From Roseobacter weihaiensis (GTDB lineage: Bacteria > Pseudomonadota > Alphaproteobacteria > Rhodobacterales > Rhodobacteraceae): DNA of 64,000 bases. Positions 1-64,000 of this stretch are shown here, one piece after another. The first letter of the stretch is position 1; each line of letters begins with the position of its first letter. The translations under genes were made by a program, and so were the position numbers. The stretch spans positions 1-64,000 of the forward strand of contig NZ_JACNMO010000005.1 in NCBI RefSeq assembly GCF_020622345.1, given 5' to 3'. Under the pieces are notes generated by a model that was given only the letters and a program-made list of their open reading frames with translations, did not search any database and was not told the origin of the DNA.

Positions 1-38
1 CTCAAAAAAAGCATGTTCGACGGTGGGGGCGACCACGA

Positions 39-476
39 ATGAGGTACCCTGCATCAGAAAAGCTTGAGATCATCCGGCTGGTCGAGGAAAGCCATCTATC
101 TGCCCGTCGGACATTGGCAAAACTGGGTATCCCCCGGACGACGTTCTATCGCTGGTATGATCGGTATTTGCAGCGGGGTGAGGCTGGGTTGCAGGATCAG
201 CGCCCCAAGCCGAAGCACGTTTGGAACCGCGTTCCTGATGAGGTGAAGCGCAAGGTTGTCGACTTCGCCTTGCAGGAGACAGAACTGTCACCGCGCGAGC
301 TGGCGGTGACGTTCACGGATCAAGAACGCTACTTTGTCTCGGAAGCCACCGTCTATCACACGCTCAAGGCGCATGATCTGATCACCAGCCCGGCGTTCAT
401 CGTCTTGAAGGCTGCCAAGGAGTTCAAAGACAAAACAACTACGATCAACCAGCTGTGGCAGAACACCTTGTGGATC
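39..476 (+). pseudogene. IS3-family transposase (orfB-type), 5' fragment
   Basis: The frame from ATG 39 gives a helix-turn-helix region (about residues 1-55, with RTTFYRWYDRYL), then LSPRELAVTFTD and a segment ending INQLWQ. In IS3-family transposases this leads directly into the DDE catalytic core. Here the homology stops after INQLWQ (about 476) and the frame runs into unrelated sequence, which is an integrase remnant on the other strand, and ends at 533. All DDE residues are therefore missing. The AAAAAAAG run at positions 4-11 resembles an IS3 slippery site, so the end of orfA may lie just outside the window. The element cannot transpose itself. Confidence 0.8.
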
Positions 477-926
477 GGGTTTTGCAGTACGTCGACGGTG
501 TCTCGCCATGTGCGCAAGTCTTCAATGATGTGAACCTTTGGTTTTTCGTCATACCATTCGATTGCCATGGTCGGGCTTTCCGGCAAGTCATGCACCCGGC
601 GCGCATAGTTCCAGACAGTGCGGAAGTACTTAAGCACATGATTTGCCCCGGACGGCGTACTGGCCATCGCGCGATGTCGATCAGCGACCATAGACTTTGA
701 GATCTCATCAAGCGGGAGACGGAGCCAGTCCTTCAGATGCAGATCGAACTGCTGCCGCATACCAATCTTATGCGCCTGCGACCGCAGTTTCGGGCGGGCA
801 AGATAGGCATCGTGCAGCCTGCAATGTCGGCGCACCGATCTGGATTTTCTTACCGGCCTCCCTGCCCCACTCCAGCGCAAATCTTAAAGCTGTTTGCCGC
901 GCCGCATCCGCGGAGATAACGGGATG
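466..926 (-). pseudogene. Tyrosine recombinase (phage integrase) remnant
   Basis: Two minus-strand frames join into one integrase N-terminal half. One frame, upstream of about 830, reads VISADAARQTALRFALEWG and IQIGAPT, the arm-binding-type start. The second holds LHLKDWLRLPLDEISKSMV, FRTVWNYARR and IEWYDEKPKV, which is a SAM-like core-binding domain. A frameshift lies near 830. The frame ends at the junction with the IS3 fragment, before any catalytic Arg/His/Tyr. A second, diverged copy of the IEWYDEKP region lies at 9362-9446. Confidence 0.7.
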
Positions 927-974
927 ACACACCCATCGGTGGCGCACGTGTCGCCCGCGAGCTGGATCGGATCT

Positions 975-1040
975 GGCATCCACAATGCACAATATGCACG
1001 ACCGCAGCGCCACATCCAGTCCGGCAAAATATTCCATCAT
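975..1040 (-). pseudogene. IS110-family transposase N-terminal scrap
   Basis: The minus-strand start at 1040 reads MMEYFAGLDVALRSCILCIV, matching the first beta strand and catalytic Asp region (YxGLDV) of IS110-family DEDD transposases. Homology lasts only about 20 residues before the frame enters the integrase remnant. It marks an old IS110 end or recombination scar. Confidence 0.6.
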
Positions 1041-1296
1041 CTTTCTCCCTTGCTCACAGATTTCCTGTGATCCTAACGGGAGCTCGACCTTAGTTCAGGG
1101 TCAGCGCAATTACCCATGCTTTGGGCCATCCTCATCTTGGATAAATGAACCTACTTGTTGGATGCTGCTTTGCATCCGAAGGCGGCTGAGAGCCCTTATG
1201 GTGCGCCCACGGGTCTGCAGATTTGCCAAAGATTATCAATATAGTAATCTTTTGGGCTTAACAGCGGCCGCAGAATTTGATGAAAAGGTTTGTAAC

Positions 1297-1830
1297 ATGC
1301 CTGCGAGACGTCTTTCCTACCCCTACGTCGAGCCAGATGCAGCGCACCAGACGCGTCTGGAAATTGAAGTTCTGGCGGACCGGTATGCGCACGAGTGGGG
1401 TTACAGAAGCGGAAAATCGTTGGATGAAGTTTGCAAGACTGCTGGCGTAGATATCGAATACTCTCATCGCCCAAATGAAATAATGCTGGAAATACCGCTG
1501 GAAGAGCGGCCGGTTATCTGGCTGCCTCGCACAGGACGCAAACGTGATGACCGCTTTATTATCGCAACAGCACTTGGGCACTGGGCAATACACGTGGGCG
1601 AAACGCGCAAAGCGCACCCAGGCTGCGGGATCCAGGCTCTATATGAACCAGACTCAAATGAAGCACTAGAAGAGGCGAAGGCGTTCGGAATGGCTTTTCT
1701 TATGCCGACACAAGCGTTTATAGATTCCTGGTGTCAAGGGCGGTCCCAAGCGGCTTCCATTCGCTTTGATGTGCCGACGAAGATCGCTTATTTGCGCGCC
1801 AAAAGTCTTGAGCTGGGCGACACAGTCTAA
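1297..1830 (+). CDS. ImmA/IrrE-like (DUF955) protein without the HExxH motif
   Basis: A 177-residue protein starting at ATG 1297 (AAAAGG about 9 nt upstream). The frame is open from 985, but the earlier part overlaps the IS110 and integrase scraps. Residues 20-140 follow the ImmA/IrrE layout: a helical start, LPxxxRKRDDRFIIA, then TALGHWAIH at 91-99, then EALEEAKAFGMAFLMP, the conserved helix after the metal site. Family members carry HELGH. Here the first His is Thr91 and the catalytic Glu is Ala92, while His95 and His99 remain. Zinc-protease activity is therefore unlikely, and a binding or regulatory role is more plausible. The partner helix-turn-helix repressor usual for ImmA is absent. 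Confidence 0.6.
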   Translation: MPARRLSYPYVEPDAAHQTRLEIEVLADRYAHEWGYRSGKSLDEVCKTAGVDIEYSHRPNEIMLEIPLEERPVIWLPRTGRKRDDRFIIATALGHWAIHVGETRKAHPGCGIQALYEPDSNEALEEAKAFGMAFLMPTQAFIDSWCQGRSQAASIRFDVPTKIAYLRAKSLELGDTV

Positions 1831-1971
1831 GTCGAGACTTCTTTGGTTTTCGCACCCCAAAGATCGCTTTGGTTCCCGTCCATGAAGGCCATTTCGCTTG
1901 ATTCAAACTGGCGCTGAGCATTTTTATTCGAAGAGTAAGACACGGTCGGTTTTCGTTTCGGTAATCGGATA

Positions 1972-2295
1972 TGCTTCCATACCCACGGATGCGGCTGACA
2001 TCCGCTGACCGGACCAACAGACCATCAGGCAAGGCCCAGATCGGTCGACTGAACAATGCGACCCTTTGCCGGGCGGCGGTCGCAAAGAGTCCAGTGGTCA
2101 TCTGCCGGTCCCTGCGGGCAAGCCCAGGCTGGAGGTCTGCAAACTCCGTCTCTACAAATTCGACATCCCCGACACCAAGCTGGCGCAGGACATAGCGTGC
2201 AAGTTCAACATCGCATCCTGTGAAAAGACCCAGTTCATTCAGGTAGTTGAAGGATGGTTCGATTAAGTATGCAAACTTCTTGACCCCCGCCTCAT
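1972..2295 (-). pseudogene. Family 3 solute-binding protein (ABC transporter), broken
   Basis: The minus-strand frame contains KFAYLIEPSFNYLNELG, TGCDVELARYVLRQLG, ADLQPGLARRDRQMTTGLFA and LFSRPIWALPDGLLVR, which match the first lobe of amino-acid-type periplasmic binding proteins. ATG 2295 overlaps the SDR stop as ATGA but runs out of frame after a G5 tract (2282-2289). One extra G would join it to the binding-protein frame. Homology is lost at about 1972, so the second lobe is missing. There is no signal peptide. It was probably once translationally coupled to the SDR gene. Confidence 0.65.
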
Positions 2296-2891
2296 GCGAC
2301 CACCACCACCTGTCCGGTGAGGGCTCCATCGACGCATTTTGCAAAGGCGCGTCCGACCTTCTCCGAAGCCACGCGCTCGTGCCCGGGAAAGAAAGCGCCA
2401 TACCGGTCCGCGGACACCCGGAGCAGGCCGGGGCTGACAGCATTGATCCGAATGCCTCTTGGCAGCTCAATCGCTGCGCCGGTGACAAAGCCCTCCAAAG
2501 CCCCGTTTGCCGTGGCAGCGCTGGTTCCTGAAATGACAGGATCGCGGTTGAGCACGCCAGTTGTCAATGTGAACGACCCCCCGTCCGAGATGCGGCCCAA
2601 TCCCGAGAGAACCAAGTTTATCTGCCCCATAGCTTTGTTCTCCAGGCCAATCCTGAATGTCGCCTCGGTGTGATCCGAAAGCGGTGAAAAATGAACATTG
2701 CCAGCGGCTGAAATGACGGCATCGAATGTGCAAACCTCGTCATACATCGCATCGATGGCGCATTTGTCGCCGATATCAACCACCACGTCGCCGGTATGTC
2801 TGCCAGCACGAATGATTTCATGGCGCTTTGACAGCTCGGCATATGCCGCCTCCCCGACATCGCCCGATGCACCAACAAGAATGATCTTCAA
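2292..2891 (-). CDS. Atypical short-chain dehydrogenase/reductase
   Basis: A 199-residue Rossmann protein with an N-terminal GASGDVG cofactor loop (residues 7-13), an SAAGNVHF motif like NNAG, and a C-terminal IRINAVSPG, all hallmarks of the SDR superfamily. The catalytic YxxxK segment is replaced by SAATANGALEGF, with no Tyr and Asn in place of Lys, as in small atypical SDRs. The start is TTG 2891, overlapping the MerR stop as TTGA, with GAGGAG about 9 nt upstream. It is co-transcribed and coupled with the MerR gene. The substrate is not predictable. Confidence 0.8.
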   Translation of the reverse strand: MKIILVGASGDVGEAAYAELSKRHEIIRAGRHTGDVVVDIGDKCAIDAMYDEVCTFDAVISAAGNVHFSPLSDHTEATFRIGLENKAMGQINLVLSGLGRISDGGSFTLTTGVLNRDPVISGTSAATANGALEGFVTGAAIELPRGIRINAVSPGLLRVSADRYGAFFPGHERVASEKVGRAFAKCVDGALTGQVVVVA

Positions 2892-3241
2892 CGCAAATAC
2901 TCCTCGTAAATCTCAAGCTTTCTGGTGAGGATGTCCGCGCATCGGTCAAGATCGTCGCGGCGTTTGGCGAGCAAGTCCGAGTGATCGAGCAAGATATCCT
3001 TGCGCGCTTGGATTGTCTCCTCGCCTTGGGCATAGAGAGCCGCGAATTCCTGCATGACCTTCATCGGCATCCCGGTCTCGCGGAGCCAATAAAGCAACGT
3101 CAGCCAGTCTATATTCTCAGGTGAAAAGCGCCGTTGTCCATCTGCCCCGCGACCAACATTCGGCACGAGCCCCTCTGCTTCGTAGTAGCGGATCGTATCG
3201 ACCTTGAGCCCTGACCGAGAGGCGGCCTCTGAAATGCGCAT
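2888..3241 (-). CDS. MerR-family transcriptional regulator
   Basis: A 117-residue protein: MRISEAASRSGL at the N-terminus, DTIRYYEAEGLVP (winged helix) and QRRFSPENIDWLTLLYWLRETGM are diagnostic of the MerR DNA-binding domain. It is followed by a dimerisation coiled coil (about residues 75-115). No conserved metal-binding cysteines are seen in the short effector end, so it resembles the SDR-associated, non-metal MerR type. ATG 3241 was chosen over upstream starts because GAAGGGAAG sits just before it. First gene of the MerR-SDR operon, and likely controls it. Confidence 0.85.
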   Translation of the reverse strand: MRISEAASRSGLKVDTIRYYEAEGLVPNVGRGADGQRRFSPENIDWLTLLYWLRETGMPMKVMQEFAALYAQGEETIQARKDILLDHSDLLAKRRDDLDRCADILTRKLEIYEEYLR

Positions 3242-3667
3242 GATAGCTTCCCTTCTGACATCGAACGAGATACCGGGCTGGAGTAGCTCAAGGTCAAGAG
3301 GAAATCTCGAATCTTGTCTACACCCCGATCCAAGGGAGACATCCAGAGTCACCCTGTAATGCTGCTCTACGGCTCTCCATGCCGGATCTTCACCGCACTC
3401 GCAAAATCACGGTTTGGACGAATTCACAGAGCGCGATGACGATAGTGCCACCATCGAGGCCCTGCCACGACCCTTCCAAAATCTGACCTCTTTCCCTCCG
3501 CCAAGCGACGTGTTTTTCACTACCATAGACCGTCTTTTCTGGGTAGCATTCGGTAATGCGCCATGGCCGGCTTGCGGATAGAGCGACCCACATCAAGTTT
3601 TTCAGAACGGCTGGTTTGCGCGGCGAAGTGGGCATCTCGGCGGGCCATGATTTAGTGGTATCTTGTC
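3242..3667. other. Intergenic region, divergent promoters
   Basis: About 425 bp between the MerR gene (leftward) and the hydrolase gene (rightward). It must hold both promoters. I see no convincing gene, RNA or strong hairpin. The 81-codon frame at 3390-3635 on the minus strand matches nothing I recognise. Confidence 0.4.
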
Positions 3668-4510
3668 ATGTACAATCAAATGAATGAATTCGCCTCTTCG
3701 GACGGGCTTACCTTGCGGTATCGCGCAGTCGGCCACGGCCCCGTGATCTTGACCCTCCATGGCTTCCCCGACACATATCGGACGTGGGACGCGATGACAG
3801 CTGATCTTGAGGCTGCGGGCTTTCAGGTCATTAATCTGGCGCTGCGCGGCTATGCGCCTTCCGATGTTGCAAGCGACGCGAATTATTCCATAGATCGACT
3901 TGCACGGGATATCGCTGATCTTTTGGACCACCTTGAAAGAGATAAGGCCGTATTGATCGGGCATGACTGGGGGGCATCAGCGGTCTATGCTTTTGCGGCC
4001 ATGTATCCGGAGCGCGTCTCCAAGCTGGTGGCGCTTGCAATTCCACCTTTGGCTGTTGGCCCACGCGGGCTGCTGGAAAGATGGGCGCGTCCGCACAATC
4101 TCTATCTGGGTTTGGGTGGCTTTTCAGATTGGTGGGTCAGGCGAAATGGCTTCAACGAGATAAAAAGGCTATACAGTCTTTGGAGCCCGAGCTGGCATGT
4201 GCCGACGGATCACATCGAGACTGTTCTGACGGCCCTGGAACCCAAAAGCCGGTCGCGTGCGGCGATAGACTACTATCGTTTGGGAAAAGCCGAACCGTCA
4301 GATGATCTTCTGACAGCGCCTCTTTCCACGCCCTGTCTCGTCATTTACGGCAGTGATGAACCAGCGGTCCGCAGGTCGGCGTTTGCTCAGGCGCACGGTG
4401 TCATGGGTAAGGGATCGAAGGTTGTGATGCTGCCAAATGTTGGTCACTGGCCCCATCTTGAAGCGCCACAGAAGTGTATCGCGGAGGTACTGACTTTTCT
4501 GACCAAGTGA
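3668..4510 (+). CDS. Alpha/beta hydrolase, epoxide hydrolase-like
   Basis: 280 residues. HGFPD at 31-35 is the oxyanion-hole HGxP motif. GHDWGAS at 99-105 places Asp100 as the nucleophile, the mark of epoxide hydrolases and haloalkane dehalogenases rather than serine esterases. Acid Asp230 (YGSDEP) and His260 (GHWPHLE) complete the triad. A cap domain (about 130-210) contains W and Y residues that could polarise an epoxide. No signal peptide, so probably cytosolic. It stands alone between the MerR operon and the nitric oxide synthase region. The substrate is unknown. Confidence 0.8.
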   Translation: MYNQMNEFASSDGLTLRYRAVGHGPVILTLHGFPDTYRTWDAMTADLEAAGFQVINLALRGYAPSDVASDANYSIDRLARDIADLLDHLERDKAVLIGHDWGASAVYAFAAMYPERVSKLVALAIPPLAVGPRGLLERWARPHNLYLGLGGFSDWWVRRNGFNEIKRLYSLWSPSWHVPTDHIETVLTALEPKSRSRAAIDYYRLGKAEPSDDLLTAPLSTPCLVIYGSDEPAVRRSAFAQAHGVMGKGSKVVMLPNVGHWPHLEAPQKCIAEVLTFLTK

Positions 4511-4995
4511 TCTTGGTGCTCAGTCGCACAGTCAGGTAACGTCTCTCTGTTGGTGGTCATCTGTTCCGCTCGCGGCATCCGGACATGGCCTCGCGCTGCG
4601 CCGCGATAAAAACCGGACGGCAAGCCCTGCTGGGCGACGCATTCACATCATGAAAACAGATTTTTCAAGGACCGAGGCGCGTCCCTTGAGCCGGCATCTA
4701 TGAATCTTGCAGCATTGCTGCGTATAGGTTCCTTTGCGGCCTTCGCCGATGTTGGGGGCGTCGGAGGAATTTGGGCACAGGCATAGCAGGTCAAACGCTC
4801 CAGTCAGATGCGATGCCAAGCTGATACTAGAAAATTATTATAATAGTCCGCAAATTTTTCTCGTTTGTCAGCTTTGGCGACCACAGACTAAATATCCATA
4901 GACCAAATATTAAGTGCGTTCGAGTGTTCCTGAGGTGGCATGCCAACAGGCTGAACTAGAAACCTCTGGAAGCTTTGATCACAGGAGGAGTCACT
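4511..4995. other. Intergenic, A/T-rich promoter region for the micro-ORF
   Basis: About 485 bp without a recognisable gene. The last 170 bp are distinctly A/T-rich and contain a TATAAT-like block near 4839, which could drive the micro-ORF at 4996. Nothing else is supported. Confidence 0.35.
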
Positions 4996-5115
4996 ATGAA
5001 GAGTTTCGACACCGACATGGACGTTGATATTTCTACTGCCCCCGTAACCGCTTGCGGCGCCGGGTGTCGAGACGACCTTCAGGGGTCAACGGTTCTGGAC
5101 ACCTGGTCAGGCTGA
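4996..5115 (+). CDS. 39-residue Cys-containing micro-ORF (possible peptide precursor)
   Basis: ATG 4996 is preceded by a near-perfect CAGGAGGAG Shine-Dalgarno at 7-8 nt. The peptide starts MKSFDTDMDVDISTAP (acidic), then has VTACGAGCRDD with two cysteines three apart, and ends LDTWSG. An acidic leader followed by a short Cys/Thr/Ser-rich tail is the general shape of ribosomal peptide precursors, but no modification enzyme, protease or transporter is adjacent. The nitric oxide synthase start lies 334 bp downstream on the same strand. It could equally be a regulatory leader peptide or a gene scrap. Confidence 0.45.
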   Translation: MKSFDTDMDVDISTAPVTACGAGCRDDLQGSTVLDTWSG

Positions 5116-5449
5116 CCTTGACCCTGTCCACCCAAAGATCAATCACACAGCTAACATCCCCGGTCTAGAATGCCTGGCAACGGTCTTTACAAAACGACAG
5201 GGTTCGACCGCCCAGAAATCGAGGAAGCCCCCTTCTGATATTGATGGACGAGGGTATTTTCCGGGCGCATCGCAGGCTTTGCGATGCGGCTCACGGAACA
5301 AGATACCGAACCGTCCAGGGATAATAAAAGTCACCGCAGACGCCGAACCCATGGTTTTGCGCGCGGCTCGCAACCGGCTTGCCAGATATCGGACAACAAG
5401 ATGGGCAACAAACAGAGTATTTACCCAGAATTGATTTAAGGAATAAGAC

Positions 5450-6589
5450 TTGCAGACCTACAAGCTGATCCCATCATCGTGTCCTGTTAAAACCGACAGC
5501 TTTTCGTTAAAGTCAGGAGATCGTCCGGAAGAAATGCGTGCGTTTCTGCTGCAAATGGCCGAAGAAACCGGCGCGGACGCTCATCGAAGAATTGCAGAAT
5601 TGACGCGCGAACTGGCGCGGTCAGGGACTGTAACCCACACGGCTGAAGAGTTGAAATGGGGTGCGCGTGTTGCTTGGCGAAATGCAGCAAGATGCATCGG
5701 ACGCATGTTCTGGCCCGGGCTTGAGGTGCGCGATGCGCGCGATGCAAAGACCGAAGACGAAGTCTTTGAGAACCTGCTCGCTCATCTAAATGCATCGACC
5801 AATGGTGGCGATATCAAGCCGATGATCACGGTCTTTGGACTTGGGCCGCCATTGATTCGCATTCTCAACGCGCAGTTGATCCTTTATGCTGGCTACCTTC
5901 AGGCTGACGGTTCAGTAATCGGTGATCCACGTAACGTGAACCTGACGAAACTGGCTCAGCGGCTTGGTTGGCGGGGTCAGGGCACGCGGTTTGACGTATT
6001 GCCCCTCATGGTCAGGATTGGCGACAGACCGATACGCCTTTTCCCCTGGCCTCCCCAGGCCGTTCTTGAGGTGCCTATAGAACATCCTGACGCCGCCGCG
6101 GTGGGTGAACTTGGATTGAAGTGGTTTGCGCTGCCCGCCGTCTCCGGCATGGCGCTCGACATGGGCGGAGGTGTTTACACCGCAGCCCCCAGCAGCGGCA
6201 TCTATATGGGGACGGAAATTGGCAGCTTTAACCTTGGTGACCCACGCCACTACAATCAGTTGGGGCCGATTGCCCGCGCGCTTGGGCTCAATCAGGGGGC
6301 CGAAAATCCCTTGTGGCAAGATCAGGCGATGGTTGAGCTGAACCGGGCTGTTCTGCACTCGTTCTCTCAGGCGGGCGTGCGCATCTTCGATCATCACACG
6401 TTGTCAGAAAGCTTTTGCAAATTCAGAGCCCGGGAAAGAAAACAAGATCGGATCGTGGCGGGCCATTGGCCCTGGCTTGCGCCGCCTCTTTCATCGAACC
6501 TTTCGGAGATCTGGCACATGAAAGACCTTCAGGCCACGATGTTAAAGCCCGGCTATTTCTATCAGCCCGTTCCAGAATTGGACTTTTAG
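5450..6589 (+). CDS. nos: Nitric oxide synthase oxygenase (bacterial NOS)
   Basis: 379 residues, the usual length of stand-alone bacterial NOS oxygenases, which oxidise L-arginine to citrulline and NO using a heme-thiolate and a separate reductase. WRNAARCIGR at 76-85 gives heme ligand Cys82. LGWRGQGTRFDVLPL, LKWFALPAVSGM and MGTEIG with substrate-binding Glu256 are conserved, as are HWPWLAPPLS and the C-terminal PGYFYQPVPE. The usual PFNGWYMGTE is here PSSGIYMGTE, so the Trp that lines the arginine pocket is Ile251. No reductase domain or reductase gene is nearby, as is common for bacterial NOS. The start is TTG 5450 with TAAGGA upstream. NOS is rare in alphaproteobacteria. Confidence 0.93.
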   Translation: MQTYKLIPSSCPVKTDSFSLKSGDRPEEMRAFLLQMAEETGADAHRRIAELTRELARSGTVTHTAEELKWGARVAWRNAARCIGRMFWPGLEVRDARDAKTEDEVFENLLAHLNASTNGGDIKPMITVFGLGPPLIRILNAQLILYAGYLQADGSVIGDPRNVNLTKLAQRLGWRGQGTRFDVLPLMVRIGDRPIRLFPWPPQAVLEVPIEHPDAAAVGELGLKWFALPAVSGMALDMGGGVYTAAPSSGIYMGTEIGSFNLGDPRHYNQLGPIARALGLNQGAENPLWQDQAMVELNRAVLHSFSQAGVRIFDHHTLSESFCKFRARERKQDRIVAGHWPWLAPPLSSNLSEIWHMKDLQATMLKPGYFYQPVPELDF

Positions 6590-7317
6590 AACGGTTGAGT
6601 CGCCCCTAGGCTTTGCAAAAGCTGGTTCATCTTCACCATGCCGCTTTGGGATCTCGCCAAAGGCGGCGCCGCGCAGGGTCACCTGCCCCGCACAAGTTGT
6701 CCTGGGCGCCGTGGGTATGAACGCGAGCCATATATATATGGAACCCGCCGTCTGGCCGACCACTTTGGTCAACTCGCCTTGAGCCAGTAAAATCGAGTGC
6801 CCGGATATATTTCCTGGGAGACCCCCTGACATTTCAAAAATCCAGGACGCGCCCCGTCGTATGTGCCGCAGCCTACTTCTTTGGGCTCGCTTTCCTCGTC
6901 AAGCTGTTTGCTCTGGTTGGATCGCAAAGAGCCCCTATGGATGAATACCGGTGACAGCTTTCATGCTTTGGCCCACGTTCAACTGATGTCTCGTCGCGCC
7001 ACCACTGACACCATTGGTAAGAAGTCAATGCAACGATGGCAAAGTCAACGCAGTGCCCTCGCAGGTAAGACAACCACAAAACGCCCGCTTCAAGGCTTCA
7101 TTGACCCATCCACACCTCTGTGGGCGTCAGATGGCGTCAATCATTGAGCCTGCAGAGGTGATGAACCAGCGAGTACCCGGCCCAATCCGGTCCTTCGTCA
7201 ATCTGCCAAAAACCGCCGCGCAGATTTCGCCTTGCGGCCCGTCATGCACCGCGCAGCGTTCGACGGTGCACCAGCTCACACCTTGCGGGACAACCTGCTA
7301 TTGCGGCAATGGCCCTT
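6590..7317. other. Intergenic region without recognisable gene
   Basis: About 730 bp between the NOS stop and the Nudix stop (convergent). Short frames exist on both strands, but none has a plausible start or a recognisable domain. A TATATATATGG run lies at about 6731-6740. It is probably decayed DNA. Confidence 0.4.
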
Positions 7318-7734
7318 TCAGGCAGAATACTGCTTTTCCACGATATCATCGACATGCTGGCTGCATTCGATTTTGCCCGACAAGACGTCGGCAACCGGCC
7401 ACCATCGCGCATCGCTGACATCATCCCGGGCGACAGGTTCGCCCACATGGTATTCACAAAGAACCGCCGCAAGCAGGAAATGGAACCGAACGGCCCCCTC
7501 ATCGTCGCGCTCGATCACATCTACGTTCGTCAGATAGCGACGCGGCTGGCCTGTCACACCGGTCTCTTCGTAGAGCTCACGCACGGCGGCCTCCATCGCG
7601 GTTTCGCCAAGGTCCACATGGCCGCCCGGAAAACCCCAGCGACCGGCATCCGGTTCATTTCGGCGCTTGACGAGAAGCACTTGGTCCGCCCGTATCACGA
7701 CAGCCAGAGCAGCAAGTTTTGGATGATTTGTCAT
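7318..7734 (-). CDS. Nudix hydrolase
   Basis: 138 residues from ATG 7734 (MTNHPKLAALAVVI); the longer frame to 7851 lacks homology. The Nudix box is complete: GGHVDLGETAMEAAVRELYE followed by ETGV fits GX5EX7REUXEEXGU, the Mg-binding helix that hydrolyses nucleoside diphosphates linked to X. The preceding RWGFPGG and the following FHFLLAAVL strand also fit. The substrate cannot be read from the sequence. It is a single-gene unit convergent with the NOS gene. Confidence 0.85.
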   Translation of the reverse strand: MTNHPKLAALAVVIRADQVLLVKRRNEPDAGRWGFPGGHVDLGETAMEAAVRELYEETGVTGQPRRYLTNVDVIERDDEGAVRFHFLLAAVLCEYHVGEPVARDDVSDARWWPVADVLSGKIECSQHVDDIVEKQYSA

Positions 7735-8127
7735 GAGGTGAGTTTTGCAGAGCGTGGCGGCGAAAGAAAGCCTGGGGTAATTGTTGGTGGCTGGATTTGC
7801 GCCTGGGACCCGGACCATGGGTGCAAGGGGGGATATCTCCGCCGTGGCCATGCCCGGTCTGAGCAGGTGTTTGACCGTCGCACTGTGGCAGGCTTAAAAC
7901 GACAAGCTTGGTGATCAGCCACCAGGATCGTCCCGCTGCCAGCGCCTGATGAGCCTCGGGCGACCCTCCGGTCTATCGCTGTGAAAAACCCTAATTCCGC
8001 CTTGAATTATGATCGGCTGCAATTCAGCGGAGGGGTTGGTTCCCGCAAATGCCAACACGACCGCTGCTGTGTCGCCCAGCTTTCCGTTTTTGGCAGTTGC
8101 AGCGGCCTGACCCTTCGGCACCAACCG
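7735..8127. other. Intergenic region
   Basis: About 390 bp between radC and the Nudix gene, both on the minus strand. A 69-codon minus frame (7915-8124) follows radC, but I recognise no domain in it. No terminator hairpin with a T-tract is evident. Confidence 0.3.
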
Positions 8128-9072
8128 TCAGCCGCATGCAAACATGCCTTCGGCTTTGAAAGAAAACTCCGTCTGCTTACCGATAATCACATGATCATGG
8201 ATGGTGACGCCGATCGCGGCGCAAGCAGATGCAACACTGTCCGTCATTGCGATGTCTTGCGAACTGGGAGAGGGATCACCGGAGGGATGATTGTGTATCA
8301 GGATGATCGCGCTCGCATTCAACTCAAGTGCCCGTTTGGCCACTTCGCGCGGATAAACAGGAACGTGGTCTACCGTGCCCTGTGACTGTTCTTCATCTGC
8401 AATGACGATGTTCTTCCTATCCAAGAACAGGATGCGAAACTGTTCGGTTTCGCGATGCGCCATAGAGGTTCTGCAGTATGTAATGAGGTGATCCCAAGAC
8501 GACATGACCTCTCGTTTCAGAACTTTTGCCTGACCCATCCGCTGCGCAAAAGCTTCTGCAATCTTGAGCTGCAAGTATACTTTCTCGTCCGCTCCCTCCA
8601 CTTGCAAAACACGATGCCGAGATGCCGCAACAACTCCATTCAGATCACCGAACGTACTCAGCAACCTCTTTGCCAGTGGTTTTACATCGATACGGGGAAT
8701 AGCGTTGAACAGTACAAGCTCCAACAACTCATATTCCGGCATGGACTTGTGTCCGCCATCCATGAAGCGCGTTCTCAGACGTTTGCGATGACCCCAGTAA
8801 TGGGGTACGCGGTTGCCTTCGCCATCCATCAGCAAACCGCCACCGGCGGCTGCAGTTTTGGAAAGTTTGCTTGTCTGTCTGTAAGACGGTGCAAAAGCCG
8901 GCCGTGTCTCGATGCCGGGTGGTGGGACCCTTGCGTCCAGATCCGCAAGGCCACGCAGTGCATCCTCCGAAAACCCGCTTGGAGGGTTTTTCAAAATACG
9001 GCGCGAAACCTGCGGGGCCGCTTTTTGCCTTTTACCAAGGATTGTCGCTCCAGAAGTAAACCAACGGTTCAT
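8128..9072 (-). CDS. radC: RadC family JAB-domain protein
   Basis: 314 residues. The C-terminal half has VPVYPREVAKRALELNASA, then IHNHPSGDPSPSSQD, the JAMM-type HxHx7SxxD metal motif of RadC, ending HDHVIIG. A helix-hairpin-helix-like region (EYELLELVLFNAIPRIDVKP) precedes it. About 80 N-terminal residues are a poorly conserved, Pro/Lys-rich extension. ATG 9072 follows TAGGAGG at ideal spacing, so the extension is probably real. RadC is often carried on mobile elements; its biochemical role is unsettled. Confidence 0.85.
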   Translation of the reverse strand: MNRWFTSGATILGKRQKAAPQVSRRILKNPPSGFSEDALRGLADLDARVPPPGIETRPAFAPSYRQTSKLSKTAAAGGGLLMDGEGNRVPHYWGHRKRLRTRFMDGGHKSMPEYELLELVLFNAIPRIDVKPLAKRLLSTFGDLNGVVAASRHRVLQVEGADEKVYLQLKIAEAFAQRMGQAKVLKREVMSSWDHLITYCRTSMAHRETEQFRILFLDRKNIVIADEEQSQGTVDHVPVYPREVAKRALELNASAIILIHNHPSGDPSPSSQDIAMTDSVASACAAIGVTIHDHVIIGKQTEFSFKAEGMFACG

Positions 9073-9361
9073 TTGTGACCTCCTACAGGCAAAACCGGCT
9101 ATGATATCGTCAAACCAATAGGCTGCAGAATTCTGATTAATGTTTCGTTAAGAAACGACAATTGAACGCCGAAGTTGAAAAATGGTGCTAAATCTGTGGT
9201 GTGTCTGCCAAAGGCGGTTTTGGCAGATATCTGTGACATCTCTGAGACCGCTCAGAGGGCGCAACGGAAACAATCATATCCCTTGCCTCGACGTCCTGAC
9301 CACCGATTTGCATGTGAAGGCCGACAGATCTTGATTTGATCCTTGGCGATGGCGACAATCC

Positions 9362-9446
9362 GTCCACGGTGTCCCACAAGGTGCGCAGGTGTTCTATGAC
9401 CTGGCCCCTGGGCTTCTCGTCCTACCACTCGATTGCCATGGTCTGA
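9362..9446 (-). pseudogene. Second integrase remnant
   Basis: The minus strand reads TMAIEW, then a stop, then DEKPRGQVIEHLRTLWDTVD. This matches, without gaps over 85 bp, the integrase remnant at 491-575 (TMAIEWYDEKPKVHIIEDLRT). By eye roughly three quarters of bases agree. It holds a stop where the other has Tyr. No further integrase sequence is recognisable on either side. Confidence 0.6.
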
Positions 9447-9636
9447 CCTAGCAGCCACGTAGAAAACTGCTCTGTGTGATCTCGGCGCGGGTCTGCGCGG
9501 TGCCCCGCCGATTTGCAGCTTTGCGGCCCTCAAACCAGCTCAGTCTGAACAGGTCAAAGGAGGGCTTTTGATTTGCATCAACACCATCGACAACCAGATC
9601 GCCCATTCTATGCGCAAGGAGATAAGGAATCTGAAA

Positions 9637-10035
9637 ATGTTGAAGATCTCGAAACCGGGAGCAAACCGTTTAGACCTCGAACTCTCGGGTGTGCTTGATG
9701 CAGAAGCAATGCGGGCCGCGCTCGATGAATTGCTTGAGAAATCGGAAGGGATCACCCACGGAAAGATGCTCTACAGGATTCTAGACTTCGAGATGCCGAC
9801 CATGGGCGCGCTGGCCGTCGAGTTCCAGCAGATGCCAAAGCTGTTCAGCTTAATAGGCAAATTTGACAAATGTGCAGTGCTCTCAGATACCGCGTGGCTC
9901 CGAACTGCCGCAGATATCGAAGGCGCTTTGATCCCGTCACTTGAGGTCAAGAGCTTTTCGCTTTCGGCTGCCAAGGCTGCAGAAGACTGGCTCAATGACA
10001 GTATGGAGGAAGAAGAGGAGAATTTTCCTGTCTGA
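9637..10035 (+). CDS. SpoIIAA-like (STAS-fold) protein
   Basis: 132 residues from ATG 9637, preceded by AAGGAA (a second upstream start at 9610 is possible). The pattern NRLDLELSGVLDAEAMRAAL, then LYRILDFEMPTMGALAVEF, then KCAVLSDTAWLRTAADIEGAL and VKSFSLSAAKAAEDWL fits the SpoIIAA-like family (PF11964), a STAS-like alpha/beta fold. It ends in an acidic EEEEE tail. Cytosolic, role unknown. It may be co-transcribed with the cytochrome gene 210 bp downstream. Confidence 0.7.
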   Translation: MLKISKPGANRLDLELSGVLDAEAMRAALDELLEKSEGITHGKMLYRILDFEMPTMGALAVEFQQMPKLFSLIGKFDKCAVLSDTAWLRTAADIEGALIPSLEVKSFSLSAAKAAEDWLNDSMEEEEENFPV

Positions 10036-10244
10036 ACTCGGACCCGCACGGTCGCCGCCGGTCGGTCGATTGCATCGACCTTTCGGTTCATGAGTGCCCG
10101 CACGGTCCTTCACCAAAGGATGTATCCCGGCATGTGATTTGAATTGCGGGGCGAACGGCTTCCCCGCTTGCCGGGAACCACCAGATGGTTGTTATTGCGT
10201 GTGCAGAGGAAATTCTCACAGCAACTGAAAAAAGAGAGGCGAAT

Positions 10245-10673
10245 ATGTACAGGACTATTTTGGCAGTTTTTGGTTTTGGGGTTGCTCTTTCGGGGCTGGC
10301 GTCCTGCACGGACCTGGCTGGGCAAGATCAGGCCATGCCCACGCGGGCTGACGGTGCCGCATTTTTTGCCGAGAATTGCGCATCTTGCCACGGCACCGAT
10401 GGCCAAGGCAATGGTCCGGCCGCAAGCCGTCTGACCGTTGCAGCAACGGATCTAACGACACTAAGCAAAGCAAACGGCGGGACGTTCCCCGCAGCGCGTG
10501 CGTTGAGTTACATCTACGGTGATCCTCAAAACAGCCATCTTGCGCGTGTCATGCCCCAGTTTGGTGGAGAGATGGCCGAAGACCTTGTTCCGGTGGAAAT
10601 TGAAGGTGTGCTTACACCGACACCCAGGGAACTGGCTGGCTTGCTGGTTTATCTGGAGAGCATCCAGCAGTAA
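10245..10673 (+). CDS. Lipoprotein-type mono-heme cytochrome c
   Basis: 142 residues from ATG 10245 (AGAGAGGCG upstream). The N-terminal hydrophobic segment ends LSGLASC, a lipobox, suggesting a lipid-anchored periplasmic protein. ENCASCHGTDGQGNGP holds the CxxCH heme site at about 46-50, and VMPQFGGEM supplies the distal Met. The remaining sequence (LTPTPRELAGLLVYLESIQ) is the C-terminal helix typical of class I cytochromes c. Likely an electron carrier; the partner is unknown. Confidence 0.85.
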   Translation: MYRTILAVFGFGVALSGLASCTDLAGQDQAMPTRADGAAFFAENCASCHGTDGQGNGPAASRLTVAATDLTTLSKANGGTFPAARALSYIYGDPQNSHLARVMPQFGGEMAEDLVPVEIEGVLTPTPRELAGLLVYLESIQQ

Positions 10674-11060
10674 AATCGTGTTTTTGGAATCTGGCGCAGG
10701 CGTTGAGCAGAAACGAGCTAAGGTGTCAGCGATTGAGGGTATATACCGGCGAAGTACTCTCGTTCGGTTGATACTGCGCGCCTGTCAGAGCACCCAGAAA
10801 GAGCGGCAGTATGGGGCACCCAAGCAAGATTTCGTGCAGTTGGGCTCATGGCAGCTTCATGGTGCATCGCGGCATATGCTGCCACAGAGCTTGCACGGCT
10901 CAGTGCCGACATTCGCGCGATACCTACACCGGGTACCGCCCGTCACCGGCATGTTCCTTCGATGGAAAAATCATCCCAAAGAGGGGCAGCGACATCTTGT
11001 GTGGGTCCAACATCTCCCCACATGGGAAAGAGGTCAAGAATGCACTGAACGGGGGGAGAC
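10674..11060. other. Intergenic region
   Basis: About 390 bp between the cytochrome and universal stress genes. Overlapping short plus-strand frames are present but look non-coding. No recognised RNA or repeat. Confidence 0.3.
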
Positions 11061-11846
11061 ATGACGGTGAAAAGCATCATCGTGGCAAGTGATTTATCTG
11101 AGCGGTCGCGACAGGCGGTTCGGCGTGGTGTCAATCTGGCGGCAGGGTTGGAGGCGCGGCTCACGGTGTTGCATGTGGTGGATGCAGCCATACCGGCTGC
11201 GCTGGCAACTCAGATACAGAAAGAAGCTGTCAAGAGCCTGGCGGATGATGTTGCTGAGGACGCAAAAGGACGGCAGATTGATCACGAGATCAAAGTGGTC
11301 ATTGGCGACACGATTGAAGAGATCAACGGCACTGCACAGACGGCCAGCGCGGATTTGCTGATCGTCGGGTTGCATCGTCGGCGCGTCTTCCTCGATCATA
11401 TCAAGGAAACCACGATGGAGCACCTCATCCGCTCCAGCAACCTGCCGGTTCTTCTTGTCTCCGAAGAGGCGGATCATGACTACGCCCGTGTTCTGGGGGG
11501 TGTCGATCTGTCGCCGGTCTGTGCATCTGCGCTGCATAAAATACAGGTAATCGCCCCAAAGGCGAAGGTGGATCTTTTTCACGCGCATCAAGTCTCTTTC
11601 CGCAAGGAGGCTGAGCGGGACTATGCCACGTGGAAGGCGGTCTGTGGTCTTCCCGATCACCTGCCTGAACCGATATTTGTCGAGGCGTCCGCACAGGATG
11701 CGCTGCACGATCTCATGGCCAAGGAACGCTATGATTTGCTGGCCATTGGCGCGCATACACGCTCAAATACGGGGCGCTACATTCTTGGGGGGTTCTCGGC
11801 GGGGCTGATCCGGCAGCCCCCTTGTGATCTCTTGCTGGCAAAATAG
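11061..11846 (+). CDS. Universal stress protein, tandem UspA domains
   Basis: 261 residues. Domain 1 (about 1-140) begins KSIIVASDLSERSRQAV and carries ADLLIVGLHRRR and SSNLPVLLVSE. Domain 2 (about 145-261) begins YARVLGGVDLSPVC and ends YDLLAIGAHTRSNTGRYILG, FSAGLIRQPPCDLLLAK. The second domain has the GxxxxGxxxG-like ATP-binding loop in modified form. GGGG precedes ATG 11061. A cytosolic stress-response ATP-binding protein; the target is unknown. Confidence 0.85.
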   Translation: MTVKSIIVASDLSERSRQAVRRGVNLAAGLEARLTVLHVVDAAIPAALATQIQKEAVKSLADDVAEDAKGRQIDHEIKVVIGDTIEEINGTAQTASADLLIVGLHRRRVFLDHIKETTMEHLIRSSNLPVLLVSEEADHDYARVLGGVDLSPVCASALHKIQVIAPKAKVDLFHAHQVSFRKEAERDYATWKAVCGLPDHLPEPIFVEASAQDALHDLMAKERYDLLAIGAHTRSNTGRYILGGFSAGLIRQPPCDLLLAK

Positions 11847-12019
11847 AGCGCGAAACCGGCCCGTCTTTCATGGAACCACGTCATGCCATGCTCCTTGTCC
11901 TATTGCGGGTGCCGTGACTGGTGGCATTCTCCTTTATGAGAGCTGTCAAATCCCTAAAACCGAAAGGCAAACCACGGCTCTGAAATTAGCGATTGTCATA
12001 ATGCGGCCCTTGGGCTGGG

Positions 12020-12563
12020 CAGATGATCGTACATGCCCAAGGCTTCAATCTCTCGCATCTCGATGCTGCAGGGCGCGCTTAAGGCATGCTGGGCAGCCCG
12101 ACAACGCGCCTCCTGCGCCTTGTCCTCAAGTCTATGAAACCCTTCAAAGGGCGGAAATCCGGCGTGCGGCCCCCCGAAAAAAAATCGAACACGATATCGG
12201 CCATGGGCAGCAGAACGCGCTGAAGACAATCCGCGATCTTTTGCGCCGGCGCCCCATCCGGCGGACCGGGAAAGGCGCGGTTCATATTCCCCTGATCGAC
12301 GGGCGCAACAGCCTGGTGCCCCTAATTTTCGCAGGTGTCAGCGCACGCCCAAGCCGGTGCAGCGCCATCGGGCCTTCCTATTCATCGCCATGATTGCCAC
12401 CGGTGAAAAGCGCGCAGGAACCGTCGGCGTTTCGGATCATACAGATCGGGATCAGGATCGGCTCCCATGGGCTGTCGTTGTGGCTATAAGGCAGGCGCAG
12501 ATGGCCAGATTGCCTGTCGTCACAGCTGAAATCCACGGTTGCGGTGATCGGGGTGTCCCGCAG
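12020..12563 (-). pseudogene. eutE: EutE/DoeB-like deacetylase (ectoine catabolism), decayed
   Basis: Three minus-strand frames together match N-acetyl-diaminobutyrate deacetylase of the succinylglutamate-desuccinylase type. HLRLPYSHNDSPWEPILIPI and LFTGGNHGDE (zinc His/Glu) end at a TAG. EGPMALHRLGRALTPAKI follows it. After a frameshift come MNRAFPGPPDGAPAQKIADC and then EIEALGMYD. At least one nonsense codon and two frameshifts disrupt it. It directly follows the eutD remnant, the order seen in ectoine degradation operons. Not functional. Confidence 0.7.
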
Positions 12564-12567
12564 CGCG

Positions 12568-13215
12568 CTAATCCTTGACGACCAGAGCGCGCGGCGTTTT
12601 GCACAGACAGCTGGCGCCACTTCCGGTGATAACGATGGGTTCCGTAATCTCCAATCCGCCGTCATCGAGCCAGAGCGCTGGCATAAAATGAAATGTCATG
12701 CCGGGGACCAGCAGGGTCTTGTCGCCTGTGCGAAACGACATCGTACGCTCGCCCCAATCGGGCGGGTAAGAGAGGCCAATCGCGTAACCGCAGCGGCTGT
12801 CTTTTTCAAAGCCCAGCCGGTTCAGGGTGGCATTGAAGGCAAGCGCAATGTCTTCGCACCGATTGCCGGGTCTTGCCCGCTCCAGACCAGCCTCCACCGC
12901 CTCCAACACGGCCTTTTCAGCGTCCAGATACCTTTGGGGTGGTTTGCCGAAAAACAGCGTGCGGGACTGCGGGCATTGATAGCGCTTATGGGCCCCTGCG
13001 ATCTCGAAAAATGTGCTTTCCCCCCGGCGCAGGGGGCTGTCGTCCCAGGTCAGGTGCGGGGCTGTGGCATCAATACCTGACGGGGCCATCGGCACAATCG
13101 CGGGATAATCGCCCCAGTATTCGTCTGCGCCCGTCACTGAGGCATGATAGATTTCCGCAATCAGATCGTTCTTGCGCATGCCGGGCTCGGCCTTGTCGCG
13201 GATCACGCCGTGCAT
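12568..13215 (-). pseudogene. eutD: EutD/DoeA-like ectoine hydrolase, 5'-truncated
   Basis: 215 residues covering only the M24 'pita-bread' catalytic domain of ectoine hydrolase: EPGMRKNDLIAEIYHASVTG, DYPAIVPMAPSG, APHLTWDDSPL, ESTFFEIAGAHKRYQCPQSR, PIGLSYPPDWGERTMS and GMTFHFMPALW. The family has roughly 170 further N-terminal residues. The frame upstream of 13215 has no homology and no start. It ends at the eutE remnant as in intact operons. It may still be translated, but ectoine hydrolase activity is doubtful. Confidence 0.75.
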
Positions 13216-13295
13216 GAGGAGAACATCGTGATCCGCGAGAACGGTGCCGCGTGGCTTTCGACACCCTGTGGCCCCGAGATGCGGGTGCTTGAGGG

Positions 13296-14039
13296 ATGAA
13301 CGCGAGGCCGTTCCCCTACAGGTTGGCTGAGATCACCGCCCCTCGGTTGGGTTTGATCGCCCTGCAGTCTGATGAGACCGTGGAAGGCGACCTGCGCCGT
13401 CTGCTACCACCCGATTGCGAACTGATGGTCAGCCGTGTGCCCTCCGCAAGGGAGGTGACATCCGGGTCCCTCGCCGCGATGGAGGATCATCTGACGGCGT
13501 CAGCAAAGCTGTTCCCGGCAGGTCTGACATTCGATGTGATCGGATATGGCTGCACCTCTGCCAGCGCGCAGATCGGCCCCGGTGCCGTGGCCGACAAGAT
13601 CCGCACCGGGGCGCCCGCGCATCACATCACAGAACCGCTCAGCAGCCTGATCGCCGCATGTCGGTACCTGGGGCTCTCCCGCGTTGCTCTGCTGTCGCCC
13701 TATATCGCGCAGGTGTCCGAGCGGCTGAGCATCGCCCTGGCAAAGGCAGATATTTCCACACCTGTCTTCGGCAGTTTCAATGTCGCAGAGGAGGCATCGG
13801 TGGTCCGCATTGAGGCCGCCTCGATCATGTCGGCGGCGAAATATCTGATGGCAGACGCGGAGGTGGATGCGCTGTTTCTGTCCTGCACCAATCTGCGGAC
13901 CCTTGAGAGCATTGCGCCGCTCGAGGCCCTGCTGGGCAAGCCGGTTCTGGCCAGCAATCAGGTGCTGGCCTGGCATATGATGCGGCTTGCGGGGCTTGCG
14001 CCGCCTGCTGCTGCGCCGGGGCAACTGTTTGGTCGCTGA
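13296..14039 (+). CDS. eutA: EutA-like Asp/Glu racemase family protein
   Basis: 247 residues of the maleate isomerase / arylmalonate decarboxylase fold. IGYGCTSASAQIGP and LFLSCTNLRTLESI carry the two opposed active-site cysteines, and ITEPLSSLIAACRYLGLSRVALLSPY is typical of EutA of ectoine utilisation. Position beside eutD and eutE remnants supports this. It is unusually divergent from eutD, whereas reference operons have one direction. GAGGG abuts ATG 13296 with no spacer, so translation may be weak or the start may differ. Intact but probably orphaned. Confidence 0.7.
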   Translation: MNARPFPYRLAEITAPRLGLIALQSDETVEGDLRRLLPPDCELMVSRVPSAREVTSGSLAAMEDHLTASAKLFPAGLTFDVIGYGCTSASAQIGPGAVADKIRTGAPAHHITEPLSSLIAACRYLGLSRVALLSPYIAQVSERLSIALAKADISTPVFGSFNVAEEASVVRIEAASIMSAAKYLMADAEVDALFLSCTNLRTLESIAPLEALLGKPVLASNQVLAWHMMRLAGLAPPAAAPGQLFGR

Positions 14040-14067
14040 GAAAGCCTGGGCAGCCCGTTCCCGCCGT

Positions 14068-15003
14068 TCAGATGCCTTCCAGCAGCACAAGCCAGACCCA
14101 GACCGTCAGGATCGACCCCAGGGTCGCCAGCAGGACGGAGGAGGCGGCCACCCGGCGCGCCCGCCCGTACATATTGGCAAAGATATAGGCGTTGAAACCG
14201 GGTGCCATGGCGGCCGTAAGCACACCGGAACGGAAGGCCTCATCCGGGACGGAGAGGTTTTTGCCAAAGAGCCACATCAGCGCGGGGTGCAGAACGAGAG
14301 TAATTGCGCAGACCATCGTAATGGCGCGCAGGTCACCTTCGGGGCGGTACTGGAAAAGAACGCCGCCTAGCGCAAAGAGCGCCGCCGGCAGAGCCGCGCG
14401 GATGATGAGCGAGAGCGCATCATCAACAACCGTTGGGATTGGCAGGCCCGTCAGGTTGACGAAAAATCCAAGCGCGATGCCGATCACCAACGCATTGCGG
14501 AACATCGCGCTGGCCACGCCGCGCGCCATCACGAGCGGTGACTTGCCGCGATTGCGGGTAATCTCCATCACGGTGATGCCAAGCCCATAGCAGAAAGGCG
14601 AATGCAGGGCGACAATCGCAAAGTTGCCGGTCAGCGCCTCCGGCCCGTAAGCCCGTTCGGTAATGGGCAGCCCCAGCAGCACCGAATTGGAAAACAGACA
14701 GCAAAAGCCGATGGCCACGCAATCTTCCCAATCGCGCTTGAAAAACGCCCGCGCGCCGAACATCCCGGCAAAGAAACACAAGGTAGCCCCCGCATAGAAG
14801 CTTGAGAGCAACCGCGGGTCAAAGGAGTTCTGCAGATCGATTTCCGCAATCGCCTTGAAGAGCAGACAGGGGATCGCAAACCCTTGGGTAAACCGCATCA
14901 CCCCGTCGATGCCGGAGACCGGAAACAGCTCTTTCCAGACCGCGACATAACCGAAGCCGATGACCAGAAAGACCGGGAGGATGACCTCAAGAAGGGTTTG
15001 CAT
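14068..15003 (-). CDS. AEC family transporter (auxin efflux carrier-like)
   Basis: 311 residues with about ten hydrophobic segments in two groups of five, beginning LLEVILPVFLVIGFGYVAVW and ending LGSILTVWVWLVLL. FSNSVLLGLPI (N-terminal unwound helix) and MAPGFNAYIFANMY (the second crossover region) are the AEC signature. An inner-membrane secondary carrier, probably for carboxylates or amino acids. It lies 21 bp downstream of the MBL hydrolase gene in the same direction, the last gene of the run from 20.5 kb. Confidence 0.85.
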   Translation of the reverse strand: MQTLLEVILPVFLVIGFGYVAVWKELFPVSGIDGVMRFTQGFAIPCLLFKAIAEIDLQNSFDPRLLSSFYAGATLCFFAGMFGARAFFKRDWEDCVAIGFCCLFSNSVLLGLPITERAYGPEALTGNFAIVALHSPFCYGLGITVMEITRNRGKSPLVMARGVASAMFRNALVIGIALGFFVNLTGLPIPTVVDDALSLIIRAALPAALFALGGVLFQYRPEGDLRAITMVCAITLVLHPALMWLFGKNLSVPDEAFRSGVLTAAMAPGFNAYIFANMYGRARRVAASSVLLATLGSILTVWVWLVLLEGI

Positions 15004-15024
15004 GGGGGCCTTTTGTACCGGATC

Positions 15025-15825
15025 TTAGGGGGCGGCGAGGCTTACGCGCAGCCCGTCATAGGCCGGTTGGACATGATCGGGGGTTTCAGCAAGAACAGTT
15101 TCATAGTCAAGATCGATGTGCATATTCGTCAGCACAGCCCGTTTGGGTCCTGCCCGTTCAATCCACTCCAGCGTCTGGGAAAGATGGGAGTGGGTTGGGT
15201 GAGGGTCGCGCCGGAGCGCATCAACGATCCAGCAGTCCAACCCTTCAAGCTTGGGCCAGACAGCCTCCGGGATTTGGGCCACATCCGGCAGGTAGGCCAG
15301 ATCGCCTATGCGGAACCCCAGCGCGTCCATGCCACCGTGGGGCACGTCAAAGGGACAAAAGGTGATCGGGCCGCCCGCGCCTTCGATGGTCACGTCGCCG
15401 TCAATCAGGTTCATCTCCAGGATCGGGGGATAGGTTGAGCCTTTGGGTTGAATAAAGACATAGCCGAAACGCTGCATGAGCGCATCGCGGGTCGGCGCGT
15501 CGGCCCAGACCGGCAGGCGGGCGCGCATGTTGAAAACGATCATGCGCAGGTCGTCGATGCCATGCACGTGATCGGCGTGGCTATGGGTATAGATCACGGC
15601 GTCCAGCCGTCCCACATCCGCGTCCAGCAGCTGTTCGCGCACATCCGGGGAGGTGTCGATCAGCACGGTTGTTGTGCCGCCGGGGCCCTGCCGCTCCACC
15701 AGCAAGGAACATCGGCGGCGACGGTTTTTGGGGTTTACCGGGTCGCAATCCCCCCAATGCCCGCCCAGTCGCGGCACGCCGCCTGACGATCCACAGCCCA
15801 GGATGGTAAAGTGCAAATCTGCCAT
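15025..15825 (-). CDS. MBL-fold metallo-hydrolase, PhnP-like
   Basis: 266 residues. GCGSSGGVPR at the N-terminus and THSHADHVHGIDDLR (HxHxDH) form the dinuclear metal site, with further ligands in DVPHGGMDALGF, AYLPDVAQ and NMHIDLDY. This pattern belongs to the PhnP/RNase Z-like cyclic phosphodiesterases. TatD TAA and this ATG share one base (TAATG), so the two are coupled, an arrangement conserved in alphaproteobacteria. No phosphonate genes are nearby, so a general phosphodiesterase role is likely. Confidence 0.88.
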   Translation of the reverse strand: MADLHFTILGCGSSGGVPRLGGHWGDCDPVNPKNRRRRCSLLVERQGPGGTTTVLIDTSPDVREQLLDADVGRLDAVIYTHSHADHVHGIDDLRMIVFNMRARLPVWADAPTRDALMQRFGYVFIQPKGSTYPPILEMNLIDGDVTIEGAGGPITFCPFDVPHGGMDALGFRIGDLAYLPDVAQIPEAVWPKLEGLDCWIVDALRRDPHPTHSHLSQTLEWIERAGPKRAVLTNMHIDLDYETVLAETPDHVQPAYDGLRVSLAAP

Positions 15826-16631
15826 TATGACGCCGGGGCGGGCTGCGCCGCCTTGGAGAACAGGCGGTCAAAATTCGCCTCTGTCTGCGCGGCAAAGGCT
15901 TCGTATTCCATGCCAAAGGTCTCTGCCGCGCGCCGGGCGGTATAGGCGGTAAAGGCAGGTTGGTTCCGCTTGCCGCGATGCGGCGGCGGGGCGAGATAGG
16001 GCGCGTCTGTCTCAACGAGAACCCGGTCCACCGGTGCTGCCGCAAAGATCTCCCGCAGAGCCTGCGATTTGGGGAAAGCCGTGATCCCCGACATCGAAAG
16101 GTAAAACCCCAGATCAAGCGCCGCCCGCGCAAGCCCCGCGGACGACGAAAAGCAGTGCATCACACAAGTATACGGGCCTTGTCGATACGCGTCCCTCAGG
16201 ATCGCGGCCATGTCCTCATCAGCGTCGCGGGCATGTATGATCACCGGCAGACCTGTCTCGCGGGCAGCATCGATATGCACCCGGAGGGAAGTTTTCTGCA
16301 CCTCGGCGCTTTCGGCTGTGTAATGATAGTCGAGCCCGGTTTCCCCGATCCCCACAAATTTCGGGTGCTGCGCCAGTGCGACAAGGCCGTCCACGGTGGC
16401 CATGGGTTCGGTTGCCGCACTCATCGGGTGGGTCCCCGCAGCATAATAGATCGGCGCATGCGCCTCGGCAATCGCGCGCACGGCGGGTTCGTTTTTCAGC
16501 TTGGTGCAAATCGTGACCATGCGCATGACTCCCGCCGCTCGGGCGGTGGCGACAACCTCGTCGAGCCGTCCGTCAAAGTCCGGGAAGTCGAGGTGGCAGT
16601 GGCTGTCTGTGATATGCGGTTCTGTGCTCAT
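15825..16631 (-). CDS. tatD: TatD family deoxyribonuclease
   Basis: 268 residues from ATG 16631 (MSTEPHITDSHCHLD). Metal ligands are HxH in DSHCHLD, Glu in GIGETGLDYHY, His in VIIHARDADED, His in VMHCFSS, and Asp in VLVETDAPYLAP: the complete TatD amidohydrolase site. TatD enzymes are Mg-dependent 3'-5' nucleases involved in DNA repair and turnover. It is 32 bp downstream of holB and overlaps the next gene by one base. Confidence 0.92.
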   Translation of the reverse strand: MSTEPHITDSHCHLDFPDFDGRLDEVVATARAAGVMRMVTICTKLKNEPAVRAIAEAHAPIYYAAGTHPMSAATEPMATVDGLVALAQHPKFVGIGETGLDYHYTAESAEVQKTSLRVHIDAARETGLPVIIHARDADEDMAAILRDAYRQGPYTCVMHCFSSSAGLARAALDLGFYLSMSGITAFPKSQALREIFAAAPVDRVLVETDAPYLAPPPHRGKRNQPAFTAYTARRAAETFGMEYEAFAAQTEANFDRLFSKAAQPAPAS

Positions 16632-16663
16632 GCCTGTCCGACGTCTTACTGGCCGACCCTGTG

Positions 16664-17770
16664 TCAAGCGGCGCGGGCCTGACCGATCTTAATGAGGGTA
16701 TCTAGGACCAAGGCGGCAGGGTCAAGGTTCACCGCGCGGCCATGTTGGCTGCGCGCACCTGTCTCCTGGGCGATCTCGGCCCAGGCGCGTCCCGCTGCCG
16801 GGTGCGGCGCCAGCCGCGCCAGCGTTTCCGCCTCACGCGGGGCGGCCTCGACATCGGGCACAACACCGCTGGCCCCTGTGCGCGCAAGACGCGCAAGCAA
16901 AAGGTCCAAGAGCTCAAACAGCAGGTCCCGCTTGGCTTCTGCCCCGCGTGCGGCGGCGGCTTCTGCCAGTTTGACAGCCCGGCTTCGGTCAAATTGCGGC
17001 AGCCCTCCTACTAGCGCGACCAGCTCGGCATAGAGTTTCAGACCCTCCAGCGCCGACAGCCGCAGGGCAGCTCCGACCGAACCGCCTGAGAGTTCCGACA
17101 AGGCGGCCGTTTGGGCAGCGGTGTCGGTCCCGGCCTGCGTCAAGGCACGCGCCATATCGTCGGCACCAAGCGGTTTGAGACGCAACACGCGGCAGCGCGA
17201 CCGGATGGTCGGCAAAAGTCTTGACGGCTGATGGTTGACAAGCAGTAGTGTCGCGCGATCCGGTGGCTCCTCAAGCATTTTAAGCAGGGCGTTGGCCGCT
17301 TGGGGGTTCATGTCGTCCGCAGCATCCACGATGACAACCCGCCGCCCGCCATCAGCGGCGGACATCTGGAAAAACCCGGTCAGGCCACGGATATCCTCGA
17401 CCGAGATCACATCCCGCAAGCGTCCGGTTTTTTCATTTTCCGTGCGGGTGATCGATTTCAGGCCGGGTTCGGAGCCTGCCGCGATCCGGCGCGCTACAGG
17501 GTGTTCGGGATCGATATGCAAGGACGACGGCGCTACGGGAGCGCCAAAGAGCCCGTCTCCATCCAGCGACGGGGTGGCCAGCAGGAAACGCGCGATGGAC
17601 CACGCGAGAGTTGCCTTACCAATACCGCGCGGCCCGGTCAGCAACCAGCCGTGGTGCAGACGTCCGGTCGCATAGGCCTCCAGAAACCCGGCCTCGGCGA
17701 CGGATTGACCAAATATTTCAAGGGTATCGCGCGGATGAGGCGCACCGTCGATCTGGTCAGGCGCGGTCAT
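16664..17770 (-). CDS. holB: DNA polymerase III subunit delta'
   Basis: 368 residues. HGWLLTGPRGIGKATLAWSI is the Walker A P-loop (about 40-58). VVIVDAADDMNPQAANALLKM is Walker B plus sensor, then EEPPDRATLLLVNHQPSRLL and TIRSRCRVLRLKPL (the SRC-like clamp-loader motif). Domains II and III follow. Part of the clamp loader that puts the beta sliding clamp on DNA. It overlaps tmk by ATGA, a common tmk-holB coupling. Confidence 0.93.
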   Translation of the reverse strand: MTAPDQIDGAPHPRDTLEIFGQSVAEAGFLEAYATGRLHHGWLLTGPRGIGKATLAWSIARFLLATPSLDGDGLFGAPVAPSSLHIDPEHPVARRIAAGSEPGLKSITRTENEKTGRLRDVISVEDIRGLTGFFQMSAADGGRRVVIVDAADDMNPQAANALLKMLEEPPDRATLLLVNHQPSRLLPTIRSRCRVLRLKPLGADDMARALTQAGTDTAAQTAALSELSGGSVGAALRLSALEGLKLYAELVALVGGLPQFDRSRAVKLAEAAAARGAEAKRDLLFELLDLLLARLARTGASGVVPDVEAAPREAETLARLAPHPAAGRAWAEIAQETGARSQHGRAVNLDPAALVLDTLIKIGQARAA

Positions 17771-18405
17771 GGTAGGGCGGCCTCAACAAGCTGCCGGATG
17801 TCTTTTGCCACGGCATCAGGGGCTTGCGCACCATCGACCACTCGGAAGCGGTCGGGAAACTCCTCCGCCAGCTTCAGAAAGCCTGCGCGCATGCGGGTCT
17901 GCAAATCTTCGCCAAAGGCTTCAAAGCGCTCGTCCGCAGTCTGGCGCGACAAGGCGCGGGCGAGCCCCACCGCCGGGTCCATGTCGATCAGAACAGTGAG
18001 ATCCGGCTCCCGTCCGATCATTAACCTGTGCAATTGGTCGACAACATCGCGCAGATCACCACGGGACAGCCCCTGATACATCCGGGTGCTATCCGCAAAG
18101 CGGTCGCAGATCACGATCTTGCCTGCCGCGAGCGCGGGCGCGATCAACCGCTCCAGATGGTCCCGGCGCGCGGCGGTAAAGAGCAGGATTTCGGTTTCGG
18201 CAGACCAGCGGTCAGGGTCCCCCTGCAGCACCAGCGCGCGGATTTCCTCGGCCCCGGCGGAGCCGCCAGGCTCGCGTGTTTCCACCACGTCGTAGCCTTG
18301 GGCGCGCAAGTGTGCCGCAAGCCTGTTGGATTGCGTTGATTTGCCTGATCCGTCGATGCCTTCAAAGGTAATGAACAATCCAGTGTCGCGCGGCGACGGT
18401 GTCAC
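17767..18405 (-). CDS. tmk: Thymidylate kinase
   Basis: 212 residues. FITFEGIDGSGKSTQSNRL is the P-loop, ETREPGGSAGAEEIR the DR/E-type LID partner region, and IVICDRFADSTRMYQG the dTMP-binding DR[FY] motif. It phosphorylates dTMP to dTDP for DNA synthesis. The start is GTG 18405, overlapping the dacC stop (GTGA), and the end overlaps holB. One co-transcribed housekeeping block. Confidence 0.95.
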   Translation of the reverse strand: MTPSPRDTGLFITFEGIDGSGKSTQSNRLAAHLRAQGYDVVETREPGGSAGAEEIRALVLQGDPDRWSAETEILLFTAARRDHLERLIAPALAAGKIVICDRFADSTRMYQGLSRGDLRDVVDQLHRLMIGREPDLTVLIDMDPAVGLARALSRQTADERFEAFGEDLQTRMRAGFLKLAEEFPDRFRVVDGAQAPDAVAKDIRQLVEAALP

Positions 18406-19586
18406 GATTGCGCCTCAGGCCCCTGGATCAGCTTCGTCATCAGGATCATGGCCGCCGTCGTCATCCGACTGAGAAAGCCACCGCTTGCCACATCCCGGTC
18501 CGCGACGAGCGGGAGCCGAACTTCGGGCAGCCCTTCGGGCGTAAAGACAAGCTCGGCCAGGGGATCGCCCTGCGCAATCGGCGCCTCGACCGGGCCGGTA
18601 TAGACGACCTCGGCCTCGACCTGTTGACCGGCCAGCGCTGGCATCAGGACACTGAGATCTTCAGGCGCGACGAGCCCGACGGTCGGGACGCTGCCCATCC
18701 AGACGTCGGCCTGTGCGAACTGCTGGCCTTCTGTTGCAACTTCGCGCATGGAAAACTGACGAAATGCCCAATTGACGATAGCTTGAGATTCCTGCGCGCG
18801 CGCCGCCACAGTATCAAGACCGGTAATTACGAAGATCACCCGGCGGTCCCCCTGTTTCGCCGATCCGACCAGCCCGTAGCCTGCCTCCTGCGTATGGCCT
18901 GTTTTGAGACCATCCGCCCCGATGCCCATGGTCAGAACCGGATTGCGGTTCAGCCGGTTGCTGGGCACCCGGTTGTCGAATTCGAATTCGGTTTCCGCAA
19001 AAAGAGGATAGAACTCTGGAAAATCGGTGATGAGCCGGTCTGCCAGCAAGGCCAGATCGCGCATCGACATCAGGTGACCGGGCTGGGGCCATCCGCTTGC
19101 ATTGGTAAAGGTCGAGTTTGTCATGCCCATCTGTTGCGCCCGCTGGGTCATCAGCCGCGCAAAGCCGTATTCGGTCCCATCCGGCGACAGCGCTTCGGCG
19201 ATCACCACACAGGCGTCATTGCCCGACAAGACGACAATTCCGCGGATCAGGTCTTCAACCCGCACGGTCTCGCCAGAGCGAAGGAACATGCTGGAGCCGC
19301 CGTAGGACTGGGCATGCTCCGACACCGGAAGCTCTTCGTTCATGTCCAACCCGCCTTCGGTTTTGCCGCGGCGCACCGCATCGAAGGCCATATACAGGGT
19401 CATCAGCTTGGACATCGAGGCAGGCGGCAGCGGGGTGTCGGCCTCTTTGTTGAGCAGCACGGTGCCGGTTGTCTGATCCATCACAAAAGCAGCGGCGGCT
19501 TTGGTTTCAAAGGCCGAGGCGCTGGCGGTCGAAAAGATCATGGCGAAGATGGCGACGGCAAAACGGATCACGTTCAATCTCCTCAT
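18402..19586 (-). CDS. dacC: D-alanyl-D-alanine carboxypeptidase (PBP5/6 type)
   Basis: 394 residues with a signal peptide (VIRFAVAIFAMIFSTASASA). The penicillin-binding catalytic motifs are present: SMSK at 57-60 (SxxK), SGN in VVLSGNDACV (SxN), and KTG in GADGLKTGHT. A C-terminal beta domain (PBP5_C) follows, ending in an amphipathic anchor-like helix (RMTTAAMILMTKLIQ). A periplasmic DD-carboxypeptidase that trims peptidoglycan pentapeptides. It starts 4 bp after the SPOR gene stop and overlaps tmk. Confidence 0.93.
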   Translation of the reverse strand: MRRLNVIRFAVAIFAMIFSTASASAFETKAAAAFVMDQTTGTVLLNKEADTPLPPASMSKLMTLYMAFDAVRRGKTEGGLDMNEELPVSEHAQSYGGSSMFLRSGETVRVEDLIRGIVVLSGNDACVVIAEALSPDGTEYGFARLMTQRAQQMGMTNSTFTNASGWPQPGHLMSMRDLALLADRLITDFPEFYPLFAETEFEFDNRVPSNRLNRNPVLTMGIGADGLKTGHTQEAGYGLVGSAKQGDRRVIFVITGLDTVAARAQESQAIVNWAFRQFSMREVATEGQQFAQADVWMGSVPTVGLVAPEDLSVLMPALAGQQVEAEVVYTGPVEAPIAQGDPLAELVFTPEGLPEVRLPLVADRDVASGGFLSRMTTAAMILMTKLIQGPEAQS

Positions 19587-19590
19587 TGGC

Positions 19591-20487
19591 TCAATTGGTC
19601 ACGGCGTAGGCATCCGAGAACCCTTCGCCCTTGATCTGGTCAAGCAGCTGGCGGCGTTCCCCCGAAGTCGTGGCGGGCCCGACGAGAACCCGCCAGAAGT
19701 CCTTGCCGCTGGAATTCTGCGCCTGCACCGTTGGGACCATGCCAGCGCTTCTTATCTGGGTCGCAACACGGTCCGCGTTATCCTCGACGCTGAAAATGCC
19801 CACTTGGATAAAGGGTTTTTGCAGTGTCGAAACCGGCAATGTCGACTGGACGGCCGGAGCCGGCGCTGCGGCCGTCGTTGGTTCTGCGGCATCTATTGCG
19901 GCACCTGCAGCTTCAATCGGATCAAGGGTGCTTTCCGCAATCACTTCCGGGGCATCAATGGCCTCGTCAGCCGTCTCGATAACGTCCGGTTCCGGTGGTG
20001 TCACAGCAATCCGCTCCTTGCGCAGGGCTATGACGTCGAGATCAACAGGCGCGCCCGCCAGAACACCCAGGGACTGCGCGGCATCCGATGAGATTTGTAG
20101 CCGCGGCCCCGGTATTTCGCGTTCGCGCCGAAAGAGAGCCCCCACCACGAATTGGCCATTTGATTGATTGCGGATGAGGACGCGTTCTGGTTCGGTCACG
20201 TCCGGATGTGCCACCCAGACCCCGCCGAGCGATGGCCTGCCATCCCACAATCCGGGTTCGGTAGCCGAGAAAACCTCCGGCGCTTCGACATCCTGTTCAA
20301 TGAACTCACCCTCGGCGTCGGTCTCGACCGTCGCGGCCGTTTCAGCCCCCTGCCTGGGGGTGAAGATGTTTTGGATATCGAAAGAGCCTGTATCATCGCA
20401 ACCCGTCAACAGCAGAATACCAATTAATCCGGCGGTCAATTTAAATCTCTCAACCTGACCATAAGAGGCAAAAGGGAGTTTGCTCAT
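19591..20487 (-). CDS. SPOR-domain lipoprotein
   Basis: 298 residues from ATG 20487. The lipobox LLLTGC indicates outer-membrane or periplasmic lipid anchoring. A long acidic, Ala/Glu/Pro-rich middle follows, with one folded segment (LSPR-like WVAHPDVTEPERVLIRN). The C-terminal SPOR domain (FIQVGIFSVEDNADRVATQI, FWRVLVGP, QIKGEGFSDAYAV) binds denuded septal peptidoglycan. Position before dacC fits the rlpA-like/dacC cell-wall pair common in this order. The frame upstream of 20487 to 20664 overlaps the tRNA promoter region and was not used. Confidence 0.85.
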   Translation of the reverse strand: MSKLPFASYGQVERFKLTAGLIGILLLTGCDDTGSFDIQNIFTPRQGAETAATVETDAEGEFIEQDVEAPEVFSATEPGLWDGRPSLGGVWVAHPDVTEPERVLIRNQSNGQFVVGALFRREREIPGPRLQISSDAAQSLGVLAGAPVDLDVIALRKERIAVTPPEPDVIETADEAIDAPEVIAESTLDPIEAAGAAIDAAEPTTAAAPAPAVQSTLPVSTLQKPFIQVGIFSVEDNADRVATQIRSAGMVPTVQAQNSSGKDFWRVLVGPATTSGERRQLLDQIKGEGFSDAYAVTN

Positions 20488-20683
20488 TGTCGCTGTCCTT
20501 GCCTGTTGGCTGCCTGAGCAGCACACCTCGCAGCCCCGTTTGGAACAGGGTCTTGACGCAAGTGTAGCTTGCGATGATCTGCGTGGGAAGACGAAACGGC
20601 AAAGATCGGCAATATTCCCCAGCGTAGCGTAGAGATTTTTCGAGGTTTCAGAATCGCTTGTCACACACTAGGACGGTCTAACC

Positions 20684-20773
20684 GGAGGAGTGGCAGAGTG
20701 GTCGAATGCACCGGTCTTGAAAACCGGCGTGCGTGAAAGCGTACCGTGGGTTCGAATCCCACCTCCTCCGCCA
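20684..20773 (+). tRNA. tRNA-Ser (anticodon TGA)
   Basis: The acceptor stem GGAGGAG (20684-20690) pairs with CTCCTCC (20763-20769), followed by discriminator G and an encoded CCA. The anticodon stem CCGGT/ACCGG closes loop CTTGAAA, anticodon TGA. A long variable arm (GCGTGCGTGAAAGCGTAC region) marks it as a class II serine tRNA. T-loop GGTTCGAATCC is present. Its 3' end is the attachment site of the island that follows. Confidence 0.97.
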
Positions 20774-20775
20774 CT
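20754..20775 (+). repeat. attL: tRNA-Ser 3' end, 22-bp direct repeat copy 1
   Basis: Identical over 22 bp to 30888-30909. This copy includes the T-arm/acceptor 3' strand and CCA of tRNA-Ser, the classic integration site of tyrosine-recombinase elements. An integrase remnant starts 148 bp further on. Confidence 0.9.
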
Positions 20776-20923
20776 AAGCTGATGGTATGAACTATCCAAT
20801 CTCTGAAAAACCCAATGTTTTCAATGTCCGCACGGTGCGTTTACGCGCTGTAGGGGCCGTTTCCCTCATAAAATCCCGCATGGATTTCCGCATAGTGGCG
20901 GGTTTGGTGATGGAGGGTTTTGT

Positions 20924-22241
20924 ATGGGTCTGACGTTGGATCGGGGGCGGTATTACTTCGTGATGAACGTGCCCAAGCATCTCTTTGGGAAGCTTTTAGG
21001 CAAGACCGGGCAACCGGTGCGGCAGGTGCGCCAAGCGCTGCGGACGGCCGATTTCAGCGTGGCAAAGCGCAAAGCCTTTGAGCTGGAGGAGCTGAAACGC
21101 GCAGAGTGGCATCTGCTGGAGCTGGGCGAAGAGGCGCTGGCGCATGAGAAGTTTGCCGCCGCCAAGAGAACAGCAGAAAGCCGCGGCTTTGACTATGTGC
21201 CGAGCGATGTCTTGCTACGGCGCTCTTTTGAGGAGAACCTGCCCCGGTTGATGGCGGCGGCGGGCACAGAGGCGCAGCCGACGCCACCCGAGATGGCCAA
21301 GGCGATCCTCGGCGGCGTGGAGGTGGCCTTGCCGCCTCTACGAGAGGTGCTGCAGGAGTTCATCGCCCTCACCAAGACGAAGCATATCCGCAAATCCGAG
21401 CGCCAGCGGCATCTGTGGCGTCTGCCAAGAGAGCGTGCCGTGTCCAACTTCGAAAAGGCTGTTCCAAGGCGCGCAACGGGCGGCATTAATCGGATTACGC
21501 GGGAGGACGCGCTGGCCTTTCGGGCCTGGTGGGCGGCGCGGATCGAGGCGGGAGAGACCCGCGCAGAGACGGCGAACAAGGACTTTGGGCATCTGTCGCA
21601 GATCATTCGGGAGTGGTGCGAGTTGAAAGGCCATGCTGATCTCGAGAACCCCTTCGCGAAGCTCCGGTTTGACCGCGCCATTGACCCAGAGATCCCGCGA
21701 CCTCCGTTCTCCCGCGAATGGGTTGAGACGCGTCTGCTGGCACTTGGTGCGCTGGACGGTCTCAATGCCGAGGCCAGAGATGCGTTCCTGATGCTGATCA
21801 ACACAGGGCTATGGCCCTCAGAAGTGCCTCTCCTGCCCGCTGGAAGACTTCTGCCTCGACGACCCCATTCCTTTCTTGCGCGTGGCCCCACACGGGCGTG
21901 AGCTCAAGCAGCGCCATACGGCGCGCGAGGTTCCCCTGCTGGGCGTCTCACTGGCAGCTGCCCAACGGATTGTGGCGCGCGGCGGAATCCAGAGATACTG
22001 GCACAAGGCGACATCCTGGTCGAACCTGGTCAACAAATACCTCGAGACCAACGGCTTGAAAGAAACGCCCGCGCACACCGCCTACAGCCTGCGGCACTAC
22101 GTTGAAGACGCGCTGCTCACCGCCGGGATCGATGATCGGGTGCGGGCAGACATCCTCGGCCACAAGTACAAGCGGCCTGTCTACGGGTCAGGCGGTGGGT
22201 TGGCTTTGCGGCATCAGGCTTTGGCCGAGATCGCCCTGTGA
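20924..22241 (+). pseudogene. int: Tyrosine recombinase (island integrase), frameshifted
   Basis: ATG 20924 opens a P4-type-like integrase: MGLTLDRGRYYFVMNVPKHL (arm-binding), a core-binding domain, then the catalytic domain. The frame shifts near 21830: before it reads NTGLWPSEV, after it in another frame LEDFCLDDPIPFLRVAPHG, continuing to LGHKYKRPVYG and the stop at 22241. The catalytic Arg of TGLRxSE is Trp, and HSLRH reads YSLRH, so Arg and His of the active site are also lost; the terminal Tyr (RPVYG) remains. The integrase is dead. Confidence 0.88.
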
Positions 22242-22522
22242 TTTATCTTGCTGACGATTAACGAAATCACCCCTTTTTTGGCCTGGTGTCTCCCGCCACC
22301 TGAGAGCCACCTTCATATCTTTCAATAGGTTATGCCCGGGAGGTGTTGCGCTTTGGGCAGGAACAGCGCGCGGGGATAACCAATTCTTTAACCCAAATTG
22401 GTTCTGTCCGGACAGAGGTACTCACCCTCGAACAGACGCAAATCACGCAAACAAGCGCACCGGCTCGGATCAAAGTTGAACCGAGACGGCGTGCGCAGGC
22501 TCTCTTAACGGCGCCGGACAGA

Positions 22523-24079
22523 ATGGCGTACAGGCTTGAATGTAAACATTCAGGTCATGAGAGAGCTATTTCAAAAACGGAGGTTTCAAACGTTTTGGCC
22601 AAAGACTGTCCCGCAGATCATACACTCACCGCCCCGGAGCCCTTGTTGCGATCTCGCCCGGAAGGGGTTCCACTTCCTCTTGCACATCTTGGACCGCTTC
22701 GCGCACCGACACAGGCGTTGGCGGATCTGACGCAAGCGCCTGTCGAGATCGGCGCACAATCTCTGCTCGCTGTCTCGTCTCTCGCCACGCAATCGCTCGC
22801 AGATGTGGAGACGCTGGCCGGAAAGGCCCCGCTCAGTCTCTTCTTCCTCACTTTCGCACCTTCTGGCGAACGCAAATCGTCCTGCGACAAGCTGGCCATG
22901 GCACCGGTTCAACACTGGGAAGAAGAGCAGTTCACCGCCTATCTTCACCGCCGGAAGACCTACGAGTTCGACCTTGAAGTGTTTGAGAACCGGCACCGGA
23001 AACAGGTGAAAGCCCGCAGCGGCGGTGACGGCAACGTGATCGAAACCGATGCACCGCAAGCGCCTGTGGCGCCGATCATCCCGCGCAAGGTTCTGTCGGA
23101 TGTGACCTACGAGGGCTTGCTGCATCACTTCGAGGACGGCGACCCCTCGGTGGGCATCTTTTCCGATGAAGGTGGACAGATCTTCGGCGGGCACGCCATG
23201 TGCAAGGAGAACCAGCTCAAGACATCCGCAGGCTTGTCTAAGATCTGGGATGGGGCACCCCTGAACCGGACACGCGCGGATGACGCGCTGACCACCTTCC
23301 GGCATCGCCGCGGATGCCTTCATCTGATGTTGCAGACCGGTGTGGCGGAGAGCGTTTTTGCCAATGACACCTTTCGGGATCAGGGATTGTTGTCGCGCTG
23401 TCTGATCGCTCAACCGCAAAGCCGGATCGGACAGCGGTTCATATCGGAAGGACCAGACGAGGTGCAAAGGCGCGCGGCAGCGAAGGAGACGCTGGCCGCC
23501 TTCCATGCCATGATCACCGGCTTGCTCTCACAGCCGCCCCGTACCAACGGCAATCCGCGGGAGTTGTCTCCACCGACCTTGGAACTCTCGCCAGAGGCGC
23601 GGTCGATGCTTGTTGCTTTTGCTAATGAAGTCGAGCGTGAACAAGGCAAAGACGGCGATCTGGCCCATATCACCGGCGTTGCCTCAAAGGCGGCGGAGCA
23701 GGCCGCGCGCATCGCCGGCGTGTTCTCGGTGTTGGCAGACCCCACGACACGGGGTGTGACCGCGGCAGTGATGCTGGACGCCATCCGGCTCATGGCCTGG
23801 TATCTGGCAGAGGCACAGCGCGCGCTCGATGTCGGCCGAGTCGACCCGTCTCTGCAGATGGCAGAGCGCTTGCGGGTCTGGTTGCTGGAGAAGATGCCGC
23901 ATGAGCCCTTCGACAAACGCAAGATCGTCCGCTTTGGACCCGCCTCAATCCGAGACACGAAGACGGTGGAGAAGCTGCTGAACATCCTCGAGCGCCATCA
24001 TTGGATCGTGCGCGTCCCCGCCGCGCAGATAAGCGGCAAGAAGGCCGCCCAAACCTGGAGGGTTGTATCGGATGTATAA
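22523..24079 (+). CDS. DUF3987 (YfjI-like) protein
   Basis: About 518 residues from ATG 22523; the frame is open from 22343 and the start is uncertain because conservation begins near 22630 (PLAHLGPLRAPTQALADLTQ). TFAPSGERKSSCDK is the P-loop-like segment of DUF3987 proteins. IFSDEGGQIFGGHAM, WDGAPLNRTRADD, GCLHLMLQTG and FRDQGLLSRCLIAQP follow in the family order. These proteins sit beside integrases in tRNA-borne islands and resemble primase-helicase replication proteins, but no activity is proven. Stop overlaps the next ORF. Confidence 0.75.
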   Translation: MAYRLECKHSGHERAISKTEVSNVLAKDCPADHTLTAPEPLLRSRPEGVPLPLAHLGPLRAPTQALADLTQAPVEIGAQSLLAVSSLATQSLADVETLAGKAPLSLFFLTFAPSGERKSSCDKLAMAPVQHWEEEQFTAYLHRRKTYEFDLEVFENRHRKQVKARSGGDGNVIETDAPQAPVAPIIPRKVLSDVTYEGLLHHFEDGDPSVGIFSDEGGQIFGGHAMCKENQLKTSAGLSKIWDGAPLNRTRADDALTTFRHRRGCLHLMLQTGVAESVFANDTFRDQGLLSRCLIAQPQSRIGQRFISEGPDEVQRRAAAKETLAAFHAMITGLLSQPPRTNGNPRELSPPTLELSPEARSMLVAFANEVEREQGKDGDLAHITGVASKAAEQAARIAGVFSVLADPTTRGVTAAVMLDAIRLMAWYLAEAQRALDVGRVDPSLQMAERLRVWLLEKMPHEPFDKRKIVRFGPASIRDTKTVEKLLNILERHHWIVRVPAAQISGKKAAQTWRVVSDV

Positions 24080-24377
24080 ACTCTTCACCTACAACGTTGC
24101 CACCGACGCGCCATGCCCGCCGTCGCAGCCGAGCCAGGAGCCTGCGACAAAGTCCCCAGCGACATCACCACATGCGACAGCTAACCCGCTACAAAACAGA
24201 GCGAATTCCAATCTGTCGCAGAAGTCGCTGGTCGCAAAGTTCATGGCGCTGGATTCCATCGCACGTGATGCTTTCGAGGAACGCGCAGCGATCCTGCAGT
24301 TCGACGCCGGCATGAGCCGCGACGAGGCCGAACGCGAAGCGCTCATCCAGGTCATGGCCACTTACCGCCGCGGCTAA
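24072..24377 (+). CDS. Small hypothetical island protein
   Basis: 101 residues from ATG 24072, overlapping the DUF3987 stop by 8 nt, so translationally coupled. The N-terminal half is Pro/Ser/Thr-rich and likely disordered. The C-terminal half (FMALDSIARDAFEERAAILQ, MSRDEAEREALIQVMATYRR) is a charged helical pair resembling short adaptor or DNA-associated tails. Not recognised. Confidence 0.55.
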   Translation: MYKLFTYNVATDAPCPPSQPSQEPATKSPATSPHATANPLQNRANSNLSQKSLVAKFMALDSIARDAFEERAAILQFDAGMSRDEAEREALIQVMATYRRG

Positions 24378-24514
24378 GGCCGGACCGCACCGCGATGGAG
24401 GCACCAGCAGTTAGACAAAATCCCGCTTGACCAAAATGAAGAACACGCCATTACTCAAGGTCCGTAAATCTTACAAAACCGGGGCGTAAGTTTTTGTCCT
24501 CATCGCCGGGCAAA

Positions 24515-25406
24515 CTATCCTGAAAACCACTCACAGGAAATCTCGTATACAAGCTCATCACAACGCTGTCGGTCTTTAGCAAAATGCTCAAAGTATATCT
24601 GTTTCTTGTCAGTTTCCCCAATGGGGTGGCTATCGCATTGCTGCTTTAGAAACGGCGACAGCAAGCGTTTTGTGGCCCAACGCACGTTTGCAGACCTTGA
24701 ATAAACTCTTATCGCCTGTTTCGCACCGTGCGAAAGATTGGGAATTGCCCAATGCTCTTCTCCGTCAATTATTCTGAAAGGATCTTTGTATTTGCGCAGG
24801 AAGGGTGCTTCTGTTTCAGTTTGTTTGCGAATGAAAGCCGGGTTTTTGACGATATCGATCCCGTTAGAGCTATTCACGACTGAACTGACAGGGAACTCGA
24901 TATCACTTATCCCAAGAACAGATGCGCTCGAACGACAGAAACAAAACGTTCTTTTCGGGAAATATACTTAGAATGTTTTCAATCTGATCGGCATAGAGTG
25001 ATTTCTGAATGTAATCTTCCACAAATGATGACTGAAAAGCTGCGTGCACGTTGGGAATGTTTTCCTTCCCTCTGGATTTCGTAAAGAACTCGTACTGCGA
25101 AATCGCGCGGTACGTTAGATCTCTCAGAACCGCAAAAATCTTGATGTCGCTGTAGTATTCGTGAATACGTTCGAGACTTTTTCTATAGAGCATATATCTT
25201 GGGGTTATTTCACCCCGAGTTTTCTCTTTTCCCTTTGGAAAATTGTTCTCGTAGATTTCTTTGCCCCGCGCATATTTACTGTCTTTGTCAAAATGATGCA
25301 GTTCCTTTTGCGTGGGTACAAATACATCCGGGTGAGCCCGCAGAGCTTCGTGAAGCCACGATGTGCCGCTACGAGCCGCTCCAACTCCAATAAAATCAAT
25401 AGCCAT
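24515..25406 (-). pseudogene. Sulfotransferase domain protein, frameshifted
   Basis: The 5' part from ATG 25406 has DFIGVGAARSGTSWLHEAL, the PAPS 5'-phosphosulfate loop, and FAVLRDLTYRAISQYEF, the 3'-phosphate motif, as in heparan-sulfate-type and bacterial sulfotransferases. The frame stops at 24903 (CSWDK). A one-base shift near 24915 lets it continue as GISDIEFPVSSV, NSSNGIDIVKNPAF through to 24515. A 1-nt indel therefore splits the gene. Its A/T-rich sequence differs from neighbouring backbone genes, pointing to transfer. Confidence 0.75.
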
Positions 25407-25691
25407 GATGCACCCTTCCAAACTTTCTAAAATTCAGTAGCGTCATGGACGTATTTCAACCTCCTTAATCCCTAAAAGACTTTTTTCTGGTATTGTCAAC
25501 TTGAAGACCGACTCGTCAAAACCGATCAAAACTCGTTTCAGTTTTGCAGAACGAGCAGGTTTATTGAATGAAGCCTTGTAGGAACCAAGGCAATCAGTGA
25601 CCATTTCGTCAGTATGACCGTGTGGCTTCGATGATTACTCAGGAATTTGAACGCGGTCGTCATGTTGCGCATTCAGGCTATGCTCAACAAT

Positions 25692-26045
25692 TCATTCCTG
25701 CACATCCTCGGCCAAGCGGCGTAACGCCACGCCACACTGGGCGCAATCATCTTTGCCCATCGTCAGTTCGCCTGCCATGCGCGGGATGGGATCGGGGATC
25801 GGACGGCGCTTTGGCTTGTCTTTGGGTTCCTCGTCGGGAAGTCGCCGCTTTGCCGTCATCTTGGCAACCGCAATCTCGCTCGTCTCCAGTGCCAGTTGAA
25901 GCTGCTCGATACTCTCTGATGACGATCCAAACCTGTGATTGCGATGACCTACCAACTGGTGGCGCAGCTTCTCGATCAGGACGATCTGAGGCTTCACTTC
26001 GGCCGGCAAAAGTGCTGTGAACTGCCTTAGTTCATCAGGGTCTTA
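25692..26045 (-). pseudogene. IS66-family TnpC N-terminal fragment
   Basis: The minus strand reads DELRQFTALLPAEVKPQIVL, KLRHQLVGHRNHRFGSSSES (the leucine-zipper/HTH start of IS66 transposases) and DDCAQCGVALRRLAEDVQE, the zinc-finger segment. It ends before the DDE core and has a stop codon before DPDELR near 26041. No tnpA, tnpB or ends were found. Confidence 0.75.
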
Positions 26046-26344
26046 CGGCAGCGGTTTGTCGGTATCCCGCATGGTTGAACGTAAGCGTCCGGCCAGCCTG
26101 CACTGCCGCAGACTACCTTGATATCTGCTTCACGTCCCAGGCCGCGGATGCATTTGTTGAAACGCTTCTGGTTGAGGACGGAGGCAAGAGGTCGAACTTC
26201 AGTATGACCTGACAGATCTGACCTGTCAGGATGAGGATGCCTTTGGTCCACAACTTCATATCTCGAGAGAGGTATTCGATACAACTGCGCCAATGTCAGG
26301 GGGCTGTGCTTTTTGACAAGCCGGAAAATCACCTTAAAAAAACC
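26046..26344. other. Spacer between IS66 scrap and RTX remnant
   Basis: A 101-codon minus frame (26027-26332) covers most of it, but I recognise no domain and the composition looks non-coding. Confidence 0.3.
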
Positions 26345-27412
26345 TCATGAGAACGAAAAATCTTCCTCATCCAGCGAGGGGAGTGAGATATCTTCCAGCG
26401 TGATTGACCCAGATCCATAGTTTAAGATGGTACCACCATCAGATTCGGAAAGAATGAGATCGGCAAACACCAAGTCTTGTACGTCGAATACAATAATATC
26501 GGTGCTTGTTTCGAAGCCTGCAATGAAGTCCATGCCATCTCCGTCGGAAAATACAAACTCATCAGCTCCTAGCCCACCGGTGAGTGAGTCATCGCCTTTG
26601 CCACCGCTCAGCGTGTCGTTGCCCCCCATTCCTTGCAGCTTATCTTGGCCCACACCACCGGATGTGATTTCGATGGCGTCCGTTCCAATTTGGTGTGTCA
26701 ACGCTGGCGCTGGGTTTGTCTCATGCGCATTTCCGGCGGCCAGTTTTTCGGTGCTTTGAGCCAGCGCGACAACAAACTGGGCGATGGTGATCCGACCTGA
26801 CGAGAGGTTCGCTTCCAAAGTTGACGACTCTGCTGGCGTTGGGTCGCGACCGAAAGTATTCAGGAAAGCCTGCTCAACAAGCGCGGCACCTGTCAACCCT
26901 GTTAGGGGTGCCGATGACACCCCTTGGATCGCACCATCCAACCCCAGCATTTTGGTCGCCAGATCATCCGGATTATCCGTACCCTCAAGCAATAATCCGG
27001 AGTAATACTCTAACTCACGCACGGTCGCGTCACGATCGTACATGACATCAATAAGATCTTTCACCAGCGCTTCAACATAGGCCTTGTCCAGACTACGTTA
27101 GTACTCCGCCGGGTTCATGATAACGTCGAAGTTATTCGTCGACATGTGGGTATTACCCACGACCAGATGCTCAACGGACTCAGAGATTTCAAGAAGCATA
27201 TTAATGCGAGTTGAGGTGTCACTCGTGAGTGTTTGCAGATGATTGTCCAGCTCTGCAAGCCCCGGCGCACGACCAAAGGTGTTCAGGTAGAACTGAGTCA
27301 CAAATTCAGCGTTTGTTAAAACACCGTAGCGCGTAGTGGCTTCAGGTGAGTTCATCAATTCAGCCGCGAGGGATGCTCTGTCGAGCTGGTTGTTTACGAC
27401 GTATTTCACCAA
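26345..27412 (-). pseudogene. DUF4214 / RTX secreted protein, 5'-truncated with an in-frame stop
   Basis: One frame interrupted by TAA at 27098-27100. Before it: FVTQFYLNTFGRAPGLAELD, a DUF4214 unit. After it: DLIDVMYDRDATVRELEYYS and VEQAFLNTFGRDPTPAESS (further DUF4214 units), then RTX nonapeptides (QGMGGNDTLSGGKGDDSLTG, GGLGADEF) that bind calcium, and a C-terminal acidic tail like type I secretion signals. The 5' end stops at an IS3 remnant near 27415, so the N-terminus is lost. Probably once a secreted adhesin or S-layer-like protein. Confidence 0.75.
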
Positions 27413-27429
27413 AACCTGTTCTTCGGTGT

Positions 27430-27618
27430 ATTCTCGTCCCCCAGCGCCTTCAGTCGACGCATCTCGTCCGGCAGCAGACCGCCGTACTTCTTTTTCCAGT
27501 TGAAGTACGTCGCCTGGCTGATACCGGCCTTGCGGCAGATCTCCGCGACCGGCGTTCCTTGCTCGCCCTGCTTCAGGATGAAGGCCTTTTGCGCCTCCGT
27601 AAATTTCGATGCCTTCAT
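27430..27618 (-). pseudogene. IS3-family orfA fragment
   Basis: From ATG 27618: MKASKFTEAQKAFILKQGEQ, TPVAEICRKAGISQATYFNW, KKKYGGLLPDEMRRLKAL, the HTH plus leucine-zipper start of IS407-type IS3 elements. The frame breaks after GDEN (about 27430). The upstream segment to about 27700 (CCCCCTGAAAACTGG) looks like the IS terminal repeat. orfB is absent here. Confidence 0.8.
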
Positions 27619-27699
27619 GCGATTCCGCTCCTCTTCCAGCCTGGGAAATCTAGCGGAAAACTCCAGCTTCAAACGATCCAGTTTTCAGGGGGCAGAGCA

Positions 27700-28605
27700 C
27701 TTCACTAATGCTGTAGGAATGCCGTGCGCTTGGCGAGTTCGTAGCGAGAAAGTTGAGCACCGGTCCCCCTACTTGGAACCCACCAGGATACGCAGGCCAA
27801 AAAACGCTAGAGACCGGGTTTATCTTAAAATCGGCCAGTACCGCATGATCATAACGCACTTTCGGGACAGTACCGGTCGTATCATAATAAACATCGTTGT
27901 CTCGCCGCCTATCATTTCCGACGTCAACGTAAGTTCCATAGGATGCGGTGGTTACATAGCCTTCTTCCTGATACTCAGCACTCTCGTGATACGCTCTCTC
28001 GAAATCGTGCACTGAGTGAACAGTACGCTCTATTCCCAAGTATCCATTAGGCGTACGTATCTGATCATCGTTCCAGGCGCTTGCATCTGGCTCAGGCGCA
28101 GGACTTATTGAATCGTTTTTTTATTGCTCCCTCGATCAACGTCCTGATAGTCTGGAAGCCCTCCGCCACGAGCAAGGTTTTCTTTTAATAAGTCACGATG
28201 CAAATCGGGATAGGCTGTCGGATCATCCACTGGGGATGACGGCAAATGAACAGTAATCCCTAAAAGAGATTGTAAGTCACCGATCTTATATCTTTCGTCC
28301 ACATATCTACTGACAATCTCAACAATTCTGTTTGCAGGGACATTTTCGTATTGTCTTTGCAGATCATTCGCTACTAGCCTGTCTGCTAGTCCACCTATCT
28401 TGTGAGCAGCTTCCTCTCCCGCTTTTCCTAAAACGCTATCGAAGGCCGATACATACCCTCTCGCCATGCTTGCTACACCAGCGGCCGGAGGTTGTGCATC
28501 AACAGAACCAAATGGATCTAAACTCGGCTTGTGAGACCCTAACCCTCGAGCAAATTCCTTCTGATGCGGACTAAGTTTGAAGTTGGTTTTTTGTCGACCT
28601 GTCAA
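27700..28605 (-). pseudogene. Unknown island protein split by an A7-tract frameshift and cut by an IS
   Basis: Starts at TTG 28605 with AAGGAG 6 nt before it (MTGRQKTNFKLSPHQKEFAR). The first frame ends at 28105 just after a run of seven A (28116-28122 on the opposite strand as T). Shifting one base there gives an open frame continuing DSISPAPEPDASAW, GYVTTASYGTYVDVG, AVLADFKINPVSSVFWPAY to about 27700, where IS3 sequence begins. Together about 300 residues, helical in the first part. No family recognised. The frameshift could be mutation, sequencing error, or programmed slippage. Confidence 0.5.
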
Positions 28606-28615
28606 GATGTGCTCC

Positions 28616-29353
28616 TTATGGATTTTCAACACACGCAAGGTAAGCCTCGCTTGACAACACCTCCCGTATTGGAATGCGGTAACTGTCTGTTTTTATGAGG
28701 CATAATAACAGGAAGTCTGATCGATAATTATCCAACCCTTCTGCCACAGGGCCTAGTGTCTCGATTAAACTGGTGTAGGGCCGCAACTCACTACAAGCGG
28801 CTGTCTCTGCGGCGCACCAGCTCTTTATAATTGAAACTTTGAGACCACTTAACAATGCCGAATATGTAATGGCCCTTTCAAAGTCGTGAGAAGAAGCAAG
28901 ATCATGGAAAAGCTCCCGATCAGCGATATCCCACCAGATAAACGCTTCCGCTGGGAGTCCGCGTACAAGCGCCAGCTGACCCTTTGCAAGAAAGGATATG
29001 GCAGATGTGGGTTCAAAATCGCTGATAACTGCTCTCAAAAACTGCGATACTCCAAGTTCACTGTTGCTTAGCAATAGTTCTGTGAAGGCATCACAAATCA
29101 CACTATCATCATGATCTTCTTTCGCCAAAAATGATCGATAGGAGGAACAGACATTTGAATTTTGAAAGATATCACGGGAGTTGTTAATTTCTGCAGCTAG
29201 ATTGCTTGGGCTCAATAAGCTGAGCAACGATAAAATCCAGAAAAGAACTAGTATCGCCTTAAGATTTCGGCGAAATCTGAATAAAAGAGGCATAGTCAAT
29301 TGTGGTGTATCAGACGCTGGACGGGTCAGTTTAGATCCAATTGAATCAGCCAT
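28616..29353 (-). CDS. Membrane-anchored hypothetical protein
   Basis: 245 residues from ATG 29353, preceded by GAGAGGC. One transmembrane segment (AILVLFWILSLLSLLSP, about 31-48) after a short Arg-rich cytosolic end, then a periplasmic helical domain with four cysteines (VCSSY, VICDA, WCAAETAACSEL, LLLCLI). Its TAA lies inside the Shine-Dalgarno of the next gene, so the two form an operon. A/T-rich composition unlike backbone genes. Function unknown. Confidence 0.65.
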   Translation of the reverse strand: MADSIGSKLTRPASDTPQLTMPLLFRFRRNLKAILVLFWILSLLSLLSPSNLAAEINNSRDIFQNSNVCSSYRSFLAKEDHDDSVICDAFTELLLSNSELGVSQFLRAVISDFEPTSAISFLAKGQLALVRGLPAEAFIWWDIADRELFHDLASSHDFERAITYSALLSGLKVSIIKSWCAAETAACSELRPYTSLIETLGPVAEGLDNYRSDFLLLCLIKTDSYRIPIREVLSSEAYLACVENP

Positions 29354-29371
29354 GTTTGCCTCTCGTCTCAC

Positions 29372-29668
29372 AAACAGCCCACCCGAAACCTCGGGTTCCA
29401 CGCAGATCGTATTGACCGAGACAATCTGTGCGCCCTCGCCGATGAAGTACCCGCCAAGCGAGCAATAGCAGCAGCCCAGCAAACGGCCATCCAGCGAGAC
29501 GACCAGCCCAAGGTGCCGCTCCGGGGCCATCAGCGTTTTGTCAAAAGCCCTGTCGAACTTCGTGTCCGAGAAAGGGATGTCGCCAAACAGGTTCTTCTCA
29601 TGCACACTCCGGGTCAAACTGCGCACCTGCTCGCGGTGTGCGTTTTCGGTCTGCGCCGTGGTCAACCT
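29372..29668 (-). pseudogene. GNAT acetyltransferase remnant
   Basis: The frame reads VRSLTRSVHEKNLFGDIPFS, KFDRAFDKTLMAPERHLGLV, GRLLGCCYCSLGGYFIGEGA and VSVNTICVEPE, which matches phage/island-type GNAT proteins up to the start of the acetyl-CoA-binding motif. It is then fused out of context to the next gene's leader near 29372. It lacks the acetyl-CoA pyrophosphate loop and cannot be active. Confidence 0.6.
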
Positions 29669-29900
29669 CGACGTTTCGACGCTGTCGGGAAAGCCGCGAT
29701 GCAGGGGTGGCTCAAAACTTGCATCGATACACGCTTCACCCACTGATTGGTCAACTCCCGTACTCAGCTCGCATCGATCTGCATGCTCTATTGGCGATAA
29801 CCAGCTTATCGCCATTGCCCAGCCATCCGGCCTTGATTCAGATCAATGACACGGTGGATCACGCGGCTGTTCTGACCAGAATCGACTACGTCCCGGCGGA

Positions 29901-30287
29901 TCAAACGGCTTTGTAGACCCGTCCTTCCGCCGTCAGCTGACCCGATTTTTTCAGAGCAGCCAGCGCATTGGCAATCGCGATTTGTGCGGGTTTATCCGTT
30001 GCATGCATTGCCGCAAAGATCTCCTTGCGCACAAGACCGTTTTCGGACGCGGCAACAACTTTCAAAACGTCGTTGCGTGTCCCAGGACGACGCTTCCGTG
30101 TTGCTTTCGTCTTGGGCGCGGCGCGCTTCATCTTGGGCTTTGGACCTTCTGCCAGATGATACTCGAACCCGAGCACTTTGAGATCAGCGATTGCCGTATT
30201 TGCCGCGCGCATTGCTTCGGCCTTGGCCGTGCTGAGTAGTTTTTGTTTTTCTGCTTCAAGCTTTTTGATTTCGTCAATCACAGACAT
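29901..30287 (-). CDS. Small basic helical protein, putative DNA-binding
   Basis: 128 residues. An N-terminal coiled coil (DEIKKLEAEKQKLLSTAKAE), a Lys/Arg/Pro-rich linker (KPKMKRAAPKTKATRKRRPG), then a winged-helix-like C-terminus (NDVLKVVAASENGLVRKEIF, AIANALAALKKSGQLTAEGR, VYKAV). The layout resembles H-NS-like or nucleoid-associated proteins found in roseobacter genomes. GGGGCGAGTC precedes ATG 30287. It is the last intact gene of the island. Confidence 0.6.
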   Translation of the reverse strand: MSVIDEIKKLEAEKQKLLSTAKAEAMRAANTAIADLKVLGFEYHLAEGPKPKMKRAAPKTKATRKRRPGTRNDVLKVVAASENGLVRKEIFAAMHATDKPAQIAIANALAALKKSGQLTAEGRVYKAV

Positions 30288-30468
30288 GGACTCGCCCCGT
30301 TATTGGATCATCCATTGCTGTAAGAGTATCGGCGAAACAATGCAATAAAGGCTCATCTCTTGCGCGATACTTTACCGATTACTATTCCTTTGGCTGGACG
30401 TGATCGATTTCAATTCTTTCTGGCCGGGTGGTCCTCCTCCCATTTGCAGAGGGACGCGTCAGCAAAAT

Positions 30469-30600
30469 CTAAGCTGCTTTCAATGTCTGTACCGGTGTCA
30501 CGCCACCGATCCCCATGTTTGGCCTTTCATAATTGCATGTCCACAGCCACCGCGTGGCATGGTCTTGGATCTCCTCAACGCCATTGAAGTGGTATTGCCC
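30469..30600 (-). pseudogene. IS3-family orfB C-terminal fragment
   Basis: RTVRFEWLGQYHFNGVEEIQ, DHATRWLWTCNYERPNMGIG, GVTPVQTLKAA match the last 40-odd residues of IS3 orfB, including the catalytic-helix ending. Everything upstream is missing. It is separate from the orfA piece at 27.5 kb, which lies in the wrong order to be the same copy. Confidence 0.75.
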
Positions 30601-30887
30601 CAACCATTCGAAGCGAACAGTTCGCTTCCCATAGGCGCACAGCCCGGCCCACTCTGGCAGAAGGTTCTGGGCGCTCTGGAAGAGGAAGGGTGGACCCATG
30701 ACCGAGACATGATCGGAGGATAGCGAAAGCAGCCCTAGTTGTACAGCGAAGTAAGCAGCGATAGTGCCTCCTTCAGACTAAAGAATTGAGCTTGTTTGAT
30801 CCCGCGTATATGTTTTGCGCGACATGAGAGGAAGAGTTGTAAGTATATCAATAAACGACATAAATAGCTTCCCTGGTTTTTGCACTT

Positions 30888-30909
30888 GAATCCCACCTCC
30901 TCCGCCACT
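30888..30909 (+). repeat. attR: 22-bp direct repeat copy 2
   Basis: Perfect copy of 20754-20775 without the rest of the tRNA. It closes the first island and lies just before a second integrase, so it would serve as attL of the next element. Confidence 0.9.
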
Positions 30910-31007
30910 CACACTAAGCCATTGACCAATAAGGGTGAAATTGGATGTGGTACATGATGGACCACACGAGAGCATCTCCCTCAGGCCCATGCGTCAGCGA
31001 GCTTGAC

Positions 31008-31545
31008 ATGCGGCACCTCACGAAGCCGCGTGGCAAAGGCTATACAATGCGCCTGATAGCACCGGAGGTGTTGGTCGGGACAGGAAACCCGTGGACAGGA
31101 AAACCATTCGGGAGGGAGATCAAGCTAGGGCTGAATACCCGTAGCCACGCTGAAGCCGTGCGCTTGAGGGACATCAGGTTGGGGCAAATACGGCAGCTTG
31201 AGGCTGACGCACTGGCGCAACGGGGTAGGAGGAGTGTCGGGAGGATCATCGACCTGTCCCCAGAGAGCGCGGCTGAGTGGCGTCAGATGCGAGAGGAAGC
31301 GAAAGACCCTGACAGCATCGACTACGTGCTCACTGATAAGCTTGAGAAGGCGGAACGCGCTGGCTTTGGCAAGGAGGCGAAACGCTTTGCTGATGTGGTC
31401 CTGAAGGGAAAGCTACCGCTGGCTGAGGCCTTGGAGCAGTACCTTGAAGACAGGAGGCCGGGCAACCCGCTGGGGCTTGATCCGCTGAAGCCCGCAACCA
31501 TGGCTGACGTACGGTCTTCGATGAGGCACCTGCAGGCATTCCTAC
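31008..31545 (+). pseudogene. Second tRNA-Ser integrase, 3'-truncated
   Basis: From ATG 31008 (starts at 30945 or 30957 are also possible): MRHLTKPRGKGYTMRLIAPE, GREIKLGLNTRSHAEAVRLR and ADVVLKGKLPLAEALEQYLE match the arm- and core-binding part of roseobacter phage integrases. It is cut after SMRHLQAF at about 31545 where IS3 sequence begins, so the catalytic domain is absent. Starting about 100 bp after the attR copy is the expected place for an integrase of a second element. Confidence 0.75.
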
Positions 31546-31800
31546 GGGCGCTATGGATATCGGATGGTCACCGGTCTGCTGAACAATGCGGGCTGGCATG
31601 TGAACCATAAGCGCGTGGAGCGTATCTGGCGACGTGAAGAGCTGAAAGTCCCGCAAAAGCAGAAGAGCGCGCGATTGATGCGCCATTGGTTCGAGCACAA
31701 TGGCGCGCGGGCGGCTCTGGCTGAACAACGGGTCGTGCGTGCGTCTGCGGCCCGAACGTCCCAATCATGTGTGGTCCTATGATTTCGTGCAGGATCGTAC
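31546..31800 (+). pseudogene. IS3-family orfB fragment with a palindromic insert
   Basis: RYGYRMVTGLLNNAGWHVNH, KRVERIWRREELKVPQKQ then, in another frame from about 31709, GRLWLNNGSCVRLRPERPNH, VWSYDFVQDRT: the HTH_21 region and start of the DDE core of IS3 orfB. Between the two lies about 45 bp of extra sequence containing an inverted repeat (CGCCATTG...CAATGGCG, 31681-31705). Truncated at both ends. Confidence 0.75.
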
Positions 31801-32020
31801 CGCCGCTGAAGGGCGGCGGGGCAGCCGGTGTGGCGACACTGGGTGCAGCGGGCGTGGAGGTCGCACAGAGCGTCCTGGCCGAGACTCAGTCCGCCGTCCT
31901 GCCACTGGTGCCATATCTCGACACACTTCGCTGGGTCTTCATCGCCGTGGCGCTCGTTGGCATTGCGGTTACGATCTATGCTCGCCTCGATGATTGGAAG
32001 CGGGGGAGCGATGATCGCCA
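31800..32020 (+). pseudogene. Phage lysis-module protein, C-terminal fragment
   Basis: The frame reads PLKGGGAAGVATLGAAGVEV, AQSVLAETQSAVLPLVPYLD, TLRWVFIAVALVGIAVTIYA, RLDDWKRG: a Gly/Ala linker and one transmembrane helix with a short basic tail, as at the end of holin-fused phage endolysins of Rhodobacterales. Only about 70 residues remain. A G5 run at its end may again hide a one-base loss. Confidence 0.5.
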
Positions 32021-32054
32021 CCATTCTCGGCGGGATCACCGCCACCCCATGGAT

Positions 32055-32372
32055 GTTGTAAGTGAAGGCCTCGTCGTCAGTGGAGATCAGACATTCGACC
32101 CGTTCGATGCCGAGATCCTTCAGCACCTCGATCCGGATATGCCCATCCAGCAGCATGTAGGTGTCTTCCTCACCCGTGGATCGCGTGACGACCGGCGGTT
32201 CGACCAGGCCAACCTCTTTGATGGACGCGGTGATTTGGCGATACTTGCGGCTGGATTTGACGGATGCGCTGAGGGCGCGCACCGGCAGGACGGCTTCTAC
32301 TGGCACAGTGACGCAATCGCTCTCAAATCCGAGCGCCACCGCGTCGGGCGTTTTACGCTTGCCCCGGCTCAT
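32055..32372 (-). pseudogene. ParB/RepB-like protein, 3'-truncated
   Basis: MSRGKRKTPDAVALGFESDC, SRKYRQITASIKEVGLVEPP, LLDGHIRIEVLKDLGIERVE, CLISTDDEAFTYN is the ParB N-terminal (Sulfiredoxin-like) nucleotide-binding domain with its DGH-R motif. Homology ends at about 32055 and the frame continues as an antisense reading of phage and IS debris to 31551. ATG 32372 overlaps the stop of the upstream ParB gene by ATGA. Confidence 0.75.
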
Positions 32373-33106
32373 TCGCCTGCTCCCACATCCAGCGATTGCC
32401 CGAGATAGGTGGGAAGGGTGTCCAGCCCCTCCGCGCGCAACAGCGTCAGGAAGTGGTCATCGTCGCGCAGCGCGCGAAACGCCTCAACAACAAACATCAG
32501 GCGGCCCTGCGTCAGTTCGGCCTTCTTGATCAGCACCTTCTCGCGCTCCGCTTCCTGTTGATAGGCACACACAAGCGCGTCGCTGGTCAGGGGCCGCTTG
32601 GCGCCGTCGCTTCTGCCATATCGGTTTCGATGAAGGTGCGGACCCTGTGCATCGCGCTGCTGGATGAGACGGCGCACGGCGGCCAGCTTCTTACCGCGCA
32701 GCTTTTTCTGGGTATAGGCGTCCATCAGAGCGCGTTGCCCGCCCTCGGCATCTGTTTTTGAAATGTCGATGGCGAGGTTCAGCGGCAGAAGGCCAGTTTC
32801 CACGGCCGAGACCAGCCGTTCTTCGCCGCGCTCCAGAAGCCCCGCAATCATTCCGACATAGTCTGGTGTGACGCCGATCTTGTTGGCGATCTGGCGGTCG
32901 TTGTAGCCGCGTTTGCGCAGGTTGCCGATCTCGCGCATCAGGTCGATCGGGTTGTGCTGGCGGCGCGCACAGTTCTCCACGAGGCTCATGACGAGGCAGT
33001 CGCTCTCATCGGCGTCGATGATGATGGCCGGGATGGCATCCTGCTGAAGCGCCATGAACGCCTCGAGCCGCCCTTGACCGCAGTCGATAGCCGAACCGCT
33101 TGTCAT
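32369..33106 (-). pseudogene. ParB/RepB-like partition protein, 5'-truncated
   Basis: About 240 residues beginning inside the ParB fold ([39 protein letters not shown]), then the HTH (GYNDRQIANKIGVTPDYVGM) and a RepB-type C-terminal region (LRGKKLAAVRRLIQQRDAQG, DDDHFLTLLRAEGLDTLPTY). The N-terminal roughly 50 residues are missing at the junction with the ABC fragment. Paired ParB-like genes like this occur on roseobacter plasmids and islands and probably act in regulation or partition. Confidence 0.7.
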
Positions 33107-33116
33107 TCACGGCCAT

Positions 33117-33713
33117 GCGAAACGCGATATCATCGCGCGGGTGGACGAGTTGATGGCGCTGGTCGGGCTCAATCCCGATCAGCGCGACCGCCGCCCCGGA
33201 GCCCTGTCCGGGGGCCAGCGCCAACGCGTTGTCATCGCGCGGGCGCTCGCGCTCAATCCCAAGCTCATGATTTGCGACGAACCAGTGTCGGCACTGGACG
33301 TGTCGATCCAGAGCCAGATCCTGAACCTGCTGATGCGTCTGCAACGAGAGTTGGGGCTGAGCTATCTCTTCATCGCGCATGACCTGTCTGTGGTGCGTCA
33401 TATCGCGGACCGTGTGGCGATTATGTACCTTGGCATCGTGGTCGAACAAGGTCCCGCCGGCGCGGTTTTCGCAAACCCGGCACACCCCTATACCGAAACG
33501 CTGATCTCTGCCATTCCACTCCCGGATCCGGCTTTGCGGAACACGCGCAAGCGCATCGTTCTACAAGGCGACCTGCCCAGCCCGCTCGACCCGCCGAAAG
33601 GATGTCCCTTCGTCACGCGCTGCCCGCTGGCCGAAAAGCGGTGCCAGGGCGCCCGCCCAGAACTCACCCCCGTAGCCCCGGACCATGTCATCCGCTGCGT
33701 CGTGCGGGCTTGA
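33117..33713 (+). pseudogene. Oligopeptide-type ABC transporter ATPase, 5'-truncated
   Basis: [20 protein letters not shown] (ABC signature), [20 protein letters not shown] (Walker B, D-loop), [20 protein letters not shown] (H-loop) and the Cys-rich oligopeptide C-terminus ([15 protein letters not shown]) match OppF/DppF. The Walker A half is absent; homology starts at about 33117 directly at the ParB junction. The rest of the operon is not in the window. Confidence 0.85.
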
Positions 33714-33983
33714 AGCGATGCAAGCAGGTCGTGAGCACTATTGTTCATTTGTTCGGCAGGATCGGTGTGTCTGACGTCATCCCCATTGGGACCGTTGGGC
33801 GCATTGCATAACGGAGCTGGCTCATCGTAGACTTCAAGGATCGAAGATGAGACGGGACCCCGTGACACGAAAGAGCAAGGCAGATCGGATGGCAAGGGCT
33901 CAAATTATCTGAAAACGGACAAGGGAAACAGCATGAACTAAAAATGCTTTCTTCAAAAGAGCAGCACAACACACGTTTTCACT

Positions 33984-34331
33984 TTATAATTGCGTGGTTG
34001 AGATCATCGAAATTGAGACGATAGCGTATGACGTTGCACTCATGAAGGCCAGCGAGTTGCAATTTGACATATGCAACAAACCCTTCTCTATCCGGTTTAG
34101 GAACGCCAGCATCGGTTGCCATTGCAAAAACTTTCTCTTCTCGAAATTCCTTGAATTCGAGAACGCGTCGCCGAATGGCTGTGCGGACAAGTCACGGTAT
34201 GCAATTGCTGCTTTGTCTGGGCTTTCGAGGTCCGCCCTGAGCAACCGGTACTTTTCCGCTGAGGCGAAGTAGGCATCGACGTATACTTCACGAGACAGCG
34301 ATACGTTATTCAACTCGTAGACGACAATCAA
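33984..34331 (-). CDS. Hypothetical protein, doubtful
   Basis: A 115-codon frame (YELNNVSLSREVYVDAYFAS, AEKYRLLRADLESPDKAAIA) with coding-like third positions. The frame is open further upstream without a good start, so it may be the end of a longer lost gene. No family recognised. It lies in a stretch (33714-34718) otherwise empty except the micro-ORF at 34382. Confidence 0.3.
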   Translation of the reverse strand: MIVVYELNNVSLSREVYVDAYFASAEKYRLLRADLESPDKAAIAYRDLSAQPFGDAFSNSRNFEKRKFLQWQPMLAFLNRIEKGLLHMSNCNSLAFMSATSYAIVSISMISTTQL

Positions 34332-34381
34332 ATCGTCGATGTATTCTTGTTTAGCCTGTTCTCCAACTGAGGAGACAGACG

Positions 34382-34525
34382 ATGAAGAGAAGCCGTTTCG
34401 AAAAAAATATGGGTCTCGTTACCGAAGCCAAAGAGGCCGAGCCGCAAATTCCGAAGCCACCAGAAATCAACAGAATTGAACCCCCAAGGAAAGAACTTCC
34501 AAAGCCCAACGAAGGCTATGGATGA
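34382..34525 (+). CDS. 47-residue Pro/Lys/Glu-rich micro-ORF
   Basis: ATG 34382 follows GAGGAGACAGACG, a good Shine-Dalgarno. The peptide MKRSRFEKNMGLVTEAKEAE is followed by a Pro-rich charged tail (IPKPPEINRIEPPRKELPKP). Hydrophilic, no signal peptide. Not recognised; it may be a real small protein because start context and frame integrity are good. Confidence 0.4.
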   Translation: MKRSRFEKNMGLVTEAKEAEPQIPKPPEINRIEPPRKELPKPNEGYG

Positions 34526-34718
34526 AGTCAGAATACTGACGTATGAGATCCCTTTTCAAAGCTGAATAGAAACTGTTTGTATTGGAGAATTCTATCTATC
34601 TTACTTGTATCAAAATAATTGAACCACGTCAGCAATCGCGCAAATCCGCTATGTCACAATATCCTATTTCTAAGGAGCCCGGATCTCTTCTGCAACAAAA
34701 CTCCATAACACGTTGCGC

Positions 34719-36350
34719 CTAAAACTCTTCGAAATCGTCATCATCCAGCGCACCTGCTTGACCCGATTCCTCTGCCGGCACGCTAAAACTCTCCGCATGA
34801 ATGTCACGCTCCCGTTCCATTGTGTAGATCGCATAGATTGCGTGGCAAACCTCATCTCTGGGCTCTTGCACTTCATTTGTGTTCAACCGCACAAGAATGT
34901 CTTCTAGCGCTTGTTCAATCGGTGTCATCCGCACAAGGATATCCAAAGCAGAAGCGATATCTGCTGTTAGGCTTTGCGCTGCCTCACTTGCCGTCTCAAG
35001 ATGGTGATCCACCGCGCTGACCTGAACGTGGATGGCCTTACATTCCTCTAACGCGGTCGTGAATTCGTCAATTCCCAACTTCAAATCGGCAAAGACCTTT
35101 TCCTGAAGTTTCTCTCTTTGTCCATCGAGCGTTTCAGACATCTTCAGGATCGTCCGCCCTGTTTCAGCAGAACAATCCGCGACAATCTTCGCCAAGAAAG
35201 CAAATGGGTTCTGACGATCCCCGAAGTTCGACGCCCTGATCGCAACATTGTAGGAAGACCCCGTCATCAAAGCGACCAGTTCGCGGAATTCATCAAGCCC
35301 CTCCCCAACCGCAGTCATTGATTTCGACGCTCCGGTGATTTGCTGTTCGGACGTGCGCATGGTCTTTGCGATACTGCCGCCCAACCGCTCAGCGGATTGC
35401 AACTTGTCCATCTGTGCCAAGATTTCTGTTTTTGTCTCCCCGCTCAATCCTGCTGAAAGATCATTCAAAGCACTGTCACAAGTTGCAACAAATCTGTTGA
35501 GCGCGTCCGTGACCGCTGCGCGCACCTCCTGTGCGTCTGTGATCATCGCTGCAAGCTGGGCCTTGGCAATCTGCGTACCGCCAAATTGTGATGTCTCTGG
35601 CTCTTCGAGCATAACCCAAACGTGTTCCAAACGCTGTGCAAAGGCGTCGGAGAACTGCATGAGCCCGATCAGCGCTCCCAAATCACGCCGATTCCCCGCA
35701 ACCAAGGTTTCCGTAAGCGATATGGTGTCTTGATACGCGCGACGAATGTTTTGTGCTTCCGTCTTGTCTTGGGTATTTGCCTCCACATTGTCACCCAGAT
35801 CAGTAATGACCTCAAAGGCTGCCGACACTGACGCATCAACGGCTTCTACCGCTGACACTGCTGTCTTGATCTGCGCCCCTGCACGTTGGGACCCTGCTTT
35901 GAGTTTTTCGGCAATCTCTTCGAGCAAGTCCGCATGCGATGTCATATTGTCCATACGTTGCGTCGCAGCAGTGGTCTGAGTGAGCGTGCCGACATATCGA
36001 AATGTGCCGGAGTTCTGCAAGATTATGGGCAGCTGGGCAATTAGATTCAACAGGTCCTGCTTTACCTGTTTTGCATCAATATCCTGATGGGTTTGTTGAA
36101 GAATATCTCTGAGCTCTTTGATTTGTTTATCAATCATCCCAGAGACTTCGTTCACGCGTGTCGTCGCCCGACAGGCATCAGCAACGGCATTTATCTGCGC
36201 CGACAAATCCGTCGCGCTGGTGCGCACACCGTCAAGCACACTGAGAATCTCAAGAAAAACCTCTGTGCTTTGAGAGCGCAATTCCTTCAGTTCAGAAACC
36301 AGATGCTTTGATGCGTCGTCTACATGTGGTTTTTTTGCAGCTTCAGCCAT
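34719..36350 (-). CDS. Soluble coiled-coil protein of the chemotaxis operon
   Basis: 543 residues from ATG 36350, one base after the cheB stop. Mostly long amphipathic helices (about 15-250 and 300-500) resembling an MCP cytoplasmic rod, but there are no transmembrane segments and no canonical MCP hairpin tip. Segments such as GLMQFSDAFAQRLEHVWVML and VRMTPIEQALEDILVRLNTN are distinct. It ends in an acidic DDDDFEEF tail. As the last gene of the operon it may scaffold, dephosphorylate or connect Che proteins; nothing in the sequence shows which. Confidence 0.7.
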   Translation of the reverse strand: MAEAAKKPHVDDASKHLVSELKELRSQSTEVFLEILSVLDGVRTSATDLSAQINAVADACRATTRVNEVSGMIDKQIKELRDILQQTHQDIDAKQVKQDLLNLIAQLPIILQNSGTFRYVGTLTQTTAATQRMDNMTSHADLLEEIAEKLKAGSQRAGAQIKTAVSAVEAVDASVSAAFEVITDLGDNVEANTQDKTEAQNIRRAYQDTISLTETLVAGNRRDLGALIGLMQFSDAFAQRLEHVWVMLEEPETSQFGGTQIAKAQLAAMITDAQEVRAAVTDALNRFVATCDSALNDLSAGLSGETKTEILAQMDKLQSAERLGGSIAKTMRTSEQQITGASKSMTAVGEGLDEFRELVALMTGSSYNVAIRASNFGDRQNPFAFLAKIVADCSAETGRTILKMSETLDGQREKLQEKVFADLKLGIDEFTTALEECKAIHVQVSAVDHHLETASEAAQSLTADIASALDILVRMTPIEQALEDILVRLNTNEVQEPRDEVCHAIYAIYTMERERDIHAESFSVPAEESGQAGALDDDDFEEF

Positions 36351-36351
36351 G

Positions 36352-37434
36352 CTATGCTCCCTGCCGCTGGGACATCCGCAAAATGCTAGGCGCGATGCGG
36401 TTGAGCGGCACTTCTTCTTCGACCGCGCCGGCGGCCATCGCTTCTTTCGGCATGCCGTAGACAACGCTTGTCGCCTCATTCTGCCCGATCGTGCGGGCCC
36501 CTGCATCGCGCATTTCCTTGAGCCCCCGTGACCCATCATCCCCCATGCCAGTCATGATCACACCCAGTGCATTTGACCCAGCATAGCGAGACACCGACCG
36601 AAAGAGCACATCCGCAGAAGGTTTGTGACGCGACACCAAGGGGCCATCGCGCACCTGCACCATGTAATTCGCACCACTCCGGTTGAGCAGCAAATGCCGC
36701 TCCCCCGGCGCGATCAGCGCGTGCCCACGCAGCAGGCGGTCATTATCGCGCGCCTCGCGCACTGTGATGGCACACAAACCGTCCAACCGCGCAGCAAAGG
36801 CATTGGTAAACCCAGCAGGCATATGTTGGACAATCACAATCGGCGGGCAATCCCCCGGGAGGGCTTCGAGCACGACACGCAAGGCTTCCGTACCGCCCGT
36901 GGAGGCGGCAATGGCGACCACCATTTCAGTTGTCCGCGCCAATGATTTGGCCAGCGGCGCTCGCTTGGCGATCACGGCATCTGCGGTCATTTTCTTGGCT
37001 GGCGTAGCGCCACGCAACAGATGCAGACGCGCCTTTGATGCGGCGTAGATCGCATCCCGAACACGTATGGCGGATTCTTCCAAAAAGCCTTTGACGTCGA
37101 CCTGTGGCTTGCAAACAATATCCACGACACCTGCTTCGAGCGCGTTTGCCAGCGTTTCAGACCCGTCCGAGACCAAAGAGGAACAGATGACCACCGGAAT
37201 GGGATGTTGTGACATCAGACGGCGCAGAAATGTGATCCCGTCCATACGCGGCATTTCCACGTCCAACGTAATCACATCAGGCCGCTCTTTTCTGATCCGT
37301 TCGGCGGCCACAAGAGGGTCATTGGCCGTCGCCATGACCTCCATACGCGGATCGCTGTTGATGATGTCTGACAACACCTGCCGAACAACAGCACTGTCAT
37401 CAATGACGAGAACGCGGATCGGTTTTTCAGCCAT
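36352..37434 (-). CDS. cheB: Protein-glutamate methylesterase CheB
   Basis: 360 residues from ATG 37434, overlapping the cheR stop by 8 nt (frame also open from 37446). The receiver domain has [11 protein letters not shown] and phosphoacceptor Asp58 in [13 protein letters not shown]. The catalytic domain carries the Ser-His-Asp triad in [21 protein letters not shown] and [13 protein letters not shown]. It removes methyl groups from, and deamidates, chemoreceptors when phosphorylated by CheA, giving adaptation opposite CheR. Confidence 0.95.
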
Positions 37435-38323
37435 CAGGTGCCTCATATTGATAGATTGAGTTGCCCACTGAAAACAGGCCGTCTACCAATCCGCGCACGG
37501 TTTCGGTGTGAGCTACGAACAGATAACCCCCCGGCCGCATCCTTCTAACCACGCCTTGAACAACCTTTTTTTGGTCCTCAGGTGTGAAATAGATCAAGAC
37601 GTTACGCAAAAAAACGATATCCATCGGTGTCGACAGTTCGGTGCTGTCAGGGTCCAACAGATTAGCGTAGGCTAGCTTGGCCTTCTGGCGAAGCTTTGGA
37701 ACAATCCGGTAAACAGGCTTGCCTTCCCGAACGACCTTTTTGGACCTTAGCAGATAGTTTTTACGTAACTCTTCCGGGATGTTTGCGATCTCTCTTTCGG
37801 AAAACACCGCAAGGGCCCCCTGTGAGAGCACGGCGCGCGAGACATCCGTGCCAAAAAGCTGATAGTTCACATTAATCCCGGAGGTGCGTAGGTATTCTTC
37901 GATCACCATACCACAGCTCCAAAGCTCCGCCCCGGTTGAGGCTGCAGCGCTCCAGACTGCGAGGTTAGCGCGCCTTCTTTCCCCTTGCGTCAAGGCAGGC
38001 AATCCTGTGTCGTTAAGCCAGTCGAAATGCGCAGGTTCCCGAAAAAAGCTGGTGGTGTGGGTCGCCAGGGCCTCAACCAAGAGAATTGCCTCGGCCCTGC
38101 CATTGGGGCCTTTGAGATAGGACACGTAATCAGTGTAGCTGTGCAATCCCAGTGCTAAAAGCCGTTTCGATAGGCGCGTTCGTAAAAATTCGGGCTGATT
38201 TTCACCTGACGTTATACCAGAATGTTTCTTGGCGATCGCGGCGATCTCTGAGGCGTCAGCGGGGCGCAGGGGCACGCTTTGCATCGCGCGCGCGAATTCG
38301 CTAATTGGATGGTCCTGTTTCAA
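37427..38323 (-). CDS. cheR: Chemoreceptor methyltransferase CheR
   Basis: 298 residues, start TTG 38323. An N-terminal helical domain ([25 protein letters not shown]) is followed by the SAM-binding domain. [51 protein letters not shown] and [12 protein letters not shown] are CheR hallmarks. The usual CSTGEEPYS loop reads ASTGAELWS, so the SAM-contacting Glu is shifted or lost. No C-terminal NWETF-binding specialisation is needed, since the operon MCP lacks that pentapeptide. Confidence 0.92.
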
Positions 38324-38332
38324 GAGCTTGGC

Positions 38333-38869
38333 CTAAACGTTAGGTCTGTTGGTGGAGAAAGAGAAAGCGTCGAAATCCGTCGAAGAGGTCTGGAAAATCT
38401 CGCTCAGACTTAGGATGATGACGACATCCTGTCCCAACCGTGCTACGCCGGATATTGTATCAGTAGACCAGCTGGTCATTGTAGGCGGCGCTGCCTCAAC
38501 ATCGCTGTCATGAATATCGACAACGTCCAGCACACGGTCAGCCACCACCCCAATTGGAACACTTTCGTTGTTATGCGACAACTCAAATACGATCATGCGC
38601 GCGGTTTCTGCATCTTTCAAACCCATGCCAAGGCGACTTGCGATATCGAGGATCGCGATCCCTTCACCACGAACGTCGATCATTCCGATCACGTCTGGCG
38701 GCGCGTTCGGCAATTTTGATATCGTCTGGATGTCCAGCACCTCGCGCACATTACGCACATCTACCGCGAAAAACTGATCGCTCAGTTGGAACGTCATGTA
38801 GGTTTGGAGAGCTTTGGCGGCGAGGATACCCTCGTCGCCAACATCGTCTCCCATCATTAATTCAGCCAT
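38333..38869 (-). CDS. cheW: CheW coupling protein (second copy)
   Basis: 178 residues from ATG 38869 (GGAGAAGC upstream). After a 20-residue lead, TYMTFQLSDQFFAVDVRNVR, EVLDIQTISKLPNAPPDVIG, MIDVRGEGIAILDIASRLG and VADRVLDVVDI give the twin SH3-like CheW fold that links receptors to CheA. It lies between the MCP and cheR genes. A C-terminal Ser/Thr/Phe-rich tail (TSSTDFDAFSFSTNRPNV) is longer than usual. Confidence 0.92.
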   Translation of the reverse strand: MAELMMGDDVGDEGILAAKALQTYMTFQLSDQFFAVDVRNVREVLDIQTISKLPNAPPDVIGMIDVRGEGIAILDIASRLGMGLKDAETARMIVFELSHNNESVPIGVVADRVLDVVDIHDSDVEAAPPTMTSWSTDTISGVARLGQDVVIILSLSEIFQTSSTDFDAFSFSTNRPNV

Positions 38870-38895
38870 CTTGCTTCTCCAGCTTGAAGTCTTGC

Positions 38896-41103
38896 TTAAT
38901 AAGGCTCGAAAGCACTGTCCGAGCTGAGATCAAGATCAACGCCATTCCCTTGGTCGTTGGCATGCCCGTTCGCTTTGGGATGCACTTGGCCATTTGGCAC
39001 CGCACCTGGCAATTGCGACGTCGGCGTGTTCGCCTTAGGTACCGAGGCAGCAGGCGGAGCAGCCTTCGTCGGTTTTATCGACGGTTGGTCACCAGGATGT
39101 GCGCCGCCTTCTTCCAAACGGAAGAAGCTGATCACTGATTGCAGCTCATCTGACTGGCCGGCTAGCTGTTCGGAGACAGATGCTGCTTGTGTGGACGTCG
39201 CCGCATTCTGCTGGATCACATTGTCCAGCTCACGTATCGCCTGATTGATTTGCTCTGCGCCGGTGTTCTGCTCTCTGGTTGCTGCAGAGATTTCCTGGAC
39301 TAAATTAGATGTGCGTCGAATGGAAGGTACCAACTGTTGAAGCATCTCACCCGCTTTCGTGCTGATATCTACAGTCGTTGTCGATACTTCGCTGATCTCC
39401 TGAGCCGCCTGCTGGCTGCGTTCCGCCAGTTTGCGCACCTCGGAGGCCACAACCGCGAAGCCCTTACCATGTTGACCCGCACGCGCTGCTTCGACCGCCG
39501 CATTCAAGGCGAGCAAGTCTGTTTGACGCGCGATTTCCTGAATGATGTTGATTTTCTCGGCGATGGTTTTCATGGCCTGCACAGCGTCATCCACGGCCTG
39601 ACCGCTCTTTGCGGCTTCCTCGGCGGATTGGGTCGCGATCTTTTCTGTCTGGCTGGCATTGTCTGCGCTTTGACGGATGTTTGAAACCATCTCCTCCATG
39701 GCGGCACTCGCTTCCTGTGCCGCTGCGGCCTGTTCAGTGGCACCAGAACTCAGGCTTGCGGCCGCACCGCTCATAGCAGAGGCACCACCGGCTACCCCCT
39801 CGGAAGCAGAATTGGCGTTGTGCACTACCTCGCGCAATTTCTTCAGCATGGCTTCAAAGGCAATGCCGAAGGTATCACGGTCACTTTGACGCTTGGCATC
39901 GACCGTCAGATTCCCTTCGGCGATCTGCGTCGCAACATCAGCCATGACATTCAGATTGCTCGTCATCTCATTCATGGCGTTCAACAAATCACCAATCTCA
40001 TCACGCGCATTGCTTGAAGCATCCACACTTAGATCCCCTATCGCCACCTGCCGTGCCACATCGACCGCGCGGTTCAGACCCCGGCTGACGGACATGGAAA
40101 TCCAGGTCGCCGCACCAATACCGATGATAAGCGCGATAGCTGCAACCGTCAGCAGAACAGATCGGTTGGTGTTATAGTTTGCCGTAGCACGGTTGCTGTC
40201 GGCGGTCATATTGCTTTCCAAAAGTGCAACCACCTCGTCAGCCGCCGTCGTCGCAACAAGCCGCAGATCACGCATAGCACCGTTGAGCAAATTCTCCGCT
40301 TTGGAATTTGTCTGTGCGATGCCAAGCGCAAGGCTGCGCTCAAAAATCGCGCGATACTCTTCCCAATTCGCTTTCACAGCGGCGAGTTCAGCACGACCGT
40401 ATACGCCCAGCTCCTTTTCCATACCGTTCAGCGCGACTTCCGCCGCCGCTTCAGAGGAGCGTGCTTCTTCTTCCAAGGCCGCGAGGACGGTATCATCGCT
40501 GGCCAGGATGGACGACAGCAATGCGATTTCCATCTCGCTCACCTCATCGGAGAAATCCAGAACGTAGTCGTTGAACCGGTCCTCATCAATTGCCGTAATC
40601 TGCACCGCAACGTCGGACAACGCGTCGACCAACTCGTCCATTTCAACGCCGTTTGGACTAAGCTCAGCAAAGGCAATATCGCGCGCTTTAATCATAGAAT
40701 TCTCTTGCGCGAAGGCATAAACATCATCCGCCAGCGACGTGTATTCTGCAAAGGCCGCTTGAAATTCCTCCAGCTCGCGCAATTCCTCTGGGCCAAGCAG
40801 CGGCAGCATCTCTTGCTCGATCCGCTTGATCTCCTCGATCGCCCTTTCGTAATTCTGGTACTGCCGGTCCTGATTTTCATCCGTTTCAGCCAGCACGACG
40901 CCGCGCAAGGATGACAAGGCATCCGTCATCGGTTCTTGCAAGGCTGTTGCCAACTTCAAGGATACACCGGATTCGTTGACAAGGGTATCAACGGTAGCAT
41001 TCGTCTCGCCCATGGCATCGACAGATATATATACCAACCCGCACAGCAGCAGGAGGATTGCGCCAAAGGCGCTTGCCAGTTTTGTTTTGATCGTTACGCG
41101 CAT
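38896..41103 (-). CDS. Methyl-accepting chemotaxis protein
   Basis: 735 residues. TM1 about 10-30 ([20 protein letters not shown]), a helical periplasmic domain of about 280 residues, TM2 ([20 protein letters not shown]), HAMP ([20 protein letters not shown]), a second HAMP-like unit, then the signalling hairpin tip [40 protein letters not shown]. The C-terminus is a Pro/Ala/Asn-rich linker without a CheR-docking pentapeptide. It is the only receptor in the operon; the ligand is unknown. Confidence 0.95.
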
Positions 41104-41115
41104 TGTCTGTCTCCT

Positions 41116-41616
41116 TCAGACGGATTTTTCGTTAGCCGGATCGGGCCGGAACAGGTTTTCAGAATTCAAAATCACCACGAGGTTGTCGCCGTGTCGTATG
41201 ACACCGTTCACAAAGTCGCGCGGCCAACGCGCGCCAAGCTCCGGTATTCTCTCTAAATTTAGCGCCGCCGTATCGATGACCTGAGACACCTCATCAGCAG
41301 CAATAGCCACTTTGGTCAGCGTGTCCTCAATCATCAGTTCCAGAACGACGAAACGAATGTCAGGCGATGGGCGTTGCGGCGGCATTAACAAGCGTTTGCG
41401 CACATCGATCAAAGGTACGATAGACCCGCGTACATTGATCACAGCCGGCACAAATTCGGATGCGTTGGGCACCTGCGTCATCTTTATCGGATCAAGGATT
41501 TCATTGACGCAGACAACGGCGATGCCGAACATTTCTCCCGACAGCTTAAAGAGCAACATGTTTGAAATTGGCGTTTCCGTCTGGCCCTTAGGCGTGTCAA
41601 GCGTGTCCAATGTCAT
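41116..41616 (-). CDS. cheW: CheW coupling protein (first copy)
   Basis: 166 residues from ATG 41616, one base after the cheA stop. SNMLLFKLSGEMFGIAVVCV, NEILDPIKMTQVPNASEFVP, AVINVRGSIVPLIDVRKRL and VSQVIDTAALNLERIPEL are the CheW core. About 30% or so like the second CheW by eye, so not a recent duplication. It is next to both cheA and the MCP and is the likely main coupler. Confidence 0.92.
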   Translation of the reverse strand: MTLDTLDTPKGQTETPISNMLLFKLSGEMFGIAVVCVNEILDPIKMTQVPNASEFVPAVINVRGSIVPLIDVRKRLLMPPQRPSPDIRFVVLELMIEDTLTKVAIAADEVSQVIDTAALNLERIPELGARWPRDFVNGVIRHGDNLVVILNSENLFRPDPANEKSV

Positions 41617-41617
41617 C

Positions 41618-43600
41618 TCAATGACCTCCTGCTGCGACGTATTTGCTAGGTGCTTCCTGCGCTTTTGCTTGTTGCAAGGCGCGGCGGATCATGATCGCGG
41701 TGTCAATGATCAACGCCACAGTGCCATCACCAAGGATAGTTGCACCGGCAAAGCCTTCGACGTCGCGATGATAGACGCTCAATGCTTTGATCACGGTCTG
41801 GTTCTGGCCCAGAATATCATCGACGATGAGCCCCAGGGGCGCATTGCCCGCCCGGACAATCACCACACGGCGGCGGGTGTCTTTGCTTTCGGGATAATTG
41901 AAGACATCCACCAGATCGAGGAACGGCACCAGCGTTTCGCGGATACGCAACATGCTGCGGCCACTTTCACGGTTTGTCTCAAGCGTATCAAGTTCAACGC
42001 ATTCCTGCACTGCAGACAACGGGATCACAAAGACATCGCTACCCAGCCGCACCAACATGCCGTCGATAATGGCAAGGCTGACCGGCAGGTGCAGCGTCAC
42101 CTTGGTGCCCTGTCCCGGCTGCGAGTGCACTTTGAAATTGCCGCGCAGGGAATCCACAGTGGTCTTGACCGCATCCATGCCCACACCGCGCCCCGAAATG
42201 GAAGTCAGTTCTTTAGCGGTCGAAAAACCAGGCGCAAAGATGAACTGATGCAATTCCTGTTCGGTCGGTGTTGCATTTGCGTCCAACAATCCCCGTTCGA
42301 TCGCGCGTGCGCGGATCGCTTCGGTATTCAGCCCACGACCGTCATCCTCCAACGAAATGAGCACCTCACCGCCCTCTTGATTGGCTGACAAAATGACCGT
42401 TCCATGCTCGGGCTTATTCGCCTCTATCCGGCCTTCGCGCGTCTCAACCCCGTGATCAATTGCATTGCGGATCATGTGCACCAAAGGCTCGCTAAGCTTG
42501 TCGATGACGTTCTTGTCGATCTCTGTCTCACCACCTTTGGTGACCAGCTTGATGTCCTTGTTCAGCTCCGCTGACAGGTCTCGGACCACGCGCCGGAACT
42601 TGCCAAAGACCGTCTCAATCGGCATCATGCGGATCGACAGGGTCGTGTCGCGCAGTCCCGTAAGCAGACGTTCAATATCTTCAGTTACGGCTTCCAGCAT
42701 CGGGTCAGCCAACCGTGTGGTCACCTGATTGAGGCGCGCTTGCGCGATAACCAACTCCCCCAGACGGTCCATCACCTCATCCAGGCGGCCCGAATCCACG
42801 CGGATGGGGGCCGTAGTCTTGTTTGACTTGCCCTTGTCCGCTGCAACGGTTTTGGTCGTCAACTCAGGCTCGGATGCAGCAACCGGCGGCTCATGTTTGG
42901 TAATCTCAAGCTCAGAATCGTCGGCAAAGATGAATACATCCTTGATCGCTTCTTCGGTTGTCGCCCCTGTGAGGGTCACTGCCCAGGCTGCATAGCACTG
43001 CAACGGCTCAAGTTTTTCCAAAGATGGCACTGCGGTCAGATCAAGGCGATGGGTGACGTCGCCTAAGTCTTCCAGTTCGCCCAGCAGCAAGTCAGGACGT
43101 AACCCATTGCGCAAATCATCCGCGGCAGGTTTGAACCAGATATCAAAAACCGCAATTTCTGATGCGGCACCAGCCTGTGACGCCCCCTCCTCTGTCGTCT
43201 CCGGTGCGCTTGTCACATTCGTCAGCGATTGGAGCGCCGCCACGAGATTCTTCACCTCAGCAGCCTCGGACAACTGATCCGCCTCAGCGTTGTCCCCCCC
43301 CAGATCTACAAAACGGCGCATGGTGTCGCGCGCTTTGAGCGACAGGTCAATCAGCTTTCCGTCAATCGCCAGCTTACCCTCTCGGATCAGATCAAAGGCT
43401 GTTTCAAAATGGTGGGTGAACTGCGACAGTCGAGTGAAGCCGAACATTGAGCCCGACCCCTTGATGGTGTGCAGCGCACGAAACACCGCATCGACCTGCG
43501 CGGGGTCGCTACTGCCCTCCAGCTCTAACAGCTGGTCTTCAAGGGTTTCCAGAATGTCATTTGCTTCTTGGACGAAGGCTTCAATAGCAGGATTTGTCAT
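41618..43600 (-). CDS. cheA: Chemotaxis histidine kinase CheA
   Basis: 660 residues. The P1 HPt domain has VFRALHTIKGSGSMFGF with phosphorylated His44. A diverged P2-like region (110-240), the P3 dimerisation helices (IRVDSGRLDEVMDRLGELVI), the P4 kinase domain with N-box HMIRNAIDHGVETREGR, G1 LEDDGRGL, G2 SGRGVGMDAVKTTV, and the P5 CheW-like domain (PLSAVQECVELDTLE to the end) are all present. It autophosphorylates and passes phosphate to CheY and CheB. Spacing to neighbours is 1-9 bp, a single operon. Confidence 0.96.
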   Translation of the reverse strand: MTNPAIEAFVQEANDILETLEDQLLELEGSSDPAQVDAVFRALHTIKGSGSMFGFTRLSQFTHHFETAFDLIREGKLAIDGKLIDLSLKARDTMRRFVDLGGDNAEADQLSEAAEVKNLVAALQSLTNVTSAPETTEEGASQAGAASEIAVFDIWFKPAADDLRNGLRPDLLLGELEDLGDVTHRLDLTAVPSLEKLEPLQCYAAWAVTLTGATTEEAIKDVFIFADDSELEITKHEPPVAASEPELTTKTVAADKGKSNKTTAPIRVDSGRLDEVMDRLGELVIAQARLNQVTTRLADPMLEAVTEDIERLLTGLRDTTLSIRMMPIETVFGKFRRVVRDLSAELNKDIKLVTKGGETEIDKNVIDKLSEPLVHMIRNAIDHGVETREGRIEANKPEHGTVILSANQEGGEVLISLEDDGRGLNTEAIRARAIERGLLDANATPTEQELHQFIFAPGFSTAKELTSISGRGVGMDAVKTTVDSLRGNFKVHSQPGQGTKVTLHLPVSLAIIDGMLVRLGSDVFVIPLSAVQECVELDTLETNRESGRSMLRIRETLVPFLDLVDVFNYPESKDTRRRVVIVRAGNAPLGLIVDDILGQNQTVIKALSVYHRDVEGFAGATILGDGTVALIIDTAIMIRRALQQAKAQEAPSKYVAAGGH

Positions 43601-43608
43601 GATCTGTC

Positions 43609-43974
43609 CTAACGGATGAGTTTCTGGACAACGCCAATCAACTTGGCCGGATCGAAGGGCTTGTTCAGCCAGCCGGTGGCCCCTGCCGCCTTACCCTCCG
43701 CCTTGGCTTCGGGCTTGGATTCGGTCGTCAGCATCACGATCGGCACACCCTGCCCGTTTGCCTCGCCGCGCGTGGCGCGGATGAACTCAAACCCGTTCAT
43801 AACTGGCATATTCAAATCCGTGATAATCAGATCAAAGCGCTGGCCCTGCACCTTTTGATGCCCGACTTGCCCGTTTTCGGCCGTCACCACGGTGTAGCCT
43901 TCGGGCTCAAGCGTGAAAGCGATACTTTTCAGAATTGAATCACTGTCATCAACGGTTAGAACAGTTTTGCTCAT
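43609..43974 (-). CDS. cheY: CheY-like response regulator
   Basis: 121 residues, a single receiver domain. Acid pocket VDDSDS (Asp9, Asp10), phosphoacceptor Asp53 (LIITDLNMPVMNGFEFI), Thr in VMLTTESKPE and Lys in GWLNKPFDPAKL. It overlaps the STAS gene by ATGA and precedes cheA by 9 bp, so it is the likely output of this CheA. Confidence 0.93.
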   Translation of the reverse strand: MSKTVLTVDDSDSILKSIAFTLEPEGYTVVTAENGQVGHQKVQGQRFDLIITDLNMPVMNGFEFIRATRGEANGQGVPIVMLTTESKPEAKAEGKAAGATGWLNKPFDPAKLIGVVQKLIR

Positions 43975-44228
43975 CTCAACACCACCTGCTCAGAACCCAT
44001 GACGTTTGCCGCATGGCCCGTCAGCTTGTATGTGCAGCCAGCATCGGCCAGCGTCGCGATGCAGCTTGCCGCCAGTTGGATCGACAGCAAAGATGGGTCC
44101 GCTGCATCGAAATCAATGGTGCAGGAAGCTGATTTGCTAAGCTTCTCAGTTTCTTCATGCAGTTTCTGATGTACGGCCTTTGCCGTTTCAAAGTCCGCAG
44201 TACTTGGAACAAGGATTCTTTTTGACAT
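43971..44228 (-). CDS. STAS-domain protein of the chemotaxis operon
   Basis: 85 residues from ATG 44228 (GAGAGGGATAGC upstream). RILVPSTADFETAKAVHQKL, SCTIDFDAADPSLLSIQLAA, SCIATLADAGCTYKLTGHA match the STAS fold (anti-sigma-antagonist-like, MlaB-type). First gene of the operon. STAS proteins lead several alphaproteobacterial che operons, but their task there is not settled. No Ser in the usual phosphorylation position can be assigned with certainty. Confidence 0.75.
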   Translation of the reverse strand: MSKRILVPSTADFETAKAVHQKLHEETEKLSKSASCTIDFDAADPSLLSIQLAASCIATLADAGCTYKLTGHAANVMGSEQVVLR

Positions 44229-44511
44229 GCTATCCCTCTCATCGCTTGGGACAGCTAAAACACACAATGTCATAACAATTAGTTTATCGATTTAGGTCTA
44301 TCGGTTTTTTTGGACTTTAAGTTCGATCCCGACCGGCCAGCAAAATACCAACCTTGCGGTGTTGTGCGCCAGCAACCTCAAACCCTTGGCAATCACAAGG
44401 CGGTCGCTTTCCTCTTGAGACGGCAAAAGATGACAGCACTCCAGCATAAAGGCTTTGTTCGGTTATCGCGGTCGCGAGCTTGAGGCATTGAACGTGGTGA
44501 TCGCTGAGCAC
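44229..44511. promoter_or_regulatory. Chemotaxis operon promoter region
   Basis: About 280 bp upstream of the STAS gene, with an A/T-rich block (44268-44310) containing TTATCGATTTAGG-like stretches. The left-going che operon must be started here. No clear -35/-10 can be fixed. Confidence 0.4.
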
Positions 44512-44771
44512 TCAGAGAGACACATGACACAGCGCAGGCGCGCGGGTCTCATCAAAATATTCGATCATGGCAAGCGATTGTGTGAGGATATGACCGTCCA
44601 ACTCGAGCACAGGAACAAGGCTTTGCGGATTTCGGGTGAGGTGGGCGTTTGACCTGTGGCTCGCCTCCAGCAGATCAACGACTTCAGTGTCCCAGGTCTC
44701 CTTCGCGAGACCACGGGCTATCCGAACACGGTAGCTGGCCGAAGATCTCCATAGTCATTGAGTCGGGTCAT
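44512..44771 (-). pseudogene. maiA: Maleylacetoacetate isomerase, broken
   Basis: ATG 44771 overlaps the MarR stop (ATGA). It reads MTRLNDY, then a one-base deletion (TATGG for TATTGG), after which the other frame gives RSSASYRVRIARGLAKETWD, TEVVDLLEASHRSNAHLTRN, PQSLVPVLELDGHILTQSLA, MIEYFDETRAPALCHV, ending at TGA 44512. SSASYRVR and the thioredoxin-fold N-domain are the zeta-class GST/MaiA signature. Only about 85 of some 210 residues remain. It is the middle enzyme of the homogentisate route, so its loss is notable. Confidence 0.8.
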
Positions 44772-45208
44772 TTTGGCTTTTCCATGAGTTTATCCAATGC
44801 CGCATGCAACGCATCCGCTTGATGATCCAGTTTTTGGAGTAGTCCCGCCTGATAGTTTTCTGCAATCGGGATCAGCTCATGGAGCAATTGAACGCCTGCA
44901 TCCGTTAGCGTCAGCTTGAGCAGCCGCCTGTCGTCGCTATCCACCTGCTTGGCGAGATAGCCCTTTGTTTCGAGTTTCGTTGCCGCACGGCTGACCTTGG
45001 ATTTCTCAAGGCCGACGCGCTTTTCAATGTCACGGACCGACAGACCTTTGGTGTAGCCAACGTTCACCAAAACCCGCCATTCCGCGATCGAGATGCTAAA
45101 CCGCGCCAGGTATTGCTTGGCCAGACCGGCGCTGAGCTCTGCTGCGATCACCGTGAGACGATAGGGCAGATAAGATTCGAGATCGAACGAGGGAAGTGTT
45201 TTCGCCAT
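44768..45208 (-). CDS. MarR-family regulator of the homogentisate cluster
   Basis: 146 residues from ATG 45208 (AAAGG spaced 8 nt). [60 protein letters not shown] is the MarR winged helix, with DDRR in the wing. It is divergent from hmgA across a 129-bp region with two identical palindromes, the arrangement of HmgR-type repressors that respond to homogentisate or aromatic ligands. It leads a coupled operon with the broken maiA. Confidence 0.88.
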
Positions 45209-45246
45209 CAGCGGACCTTTCATTGGCCGCACTATGGGCCCACACT

Positions 45247-45289
45247 CGTTGCAAATGCAATAAATTTCTTGACCTCGTTGCAAATGCAA
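45247..45289. promoter_or_regulatory. Two MarR operator palindromes
   Basis: CGTTGCAAATGCAA occurs at 45247-45260 and again at 45276-45289. Each contains TTGCA-AA-TGCAA, a 12-bp palindrome with a 2-bp centre. They are 29 bp apart (about three helical turns, same face). A TTGACC -35-like hexamer (45269-45274) lies between them. Binding would block both marR and hmgA promoters. Confidence 0.75.
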
Positions 45290-45337
45290 CAAATACTGTC
45301 ATGCAAGCTTATTATCCGGCAATTTTGGGAGCACCAT

Positions 45338-46699
45338 ATGAACGAACAGGCCTCACCTTCCCGCCTCACGTTGGCACCCGAAAATACAGGAACCAAGCAA
45401 GGCTATATGCCCGGCTTCGGAAATGATTTCGAAACGGAGGCCCTGCCGGGCGCTCTGCCGCAAGGCATGAACAGCCCGCAAAAGTGCAACTACGGGCTTT
45501 ATGGTGAGCAGTTGTCCGGCACTGCCTTCACCGCGCCCAGCCATCAGAACGAGCGTACGTGGTGCTATCGCATTCGGCCATCGGTCAAACACAGCCACCG
45601 CTATGAAAAGATCGACATGCCCTTTTGGAAATCCGCGCCCAATTTGCACGCGGACGTCACAAGCTTGGGTCAATACCGCTGGGATCCCATCCCGCATTCC
45701 GACGAAAAACTCACCTTTGTGACAGGCATGCGCACCATGACCACGGCGGGGGACGTGAACACGCAGGTCGGCATGGCCACCCATGTCTATCTGGCCACGG
45801 AATCCATGGTGGACGACTATTTCTTCTCCGCCGATTCCGAATTGCTGATCGTACCACAGGAAGGCGTGCTGCGCATCTGTACAGAGCTTGGCGTGATCGA
45901 GCTGGAACCAAAAGAGATCGCCATCATCCCGCGCGGCCTCGTCTACCGTGTCGAGATCATAGAAGGCCCCGCGCGCGGCTTCGTCTGTGAAAACTACGGG
46001 CAGAAGTTTGAATTGCCAGGGCGCGGCCCGATCGGCGCCAACTGCATGGCCAATCGGCGCGATTTCAAGACGCCCGTCGCCGCTTTCGAAGACCGGGAAA
46101 CCTCTTCTCGGGTGACAATCAAGTGGTGTGGACAGTTTCACCAAACGAGGATCGGGCACTCACCGCTCGACGTGGTTGCCTGGCATGGCAACTACTGCCC
46201 CGTCAAATATGACCTGCGCACCTATTGTCCGGTCGGCGCAATCCTGTTTGATCACCCTGATCCGTCTATTTTCACGGTTCTGACCGCCCCGTCCGGGCAA
46301 CCTGGAACAGCGAATATCGATTTTGTGCTGTTCCGCGAGCGCTGGATGGTGATGGAGGACACATTCCGCCCACCCTGGTATCACAAGAACATCATGTCCG
46401 AATTGATGGGCAATATATATGGTCAGTACGACGCCAAACCGCAGGGATTTGTACCCGGAGGGATCAGCCTCCATAACATGATGCTGCCGCACGGGCCGGA
46501 CAAAGAAGCGTTCGAGAAAGCCTCGAATGCAAATCTGGGGCCGGACAAGCTGGACAACACCATGTCGTTCATGTTCGAGACCCGATTTCCACAGCATCTG
46601 ACGACCTTTGCCGTGCAGGAGGCCCCGCTTCAGGACGACTACATCGACTGCTGGGACGACATCGAAAAGAAATTCGACGGCACCCCCGGCAAGAAGTAG
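45338..46699 (+). CDS. hmgA: Homogentisate 1,2-dioxygenase
   Basis: 453 residues from ATG 45338 (GGGAG upstream). [19 protein letters not shown] at the N-terminus and [20 protein letters not shown] with iron ligands His and Glu, then [15 protein letters not shown] with the third ligand His, are diagnostic. The Fe(II) enzyme cleaves the ring of homogentisate to maleylacetoacetate. It is the first gene of the right-going operon and under the MarR operators. Confidence 0.97.
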
Positions 46700-46719
46700 T
46701 CGCATAAAGGACCACACAA

Positions 46720-47976
46720 ATGTCATTGATCCGTTCCTGGGTTGCCTCGGCAAATGCGGAAACGACGCCCTTCCCCCTCAACAATCTGCCTTGCGGGGTG
46801 TTCTCGCTTGGCGATGACGATCCGCGTTGCGGCGTGGCGATTGGCGATATGATCCTTGATCTGCGCGCCGTCGAGGCTGCGGGCCTGATCGCCGTTTCGG
46901 ATGCACCGGTCTTCGCTCAGCCTGTCTGGAACGGCTTCATGGCGCTCGGCCGCTTGGCTTGGGCTGATCTGCGTGACAAGCTGACCGCACTGCTGGCCGA
47001 AGGGTCCAACGCGCAAACCGATGTCGAACCCCATCTTGTGGCCGCCGCGGATGCTGTCCTGCATATGCCCCTGCATGTGCCTGAATACACGGATTTTTAT
47101 GCAGGCCTGCACCACGCCTCCAATGTCGGCACCATGTTCCGAGGCGCCGAAAACGCGCTTCCACCCAATTGGCTGCACGTTCCGATCGGCTACAACGGGC
47201 GCGCGTCTTCGGTGGTAGTATCGGGCACGCATGTCCGCCGCCCCTGGGGCCAGATCAAAGGCCCGACTGACGACAAGCCTCGCTTCGCCCCCTCCGCCCG
47301 GTTTGACATCGAGCTTGAGATGGGGGCCATCGTCGGCACCGCCAGCAACGGCCCGATCACGGTGCAAGAGGCCTTTGACAACATCTTTGGCTACGTACTG
47401 CTGAACGACTGGTCCGCACGCGACATTCAGGCCTGGGAATACCAGCCGCTTGGCCCGTTTCAGTCAAAGGCCACGGCCACCACGATCAGCCCTTGGATCG
47501 TGACCGCCGCAGCCCTTGAACCCTTCCGGCACGACGCGCCGGAGCGGCAGGTCGAATTGCTCGATCACCTGAAGGATTGCGGGCCGATGCTCTATGACAT
47601 CGATCTTGCCGTGACCCTGACCCCGGAGACCGGCCAGACCAGCACTATTGCCCGGACAAACTACACGCAGATGTATTACTCAGCGGCCCAGCAGCTTGCC
47701 CATCACACCACCGCAGGCAGCCCGATGACCGTCGGTGATCTCTTGGGCTCCGGGACGATCTCCGGCCCGGAGAAGGGCGAACGGGGATCACTGCTGGAGC
47801 TGAGCTGGGGCGGCAAGGAACCCTTCACGCTTGAGACCGGTGAAACCCGCAGCTTCATAGAAGACGGTGACACATTGGCCCTGACCGGGCACGCGCGGGG
47901 CGACGGGTACATCATTGGGTTCGGGCCCTGCAATGGGACCGTTCTGCCGGCTCTCCCAGACCCTTATGCACGCTAG
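46720..47976 (+). CDS. fahA: Fumarylacetoacetase
   Basis: 418 residues from ATG 46720, 20 bp after hmgA (AAAGGA). PEYTDFYAGLHHASNVGTMF holds the metal Asp and the catalytic His, GYNGRASSVVVSG, FDIELEMGAIVG (metal Glu residues), LNDWSARDIQAWEYQPLGPF and QMYYSAAQQLAHHT follow in FAH order. It hydrolyses fumarylacetoacetate to fumarate and acetoacetate, the last step of the pathway. Confidence 0.97.
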   Translation: MSLIRSWVASANAETTPFPLNNLPCGVFSLGDDDPRCGVAIGDMILDLRAVEAAGLIAVSDAPVFAQPVWNGFMALGRLAWADLRDKLTALLAEGSNAQTDVEPHLVAAADAVLHMPLHVPEYTDFYAGLHHASNVGTMFRGAENALPPNWLHVPIGYNGRASSVVVSGTHVRRPWGQIKGPTDDKPRFAPSARFDIELEMGAIVGTASNGPITVQEAFDNIFGYVLLNDWSARDIQAWEYQPLGPFQSKATATTISPWIVTAAALEPFRHDAPERQVELLDHLKDCGPMLYDIDLAVTLTPETGQTSTIARTNYTQMYYSAAQQLAHHTTAGSPMTVGDLLGSGTISGPEKGERGSLLELSWGGKEPFTLETGETRSFIEDGDTLALTGHARGDGYIIGFGPCNGTVLPALPDPYAR

Positions 47977-48021
47977 CTCTCGCCGCTGACCGGCGTCGAC
48001 GATTTTACAAAGGAAACTGAA

Positions 48022-48972
48022 ATGGCCAAAGCATTCGCATCCCAAGGCGACATGACTGAAAAGAAAATCACCTTTGATGAGGTTGGTGCGGGGCTTTATG
48101 CCTTCACTGCCGAGGGCGACCCCAATTCAGGTGTCATCATCGGCGATGAAAGCGTCATGGTTGTCGAGGCGCAGGCCACCCCAAGGCTGGCCGAGAAGGT
48201 CATCGAGCGGGTGCGCGGCGTCACAGACAAGCCGATCAGCCACGTCGTGCTGACCCATTACCACGCCGTGCGGGTGCTGGGTGCCTCCGCCTTTGGCGCG
48301 GAAAACGTCATCATGTCCGACGCCGCCCGCGCAATGGTGGTAGAGCGCGGACAGGAAGACTGGGACAGCGAATTCCAGAGGTTTCCGCGTCTGTTTGAAG
48401 GTCACGAAAGCATTCCCGGCCTCACATGGCCCACGGCGACTTTCAGCGACAGCATGACCGTCTACCTGGGCAACCGCCGCGTTGACATCAAGCATATCGG
48501 CCGCGCGCATACGGCCGGTGATGCGGTGATCCACGTGCCCGATCAAAACGTGATGTTCACCGGGGACATCGTCGAAGACCACTCTGCCTGCTATTGCGGC
48601 GACGGGTATTTTGCCGATTGGGGGCCAACGCTTGACGCGATCAAGGCCTACGACGTGGATGCCATTGCGCCCGGGCGCGGGGCGGCATTGATCGGAAAAG
48701 ACGCCGTGGAACGCGCAATCGAGAGTACGCGCGATTTTGTCAACAGCACCTACCGGCCCGCCGCCCGTGTGGCAGCACGCGGTGGATCATTGAAAGAAGC
48801 ATGGGACGCGGTGCGCGCGGCCTGCGATCCAAAATTCGCAGATTATGCCATCTACGAGCATTGCCTGCCCTTCAACGTCTCGCGCGCTTATGACGAAGCC
48901 CGTGGCATCACCACGCCTCGGATCTGGACGGATAAGCGTGACCTCGAAATGTGGGAGCAGCTTCAGGGTTAG
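48022..48972 (+). CDS. MBL-fold protein with a non-canonical metal motif
   Basis: 316 residues. The MBL fold is clear (VEAQATPRLAEKVIERVRGV, HIGRAHTAGDAVIHVPDQNV, MFTGDIVEDHSACYCGDGYF), but the HxHxDH signature reads THYHAVRVLG, with Val and Arg in place of Asp and His. Such variants occur in the metallo-hydrolase of homogentisate gene clusters. They bind one metal or act on thioester/glutathione adducts, but that is inference. Operon partner: 45 bp after fahA and 37 bp before the monooxygenase. Confidence 0.8.
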   Translation: MAKAFASQGDMTEKKITFDEVGAGLYAFTAEGDPNSGVIIGDESVMVVEAQATPRLAEKVIERVRGVTDKPISHVVLTHYHAVRVLGASAFGAENVIMSDAARAMVVERGQEDWDSEFQRFPRLFEGHESIPGLTWPTATFSDSMTVYLGNRRVDIKHIGRAHTAGDAVIHVPDQNVMFTGDIVEDHSACYCGDGYFADWGPTLDAIKAYDVDAIAPGRGAALIGKDAVERAIESTRDFVNSTYRPAARVAARGGSLKEAWDAVRAACDPKFADYAIYEHCLPFNVSRAYDEARGITTPRIWTDKRDLEMWEQLQG

Positions 48973-49009
48973 CCCGGCAAAGACCCCCCTTCCCCATTCA
49001 GGTGATCTC

Positions 49010-50635
49010 ATGGTCCAAGACAGATACGCGCTCGCATTCAAGCTCTACCCTTATCAGCAAAGTCCCGACCAGACGGCTGAAACCCCTGCGCGCCACCCCG
49101 TTGTCGTGGTTGGTGGCGGGCCGATCGGGTTGGCAATGGCTCTTGATCTTGGCCGCCAAGGGGTTCCGGTCGTTGTTCTGGACGACCATGAGGGGATCGG
49201 GATGGGCAGCCGTGCGATCTGCTTTGCAAAGCGCACGCTTGAGATTGCCGAACGCTATGGATGTAGTGGCCCCATGCTGGAAAAAGGGGTTATCTGGAAT
49301 GTGGGCAAGGTGTTCCAAGACGACCGGCAGGTGTTCGAATTCAACCTTCTGCCAGAGGAAGGCCATGCTAACCCCGCCTTCATCAACCTGCAGCAACCCT
49401 ATTTCGAGAAGTTCATCTTCGAACAGATCCAGGCCGAACAAGCCAAAGGCGCGCCGGTTGAGGTTCGCGGTAAAAATCGGCTGGATTCCATCGAAACCCA
49501 CACCGATTGCACCGTTTTGACCGTCACCACACCCGATGGACCTTACACCCTGGAGGCGGACTGGGTGATTGGTTGTGACGGAGCCAGCTCACCTCTGCGC
49601 GAGATGATGGGGCTGGAGTTCGACGGACGCGTCTTTCAGGACAGCTTCCTGATCGCGGACATCAGGATGAAATCCGATGAGTTTCCGACCGAACGCTGGT
49701 TCTGGTTTGAACCTCATTTCAAATCGGGGGCGTCGACCCTGCTGCACCGACAACCGGACGATGTCTGGCGCGTGGATTTTCAGATCGGTTGGGACGCCGA
49801 CCGCGCCGAAGAGATGAAAGAAGAGAATATCCGCAAGCGGCTCGATGCGATGTTTGGCGATGACGTGGAATACGACATGGTCTGGTCGTCAATCTACACG
49901 TTCCAATGCCGGCGGCTGGAGAAGTTCCGCCACAACCGCGTGATCTTTGCCGGGGACGCGGCCCATCAGGTGTCACCGTTCGGGGCGCGCGGGGCCAATT
50001 CGGGGATGCAGGACGTCGACAACCTTGGCTGGAAACTGGGTATGGTCATCAAGGGCCAGGCCCCGGCAACGCTGCTCGACAGCTATGACGACGAACGCAT
50101 TTACGGCGCGGACGAAAATATCCTCAACTCGACCCGGTCCACTGACTTTATCACGCCAAAATCCGAGATCAGCCACACTTTCCGCAACGCGGTTCTGAAA
50201 CTGGCCGAGCGTCACGCCTTTGCACGCCCGCTGGTGAATTCAGGGCGCTTGTCGGTGCCCTGTGTTTACGACACCTCTCCGCTCAATGGGCCTGATGAAC
50301 TGCCGGGCGGCCCTGCGCAATCGCGCGTGGGCAGCCCCTGCAAGGACGCCCCGGTGAAGGATGGGTTTCTGCTGCAATCTTTGGGGGATGAATTTGTTTT
50401 ACTGTCGATCAACGCCGAGATGTCAGATCTGCCCGAGGTCGATGGCATTCCCCTGCGTCATGTGACGATCAGTACAGATGACGACCCAAGCGGCGCGTTG
50501 TCAGAGCGATATCTCGGCACTGCGGCCTCTGCAGTCTATCTGATCCGCCCGGATCAGCACGTTGCAGCCCGCTGGCCATCCTTTGATCCAACCAAGGTAA
50601 GCGCTGCCCTGCTCAAGATTTGTGGAAAGGACTAA
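49010..50635 (+). CDS. FAD-dependent aromatic monooxygenase, MhaA/MhpA-like
   Basis: 541 residues from ATG 49010 (CAGGTGA). HPVVVVGGGPIGLAMALDLG is the FAD Rossmann loop, WVIGCDGASSPLREMMGLEF the DG motif, and VIFAGDAAHQVSPFGARGAN the GD motif of class A flavoprotein hydroxylases. A C-terminal thioredoxin-like domain is present. With hmgA/fahA and the small DUF2783 gene behind it, it most resembles the large part of 3-hydroxyphenylacetate 6-hydroxylase (MhaA), which makes homogentisate. 3-(3-Hydroxyphenyl)propionate hydroxylase is an alternative. Confidence 0.85.
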   Translation: MVQDRYALAFKLYPYQQSPDQTAETPARHPVVVVGGGPIGLAMALDLGRQGVPVVVLDDHEGIGMGSRAICFAKRTLEIAERYGCSGPMLEKGVIWNVGKVFQDDRQVFEFNLLPEEGHANPAFINLQQPYFEKFIFEQIQAEQAKGAPVEVRGKNRLDSIETHTDCTVLTVTTPDGPYTLEADWVIGCDGASSPLREMMGLEFDGRVFQDSFLIADIRMKSDEFPTERWFWFEPHFKSGASTLLHRQPDDVWRVDFQIGWDADRAEEMKEENIRKRLDAMFGDDVEYDMVWSSIYTFQCRRLEKFRHNRVIFAGDAAHQVSPFGARGANSGMQDVDNLGWKLGMVIKGQAPATLLDSYDDERIYGADENILNSTRSTDFITPKSEISHTFRNAVLKLAERHAFARPLVNSGRLSVPCVYDTSPLNGPDELPGGPAQSRVGSPCKDAPVKDGFLLQSLGDEFVLLSINAEMSDLPEVDGIPLRHVTISTDDDPSGALSERYLGTAASAVYLIRPDQHVAARWPSFDPTKVSAALLKICGKD

Positions 50636-50638
50636 TCG

Positions 50639-50824
50639 ATGACCGCTCTGATCTTGTCACCCAATATCACGACGCCAGACGATTTCTACGCCGATCTGAT
50701 CGCCGCTCATGAGGGGTTGTCCGACGAGGAGAGTGACGCCTTCAACGCGCGGCTGATCCTGATCTTGGCAAATCATATCGGGGATCAGGATGTCCTAAAT
50801 GAGGCTTTGAACACCGCACGCTGA
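50639..50824 (+). CDS. DUF2783 small protein, possible hydroxylase coupling protein
   Basis: 61 residues: LILSPNITTPDDFYADLIAA, HEGLSDEESDAFNARLILIL, ANHIGDQDVLNEAL match DUF2783. It starts 3 bp after the monooxygenase stop. The size (about 6.6 kDa) and position recall MhaB, the small coupling protein of Pseudomonas 3-hydroxyphenylacetate hydroxylase, which keeps the flavoprotein productive. That link is inference from context. Confidence 0.8.
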   Translation: MTALILSPNITTPDDFYADLIAAHEGLSDEESDAFNARLILILANHIGDQDVLNEALNTAR

Positions 50825-51190
50825 CCTCAACCCATCTGCGTGAAGAGCTTTCGGCCGCCGGGCGGCTTGCATCGAAACTGCCATCGCGCGAAGCCGTGAT
50901 GCCCAGAGAGCTGAGATATTGTGCGAAAGCGGCCTCAAGGGCATCCTGACCTCATCATCGGGCGAGCCGATAGCGCCGCCCTCTTTCCGAAAGAGCAAGG
51001 GGTGATGACCCTGCAATGATGGCATCAACAGCCGGTCCAAAGTGTTTGTGATGCGATGGCGTTCACCGGCAAACTGCGTCCGCGGATCAAACAACAGTGC
51101 CATCGAAACAGCCAACTCCGTAACGTGCTCCCAAGCGGGGTACACGATGTCAGCGGGTCCCGTGGCACAAGGCAGGAACGGACGCAAAAG
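50825..51190. other. Intergenic region
   Basis: About 365 bp between convergent genes. A 130-codon minus frame covers it (LTELAVSMALLFDPRT-like helix) but has no recognised domain or clear start; it may be a remnant of a regulator. No terminator hairpin identified. Confidence 0.3.
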
Positions 51191-52351
51191 TCACTCGCCA
51201 CAGATATCTTCGGCAAGGGCAAGCCCGTAACCGAACATCGGATCGCGCCCCGCGGGCCCAAGTTCTTCGCTGGTCGCCGAAAGACGATTGCGCACGTCGG
51301 CGACACTGCGTGCCGCGACAAGGGAAGGGTCGGCCACCAATCGGGCGGTGACAAAGGGGGTTGCAATCGATGTGCCCGTTACGAAACGCGCGCTGCGGCC
51401 GGATGGCACCAGCACGTCCACACCAGGAGCCGCGATATCCACATGCGGACCGCGCACAGCATTGCGGTAGATGCGCCGCTCGGCGTCTACCGCAGTCACA
51501 GCGATCACCCCGTCGAAACCGGCGGGATAAAGGGGATCAACATCCGGACCCTCGTTACCGACAGCCGCCACCAGGATCAGACCACGCGCCACAGCCCGTT
51601 CAACGGCGAGGTCGAGCAGTTTATTGTATGGCCCGGCGAGCGCGAGATTGACGAAACGCACCTCTTCCTGCGCCAGCCAGTCGAGCGCCCGCACGAGGGA
51701 ATCCGCACCCGCCTTCAGTCCGAGAGCATCTTGTTGCCCAAAGACATTCGCCCCGTAGATCATGACCCCTGTCAGGCGGTCGGGGTTGGCGAGAACAGCG
51801 GCAACGTCCGTACCATGAGCGGCTGGCACCGCCTGACCATCGAAGAATGAACGCGTGATTACCTTCACCCCGGCCAGCGCAGGGGCGGAGGTGTCGATCC
51901 CGGTATCGATCACCCCCACAGGCCCTCGCGCACGGCATCCATTTTTGCGCCAGCGCATCATCTCGTTGGCATAATCCAGTGTCTGCGCGGTGCGCGCCGT
52001 TTGCTGGAGACGGTAGGCGTGGTTGATGCCCACCGTGGCACTCGGCACCGCCGCTTCAAGCGCGGCAATCGCCTCCGGCCCCGTGACACCGGCAGGCATC
52101 CGGAACGTGAGCATCGTAAGCTCAAGTCCGCGCAAACGGGTCACGTCGAGCACCTGATAGCCATCGGAAACAGCCGCGGCACGCATGTCAGCGGTGGCCT
52201 GCGCATCGGGGACAAGCGCGATGACTTTGCGCGGCCCGACGGCGTCCGGTTCAACGATCCCCGGGCCATGACGCAACGCCGCGCAGCCGAGCAGCATCAG
52301 AAAAAGACTGACAGCGGCGACCAGACGACCGAACTGTATGGCGTGGAACAT
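51191..52351 (-). CDS. Lipoprotein subtilisin-like serine protease (S8)
   Basis: 386 residues. A signal peptide with lipobox LLGC (Cys23) suggests lipid anchoring in the periplasm. Residues 40-115 form a propeptide-like segment (VLDVTRLRGLELTMLTFRMP, EAIAALEAAVPSATVGIN). The catalytic triad is Asp149 (VIDTGID), His179 (AAHGTDVAAV) and Ser328 (VTGTSIATP), with oxyanion Asn266 (AVGNEGP). It is divergent from the anti-sigma-like gene, 183 bp away, suggesting a role in the same signal path. Confidence 0.9.
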   Translation of the reverse strand: MFHAIQFGRLVAAVSLFLMLLGCAALRHGPGIVEPDAVGPRKVIALVPDAQATADMRAAAVSDGYQVLDVTRLRGLELTMLTFRMPAGVTGPEAIAALEAAVPSATVGINHAYRLQQTARTAQTLDYANEMMRWRKNGCRARGPVGVIDTGIDTSAPALAGVKVITRSFFDGQAVPAAHGTDVAAVLANPDRLTGVMIYGANVFGQQDALGLKAGADSLVRALDWLAQEEVRFVNLALAGPYNKLLDLAVERAVARGLILVAAVGNEGPDVDPLYPAGFDGVIAVTAVDAERRIYRNAVRGPHVDIAAPGVDVLVPSGRSARFVTGTSIATPFVTARLVADPSLVAARSVADVRNRLSATSEELGPAGRDPMFGYGLALAEDICGE

Positions 52352-52426
52352 GCTTTATCTTTCTTTGTGTCGGGTGGCGCACCGGCACGCCTTGTTTCAA
52401 ACCCTTTGTCGTTCGGAGCTCGGTAC

Positions 52427-52498
52427 GGGTTCAAAAAAAGGGAAAAAATACATCCCGAGACAAACAATTTTTGAACCCTGTCGCAAGACTGTGCGACA
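52427..52498. promoter_or_regulatory. Inverted repeats in the protease/anti-sigma divergent promoter
   Basis: GGGTTCAAAAA (52427-52437) and TTTTTGAACCC (52468-52478) form a perfect 11-bp inverted repeat. Directly after it TGTCGCA (52479-52485) and TGCGACA (52492-52498) form a second. The GAACC element resembles ECF sigma -35 boxes, so the neighbouring ECF factor may act here in both directions. Confidence 0.5.
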
Positions 52499-52534
52499 AA
52501 GCCTTGAACACTGCAACACAACGGGTGCGATGAC

Positions 52535-53104
52535 ATGGATCGGGATGACGCAATTCTCAACTATCTGCAAAATCGGCTTGCCCCCGAGGATCGCGCACAG
52601 TTCGAGGCCTCCATGACACAGGATGCATCGCTTTCCGCCGAAGTCGACCTGATGCGGTCGGTCCGCGCAGACTTGGCGGCGGCGCCAAAGCACCAAAACA
52701 GCGATGCCGTGTGGGCCAGACTGGCTGCCAGTATTGATCCCGTGCCTCAGCCGGCCAATGAAAACCGCCGCCCCTGGATGCAGGTCTTGCGATATGCGGC
52801 TGTCGCTTGCATTGCGGTTGCCGCCTGGCAGTTCACCATCGTGCCACGCACCGGCAGCGTGTCAGAGGGATTTCGCACATCAAGCGAGCGCGCGCCGGCT
52901 TTCATCCTTCAGGTCAAGTTTGTCGAGAGCGCAACAATCGGCGAAATCGGTACATTGCTCGCAGCCTTGGGTGGGACAATCTCCGACGGGCCGAGTGCGC
53001 TCGGAGTGGTCCGTGTGTCCTTCCCCGATCAGGCGTCGCAACGAGAGGCCATGGAAGCGTTGAGCGCCCGGACCGATTTGGTAGAGATCGTTCTGGAGCA
53101 ATGA
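52535..53104 (+). CDS. Anti-sigma-factor-like membrane protein with a propeptide-like periplasmic domain
   Basis: 189 residues. The N-terminus (AILNYLQNRLAPEDRAQFEA, SMTQDASLSAEVDLMRSVRA) matches the cytosolic end of RskA/FecR-type anti-sigma factors, without zinc ligands. One transmembrane segment follows (LRYAAVACIAVAAWQFTIVP, 84-103). The periplasmic end (LQVKFVESATIGEIGTLLAA, LGGTISDGPSALGVVRVSFP, AMEALSARTDLVEIVLE) looks like a subtilase propeptide of the fervidolysin type. It is divergent from the S8 gene and convergent with the ECF gene, whose stop is 1 bp away. Confidence 0.7.
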   Translation: MDRDDAILNYLQNRLAPEDRAQFEASMTQDASLSAEVDLMRSVRADLAAAPKHQNSDAVWARLAASIDPVPQPANENRRPWMQVLRYAAVACIAVAAWQFTIVPRTGSVSEGFRTSSERAPAFILQVKFVESATIGEIGTLLAALGGTISDGPSALGVVRVSFPDQASQREAMEALSARTDLVEIVLEQ

Positions 53105-53105
53105 T

Positions 53106-53642
53106 CTAGCGGCGCATCCCCGCCGTGAGACACCGCATCAAGGCCTGTTTGGCATGAAAGATGCGGGTCTTGATCGTCCCGACCGGCACGGCCTCGATTT
53201 CAGCAATCTCCGGGTAGGTGAGATCTTCCAGAAAGGCGAGACGGATGGCTGATTGCTGCACATCTTTCAACCCATTCAAACACCGATGAAGCCGTTGCTT
53301 TTCTGATGCCGCGATCACCGCCGCCTCCGGGTCCGGGGCGGTATCTGCGCTTTCGGGCACCTCGTCCACGAAGGACAGCCTGCCGCGTTTGCGCAGCGCA
53401 TCGACCAATTTGTTGCGCGCAATCGCGAAGAGCCAGGTCTTCACGCTCGAGCGCCCCGAAAAGCGCGATGCGGTACGCCAGACATCGAGCATCGTGTCAT
53501 GCACACAATCCGATGCAAGCTCTTCGTTCCTGCAGCGGGCAACTGCGAACCCATAGACGGCGTCATTGTATCGGTTGTACAGATCTCGCATGGCACCTTT
53601 GTCGCCTGCGGCAATACTTGAAATGAGATCCTTGTCGTCCAT
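53106..53642 (-). CDS. ECF-type RNA polymerase sigma factor
   Basis: 178 residues from ATG 53642 (frame open to 53672). Sigma region 2: MRDLYNRYNDAVYGFAVARC, DTMLDVWRTASRFSGRSSVK, TWLFAIARNKLVDALRKRGR. Region 4: LKDVQQSAIRLAFLEDLTYP, EIAEIEAVPVGTIKTRIFHA, KQALMRCL. It has no region 1 or 3, as in ECF factors. It is convergent with the anti-sigma-like gene rather than in one operon with it, an unusual layout. Confidence 0.92.
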   Translation of the reverse strand: MDDKDLISSIAAGDKGAMRDLYNRYNDAVYGFAVARCRNEELASDCVHDTMLDVWRTASRFSGRSSVKTWLFAIARNKLVDALRKRGRLSFVDEVPESADTAPDPEAAVIAASEKQRLHRCLNGLKDVQQSAIRLAFLEDLTYPEIAEIEAVPVGTIKTRIFHAKQALMRCLTAGMRR

Positions 53643-53672
53643 CGTATTTTCGGCTCGCCGGTCCCACCACAT

Positions 53673-54044
53673 GTTTCAACAAGAAGTGCCATTGGACACC
53701 GCTGGACACAACTCTTAAGCGCAACGGCCTGGTCGAAGGCGGAAGGCACCCAGCGTTTTCCTGTGCCTCTCACCCGATCAGGATGTGGAGTGCCGCAAGC
53801 ATGCCGCTTTACGACCATACCCTCATAACCGGTTGACACGGCAGAACATCTCAATCTGACGCACAGCCGGTTTTTGACAGAGGGCGCGCCGTTTGCGCAT
53901 CGTGATGCTGCGGCTGCCTGGTTCAATCACTATGCGGCACTGCGCTCCATCCGTGGTAGCGCAACACTCTGCGCAGTGCCGAGAATAGCGAGACCCCGTC
54001 CACTTCAAGCCAACGGGGCCGCACACCACCGATGGTACGCTTAC
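53673..54044. other. Intergenic region upstream of the sigma gene
   Basis: About 370 bp. It should carry the sigma-gene promoter and the end of the RTX gene. Short frames only, no RNA or strong terminator recognised. Confidence 0.35.
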
Positions 54045-55679
54045 CTAGGCAATCATGAAATCGTCGGCGATAAAGTCTGTGACCACAGTATCTTCGAATG
54101 TGATCACCTTGTTGTTTAGGGCCAGTTCCACGTCGTCTCCGACCTGGGTCAGGTTTGCGAGCAGGTTTTCGGTGGTGACGTCAGGATCTGTTGTGACGAA
54201 CTGCAACTGGTCTACGCCGATCTCGAAATCGAGGATGATATCGATGCCATTGTCTTCCTCGAAGAACACGAAGGTATCCGCCCCTTCACCGCCGCGCATC
54301 ACGTCATTCCCCGCACCGCCGCGAATGACGTTGTCCTGATCGTTGCCGCTGATCGTGTCGTCAAACGCGGTGCCGGTGACGTTTTCGAAATTCTCAGCCG
54401 TCGAATTGCCCAGCGTGCCAGCTTTCAGATTGACGGCGACCGCCTCCGCGGCCTGCGACAGATCCAGCGTGTCCACGCCATCGCCACCGTCCAGATCGAG
54501 GACGATCTCGTCCAATACTGTGTCCACGATCACGGCCGTATCATCGCCGCCCCCGAAATTCGTCTCCAGGGTCTCCGTTTTGCGGATGTCAAGCTGGAAG
54601 AGACCACGCTCGGTCTGGTCGTTCACTTCGATCCGGGCAAACTGCACACCTTTGTCGGTCATCGAGAATTCAGCAACATCCCTGTTCTGCAGATCGTCGT
54701 TCACCAAATCCGTGTCGAAATTGACCTGAACCAGATCGTCTCCCTTGCCGCCATTCATCAGGTCCGATCCGTCGCCATTGTTCCAGACAAGGATGTCGTC
54801 GCCGCGACCGCCATAGATGAAATCGTCGCCCTTGTTGCCGACAAGGGTGTCATCCCCCCCACGACCAAAGATCTTGTCGACACCGCCGAGGCCTGAAATG
54901 ACGTTGTCCTGCTTGTCGCCGGTGATTTTGTCGTCGAACGCGGTGCCGATAACATTTTCAAAATTCTCAACCGCCGAATTCCCCAGCGTGCCAGCCTTCA
55001 GATTGACGGCAACCGCCTCGGCCGCCTGCGACAGATCCAGCGTGTCGATGCCGTCACCGCCATCAAGGTCGAGCGTGATCTCGTCCAGCACCGTGCCCAC
55101 GATCACCGCCTTGTCGTCCCCACCGCCAAAATTCGTCTCCAAAGCTTCGGTTTCACGAATGTCGAGCTGGAACAGGCCACGCTCGGTCTGGTCATTCACT
55201 TCGATCCGGGCAAACTGTACGCCCTCCTCTGTCACAGAAAATTCGGCCACGTCCTTGTTCTGCAGATCGTCGTTGACAAGATCGGTGTCGAAATTCACCT
55301 GCGCCTTGTCATAGCCGCTGCCGCCATTCATCAGGTCCGAGCCATCGCCGTTGTTCCAGACCAACAGGTCGTCGCCACGACCCCCGAACATTTGGTCATC
55401 CCCCCTATTGCCGACAACCCGGTCATTTCCGGAACCCCCGGAGAGGTAATCGTCGCCGTCGCCACCTTCCAAGGTGTCATGACCGGACCCGCCAAAGATC
55501 ACATCATCGCCAAGACCTCCTGTGATTTTGTCATCGCCAAAAAGGCCAAAGATCAGGTCGTCCCCCCCGTTGCCAGCGATCTCGTCATCGCCGAACGTAC
55601 CGACAATAAGCTCGTCGCGGTTCGAGCCACCGATCTGGAGGCCACCGAAAAACAGATTAAATAAGTTGAAGCTAGGCAT
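54045..55679 (-). CDS. RTX calcium-binding protein with a large internal duplication
   Basis: 544 residues from ATG 55679 (GGAGAATCC upstream). An N-terminal RTX block (GGSNRDELIVGTFGDDEIAG, GGDDLIFG, HDTLEGGDGDDYLSGG) is followed by two almost identical units of about 190 residues (about 95-270 and 288-460). Both contain LVWNNGDGSDLMNGG, FARIEVNDQTERGLFQLDIR and LDLSQAAEAVAVNLKAGTLG. A short RTX run (IRGGAGNDVMRGGEGADTFV) and a C-terminal hydrophobic/acidic type I secretion signal end it. No T1SS genes are in the window. Probably a secreted, Ca-folded surface protein. Confidence 0.85.
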   Translation of the reverse strand: MPSFNLFNLFFGGLQIGGSNRDELIVGTFGDDEIAGNGGDDLIFGLFGDDKITGGLGDDVIFGGSGHDTLEGGDGDDYLSGGSGNDRVVGNRGDDQMFGGRGDDLLVWNNGDGSDLMNGGSGYDKAQVNFDTDLVNDDLQNKDVAEFSVTEEGVQFARIEVNDQTERGLFQLDIRETEALETNFGGGDDKAVIVGTVLDEITLDLDGGDGIDTLDLSQAAEAVAVNLKAGTLGNSAVENFENVIGTAFDDKITGDKQDNVISGLGGVDKIFGRGGDDTLVGNKGDDFIYGGRGDDILVWNNGDGSDLMNGGKGDDLVQVNFDTDLVNDDLQNRDVAEFSMTDKGVQFARIEVNDQTERGLFQLDIRKTETLETNFGGGDDTAVIVDTVLDEIVLDLDGGDGVDTLDLSQAAEAVAVNLKAGTLGNSTAENFENVTGTAFDDTISGNDQDNVIRGGAGNDVMRGGEGADTFVFFEEDNGIDIILDFEIGVDQLQFVTTDPDVTTENLLANLTQVGDDVELALNNKVITFEDTVVTDFIADDFMIA

Positions 55680-56079
55680 TGGATTCTCCATTCAAATATC
55701 ATTTTCGTCTTTATGTTCACCGCCACCTGTCCCGAGCCTGCTCCTGTTGTCTAAGCCTCAGGTTTGTGCCCGTGCAGCCGGCGAGACATCCATTGGTCGC
55801 GCCGACGCCAACCACGGTTCAAAATTATTTTGGGGGGGCGGCCGCAATGCAAAGGAGACCTTGTCAAGACAATCTCCAGGTCATGTCGACCCAACCGGAG
55901 GGCTGCAAAACTCAATTGACAGCCTGCGTTTCCGGTGTGCGTTAGATGGCACGACATCTGCGCAATGAGGATCATCTGGTGAATGAGAAGCAGATCAAAG
56001 ACCAAGGCCCGGGGCAGAAAATGGATGGCGTTTCTCAATCACAAGCGACCACACCCGGCAGTTGGCGGACAGCCGCCTC

Positions 56080-56305
56080 GGGCCTTGCCATCGCGGCGAT
56101 GACTGCTGGGCTTGGCCTTGGTTTGGTGATGCCCCATCAGAACAACGGGCTGATGGGCAAAGTGCCCAAGGCCGCGCGCGACCGGGCCGCGGGTGTCTTG
56201 GCCACGCTGGTCTTTGCAGGCCAGTTTACCGCCCAGGTCGTCGCGGGCCTTCTGGTGCAGGTCATCACATTGGGGCGGGTCTTCGCAGTTTTCGCCGGGA
56301 TGTAG
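56080..56305 (+). pseudogene. MFS transporter C-terminal remnant
   Basis: The plus frame reads AAMTAGLGLGLVMPHQNNGL, MGKVPKAARDRAAGVLATLV, FAGQFTAQVVAGLLVQVITL, GRVFAVFAGM: helices 10-12 of a drug-type major facilitator. Upstream there is no matching sequence, and the frame start at 55946 is unrelated. Non-functional. Confidence 0.6.
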
Positions 56306-56580
56306 GCACCAAGCGCGTCCTTGCTTTGGCGGATTAGGAAGCCGCCGGAGGCTTCGCGCGTTGCACCAGACGCATGAGGGGCTGAAACCGGCCCGTGAAC
56401 AGCGGTAAAATCCTGGGGCACGCCGCAGCGCTGACCGCGTTGTGACCGGCCCCTTCTTTATGGTGGTTTGCAGGTACGTCAGAAACGGCACATGTCTTGT
56501 GACAGAGGGCTTGGATTTCTCGCGCCGCGCCAAAGGGCAAAGCCTGCCCTTTGGCTTTTTTCCACCAGTCGGATGTGGTC

Positions 56581-58152
56581 TTACAGGTTGCCTCTGCCCA
56601 TTTCTGCCGCGATATGGTCAGCCTGGCGAATGGCCAGAGCGACAATCGTCAGCGTGGGGTTCTCTGCCGCCCCGGTGGTGAACTGCGATCCGTCGGAGAT
56701 GAACAGGTTGGCAATATCATGGGTTTGACCATGGCTGTTGACCACACCGTCACGCGGGTTCTCCGACATCCGGTTGGTGCCGAGGTTATGTGTCGACGGA
56801 TAGGGTGGCGTCGGGAAGACACGTGTCGCGCCAACGGCCTCATAGACCGCTGCGCCCTGCTTATAGGCATGGTTGCGCATCGCAATGTCGTTGGGGTGGT
56901 CATCGAAATGCACATTCGGCGCAGGCAGGCCGTATTGGTCTTTGACATCATGGTTGAGCGTGATTCGGTTGGTTTCCTGCGGCATGTCTTCGCCCACGAT
57001 CCACATGCCGGCCATGTTTTCGTAGCCATCCAGCGCGGTGGTGAATTCACGCCCCCAGGCACCGGGGTCAAGAAAGGCCGCCATGAACGGCAACCCAAGT
57101 GCGAGGGTCTCCAGCTCATAGCCCCCCACAAAGCCGCGGGACGGGTCGTGGCGGGCTTCGTCCTGGATGATCCCCGCCATGGTCGTGCCCCGCCACATCT
57201 TCACCGGCTTGTCGAAGATCGCGTAGACCGATCCCGTCATGTGACGCATGTAGTTGCGCCCCACCTGGCCCGAGCTGTTGGCCAGACCGTCGGGATACAT
57301 CGATGACTCCGAGTTCAACAGCAGCCGCGGGCTTTCGATGGAGTTTCCCGCCACACAGATAATCCGCGCCTTCTGCATCTGCTGATTGCCATCGGCGTCG
57401 GCATAAAGCACGCCGGTGACCTTGCCACCCTCATCATGCTCGATCTTGAGGACATGGGCCCTTGAGCGCACTTCGAGGTTGCCCGTGGCTTCGCCTGCGG
57501 GAATGTCGCGATAGGCGGCGGACCATTTCGCGCCCCATTTGCACCCCTGAAAGCAGAACCCAGTCTGCTGGCAGGCTTGCTCTCCATCCCGTTCGGCGGA
57601 ATTGATCGCCATCCGACCGGTATGCACGTCCTTGTAGCCGAGCGCCTTGGCTCCCGCTTCGAAGACTTTGTAGTTGTTGCATCCCGGCAGACCTTCGCGA
57701 CCGCCGGTGCGGGTCACGCCCAGCTTGTCCTCGGCCTTGGTGTAGTAATCATCCATCTCACGTGGATCGATGGGCCAGTCCAGCAGGTTTGCGCCCTGCA
57801 CATCGCCATAGGTCGTTCTGGCCTTCCACTCGTGATCCTGGAAGCGCAGGGACGCCCCCGCCCAATGGGTCGTGGTGCCGCCCACGGCCTTCACGATCCA
57901 GGCGGGCAAGCCGCTGAAATCCTTGGCCACACGCCAGTCGCCCGAGGTGGTCCGCGCGTCGAGCCATGCCAGCTGGCCGAAGCTTTCCCACTCGTCATTG
58001 ACATAGTCCTCGGGCAGATACCGCCCGCCCGCTTCCAGGGCGACGACGCTGACGCCCTTCTGGGCCAGTTCGTTTGCCAGAACCCCGCCGCCCGCGCCGG
58101 TTCCGATGATGACGACAACGCTGTCGTCGTTCAGATCAAATGGTGCACTCAT
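56581..58152 (-). CDS. GMC-type dehydrogenase, gluconate 2-dehydrogenase large-subunit-like
   Basis: 523 residues from ATG 58152. VVVIIGTGAGGGVLANELAQ is the FAD-binding loop, AVGGTTTHWAGASLRFQDHE the GMC signature 1 region, SIESPRLLLNSES signature 2, and the C-terminal NLGTNRMSENPRDGVVNSHG and FISDGSQFTTGAAENPTLTI hold the catalytic His/Asn region. It is 14 bp downstream of the Tat-exported small subunit, as in membrane-bound sugar/polyol dehydrogenases; a cytochrome c subunit is not present. The substrate is unknown. Confidence 0.88.
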   Translation of the reverse strand: MSAPFDLNDDSVVVIIGTGAGGGVLANELAQKGVSVVALEAGGRYLPEDYVNDEWESFGQLAWLDARTTSGDWRVAKDFSGLPAWIVKAVGGTTTHWAGASLRFQDHEWKARTTYGDVQGANLLDWPIDPREMDDYYTKAEDKLGVTRTGGREGLPGCNNYKVFEAGAKALGYKDVHTGRMAINSAERDGEQACQQTGFCFQGCKWGAKWSAAYRDIPAGEATGNLEVRSRAHVLKIEHDEGGKVTGVLYADADGNQQMQKARIICVAGNSIESPRLLLNSESSMYPDGLANSSGQVGRNYMRHMTGSVYAIFDKPVKMWRGTTMAGIIQDEARHDPSRGFVGGYELETLALGLPFMAAFLDPGAWGREFTTALDGYENMAGMWIVGEDMPQETNRITLNHDVKDQYGLPAPNVHFDDHPNDIAMRNHAYKQGAAVYEAVGATRVFPTPPYPSTHNLGTNRMSENPRDGVVNSHGQTHDIANLFISDGSQFTTGAAENPTLTIVALAIRQADHIAAEMGRGNL

Positions 58153-58166
58153 CTTCGTGATCCCCC

Positions 58167-58685
58167 TCAAACCCAGTTGATGTCGTCAAAACCATGGTTG
58201 AGATAGCCGCCCTGGGAATAGCTCTCTCCCTCGTAACCAAAAAGCGGCCAGACGGCTTTCTGGTTATAGAGCCCGGTGACAAGCCCGCCCCGGACGGCCT
58301 GGAAAAACGCGCTGTTTTCCATACTGCGCAGTATGTCGACGCGGTCGCGTTCCCAGCCCACATCGATGTAGCTGGCGTAGCCTTTACCCTCGGCGGCGGC
58401 GTTCAAGGCTGCGATGCCCGCCTCGACGGTTTCGGCATTCTCTTCGCTGTCATAGCCTTTGACGGCCGCAGCGTAGAATTCGTCTGCCACGTGGTCATGC
58501 GGATAAATATCGCGGGCCATCTGGATCAGGGTTGCCATCGTTGTCGGTTGAAGGTGCTGCACCTCCATCGCCCAGGCCGCTGAGGTCGAGGCAACATAGC
58601 CCGTTCCCACGACAAAGGCCGCACCGGCTGCCGCACTGCGCGACAGAAGCTGTCGCCGTGTTAAGGTTGCATTTGTGTTGGTCAT
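58167..58685 (-). CDS. Gluconate 2-dehydrogenase subunit 3-like, Tat-exported
   Basis: 172 residues from ATG 58685 (GGGAGGAGATCAC upstream). TLTRRQLLSRSAAAGAAFVV is a twin-arginine signal. The mature part (MATLIQMARDIYPHDHVADE, ERDRVDILRSMENSAFFQAV, TGLYNQKAVWPLFGYEGESY) is the gluconate 2-dehydrogenase subunit 3 family. It probably carries its partner flavoprotein through the Tat system by hitchhiking, since that lacks its own signal. Confidence 0.88.
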   Translation of the reverse strand: MTNTNATLTRRQLLSRSAAAGAAFVVGTGYVASTSAAWAMEVQHLQPTTMATLIQMARDIYPHDHVADEFYAAAVKGYDSEENAETVEAGIAALNAAAEGKGYASYIDVGWERDRVDILRSMENSAFFQAVRGGLVTGLYNQKAVWPLFGYEGESYSQGGYLNHGFDDINWV

Positions 58686-58716
58686 CTGAGTGATCTCCTC
58701 CCGTGATCCATAGACT

Positions 58717-59112
58717 TCAGTGGTAGCGCCCGGCCTTCTGCAGAACCTCGATCTCGTAACCGTCGGGGTCCTGAACAAAGAAAAAGCGGGCAATGACTTC
58801 GCCGTCAGGGGCGAAATCCACCAGTTTGCGCGGCGCGTACCCCGCCGCTTCAAACCGCTTGTGCTCGGCGACCACGTCATCGACGCAAAACGCGAGATGA
58901 CCGTAGCCGTTGCCCAAATCGTATGGCTCGGTTTGACTTTTGTTAACGGTCAGCTCAAGCTCGAAGCTGTTCTCAGCATTGCTGAGGTAGACAAGCGTAA
59001 AGCTTTCAAAATCGAGGCGCTCGGCGATCTGCAGCCCGAAGGCCCCCTCGTAGAACGCGGCGGAGCGTTTCTCGTCCAGAACGCGAATCATGGCGTGAAT
59101 TGCTTTGGCCAT
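58717..59112 (-). CDS. VOC family protein, glyoxalase I-like
   Basis: 131 residues from ATG 59112 (GGAGGACC upstream). IHAMIRVLDEKRSAAFYEGA, FGLQIAERLD, NSFELELTVNKSQTEPYDLG, NGYGHLAFCVDDVVAEHKRF, ARFFFVQDPDGYEIEVLQ show the two beta-alpha-beta3 modules with metal ligands His and Glu positions typical of GloA. It may detoxify methylglyoxal; being next to the sugar dehydrogenase pair fits but does not prove this. Confidence 0.85.
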   Translation of the reverse strand: MAKAIHAMIRVLDEKRSAAFYEGAFGLQIAERLDFESFTLVYLSNAENSFELELTVNKSQTEPYDLGNGYGHLAFCVDDVVAEHKRFEAAGYAPRKLVDFAPDGEVIARFFFVQDPDGYEIEVLQKAGRYH

Positions 59113-59204
59113 ATGGTCCTCCCAAACCGCTGGTTTCAGCCTTTGGGACAAGAATGCCGGAGCAATTCAGCTCGTAGGTAGTAGTGCGTTACTACAAAGC
59201 CACT

Positions 59205-59495
59205 TTATTCAGCAGCGATCTTGGTGCCTTCCGCCAGGATATGTTCCTGCCGGATCAGACAGGCGCAGCGTAGAAGTGACGTGAAATTCGCGGCTTCACC
59301 TCTAAGTTCAAGGACTTCCAAGTGAAGTTTCGAAATGAAAGCGGGCGTTGTCATGCCCTCCTGCACGGCTATTTCATCGATGATTTCCCAAAAATTCCGT
59401 TCCAGGCGAATACTGGTACTTTGCCCATTCAGGCGCAACCGGCGGGTCACTGGTTCGTAATCATCGGGGTCCTGTCCTGCAAAAATCTGGCACAT
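59205..59495 (-). CDS. Ribbon-helix-helix domain protein
   Basis: 96 residues from ATG 59495 (GGGGAGGAGATG). RRLRLNGQSTSIRLERNFWE, IIDEIAVQEGMTTPAFISKL matches the RHH_4 fold (PF13467). An extended C-terminus (ANFTSLLRCACLIRQEHIL) is usual in this family. A palindrome GTAGTA-N5/6-TACTAC lies just downstream at about 59177-59192. Likely a small DNA-binding regulator; the target is unknown. Confidence 0.8.
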   Translation of the reverse strand: MCQIFAGQDPDDYEPVTRRLRLNGQSTSIRLERNFWEIIDEIAVQEGMTTPAFISKLHLEVLELRGEAANFTSLLRCACLIRQEHILAEGTKIAAE

Positions 59496-59948
59496 ACTCA
59501 CATCTCCTCCCCAACTTCGATCACTCTTATCCTTGATCCGGAATCGTTTTTTGGCAAGCGCCAGAGGTTTCTGCTGTGCTGATGGGGTTAAAGAATTCGA
59601 GCTTAAAGAAGATGTACCATCTCTTGCGCCCGTGTCCGCAAAGTACTGCAAGGCTGCCTATGGAGCACTCTCGCTCACAACAAAGTCGGCGGTTGGAGGA
59701 CGAGCGCCCTTCGGCTTGGGCTGCCCTGGCAAGCGGCCTTTCGCTCCAGATTTCAATGACCTCCGCCTTGGCGAAAGCAAACCCAGGTATCGCACCAAAT
59801 CAGCAGCCCAGCCTGGACGTAACCTTGGCCACCGATGGCGCCGTGGCACGTGAGCTCCTTGTGACGCTTTGGGTATCGAACCGCGTACACTCGGCAGGTT
59901 TATTACTCTGCGGCACTTGCAAGCGCCGGGTGCCTGATCTTCGCCCAG
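59496..59948. other. Intergenic region
   Basis: About 450 bp between the RHH gene and the PepSY gene stop. Plus-strand frames here look non-coding. Nothing supported. Confidence 0.3.
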
Positions 59949-61526
59949 CTACTCGCCAACCGCCAAAGAGCCTCGCCTGCGCAGGCGGCGCAAAGCGGGC
60001 GTCAGGCATGCTGCAGCCGTTGTCAGGCATACCATATCGATCAGCAAAACATCTGTGCCGCCACTCACCATGGCTTCGCCCCAGGAAAGCCCGCCGGTCT
60101 GCAGCCGATAAAGCGGCAGCAGCAAAATCCCAATGCCAAGCGCGGTGGCGTAAAACTCATTCATACGCGCCATCGGAATATGGCGGAACAACCAGGCCAA
60201 AAGGATCACCGCAGCACATCCGGCCAGAAAGGCATTTGTCGTCCAGGCAAAGGGAGCTCCAAAGAGATAGCCCGTGAAAAACCCATAAGCGCACACCACA
60301 ATTGCAAGGGGCAGCCCCCAGGCAACAGTGACCAGGACATGCTCTCCTGCGCGCCATATCGGATCGTCCGCGCGGCGGCGCAGCCAGAGCTGCATACCCG
60401 AAATAATCGTGTAGGTCATCGCAGCGCCCAAGGCGACCCAAACCAGCCGCGAGGCAAGCCCGCCGAAATTACCGAAATGCAGCGGTGTCATCAGCTCTGC
60501 GAGGAGTGATCCGCTGGAAGGCGCGGATCCAACCAGATCAACGCGCCCCAGAAAGGCACCGGTCGCCCCCGCATATTCGAGTGTCGATCCCCTCAGGGCG
60601 CCCGGCGCGGCCCCATGGAAGGTTTCGATGATCGCGTCAGCCCGTCCGTAGTGGTGGATTTCGATCGCGCCAACGTCACTGCCCGCGCGTGTCCGGGCAT
60701 CTGCAATCAGCAGTGTCAGATCCGTTGTTGGAACGGGTTTGGAATCCTCGATCATCGTGGTGCCTCCCAACACGGTGTCGAACGCCCGTTCCTGATCCCC
60801 GCCGAAGGCCACAAGCGCCACAACTGGCAGGCCAAGCGACACGGCAAAGCTGAGAAAGGCACCGGTAAACGACAACAGGATGGCAAACGGCAAGGACCAC
60901 ACACCTGCCAGCGTATGCCTGTCGCGGAACGACACCATGCGCCCGCCCGGTCTTTCGGTGGTGAAAAGATCGCGGATGATATGTTTATGGATCAGGATGC
61001 CCGTGAGTGCTGCAACCAGCATCGCCACGCCCAGCAAACCCGTCAGATAGAGACCCAGACGACCCGGCACATGCAGGCGCACATGCAGATCGACAAGAAA
61101 CTGCGACAGGGCGGTCTCGGGTCGTTGACTGAAAATGTCGTCCAAAAAGCCCATGCCCGCTTCATGGATCGTGCCAGACCCCGGCGCGAGCACGTAGTGA
61201 CGTCCGAAAAGCTGGTTGCCGCCGTCCGGATGGGCACGCGGCGCCCCAAAGAAAACGCTCAGATCGCCGCCGGTCCAGGTGCGGACAAAGACCGTGTCGT
61301 GCAGTTCGGGCGGGACTTGGGCCGCCAGTCGCTCCACATGACGATTGACAGGGCCGTCAAAGGCCCCCGTACGGTCCGCGCGCCCCTCCGACCAGGCCGT
61401 GATCTCATTGTCAAGAACCACGATCGTGCCGGTCAGCATGACGACGTAAAGCAGGATCGCAAGGGTTGTCGCGGACCAACCATGTAAGGCGACAAGACGT
61501 TTTGTTGCGGCAGCGGTCAGACTCAT
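59949..61526 (-). CDS. PepSY-associated transmembrane protein
   Basis: 525 residues from ATG 61526, overlapping the previous stop by ATGA. KRLVALHGWSATTLAILLYV (TM1), a long periplasmic PepSY region, LVDLHVRLHVPGRLGLYLTG with paired His residues, LTGILIHKHIIRDLFTTERP, RDRHTLAGVWSLPFAILLSF, and four C-terminal TMs. The family (PepSY_TM) reduces or handles siderophore iron at the inner membrane. Divergent to a TonB receptor, so it is likely an iron-uptake reductase. Confidence 0.85.
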   Translation of the reverse strand: MSLTAAATKRLVALHGWSATTLAILLYVVMLTGTIVVLDNEITAWSEGRADRTGAFDGPVNRHVERLAAQVPPELHDTVFVRTWTGGDLSVFFGAPRAHPDGGNQLFGRHYVLAPGSGTIHEAGMGFLDDIFSQRPETALSQFLVDLHVRLHVPGRLGLYLTGLLGVAMLVAALTGILIHKHIIRDLFTTERPGGRMVSFRDRHTLAGVWSLPFAILLSFTGAFLSFAVSLGLPVVALVAFGGDQERAFDTVLGGTTMIEDSKPVPTTDLTLLIADARTRAGSDVGAIEIHHYGRADAIIETFHGAAPGALRGSTLEYAGATGAFLGRVDLVGSAPSSGSLLAELMTPLHFGNFGGLASRLVWVALGAAMTYTIISGMQLWLRRRADDPIWRAGEHVLVTVAWGLPLAIVVCAYGFFTGYLFGAPFAWTTNAFLAGCAAVILLAWLFRHIPMARMNEFYATALGIGILLLPLYRLQTGGLSWGEAMVSGGTDVLLIDMVCLTTAAACLTPALRRLRRRGSLAVGE

Positions 61527-61861
61527 CTCAGGAAAGCTCCCACGATCAAGAGGAGGAAAAAGAAGGCCAGCCCAAGGTAGAGGGCGGCGATGCGCGGCAG
61601 GTTCCTTGTTGCAACAGGGAGGATCACGAAGGCGGTCCAGAGCACGGGAAAAAGAACCACAGGCAACACGAGGTGGTTGACCCCTCCGCGCCCCGCCGGA
61701 AGCGCGAAGGGCAAGCTGGCCATGGCCAGAAGCGCCAGCACGAGCGCTGCGGGGCCGGCAAAGATCCAACGCCAGAGTGTCTGATGCCCATCGATGGCCG
61801 AGGCAAATCTGCGGGCCACCACAGGAGTTGAAAGGCGCGAAAGCACAGCAATATCCATCAT
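61523..61861 (-). CDS. Small three-helix membrane protein
   Basis: 112 residues from ATG 61861 (a second ATG follows). WIFAGPAALVLALLAMASLP, LVLPVVLFPVLWTAFVILPV and ALYLGLAFFFLLLIVGAFLR are the hydrophobic segments. Coupled by ATGA overlap to the PepSY gene. Such small proteins accompany PepSY reductases in siderophore loci; I cannot name the family with certainty. Confidence 0.7.
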   Translation of the reverse strand: MMDIAVLSRLSTPVVARRFASAIDGHQTLWRWIFAGPAALVLALLAMASLPFALPAGRGGVNHLVLPVVLFPVLWTAFVILPVATRNLPRIAALYLGLAFFFLLLIVGAFLR

Positions 61862-62079
61862 TCTGAGATTTCGGCTGGCGGCGCGGTCTGCGCATGGCTT
61901 GCACTGGTTGCAAGAATAGAACAGCCGGTGATGAATTGCGAGACCATAGGCGACTTTTTTAATAAGGTATTGTGCCAACCGGCAAAATATGGTTGTTGAT
62001 TCCAGCGCACTCTAGCCGGATCAAGTGGTATCCCCGCCAGGGCAGGCGATCACAAAAATAGCGATCCGGTGGGGTAAAC
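61862..62079. promoter_or_regulatory. Divergent promoter of the iron-uptake genes
   Basis: A 218-bp region between the PepSY pair and the TonB receptor. A/T-rich around 61949-61975 (TTTTTTAATAAGG). A Fur/Irr/RirA site is expected, but I cannot point to a clear match. Confidence 0.4.
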
Positions 62080-64000
62080 ATGATCCGATCCATTGTAGTG
62101 GGAAGTGCTTCGATGTGGGCTGCGACGGTTGCCCACGGCCAAGAGACAGCCGTTCCTTTTGACCTGGGCACACTGGTTCTGCAGGGCGAATTGCAGGACC
62201 GGACACTGCAGGACAGCCCGACCTCCGCTGCCATCGAAACCGGTGAAGATCTCGAAGAACGTGGAGAGACGAACCTAAAGGACGTGATCGAACGAACGCC
62301 CGGTGTATCCTCCAGTTTTGGCGAACGGGGCTTTGTCATTCGTGGCATAGACCAAAGCGGCGTGGGCGGCGGCGGGGCGGGTAAGCTCGTCTCGACACAG
62401 GTCGATGGCGTTGCCTTGCCCGGCAATCAAGCCACATTTTTTGGCCCCTTTTCCACCTGGGACCTCGACCAGGTAGAGATTCTGCGCGGCCCGCAATCCA
62501 CGCAGCAGGGTCGCAATGCGCTGGCAGGTGCGATTGTCTTGCGATCAAAAGACCCGGTTTTCGAACAGGAGTACCGGCTGCGGTCCGAGATCGGGTCGCG
62601 TGATTTCAGCCGCATTGCCCTTGTTGCAAACACGCCGCTGTCGGACACTGTGGCACTCCGCTTTTCCGCGGAAAGGATCCGAAGTGACGGCTATGTCTTT
62701 AACGCCACACGCAATGAAGATGCCAATCCGGAGGAAACCGACACCTATCGCGCCAAGCTGCTTTGGGAACCGGTCAATAACTTCAGCGCGACGTTCTCCT
62801 TCAGCCGAACCGATAATTTCGGTGGTGAGGATACCATCAATCGCACCTCGTCACCCAGTGGGGAGGTTGTCACGCTTGATCTGCCGACACGCGAAGGGTC
62901 GCGGCATGATATCTGGGGGCTGCGCACGGAGTGGGGGATCTCGGACAGGCTGACGCTGGAGACCGAGACAAGCTATTACACGCAGGACTATGTCCGTTCC
63001 GAGGACGGAGACGATACCCCGATTTTCCTGGGTTCCTTCGAGCGGCGGGTCGATACAGAAGTTTTCGAACAGGATGTGCGGCTGCGGTTTGAGACCAGCG
63101 GGGTCACCGGCGTGTTGGGGTTGTTCTATAGTGAGATCAAGGAGAAGCGCCCAGCCAACTTCATTGTGGACACGGGCTTTTCCCTCGGCGGAACACCTGG
63201 CAGTGCCAACGGGGTTTTCGTGGATCGTTTCACCGATTTCGCCACAGACGTCACCAACATCGCGATCTTTGGCGAGGCCGACATTCGGGCAGACGATATT
63301 CTGAACGGTTTGTCGTTCACCGTTGGCGCGCGCTATGACTACGAGGAATTTGCCTTTGATCAGATCACGACGTATTCGCTCCCCCTGCCAGCTCCCTTTA
63401 CCAATTCCGCCGCACAGGGCGAGACCTCCTTTGACGCCTTCCTGCCCAAGATCGGAGCGACCTACGAATTCACTGAAAACCAGGCGGTGAGTTTCACGAT
63501 CCAACGCGGCTATCGCTCGGGGGGGTCGAGTGTGAATATCGCGGGGGAACTGTCGAACTTCGACCCGGAATTCACAACCAACTACGAACTGGCCTACCGC
63601 GGGAGCTTTTACGAGGACCGGCTGTTGGTTGGGGCCAACGTGTTTTATGCCGACTGGGAGGATCAGCAAGTGAGCCGGTTCATCGGGTTTGTGCCCAGCG
63701 GACAGCCGGATTTCGAGGTGGTGAATGCGGGCGAATCGCGCATGTGGGGCGGTGAATTGTCCCTCGAAGGCGAGGTGAGCGAGAGGCTCGCCCTCTATGG
63801 TTCTGCTGCCTATGCCAAAACGGAATTCGTTGATTTCGTCAACGATGGTGTACAGCTGAAAGGCAATTCCTTTCCTTTTTCGCCAGAAGTGACCCTTGCA
63901 CTTGGCGGGCGTTACAGCTGGGACAACGGCCTGTCGCTTGGGATCGATGCCTCCTACACCGACGGCAGTTTTTTCGATGTGGAGAACACAGCCGCACAGC
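62080..64000 (+). CDS. TonB-dependent outer-membrane receptor, partial
   Basis: 640 codons are in the window without a stop. MIRSIVVGSASMWAATVAHG is the signal peptide. LGTLVLQGELQDRTLQDSP carries a TonB box-like stretch, and LKDVIERTPGVSSSFGERGF, VIRGIDQSG, QVEILRGPQSTQQGRNALAG form the plug domain. Beta-barrel strands follow (RFSAERIRSDGYVFNATRNE, LSFTVGARYDYEEFAF, TNYELAYRGSFYEDRLLVGA). Divergent from the PepSY pair: a siderophore or heme importer, probably iron-regulated. Confidence 0.93.
   Translation, partial: MIRSIVVGSASMWAATVAHGQETAVPFDLGTLVLQGELQDRTLQDSPTSAAIETGEDLEERGETNLKDVIERTPGVSSSFGERGFVIRGIDQSGVGGGGAGKLVSTQVDGVALPGNQATFFGPFSTWDLDQVEILRGPQSTQQGRNALAGAIVLRSKDPVFEQEYRLRSEIGSRDFSRIALVANTPLSDTVALRFSAERIRSDGYVFNATRNEDANPEETDTYRAKLLWEPVNNFSATFSFSRTDNFGGEDTINRTSSPSGEVVTLDLPTREGSRHDIWGLRTEWGISDRLTLETETSYYTQDYVRSEDGDDTPIFLGSFERRVDTEVFEQDVRLRFETSGVTGVLGLFYSEIKEKRPANFIVDTGFSLGGTPGSANGVFVDRFTDFATDVTNIAIFGEADIRADDILNGLSFTVGARYDYEEFAFDQITTYSLPLPAPFTNSAAQGETSFDAFLPKIGATYEFTENQAVSFTIQRGYRSGGSSVNIAGELSNFDPEFTTNYELAYRGSFYEDRLLVGANVFYADWEDQQVSRFIGFVPSGQPDFEVVNAGESRMWGGELSLEGEVSERLALYGSAAYAKTEFVDFVNDGVQLKGNSFPFSPEVTLALGGRYSWDNGLSLGIDASYTDGSFFDVENTAAQ

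Follow-up and report, generated by a model that had tools for sequence, protein, structure and literature searches.

Gene content of the locus

The window (the whole stretch of DNA analysed, 64,000 nucleotides of Roseobacter weihaiensis) carries between positions 51191 and 53642 the genes for a predicted lipoprotein subtilase of family S8, an anti-sigma factor with one transmembrane (TM) segment and an ECF sigma factor (Table 1). All three were found where the initial annotation, made from the sequence alone, had placed a trio of periplasmic lipoprotein subtilase, one-TM anti-sigma and ECF sigma. Its remark that the convergent layout of the sigma and anti-sigma genes is unusual also holds: this is a real but minority form, seen in 12 of 34 loci (window included), the other 22 having sigma, anti-sigma and S8 genes on one strand.

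Table 1. Features of the subtilase/anti-sigma/sigma locus (positions in the window)
Feature	Position	Strand	Basis
S8 subtilase gene, predicted lipoprotein, 386 aa	51191..52351	-	PF00082
S8 catalytic domain, residues 145-376	51224..51919	-	Pfam PF00082 match
Predicted prodomain of S8 itself, residues 42-113, order beta-alpha-beta-beta-alpha-beta, then conserved H.Y segment	52013..52228	-	low-confidence model and alignment
Predicted ECF promoter of S8 gene, TTTGAACCC-N15-CGACAAAG	52404..52435	-	motif search; mean 0.00 in 100 shuffles
Predicted ECF promoter of anti-sigma gene, same motif as S8 promoter, opposite strand	52470..52501	+	
Anti-sigma factor gene, 189 aa, one TM	52535..53104	+	
Inner anti-sigma domain, about residues 1-70	52535..52744	+	family profile vs ChrR anti-sigma domain
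TM segment, about residues 84-102	52784..52840	+	hydropathy, single hydrophobic stretch
Stalk motif, residues 113-117, candidate site-1 cut; window FRTSS, family [YF]xx[hydrophobic][SGTA]	52871..52885	+	
Outer domain, residues 119-189, subtilase-prodomain-like, signature GPSALG	52889..53101	+	PF22148, predicted fold, Foldseek
ECF sigma factor gene, 178 aa	53106..53642	-	PF04542 and PF08281
RTX calcium-binding repeat protein, 548 aa, likely sigma output gene	54045..55691	-	PF00353, E 1.9e-38
Third genome-wide copy of TTTGAACC-N16-CGAC, ahead of RTX gene	55796..55823	-	

The protease matches PF00082 with E 9e-24, this family is matched by 34/34 S8 sequences, and the catalytic residues D149, H179 and S328 are invariant in 34 of 34 aligned sequences (window included), N266 being nearly so. 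The family match and intact Asp/His/Ser triad make it, by sequence, an S8 subtilase, predicted to be active because the triad is invariant. By eye, the protease has a lipobox-like LLGC whose Cys is residue 23; many aligned relatives do not have it. For the predicted prodomain of the protease itself the Pfam scan gave no match, and the structure model of the whole protein is poor (mean pLDDT 44), with blocks of 49-85 at residues 41-110.

The sigma factor contains hardly anything beyond sigma regions 2 and 4, and is on that basis classed as an ECF sigma factor; an alternative upstream ATG is possible at 53672. With an N-terminal anti-sigma domain encoded next to an ECF gene, the membrane protein is classed as a Class I anti-sigma factor. 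Over the inner part, its family profile matched the ChrR anti-sigma domain (2q1z_B, E 3.4e-5), and its score against NCBIfam NF052375 was 41.7 bits, under the cut-off of 100. No match to the zinc-binding His/Cys motif (zf-HC2) was obtained for the window protein in a Pfam scan at E≤1; 6 of 33 relatives match it at E≤0.01. Anti-sigma domains without zinc exist.

The outer domain resembles a subtilase prodomain

The initial annotation had likened the outer end of the anti-sigma factor (residues 118-188) to a subtilase propeptide, and this likeness was recovered both by family profile and by predicted fold. Scanned alone, residues 119-189 matched PF22148 (Fervidolysin_NPro-like) with 23.6 bits (E 7e-5; Pfam cut-off 21), and the whole protein scored 20.6 bits, barely under the cut-off. 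Among 45 isolated outer domains, out of 52 available stretches, 15 matched PF22148 at E≤0.05, and every other Pfam family was matched by at most one. As whole proteins, 4 of 33 anti-sigma factors matched PF22148 at E≤0.01, and one relative (L116) passed the cut-off in full length (24.7 vs 21 bits), zf-HC2 being passed as well. The model of the outer domain, built on a five-sequence alignment, shows the order beta-alpha-beta-beta-alpha-beta (block pLDDT 76-88), which is the ferredoxin-like fold expected of a propeptide in the annotation. This order is common to many unrelated folds. In a Foldseek search, prosubtilisin chain 3cnq_P (probability 0.99, TM (target) 0.66, E 0.16) had the top target-normalised TM among the 50 matches listed, none of which reaches E 0.001; RRM and other ferredoxin-like folds rank alongside it, which counts against the protease-gated switch proposed below. 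Run against the PDB as a sequence profile, the isolated outer domain hit no prodomain; its best match was an RNase H with E 0.09.

The annotation further saw similar spacing in segment 60-110 of the protease. The model does place the same order of strands and helices at residues 42-109, but profile comparison gives no link: homology between the outer domain and the prodomain of the protease was not significant (profile-profile P 0.023, against 0.006 for the outer-versus-inner control pair), and the two agree in predicted strand/helix order only.

Classical prodomains, such as that of subtilisin, plug the active site of the protease with their C-terminal tail. In the 33 closest relatives, the outer domain ends 1-7 residues (median 3) past the last-strand position occupied by V186. 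Since it ends so close after this strand, it is probably devoid of a tail reaching the active site, and for that reason we call it prodomain-like rather than a prodomain. Some relatives in other classes (L116, L118, L121 and L123) have longer tails.

Conservation of the trio and co-variation

Sigma and S8 genes adjoin the anti-sigma gene in 33 of 38 same-family matches. Among the five family-level matches without the trio, L066, L069 and L070 are not anti-sigma-like in sequence (by eye), L067 has no match, and L071 has a sigma and an anti-sigma of different look, S8 being absent. Phylum-wide, S8 adjoins in 19 of 20 full-length matches (exception L128), these 20 having been picked from a longer list whose remainder is mostly of the same genera. 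Among controls, i.e. anti-sigma factors matched in the inner domain only, S8 is adjacent in 4/20 (L162, L163, L172 and L173; Fisher p 2e-6). Counting each genus once, the linkage is 13/14 vs 4/17 (p 2e-4). The three genes thus occur together across genomes. Neither of the two outcomes that the annotation had named as refuting, an outer domain predicted to be without the propeptide fold or a lack of co-occurrence, was seen. The inner-domain-only controls led us to reject, as a full account, the idea that S8 simply comes along with any ECF/anti-sigma pair. In view of the co-occurrence and the control counts, the outer domain's likeness to a subtilase prodomain is more than chance, and the conserved trio suggests that the protease either senses or cleaves the membrane switch.

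Co-variation was analysed by partial correlation of distances over 31 rows (L064 and L068 excluded). With sigma controlled for, the outer domain follows S8 (0.41, permutation p 0.0005), and no co-variation was detected in these rows between outer domain and sigma given S8 (0.04, p 0.32). The inner domain co-varies with sigma given S8 (0.49, p 0.0005). With sigma controlled for, it follows S8 too (0.34, p 0.0005), which counts against the protease-gated switch. From adjacency, controls and co-variation, it is well supported that the outer domain is a partner of the adjacent protease.

A search from the protease side found 48 of 51 S8 places flanked by sigma and anti-sigma. Of these places, 32 were already known beside a prodomain-type anti-sigma. 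Among the 19 others examined, the anti-sigma has a different outer domain, as judged by eye, at 14 (including L153, whose sequence is cut by a contig end); L146 and L152 have a prodomain-type anti-sigma missed at the cut-off of the first search, L151 has a sigma match only, and in L141 and L149 S8 lies near contig ends. A further S8 of the window's genome (L135) is remote and without sigma or anti-sigma match. The same genome holds a second system (L134) with a divergent S8 and GGAATA/CGT sites before S8 and inside sigma; in the three ECF26-like anti-sigma factors scanned (L134, L136 and L143), no PF22148 match was obtained. The prodomain-like domain is thus not obligatory for this S8, and the presence of the S8 subfamily beside ECF/anti-sigma pairs with a seemingly unrelated outer domain counts against a simple reading.

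Such pairings would fit a protease that is a mere output gene, the neighbourhood mirroring the regulon, and a ferredoxin-like outer domain that senses another ligand and only resembles a prodomain. Ferredoxin-like folds are indeed common, and in Sinorhizobium meliloti RpoE6 drives the divergent protease gene SMa0142, for which the available text reports no activating role (PMC6180224). This account leaves three things unexplained, namely that the outer domain co-varies with the protease rather than with sigma, that a subtilase prodomain is the sole Pfam family to draw matches from two or more outer domains, and the S8 linkage relative to controls. We consider it unlikely.

Stalk motif, promoter motif and predicted regulon

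A short motif lies between TM segment and outer domain. It was found in 48 of 53 relatives and 0 of 16 controls, counts to be read with the motif derived from the family itself, the rows related, and one control (L156) having no believable TM within the stretch used. Shuffled stalks gave a mean of 15.7 and at most 29 matches (1000 shuffles). Two of the 48 matches (L124 and L128) lie away from the usual site, by eye. The window's own copy deviates at position 4 and is not counted among the matches. Separately, GYAPAS or a variant occurs near the C-terminus of 13 anti-sigma factors of the other type (L153, cut, excluded) and resembles the stalk motif; since the rows are homologous, this likeness is one event and only suggestive.

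Genome-wide, TTTGAACC-N16-CGAC has three copies, all at this locus, upstream of the anti-sigma, protease and RTX genes (reversed controls: 0). Wider counts of the promoter motif were 43 vs 1 in 35 loci; in 10 genomes they were 48 vs 5, with no copy in one of the ten. The motif also precedes an RTX gene in six more loci (L034, L035, L038, L041, L077 and L079, the last from Ruegeria sp. 2205SS24-7), and the window's RTX gene is likely an output of the sigma factor.

A proposed protease-gated switch

From the gene content, prodomain likeness, linkage, co-variation, stalk motif and promoter motif, we infer a protease-gated ECF switch, to which we give an even chance of being right. The inner domain of the anti-sigma would keep the sigma factor at the membrane. 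The outer domain would be a prodomain look-alike acting in trans, as docking site for the adjacent S8, and with so little beyond its last strand it would not block the active site. S8 may then make the site-1 cut in the stalk, at [YF]xx(A/L)(S/G/T) between TM and outer domain, and a housekeeping site-2 protease (S2P) may complete the release of sigma. Freed sigma would transcribe the protease gene, giving positive feedback, the anti-sigma gene, as a reset, and the RTX gene, as output. The prodomain of S8 itself would compete for the docking site, and the trigger would be whatever displaces or removes it. An M50 protease (S2P) is encoded in the window's genome (at C24, E 2.4e-65), which is weak evidence since M50 is also present in 14/14 control genomes. 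A lipoprotein with Ala after the Cys may reside in the outer membrane, by the sorting rule; the window S8 has Ala after its lipobox Cys, and this possible outer-membrane location counts against the switch.

The same partnership could also work by titration without cutting: the outer domain would inhibit the protease or help it fold, and either binding of free protease would alter the anti-sigma and so free sigma, or the anti-sigma would just restrain the protease, so that the cell senses the level of its own protease. We hold this to be rather improbable. It draws on identical partnership evidence, and prodomains normally inhibit and fold subtilases. That anti-sigma and protease share a promoter motif is expected of a matched pair, some members of other classes do have longer tails, and a stand-alone propeptide-like protein inhibits malarial SUB1 (PMC6993865). 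However, the tails of the 33 closest members are too short for classical plugging, and titration leaves the conserved stalk motif unexplained. For these two reasons, short tail and conserved stalk motif, a docking module near a cut site is favoured over a classical inhibitor. The initial annotation had proposed an outer domain that is an inhibitor or substrate of this protease, which is partly supported: the partnership stands on adjacency, controls and co-variation, and of the two roles a classical inhibitor is the less favoured.

Returning to the protease-gated switch, competing lids in cis and trans may form its sensor: once a signal had loosened or stripped off the protease's own prodomain, the look-alike could dock, the stalk motif would enter the active site, and the released sigma factor would make more protease. 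This extension is tentative and rather doubtful. Prodomain release is known as a maturation step; were the competition true, this step would double as a signal for transcription in many Pseudomonadota.

It is often unknown which site-1 protease an ECF system chooses for its anti-sigma. In the window, the anti-sigma suggests one by its own make-up, through a domain resembling the prodomain of that protease class. The model is testable in a culturable roseobacter, as it comes with a promoter motif, a candidate site for the cut and a small predicted regulon. Should it be true, signals would pass across a membrane by way of prodomain docking.

Comparison with known systems

A serine protease gene divergent from an ECF/anti-sigma pair is already published for ECF26: in S. 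meliloti, RpoE6-EcfR6 are accompanied by SMa0142, an arrangement called widely conserved in ECF26 in the available parts of the report (PMC6180224). There SMa0142 is reported as a sigma target and not as an activator, which counts against the protease-gated switch. The window shares with ECF26 an ECF sigma, an anti-sigma with TM and periplasmic domain, and a serine-protease gene regulated by sigma (predicted here). In ECF26, however, the protease is divergent from sigma, and in the window S8 is divergent from the anti-sigma; the promoters are GGAATA/GT and TGAACC/CGAC, respectively. As judged by promoter and layout, the window system therefore falls outside ECF26, whereas the L134 locus of the same genome fits both its promoter and its divergent protease. 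At the ECF26-like loci examined, the outer domain of the anti-sigma looks unlike the window's, SMa0142 being compared as a serine protease by description.

In ECF54, protease control has been proposed on the grounds of a conserved neighbourhood with genes for carboxypeptidase, subtilase and CHAT-domain proteins (PMC8999054). Subtilase genes thus stand beside the ECF sigma gene as in the window, but ECF54 is said there to lack an anti-sigma, with sigma degradation proposed, and the window has one. In the literature searched, we found no prodomain-bearing anti-sigma with an adjacent protease; the large 2021 ECF re-classification may describe a matching group.

As to the domain itself, it is like the fervidolysin-type prodomain (PF22148) in scoring above the cut-off when scanned alone and in its predicted fold order, and differs in being unattached to a protease and ending just past the last strand. 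Plasmodium SUB1-ProM, in the available text of PMC6993865, is likewise a prodomain-like protein acting in trans (proposed here for the window) and encoded next to subtilase genes. It is a stand-alone inhibitor of measured potency, whereas the window domain is a short-tailed part of a membrane anti-sigma, known from sequence. A similar scheme is that of RseA/DegS/RseP, with a one-TM anti-sigma, a periplasmic serine site-1 protease and then S2P (PMC8103513 and PMC10202637). The same order of events is proposed here. DegS, however, belongs to the HtrA family and carries a PDZ domain, and the window would use an S8 subtilase together with docking through a prodomain-like domain.

Conservation of the three-gene unit

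The sigma, anti-sigma and S8 subtilase genes (coordinates in the table) form a genuine conserved unit. The initial annotation had read them as one signalling unit, and they do co-occur in other Rhodobacteraceae: the window anti-sigma factor found matches in 37 of 295 genomes of the family, and the three genes were adjacent in 33 of the 38 places fetched, the window not being among these. The 33 include one locus (L065, genome G184) in which the anti-sigma frame, at 7721-8446, is broken by a stop, the adjoining sigma and S8 genes being open. At the phylum level, the family profile had some match in 93 of 398 genomes, many of them limited to the inner, N-terminal domain. S8 adjoins 19/20 of the full-length matches fetched, versus 4/20 control anti-sigmas matched in the inner domain only (Fisher p 2e-6); with one count per genus, the figures are 13/14 versus 4/17 (p 2e-4).

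Coordinates of the genes and of the distal motif copy in the window
Feature	Position	Strand
S8 subtilase, lipobox-like N-terminus	51191-52351	minus
Anti-sigma factor, 189 residues, one TM	52535-53104	plus
ECF sigma factor	53106-53642	minus
RTX repeat protein	54045-55691	minus
Promoter motif before the RTX gene, the last of its three copies in the genome	55796-55823	

When S8 served as the query on the same 295 genomes, 51 places were found at E≤1e-20. The neighbour was a prodomain-type anti-sigma in 34 and one with a different outer domain ("other-type") in 14, the remaining 3 falling in neither count. All 34 and all 14 have a sigma gene; this S8 subfamily is therefore linked to ECF signalling generally, and the prodomain-bearing anti-sigma is the commoner of its two partners in this set.

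In the window, the sigma and anti-sigma genes are convergent and the S8 gene is divergent from the anti-sigma gene. The initial annotation had singled out the convergent arrangement as unusual, and rightly so, as it occurs in 12 of 34 loci (window counted), the three genes being on the same strand in the other 22. Together with the RTX gene, whose product appears by eye to have two similar halves, the trio is also found in Roseobacter sp. MH60115 and Ruegeria sp. 2205SS24-7. Within the protease family, a nearly invariant cysteine directly ahead of the catalytic domain (C139) and an invariant one close to the C-terminus (C384) perhaps form a domain-closing disulfide.

A prodomain-like outer domain

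The whole window anti-sigma scored 20.6 bits against PF22148, the fervidolysin N-terminal prodomain (cut-off 21), and nothing else in Pfam matched at E≤1; residues 119-189, beyond the TM, reached 23.6 bits by themselves. Among 45 isolated outer domains scanned, out of 52 listed, 15 matched PF22148 at E≤0.05; every other model matched one of them at most. One relative (L116), scanned as a whole protein, exceeded the cut-offs of both zf-HC2 and PF22148. An AlphaFold model built from a five-sequence alignment (mean pLDDT 64.7, blocks of 76-88 in the outer domain) gave strand 123-129, helix 135-145, strands 148-151 and 158-163, helix 166-178 and strand 183-188. With Foldseek, prosubtilisin 3cnq_P (probability 0.99, rmsd 2.5, E 0.16) had the top target TM, 0.66, among the best 50 of 1155 matches; it was surrounded by many RRM-like folds, and no match reached E 0.001. 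Because of the family scores, the order of strands and helices and the prosubtilisin match, we call this domain prodomain-like, with moderate support from fold and family, in agreement with the propeptide resemblance first noted.

The domain ends 1-7 residues (median 3) past the V186 position of its last strand in the 33 closest relatives, in contrast to the N-terminal domain of S8 itself, which runs on into a conserved H.Y segment. Measured against subtilisin, the outer domain would end before reaching the active site. Tails are longer in some members of other classes (L116, L118, L121, L123), so that the short tail is not family-wide.

Co-variation and a candidate cleavage site

Distance matrices were compared on 31 loci (the 33 aligned, minus L064 and L068, whose S8s are remote), a coarse measure that does not prove contact. 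Once sigma was controlled for, the outer domain co-varied with the S8 catalytic domain (partial r 0.41, permutation p 0.0005); with control for S8, it did not co-vary with sigma (0.04, p 0.32). For the inner domain, the partial correlation with sigma given S8 was 0.49 (p 0.0005), and that with S8 given sigma was lower, 0.34 (p 0.0005). Overall, we infer that outer domain and S8 are likely to be direct partners; that S8 would dock on this domain and make the site-1 cut has about an even chance.

In the stalk that connects TM and outer domain, a pattern [YFW]xx(hydrophobic or T)(small) occurs in 48/53 relatives (1000 stalk shuffles: mean 15.7, maximum 29) versus 0/16 control anti-sigmas without S8, treated by the same method; the pattern was derived from the family itself, the rows are related, two matches (L124, L128) sit by eye away from the usual site, and one control stretch (L156) holds no believable TM. 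The reversed pattern occurs in 9/53 and 3/16, and a stricter one, [GDEAT][YF]xx[AL][SGT], in 29/53 versus 0/16. The window's own copy, FRTSS, deviates at position 4. An aromatic residue at P4 combined with Ala or Leu at P1 suits subtilases, which is why this motif is the proposed place of the site-1 cut.

Other-type anti-sigmas have, near their C-terminus, a conserved GYAPAS-like segment resembling the stalk motif (L134, L136-L140, L142-L145, L147, L148, L150), with variants such as GYVPAG, GYAPAG, SFVPAS and DFVTAS.

Promoter motif

The region that separates the S8 gene from the anti-sigma gene contains two TTTGAACCC-N15-CGACAAAG sites in divergent orientation, against a mean of 0.00 in 100 shuffles. 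Genome-wide, TTTGAACC-N16-CGAC has 3 copies, two between these genes and one upstream of the RTX gene, and its reversed control 0; within the window, a looser pattern found none upstream of the sigma gene. A similar pattern gave 43 sites versus 1 reversed in 35 related loci, and 48 versus 5 in 10 whole genomes, one of which had zero sites. The motif precedes an RTX gene in six further loci. In several same-strand loci (L050, L051, L052, L061) it lies upstream of mostly small proteins with, by eye, signal-like N-termini. Of eight such proteins scanned, two scored above a Pfam cut-off, with BTRD1 repeats (L051; polyglycine-hydrolase-like) and CARDB (L050).

Comparison with known systems

Searches of open-licence full texts turned up no paper on an anti-sigma factor that carries a domain resembling a subtilase prodomain. 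In Plasmodium, a subtilase is inhibited by a stand-alone propeptide-like protein, as PMC6993865 describes. The S. meliloti ECF26 sigma RpoE6 is divergent from a serine-protease gene and drives it, an arrangement that PMC6180224 terms widely conserved in ECF26, the activation mechanism being termed hypothetical there. A second locus in the window's own genome (L134, contig C2) looks alike, with a divergent S8 and GGAATA/CGT sites, one GGAATA before S8 and one inside the sigma gene; its anti-sigma outer domain looks different from the prodomain-like one of the window. In ECF54, which according to PMC8999054 lacks an anti-sigma factor, proteases encoded nearby, subtilases included, have been proposed to play a role.
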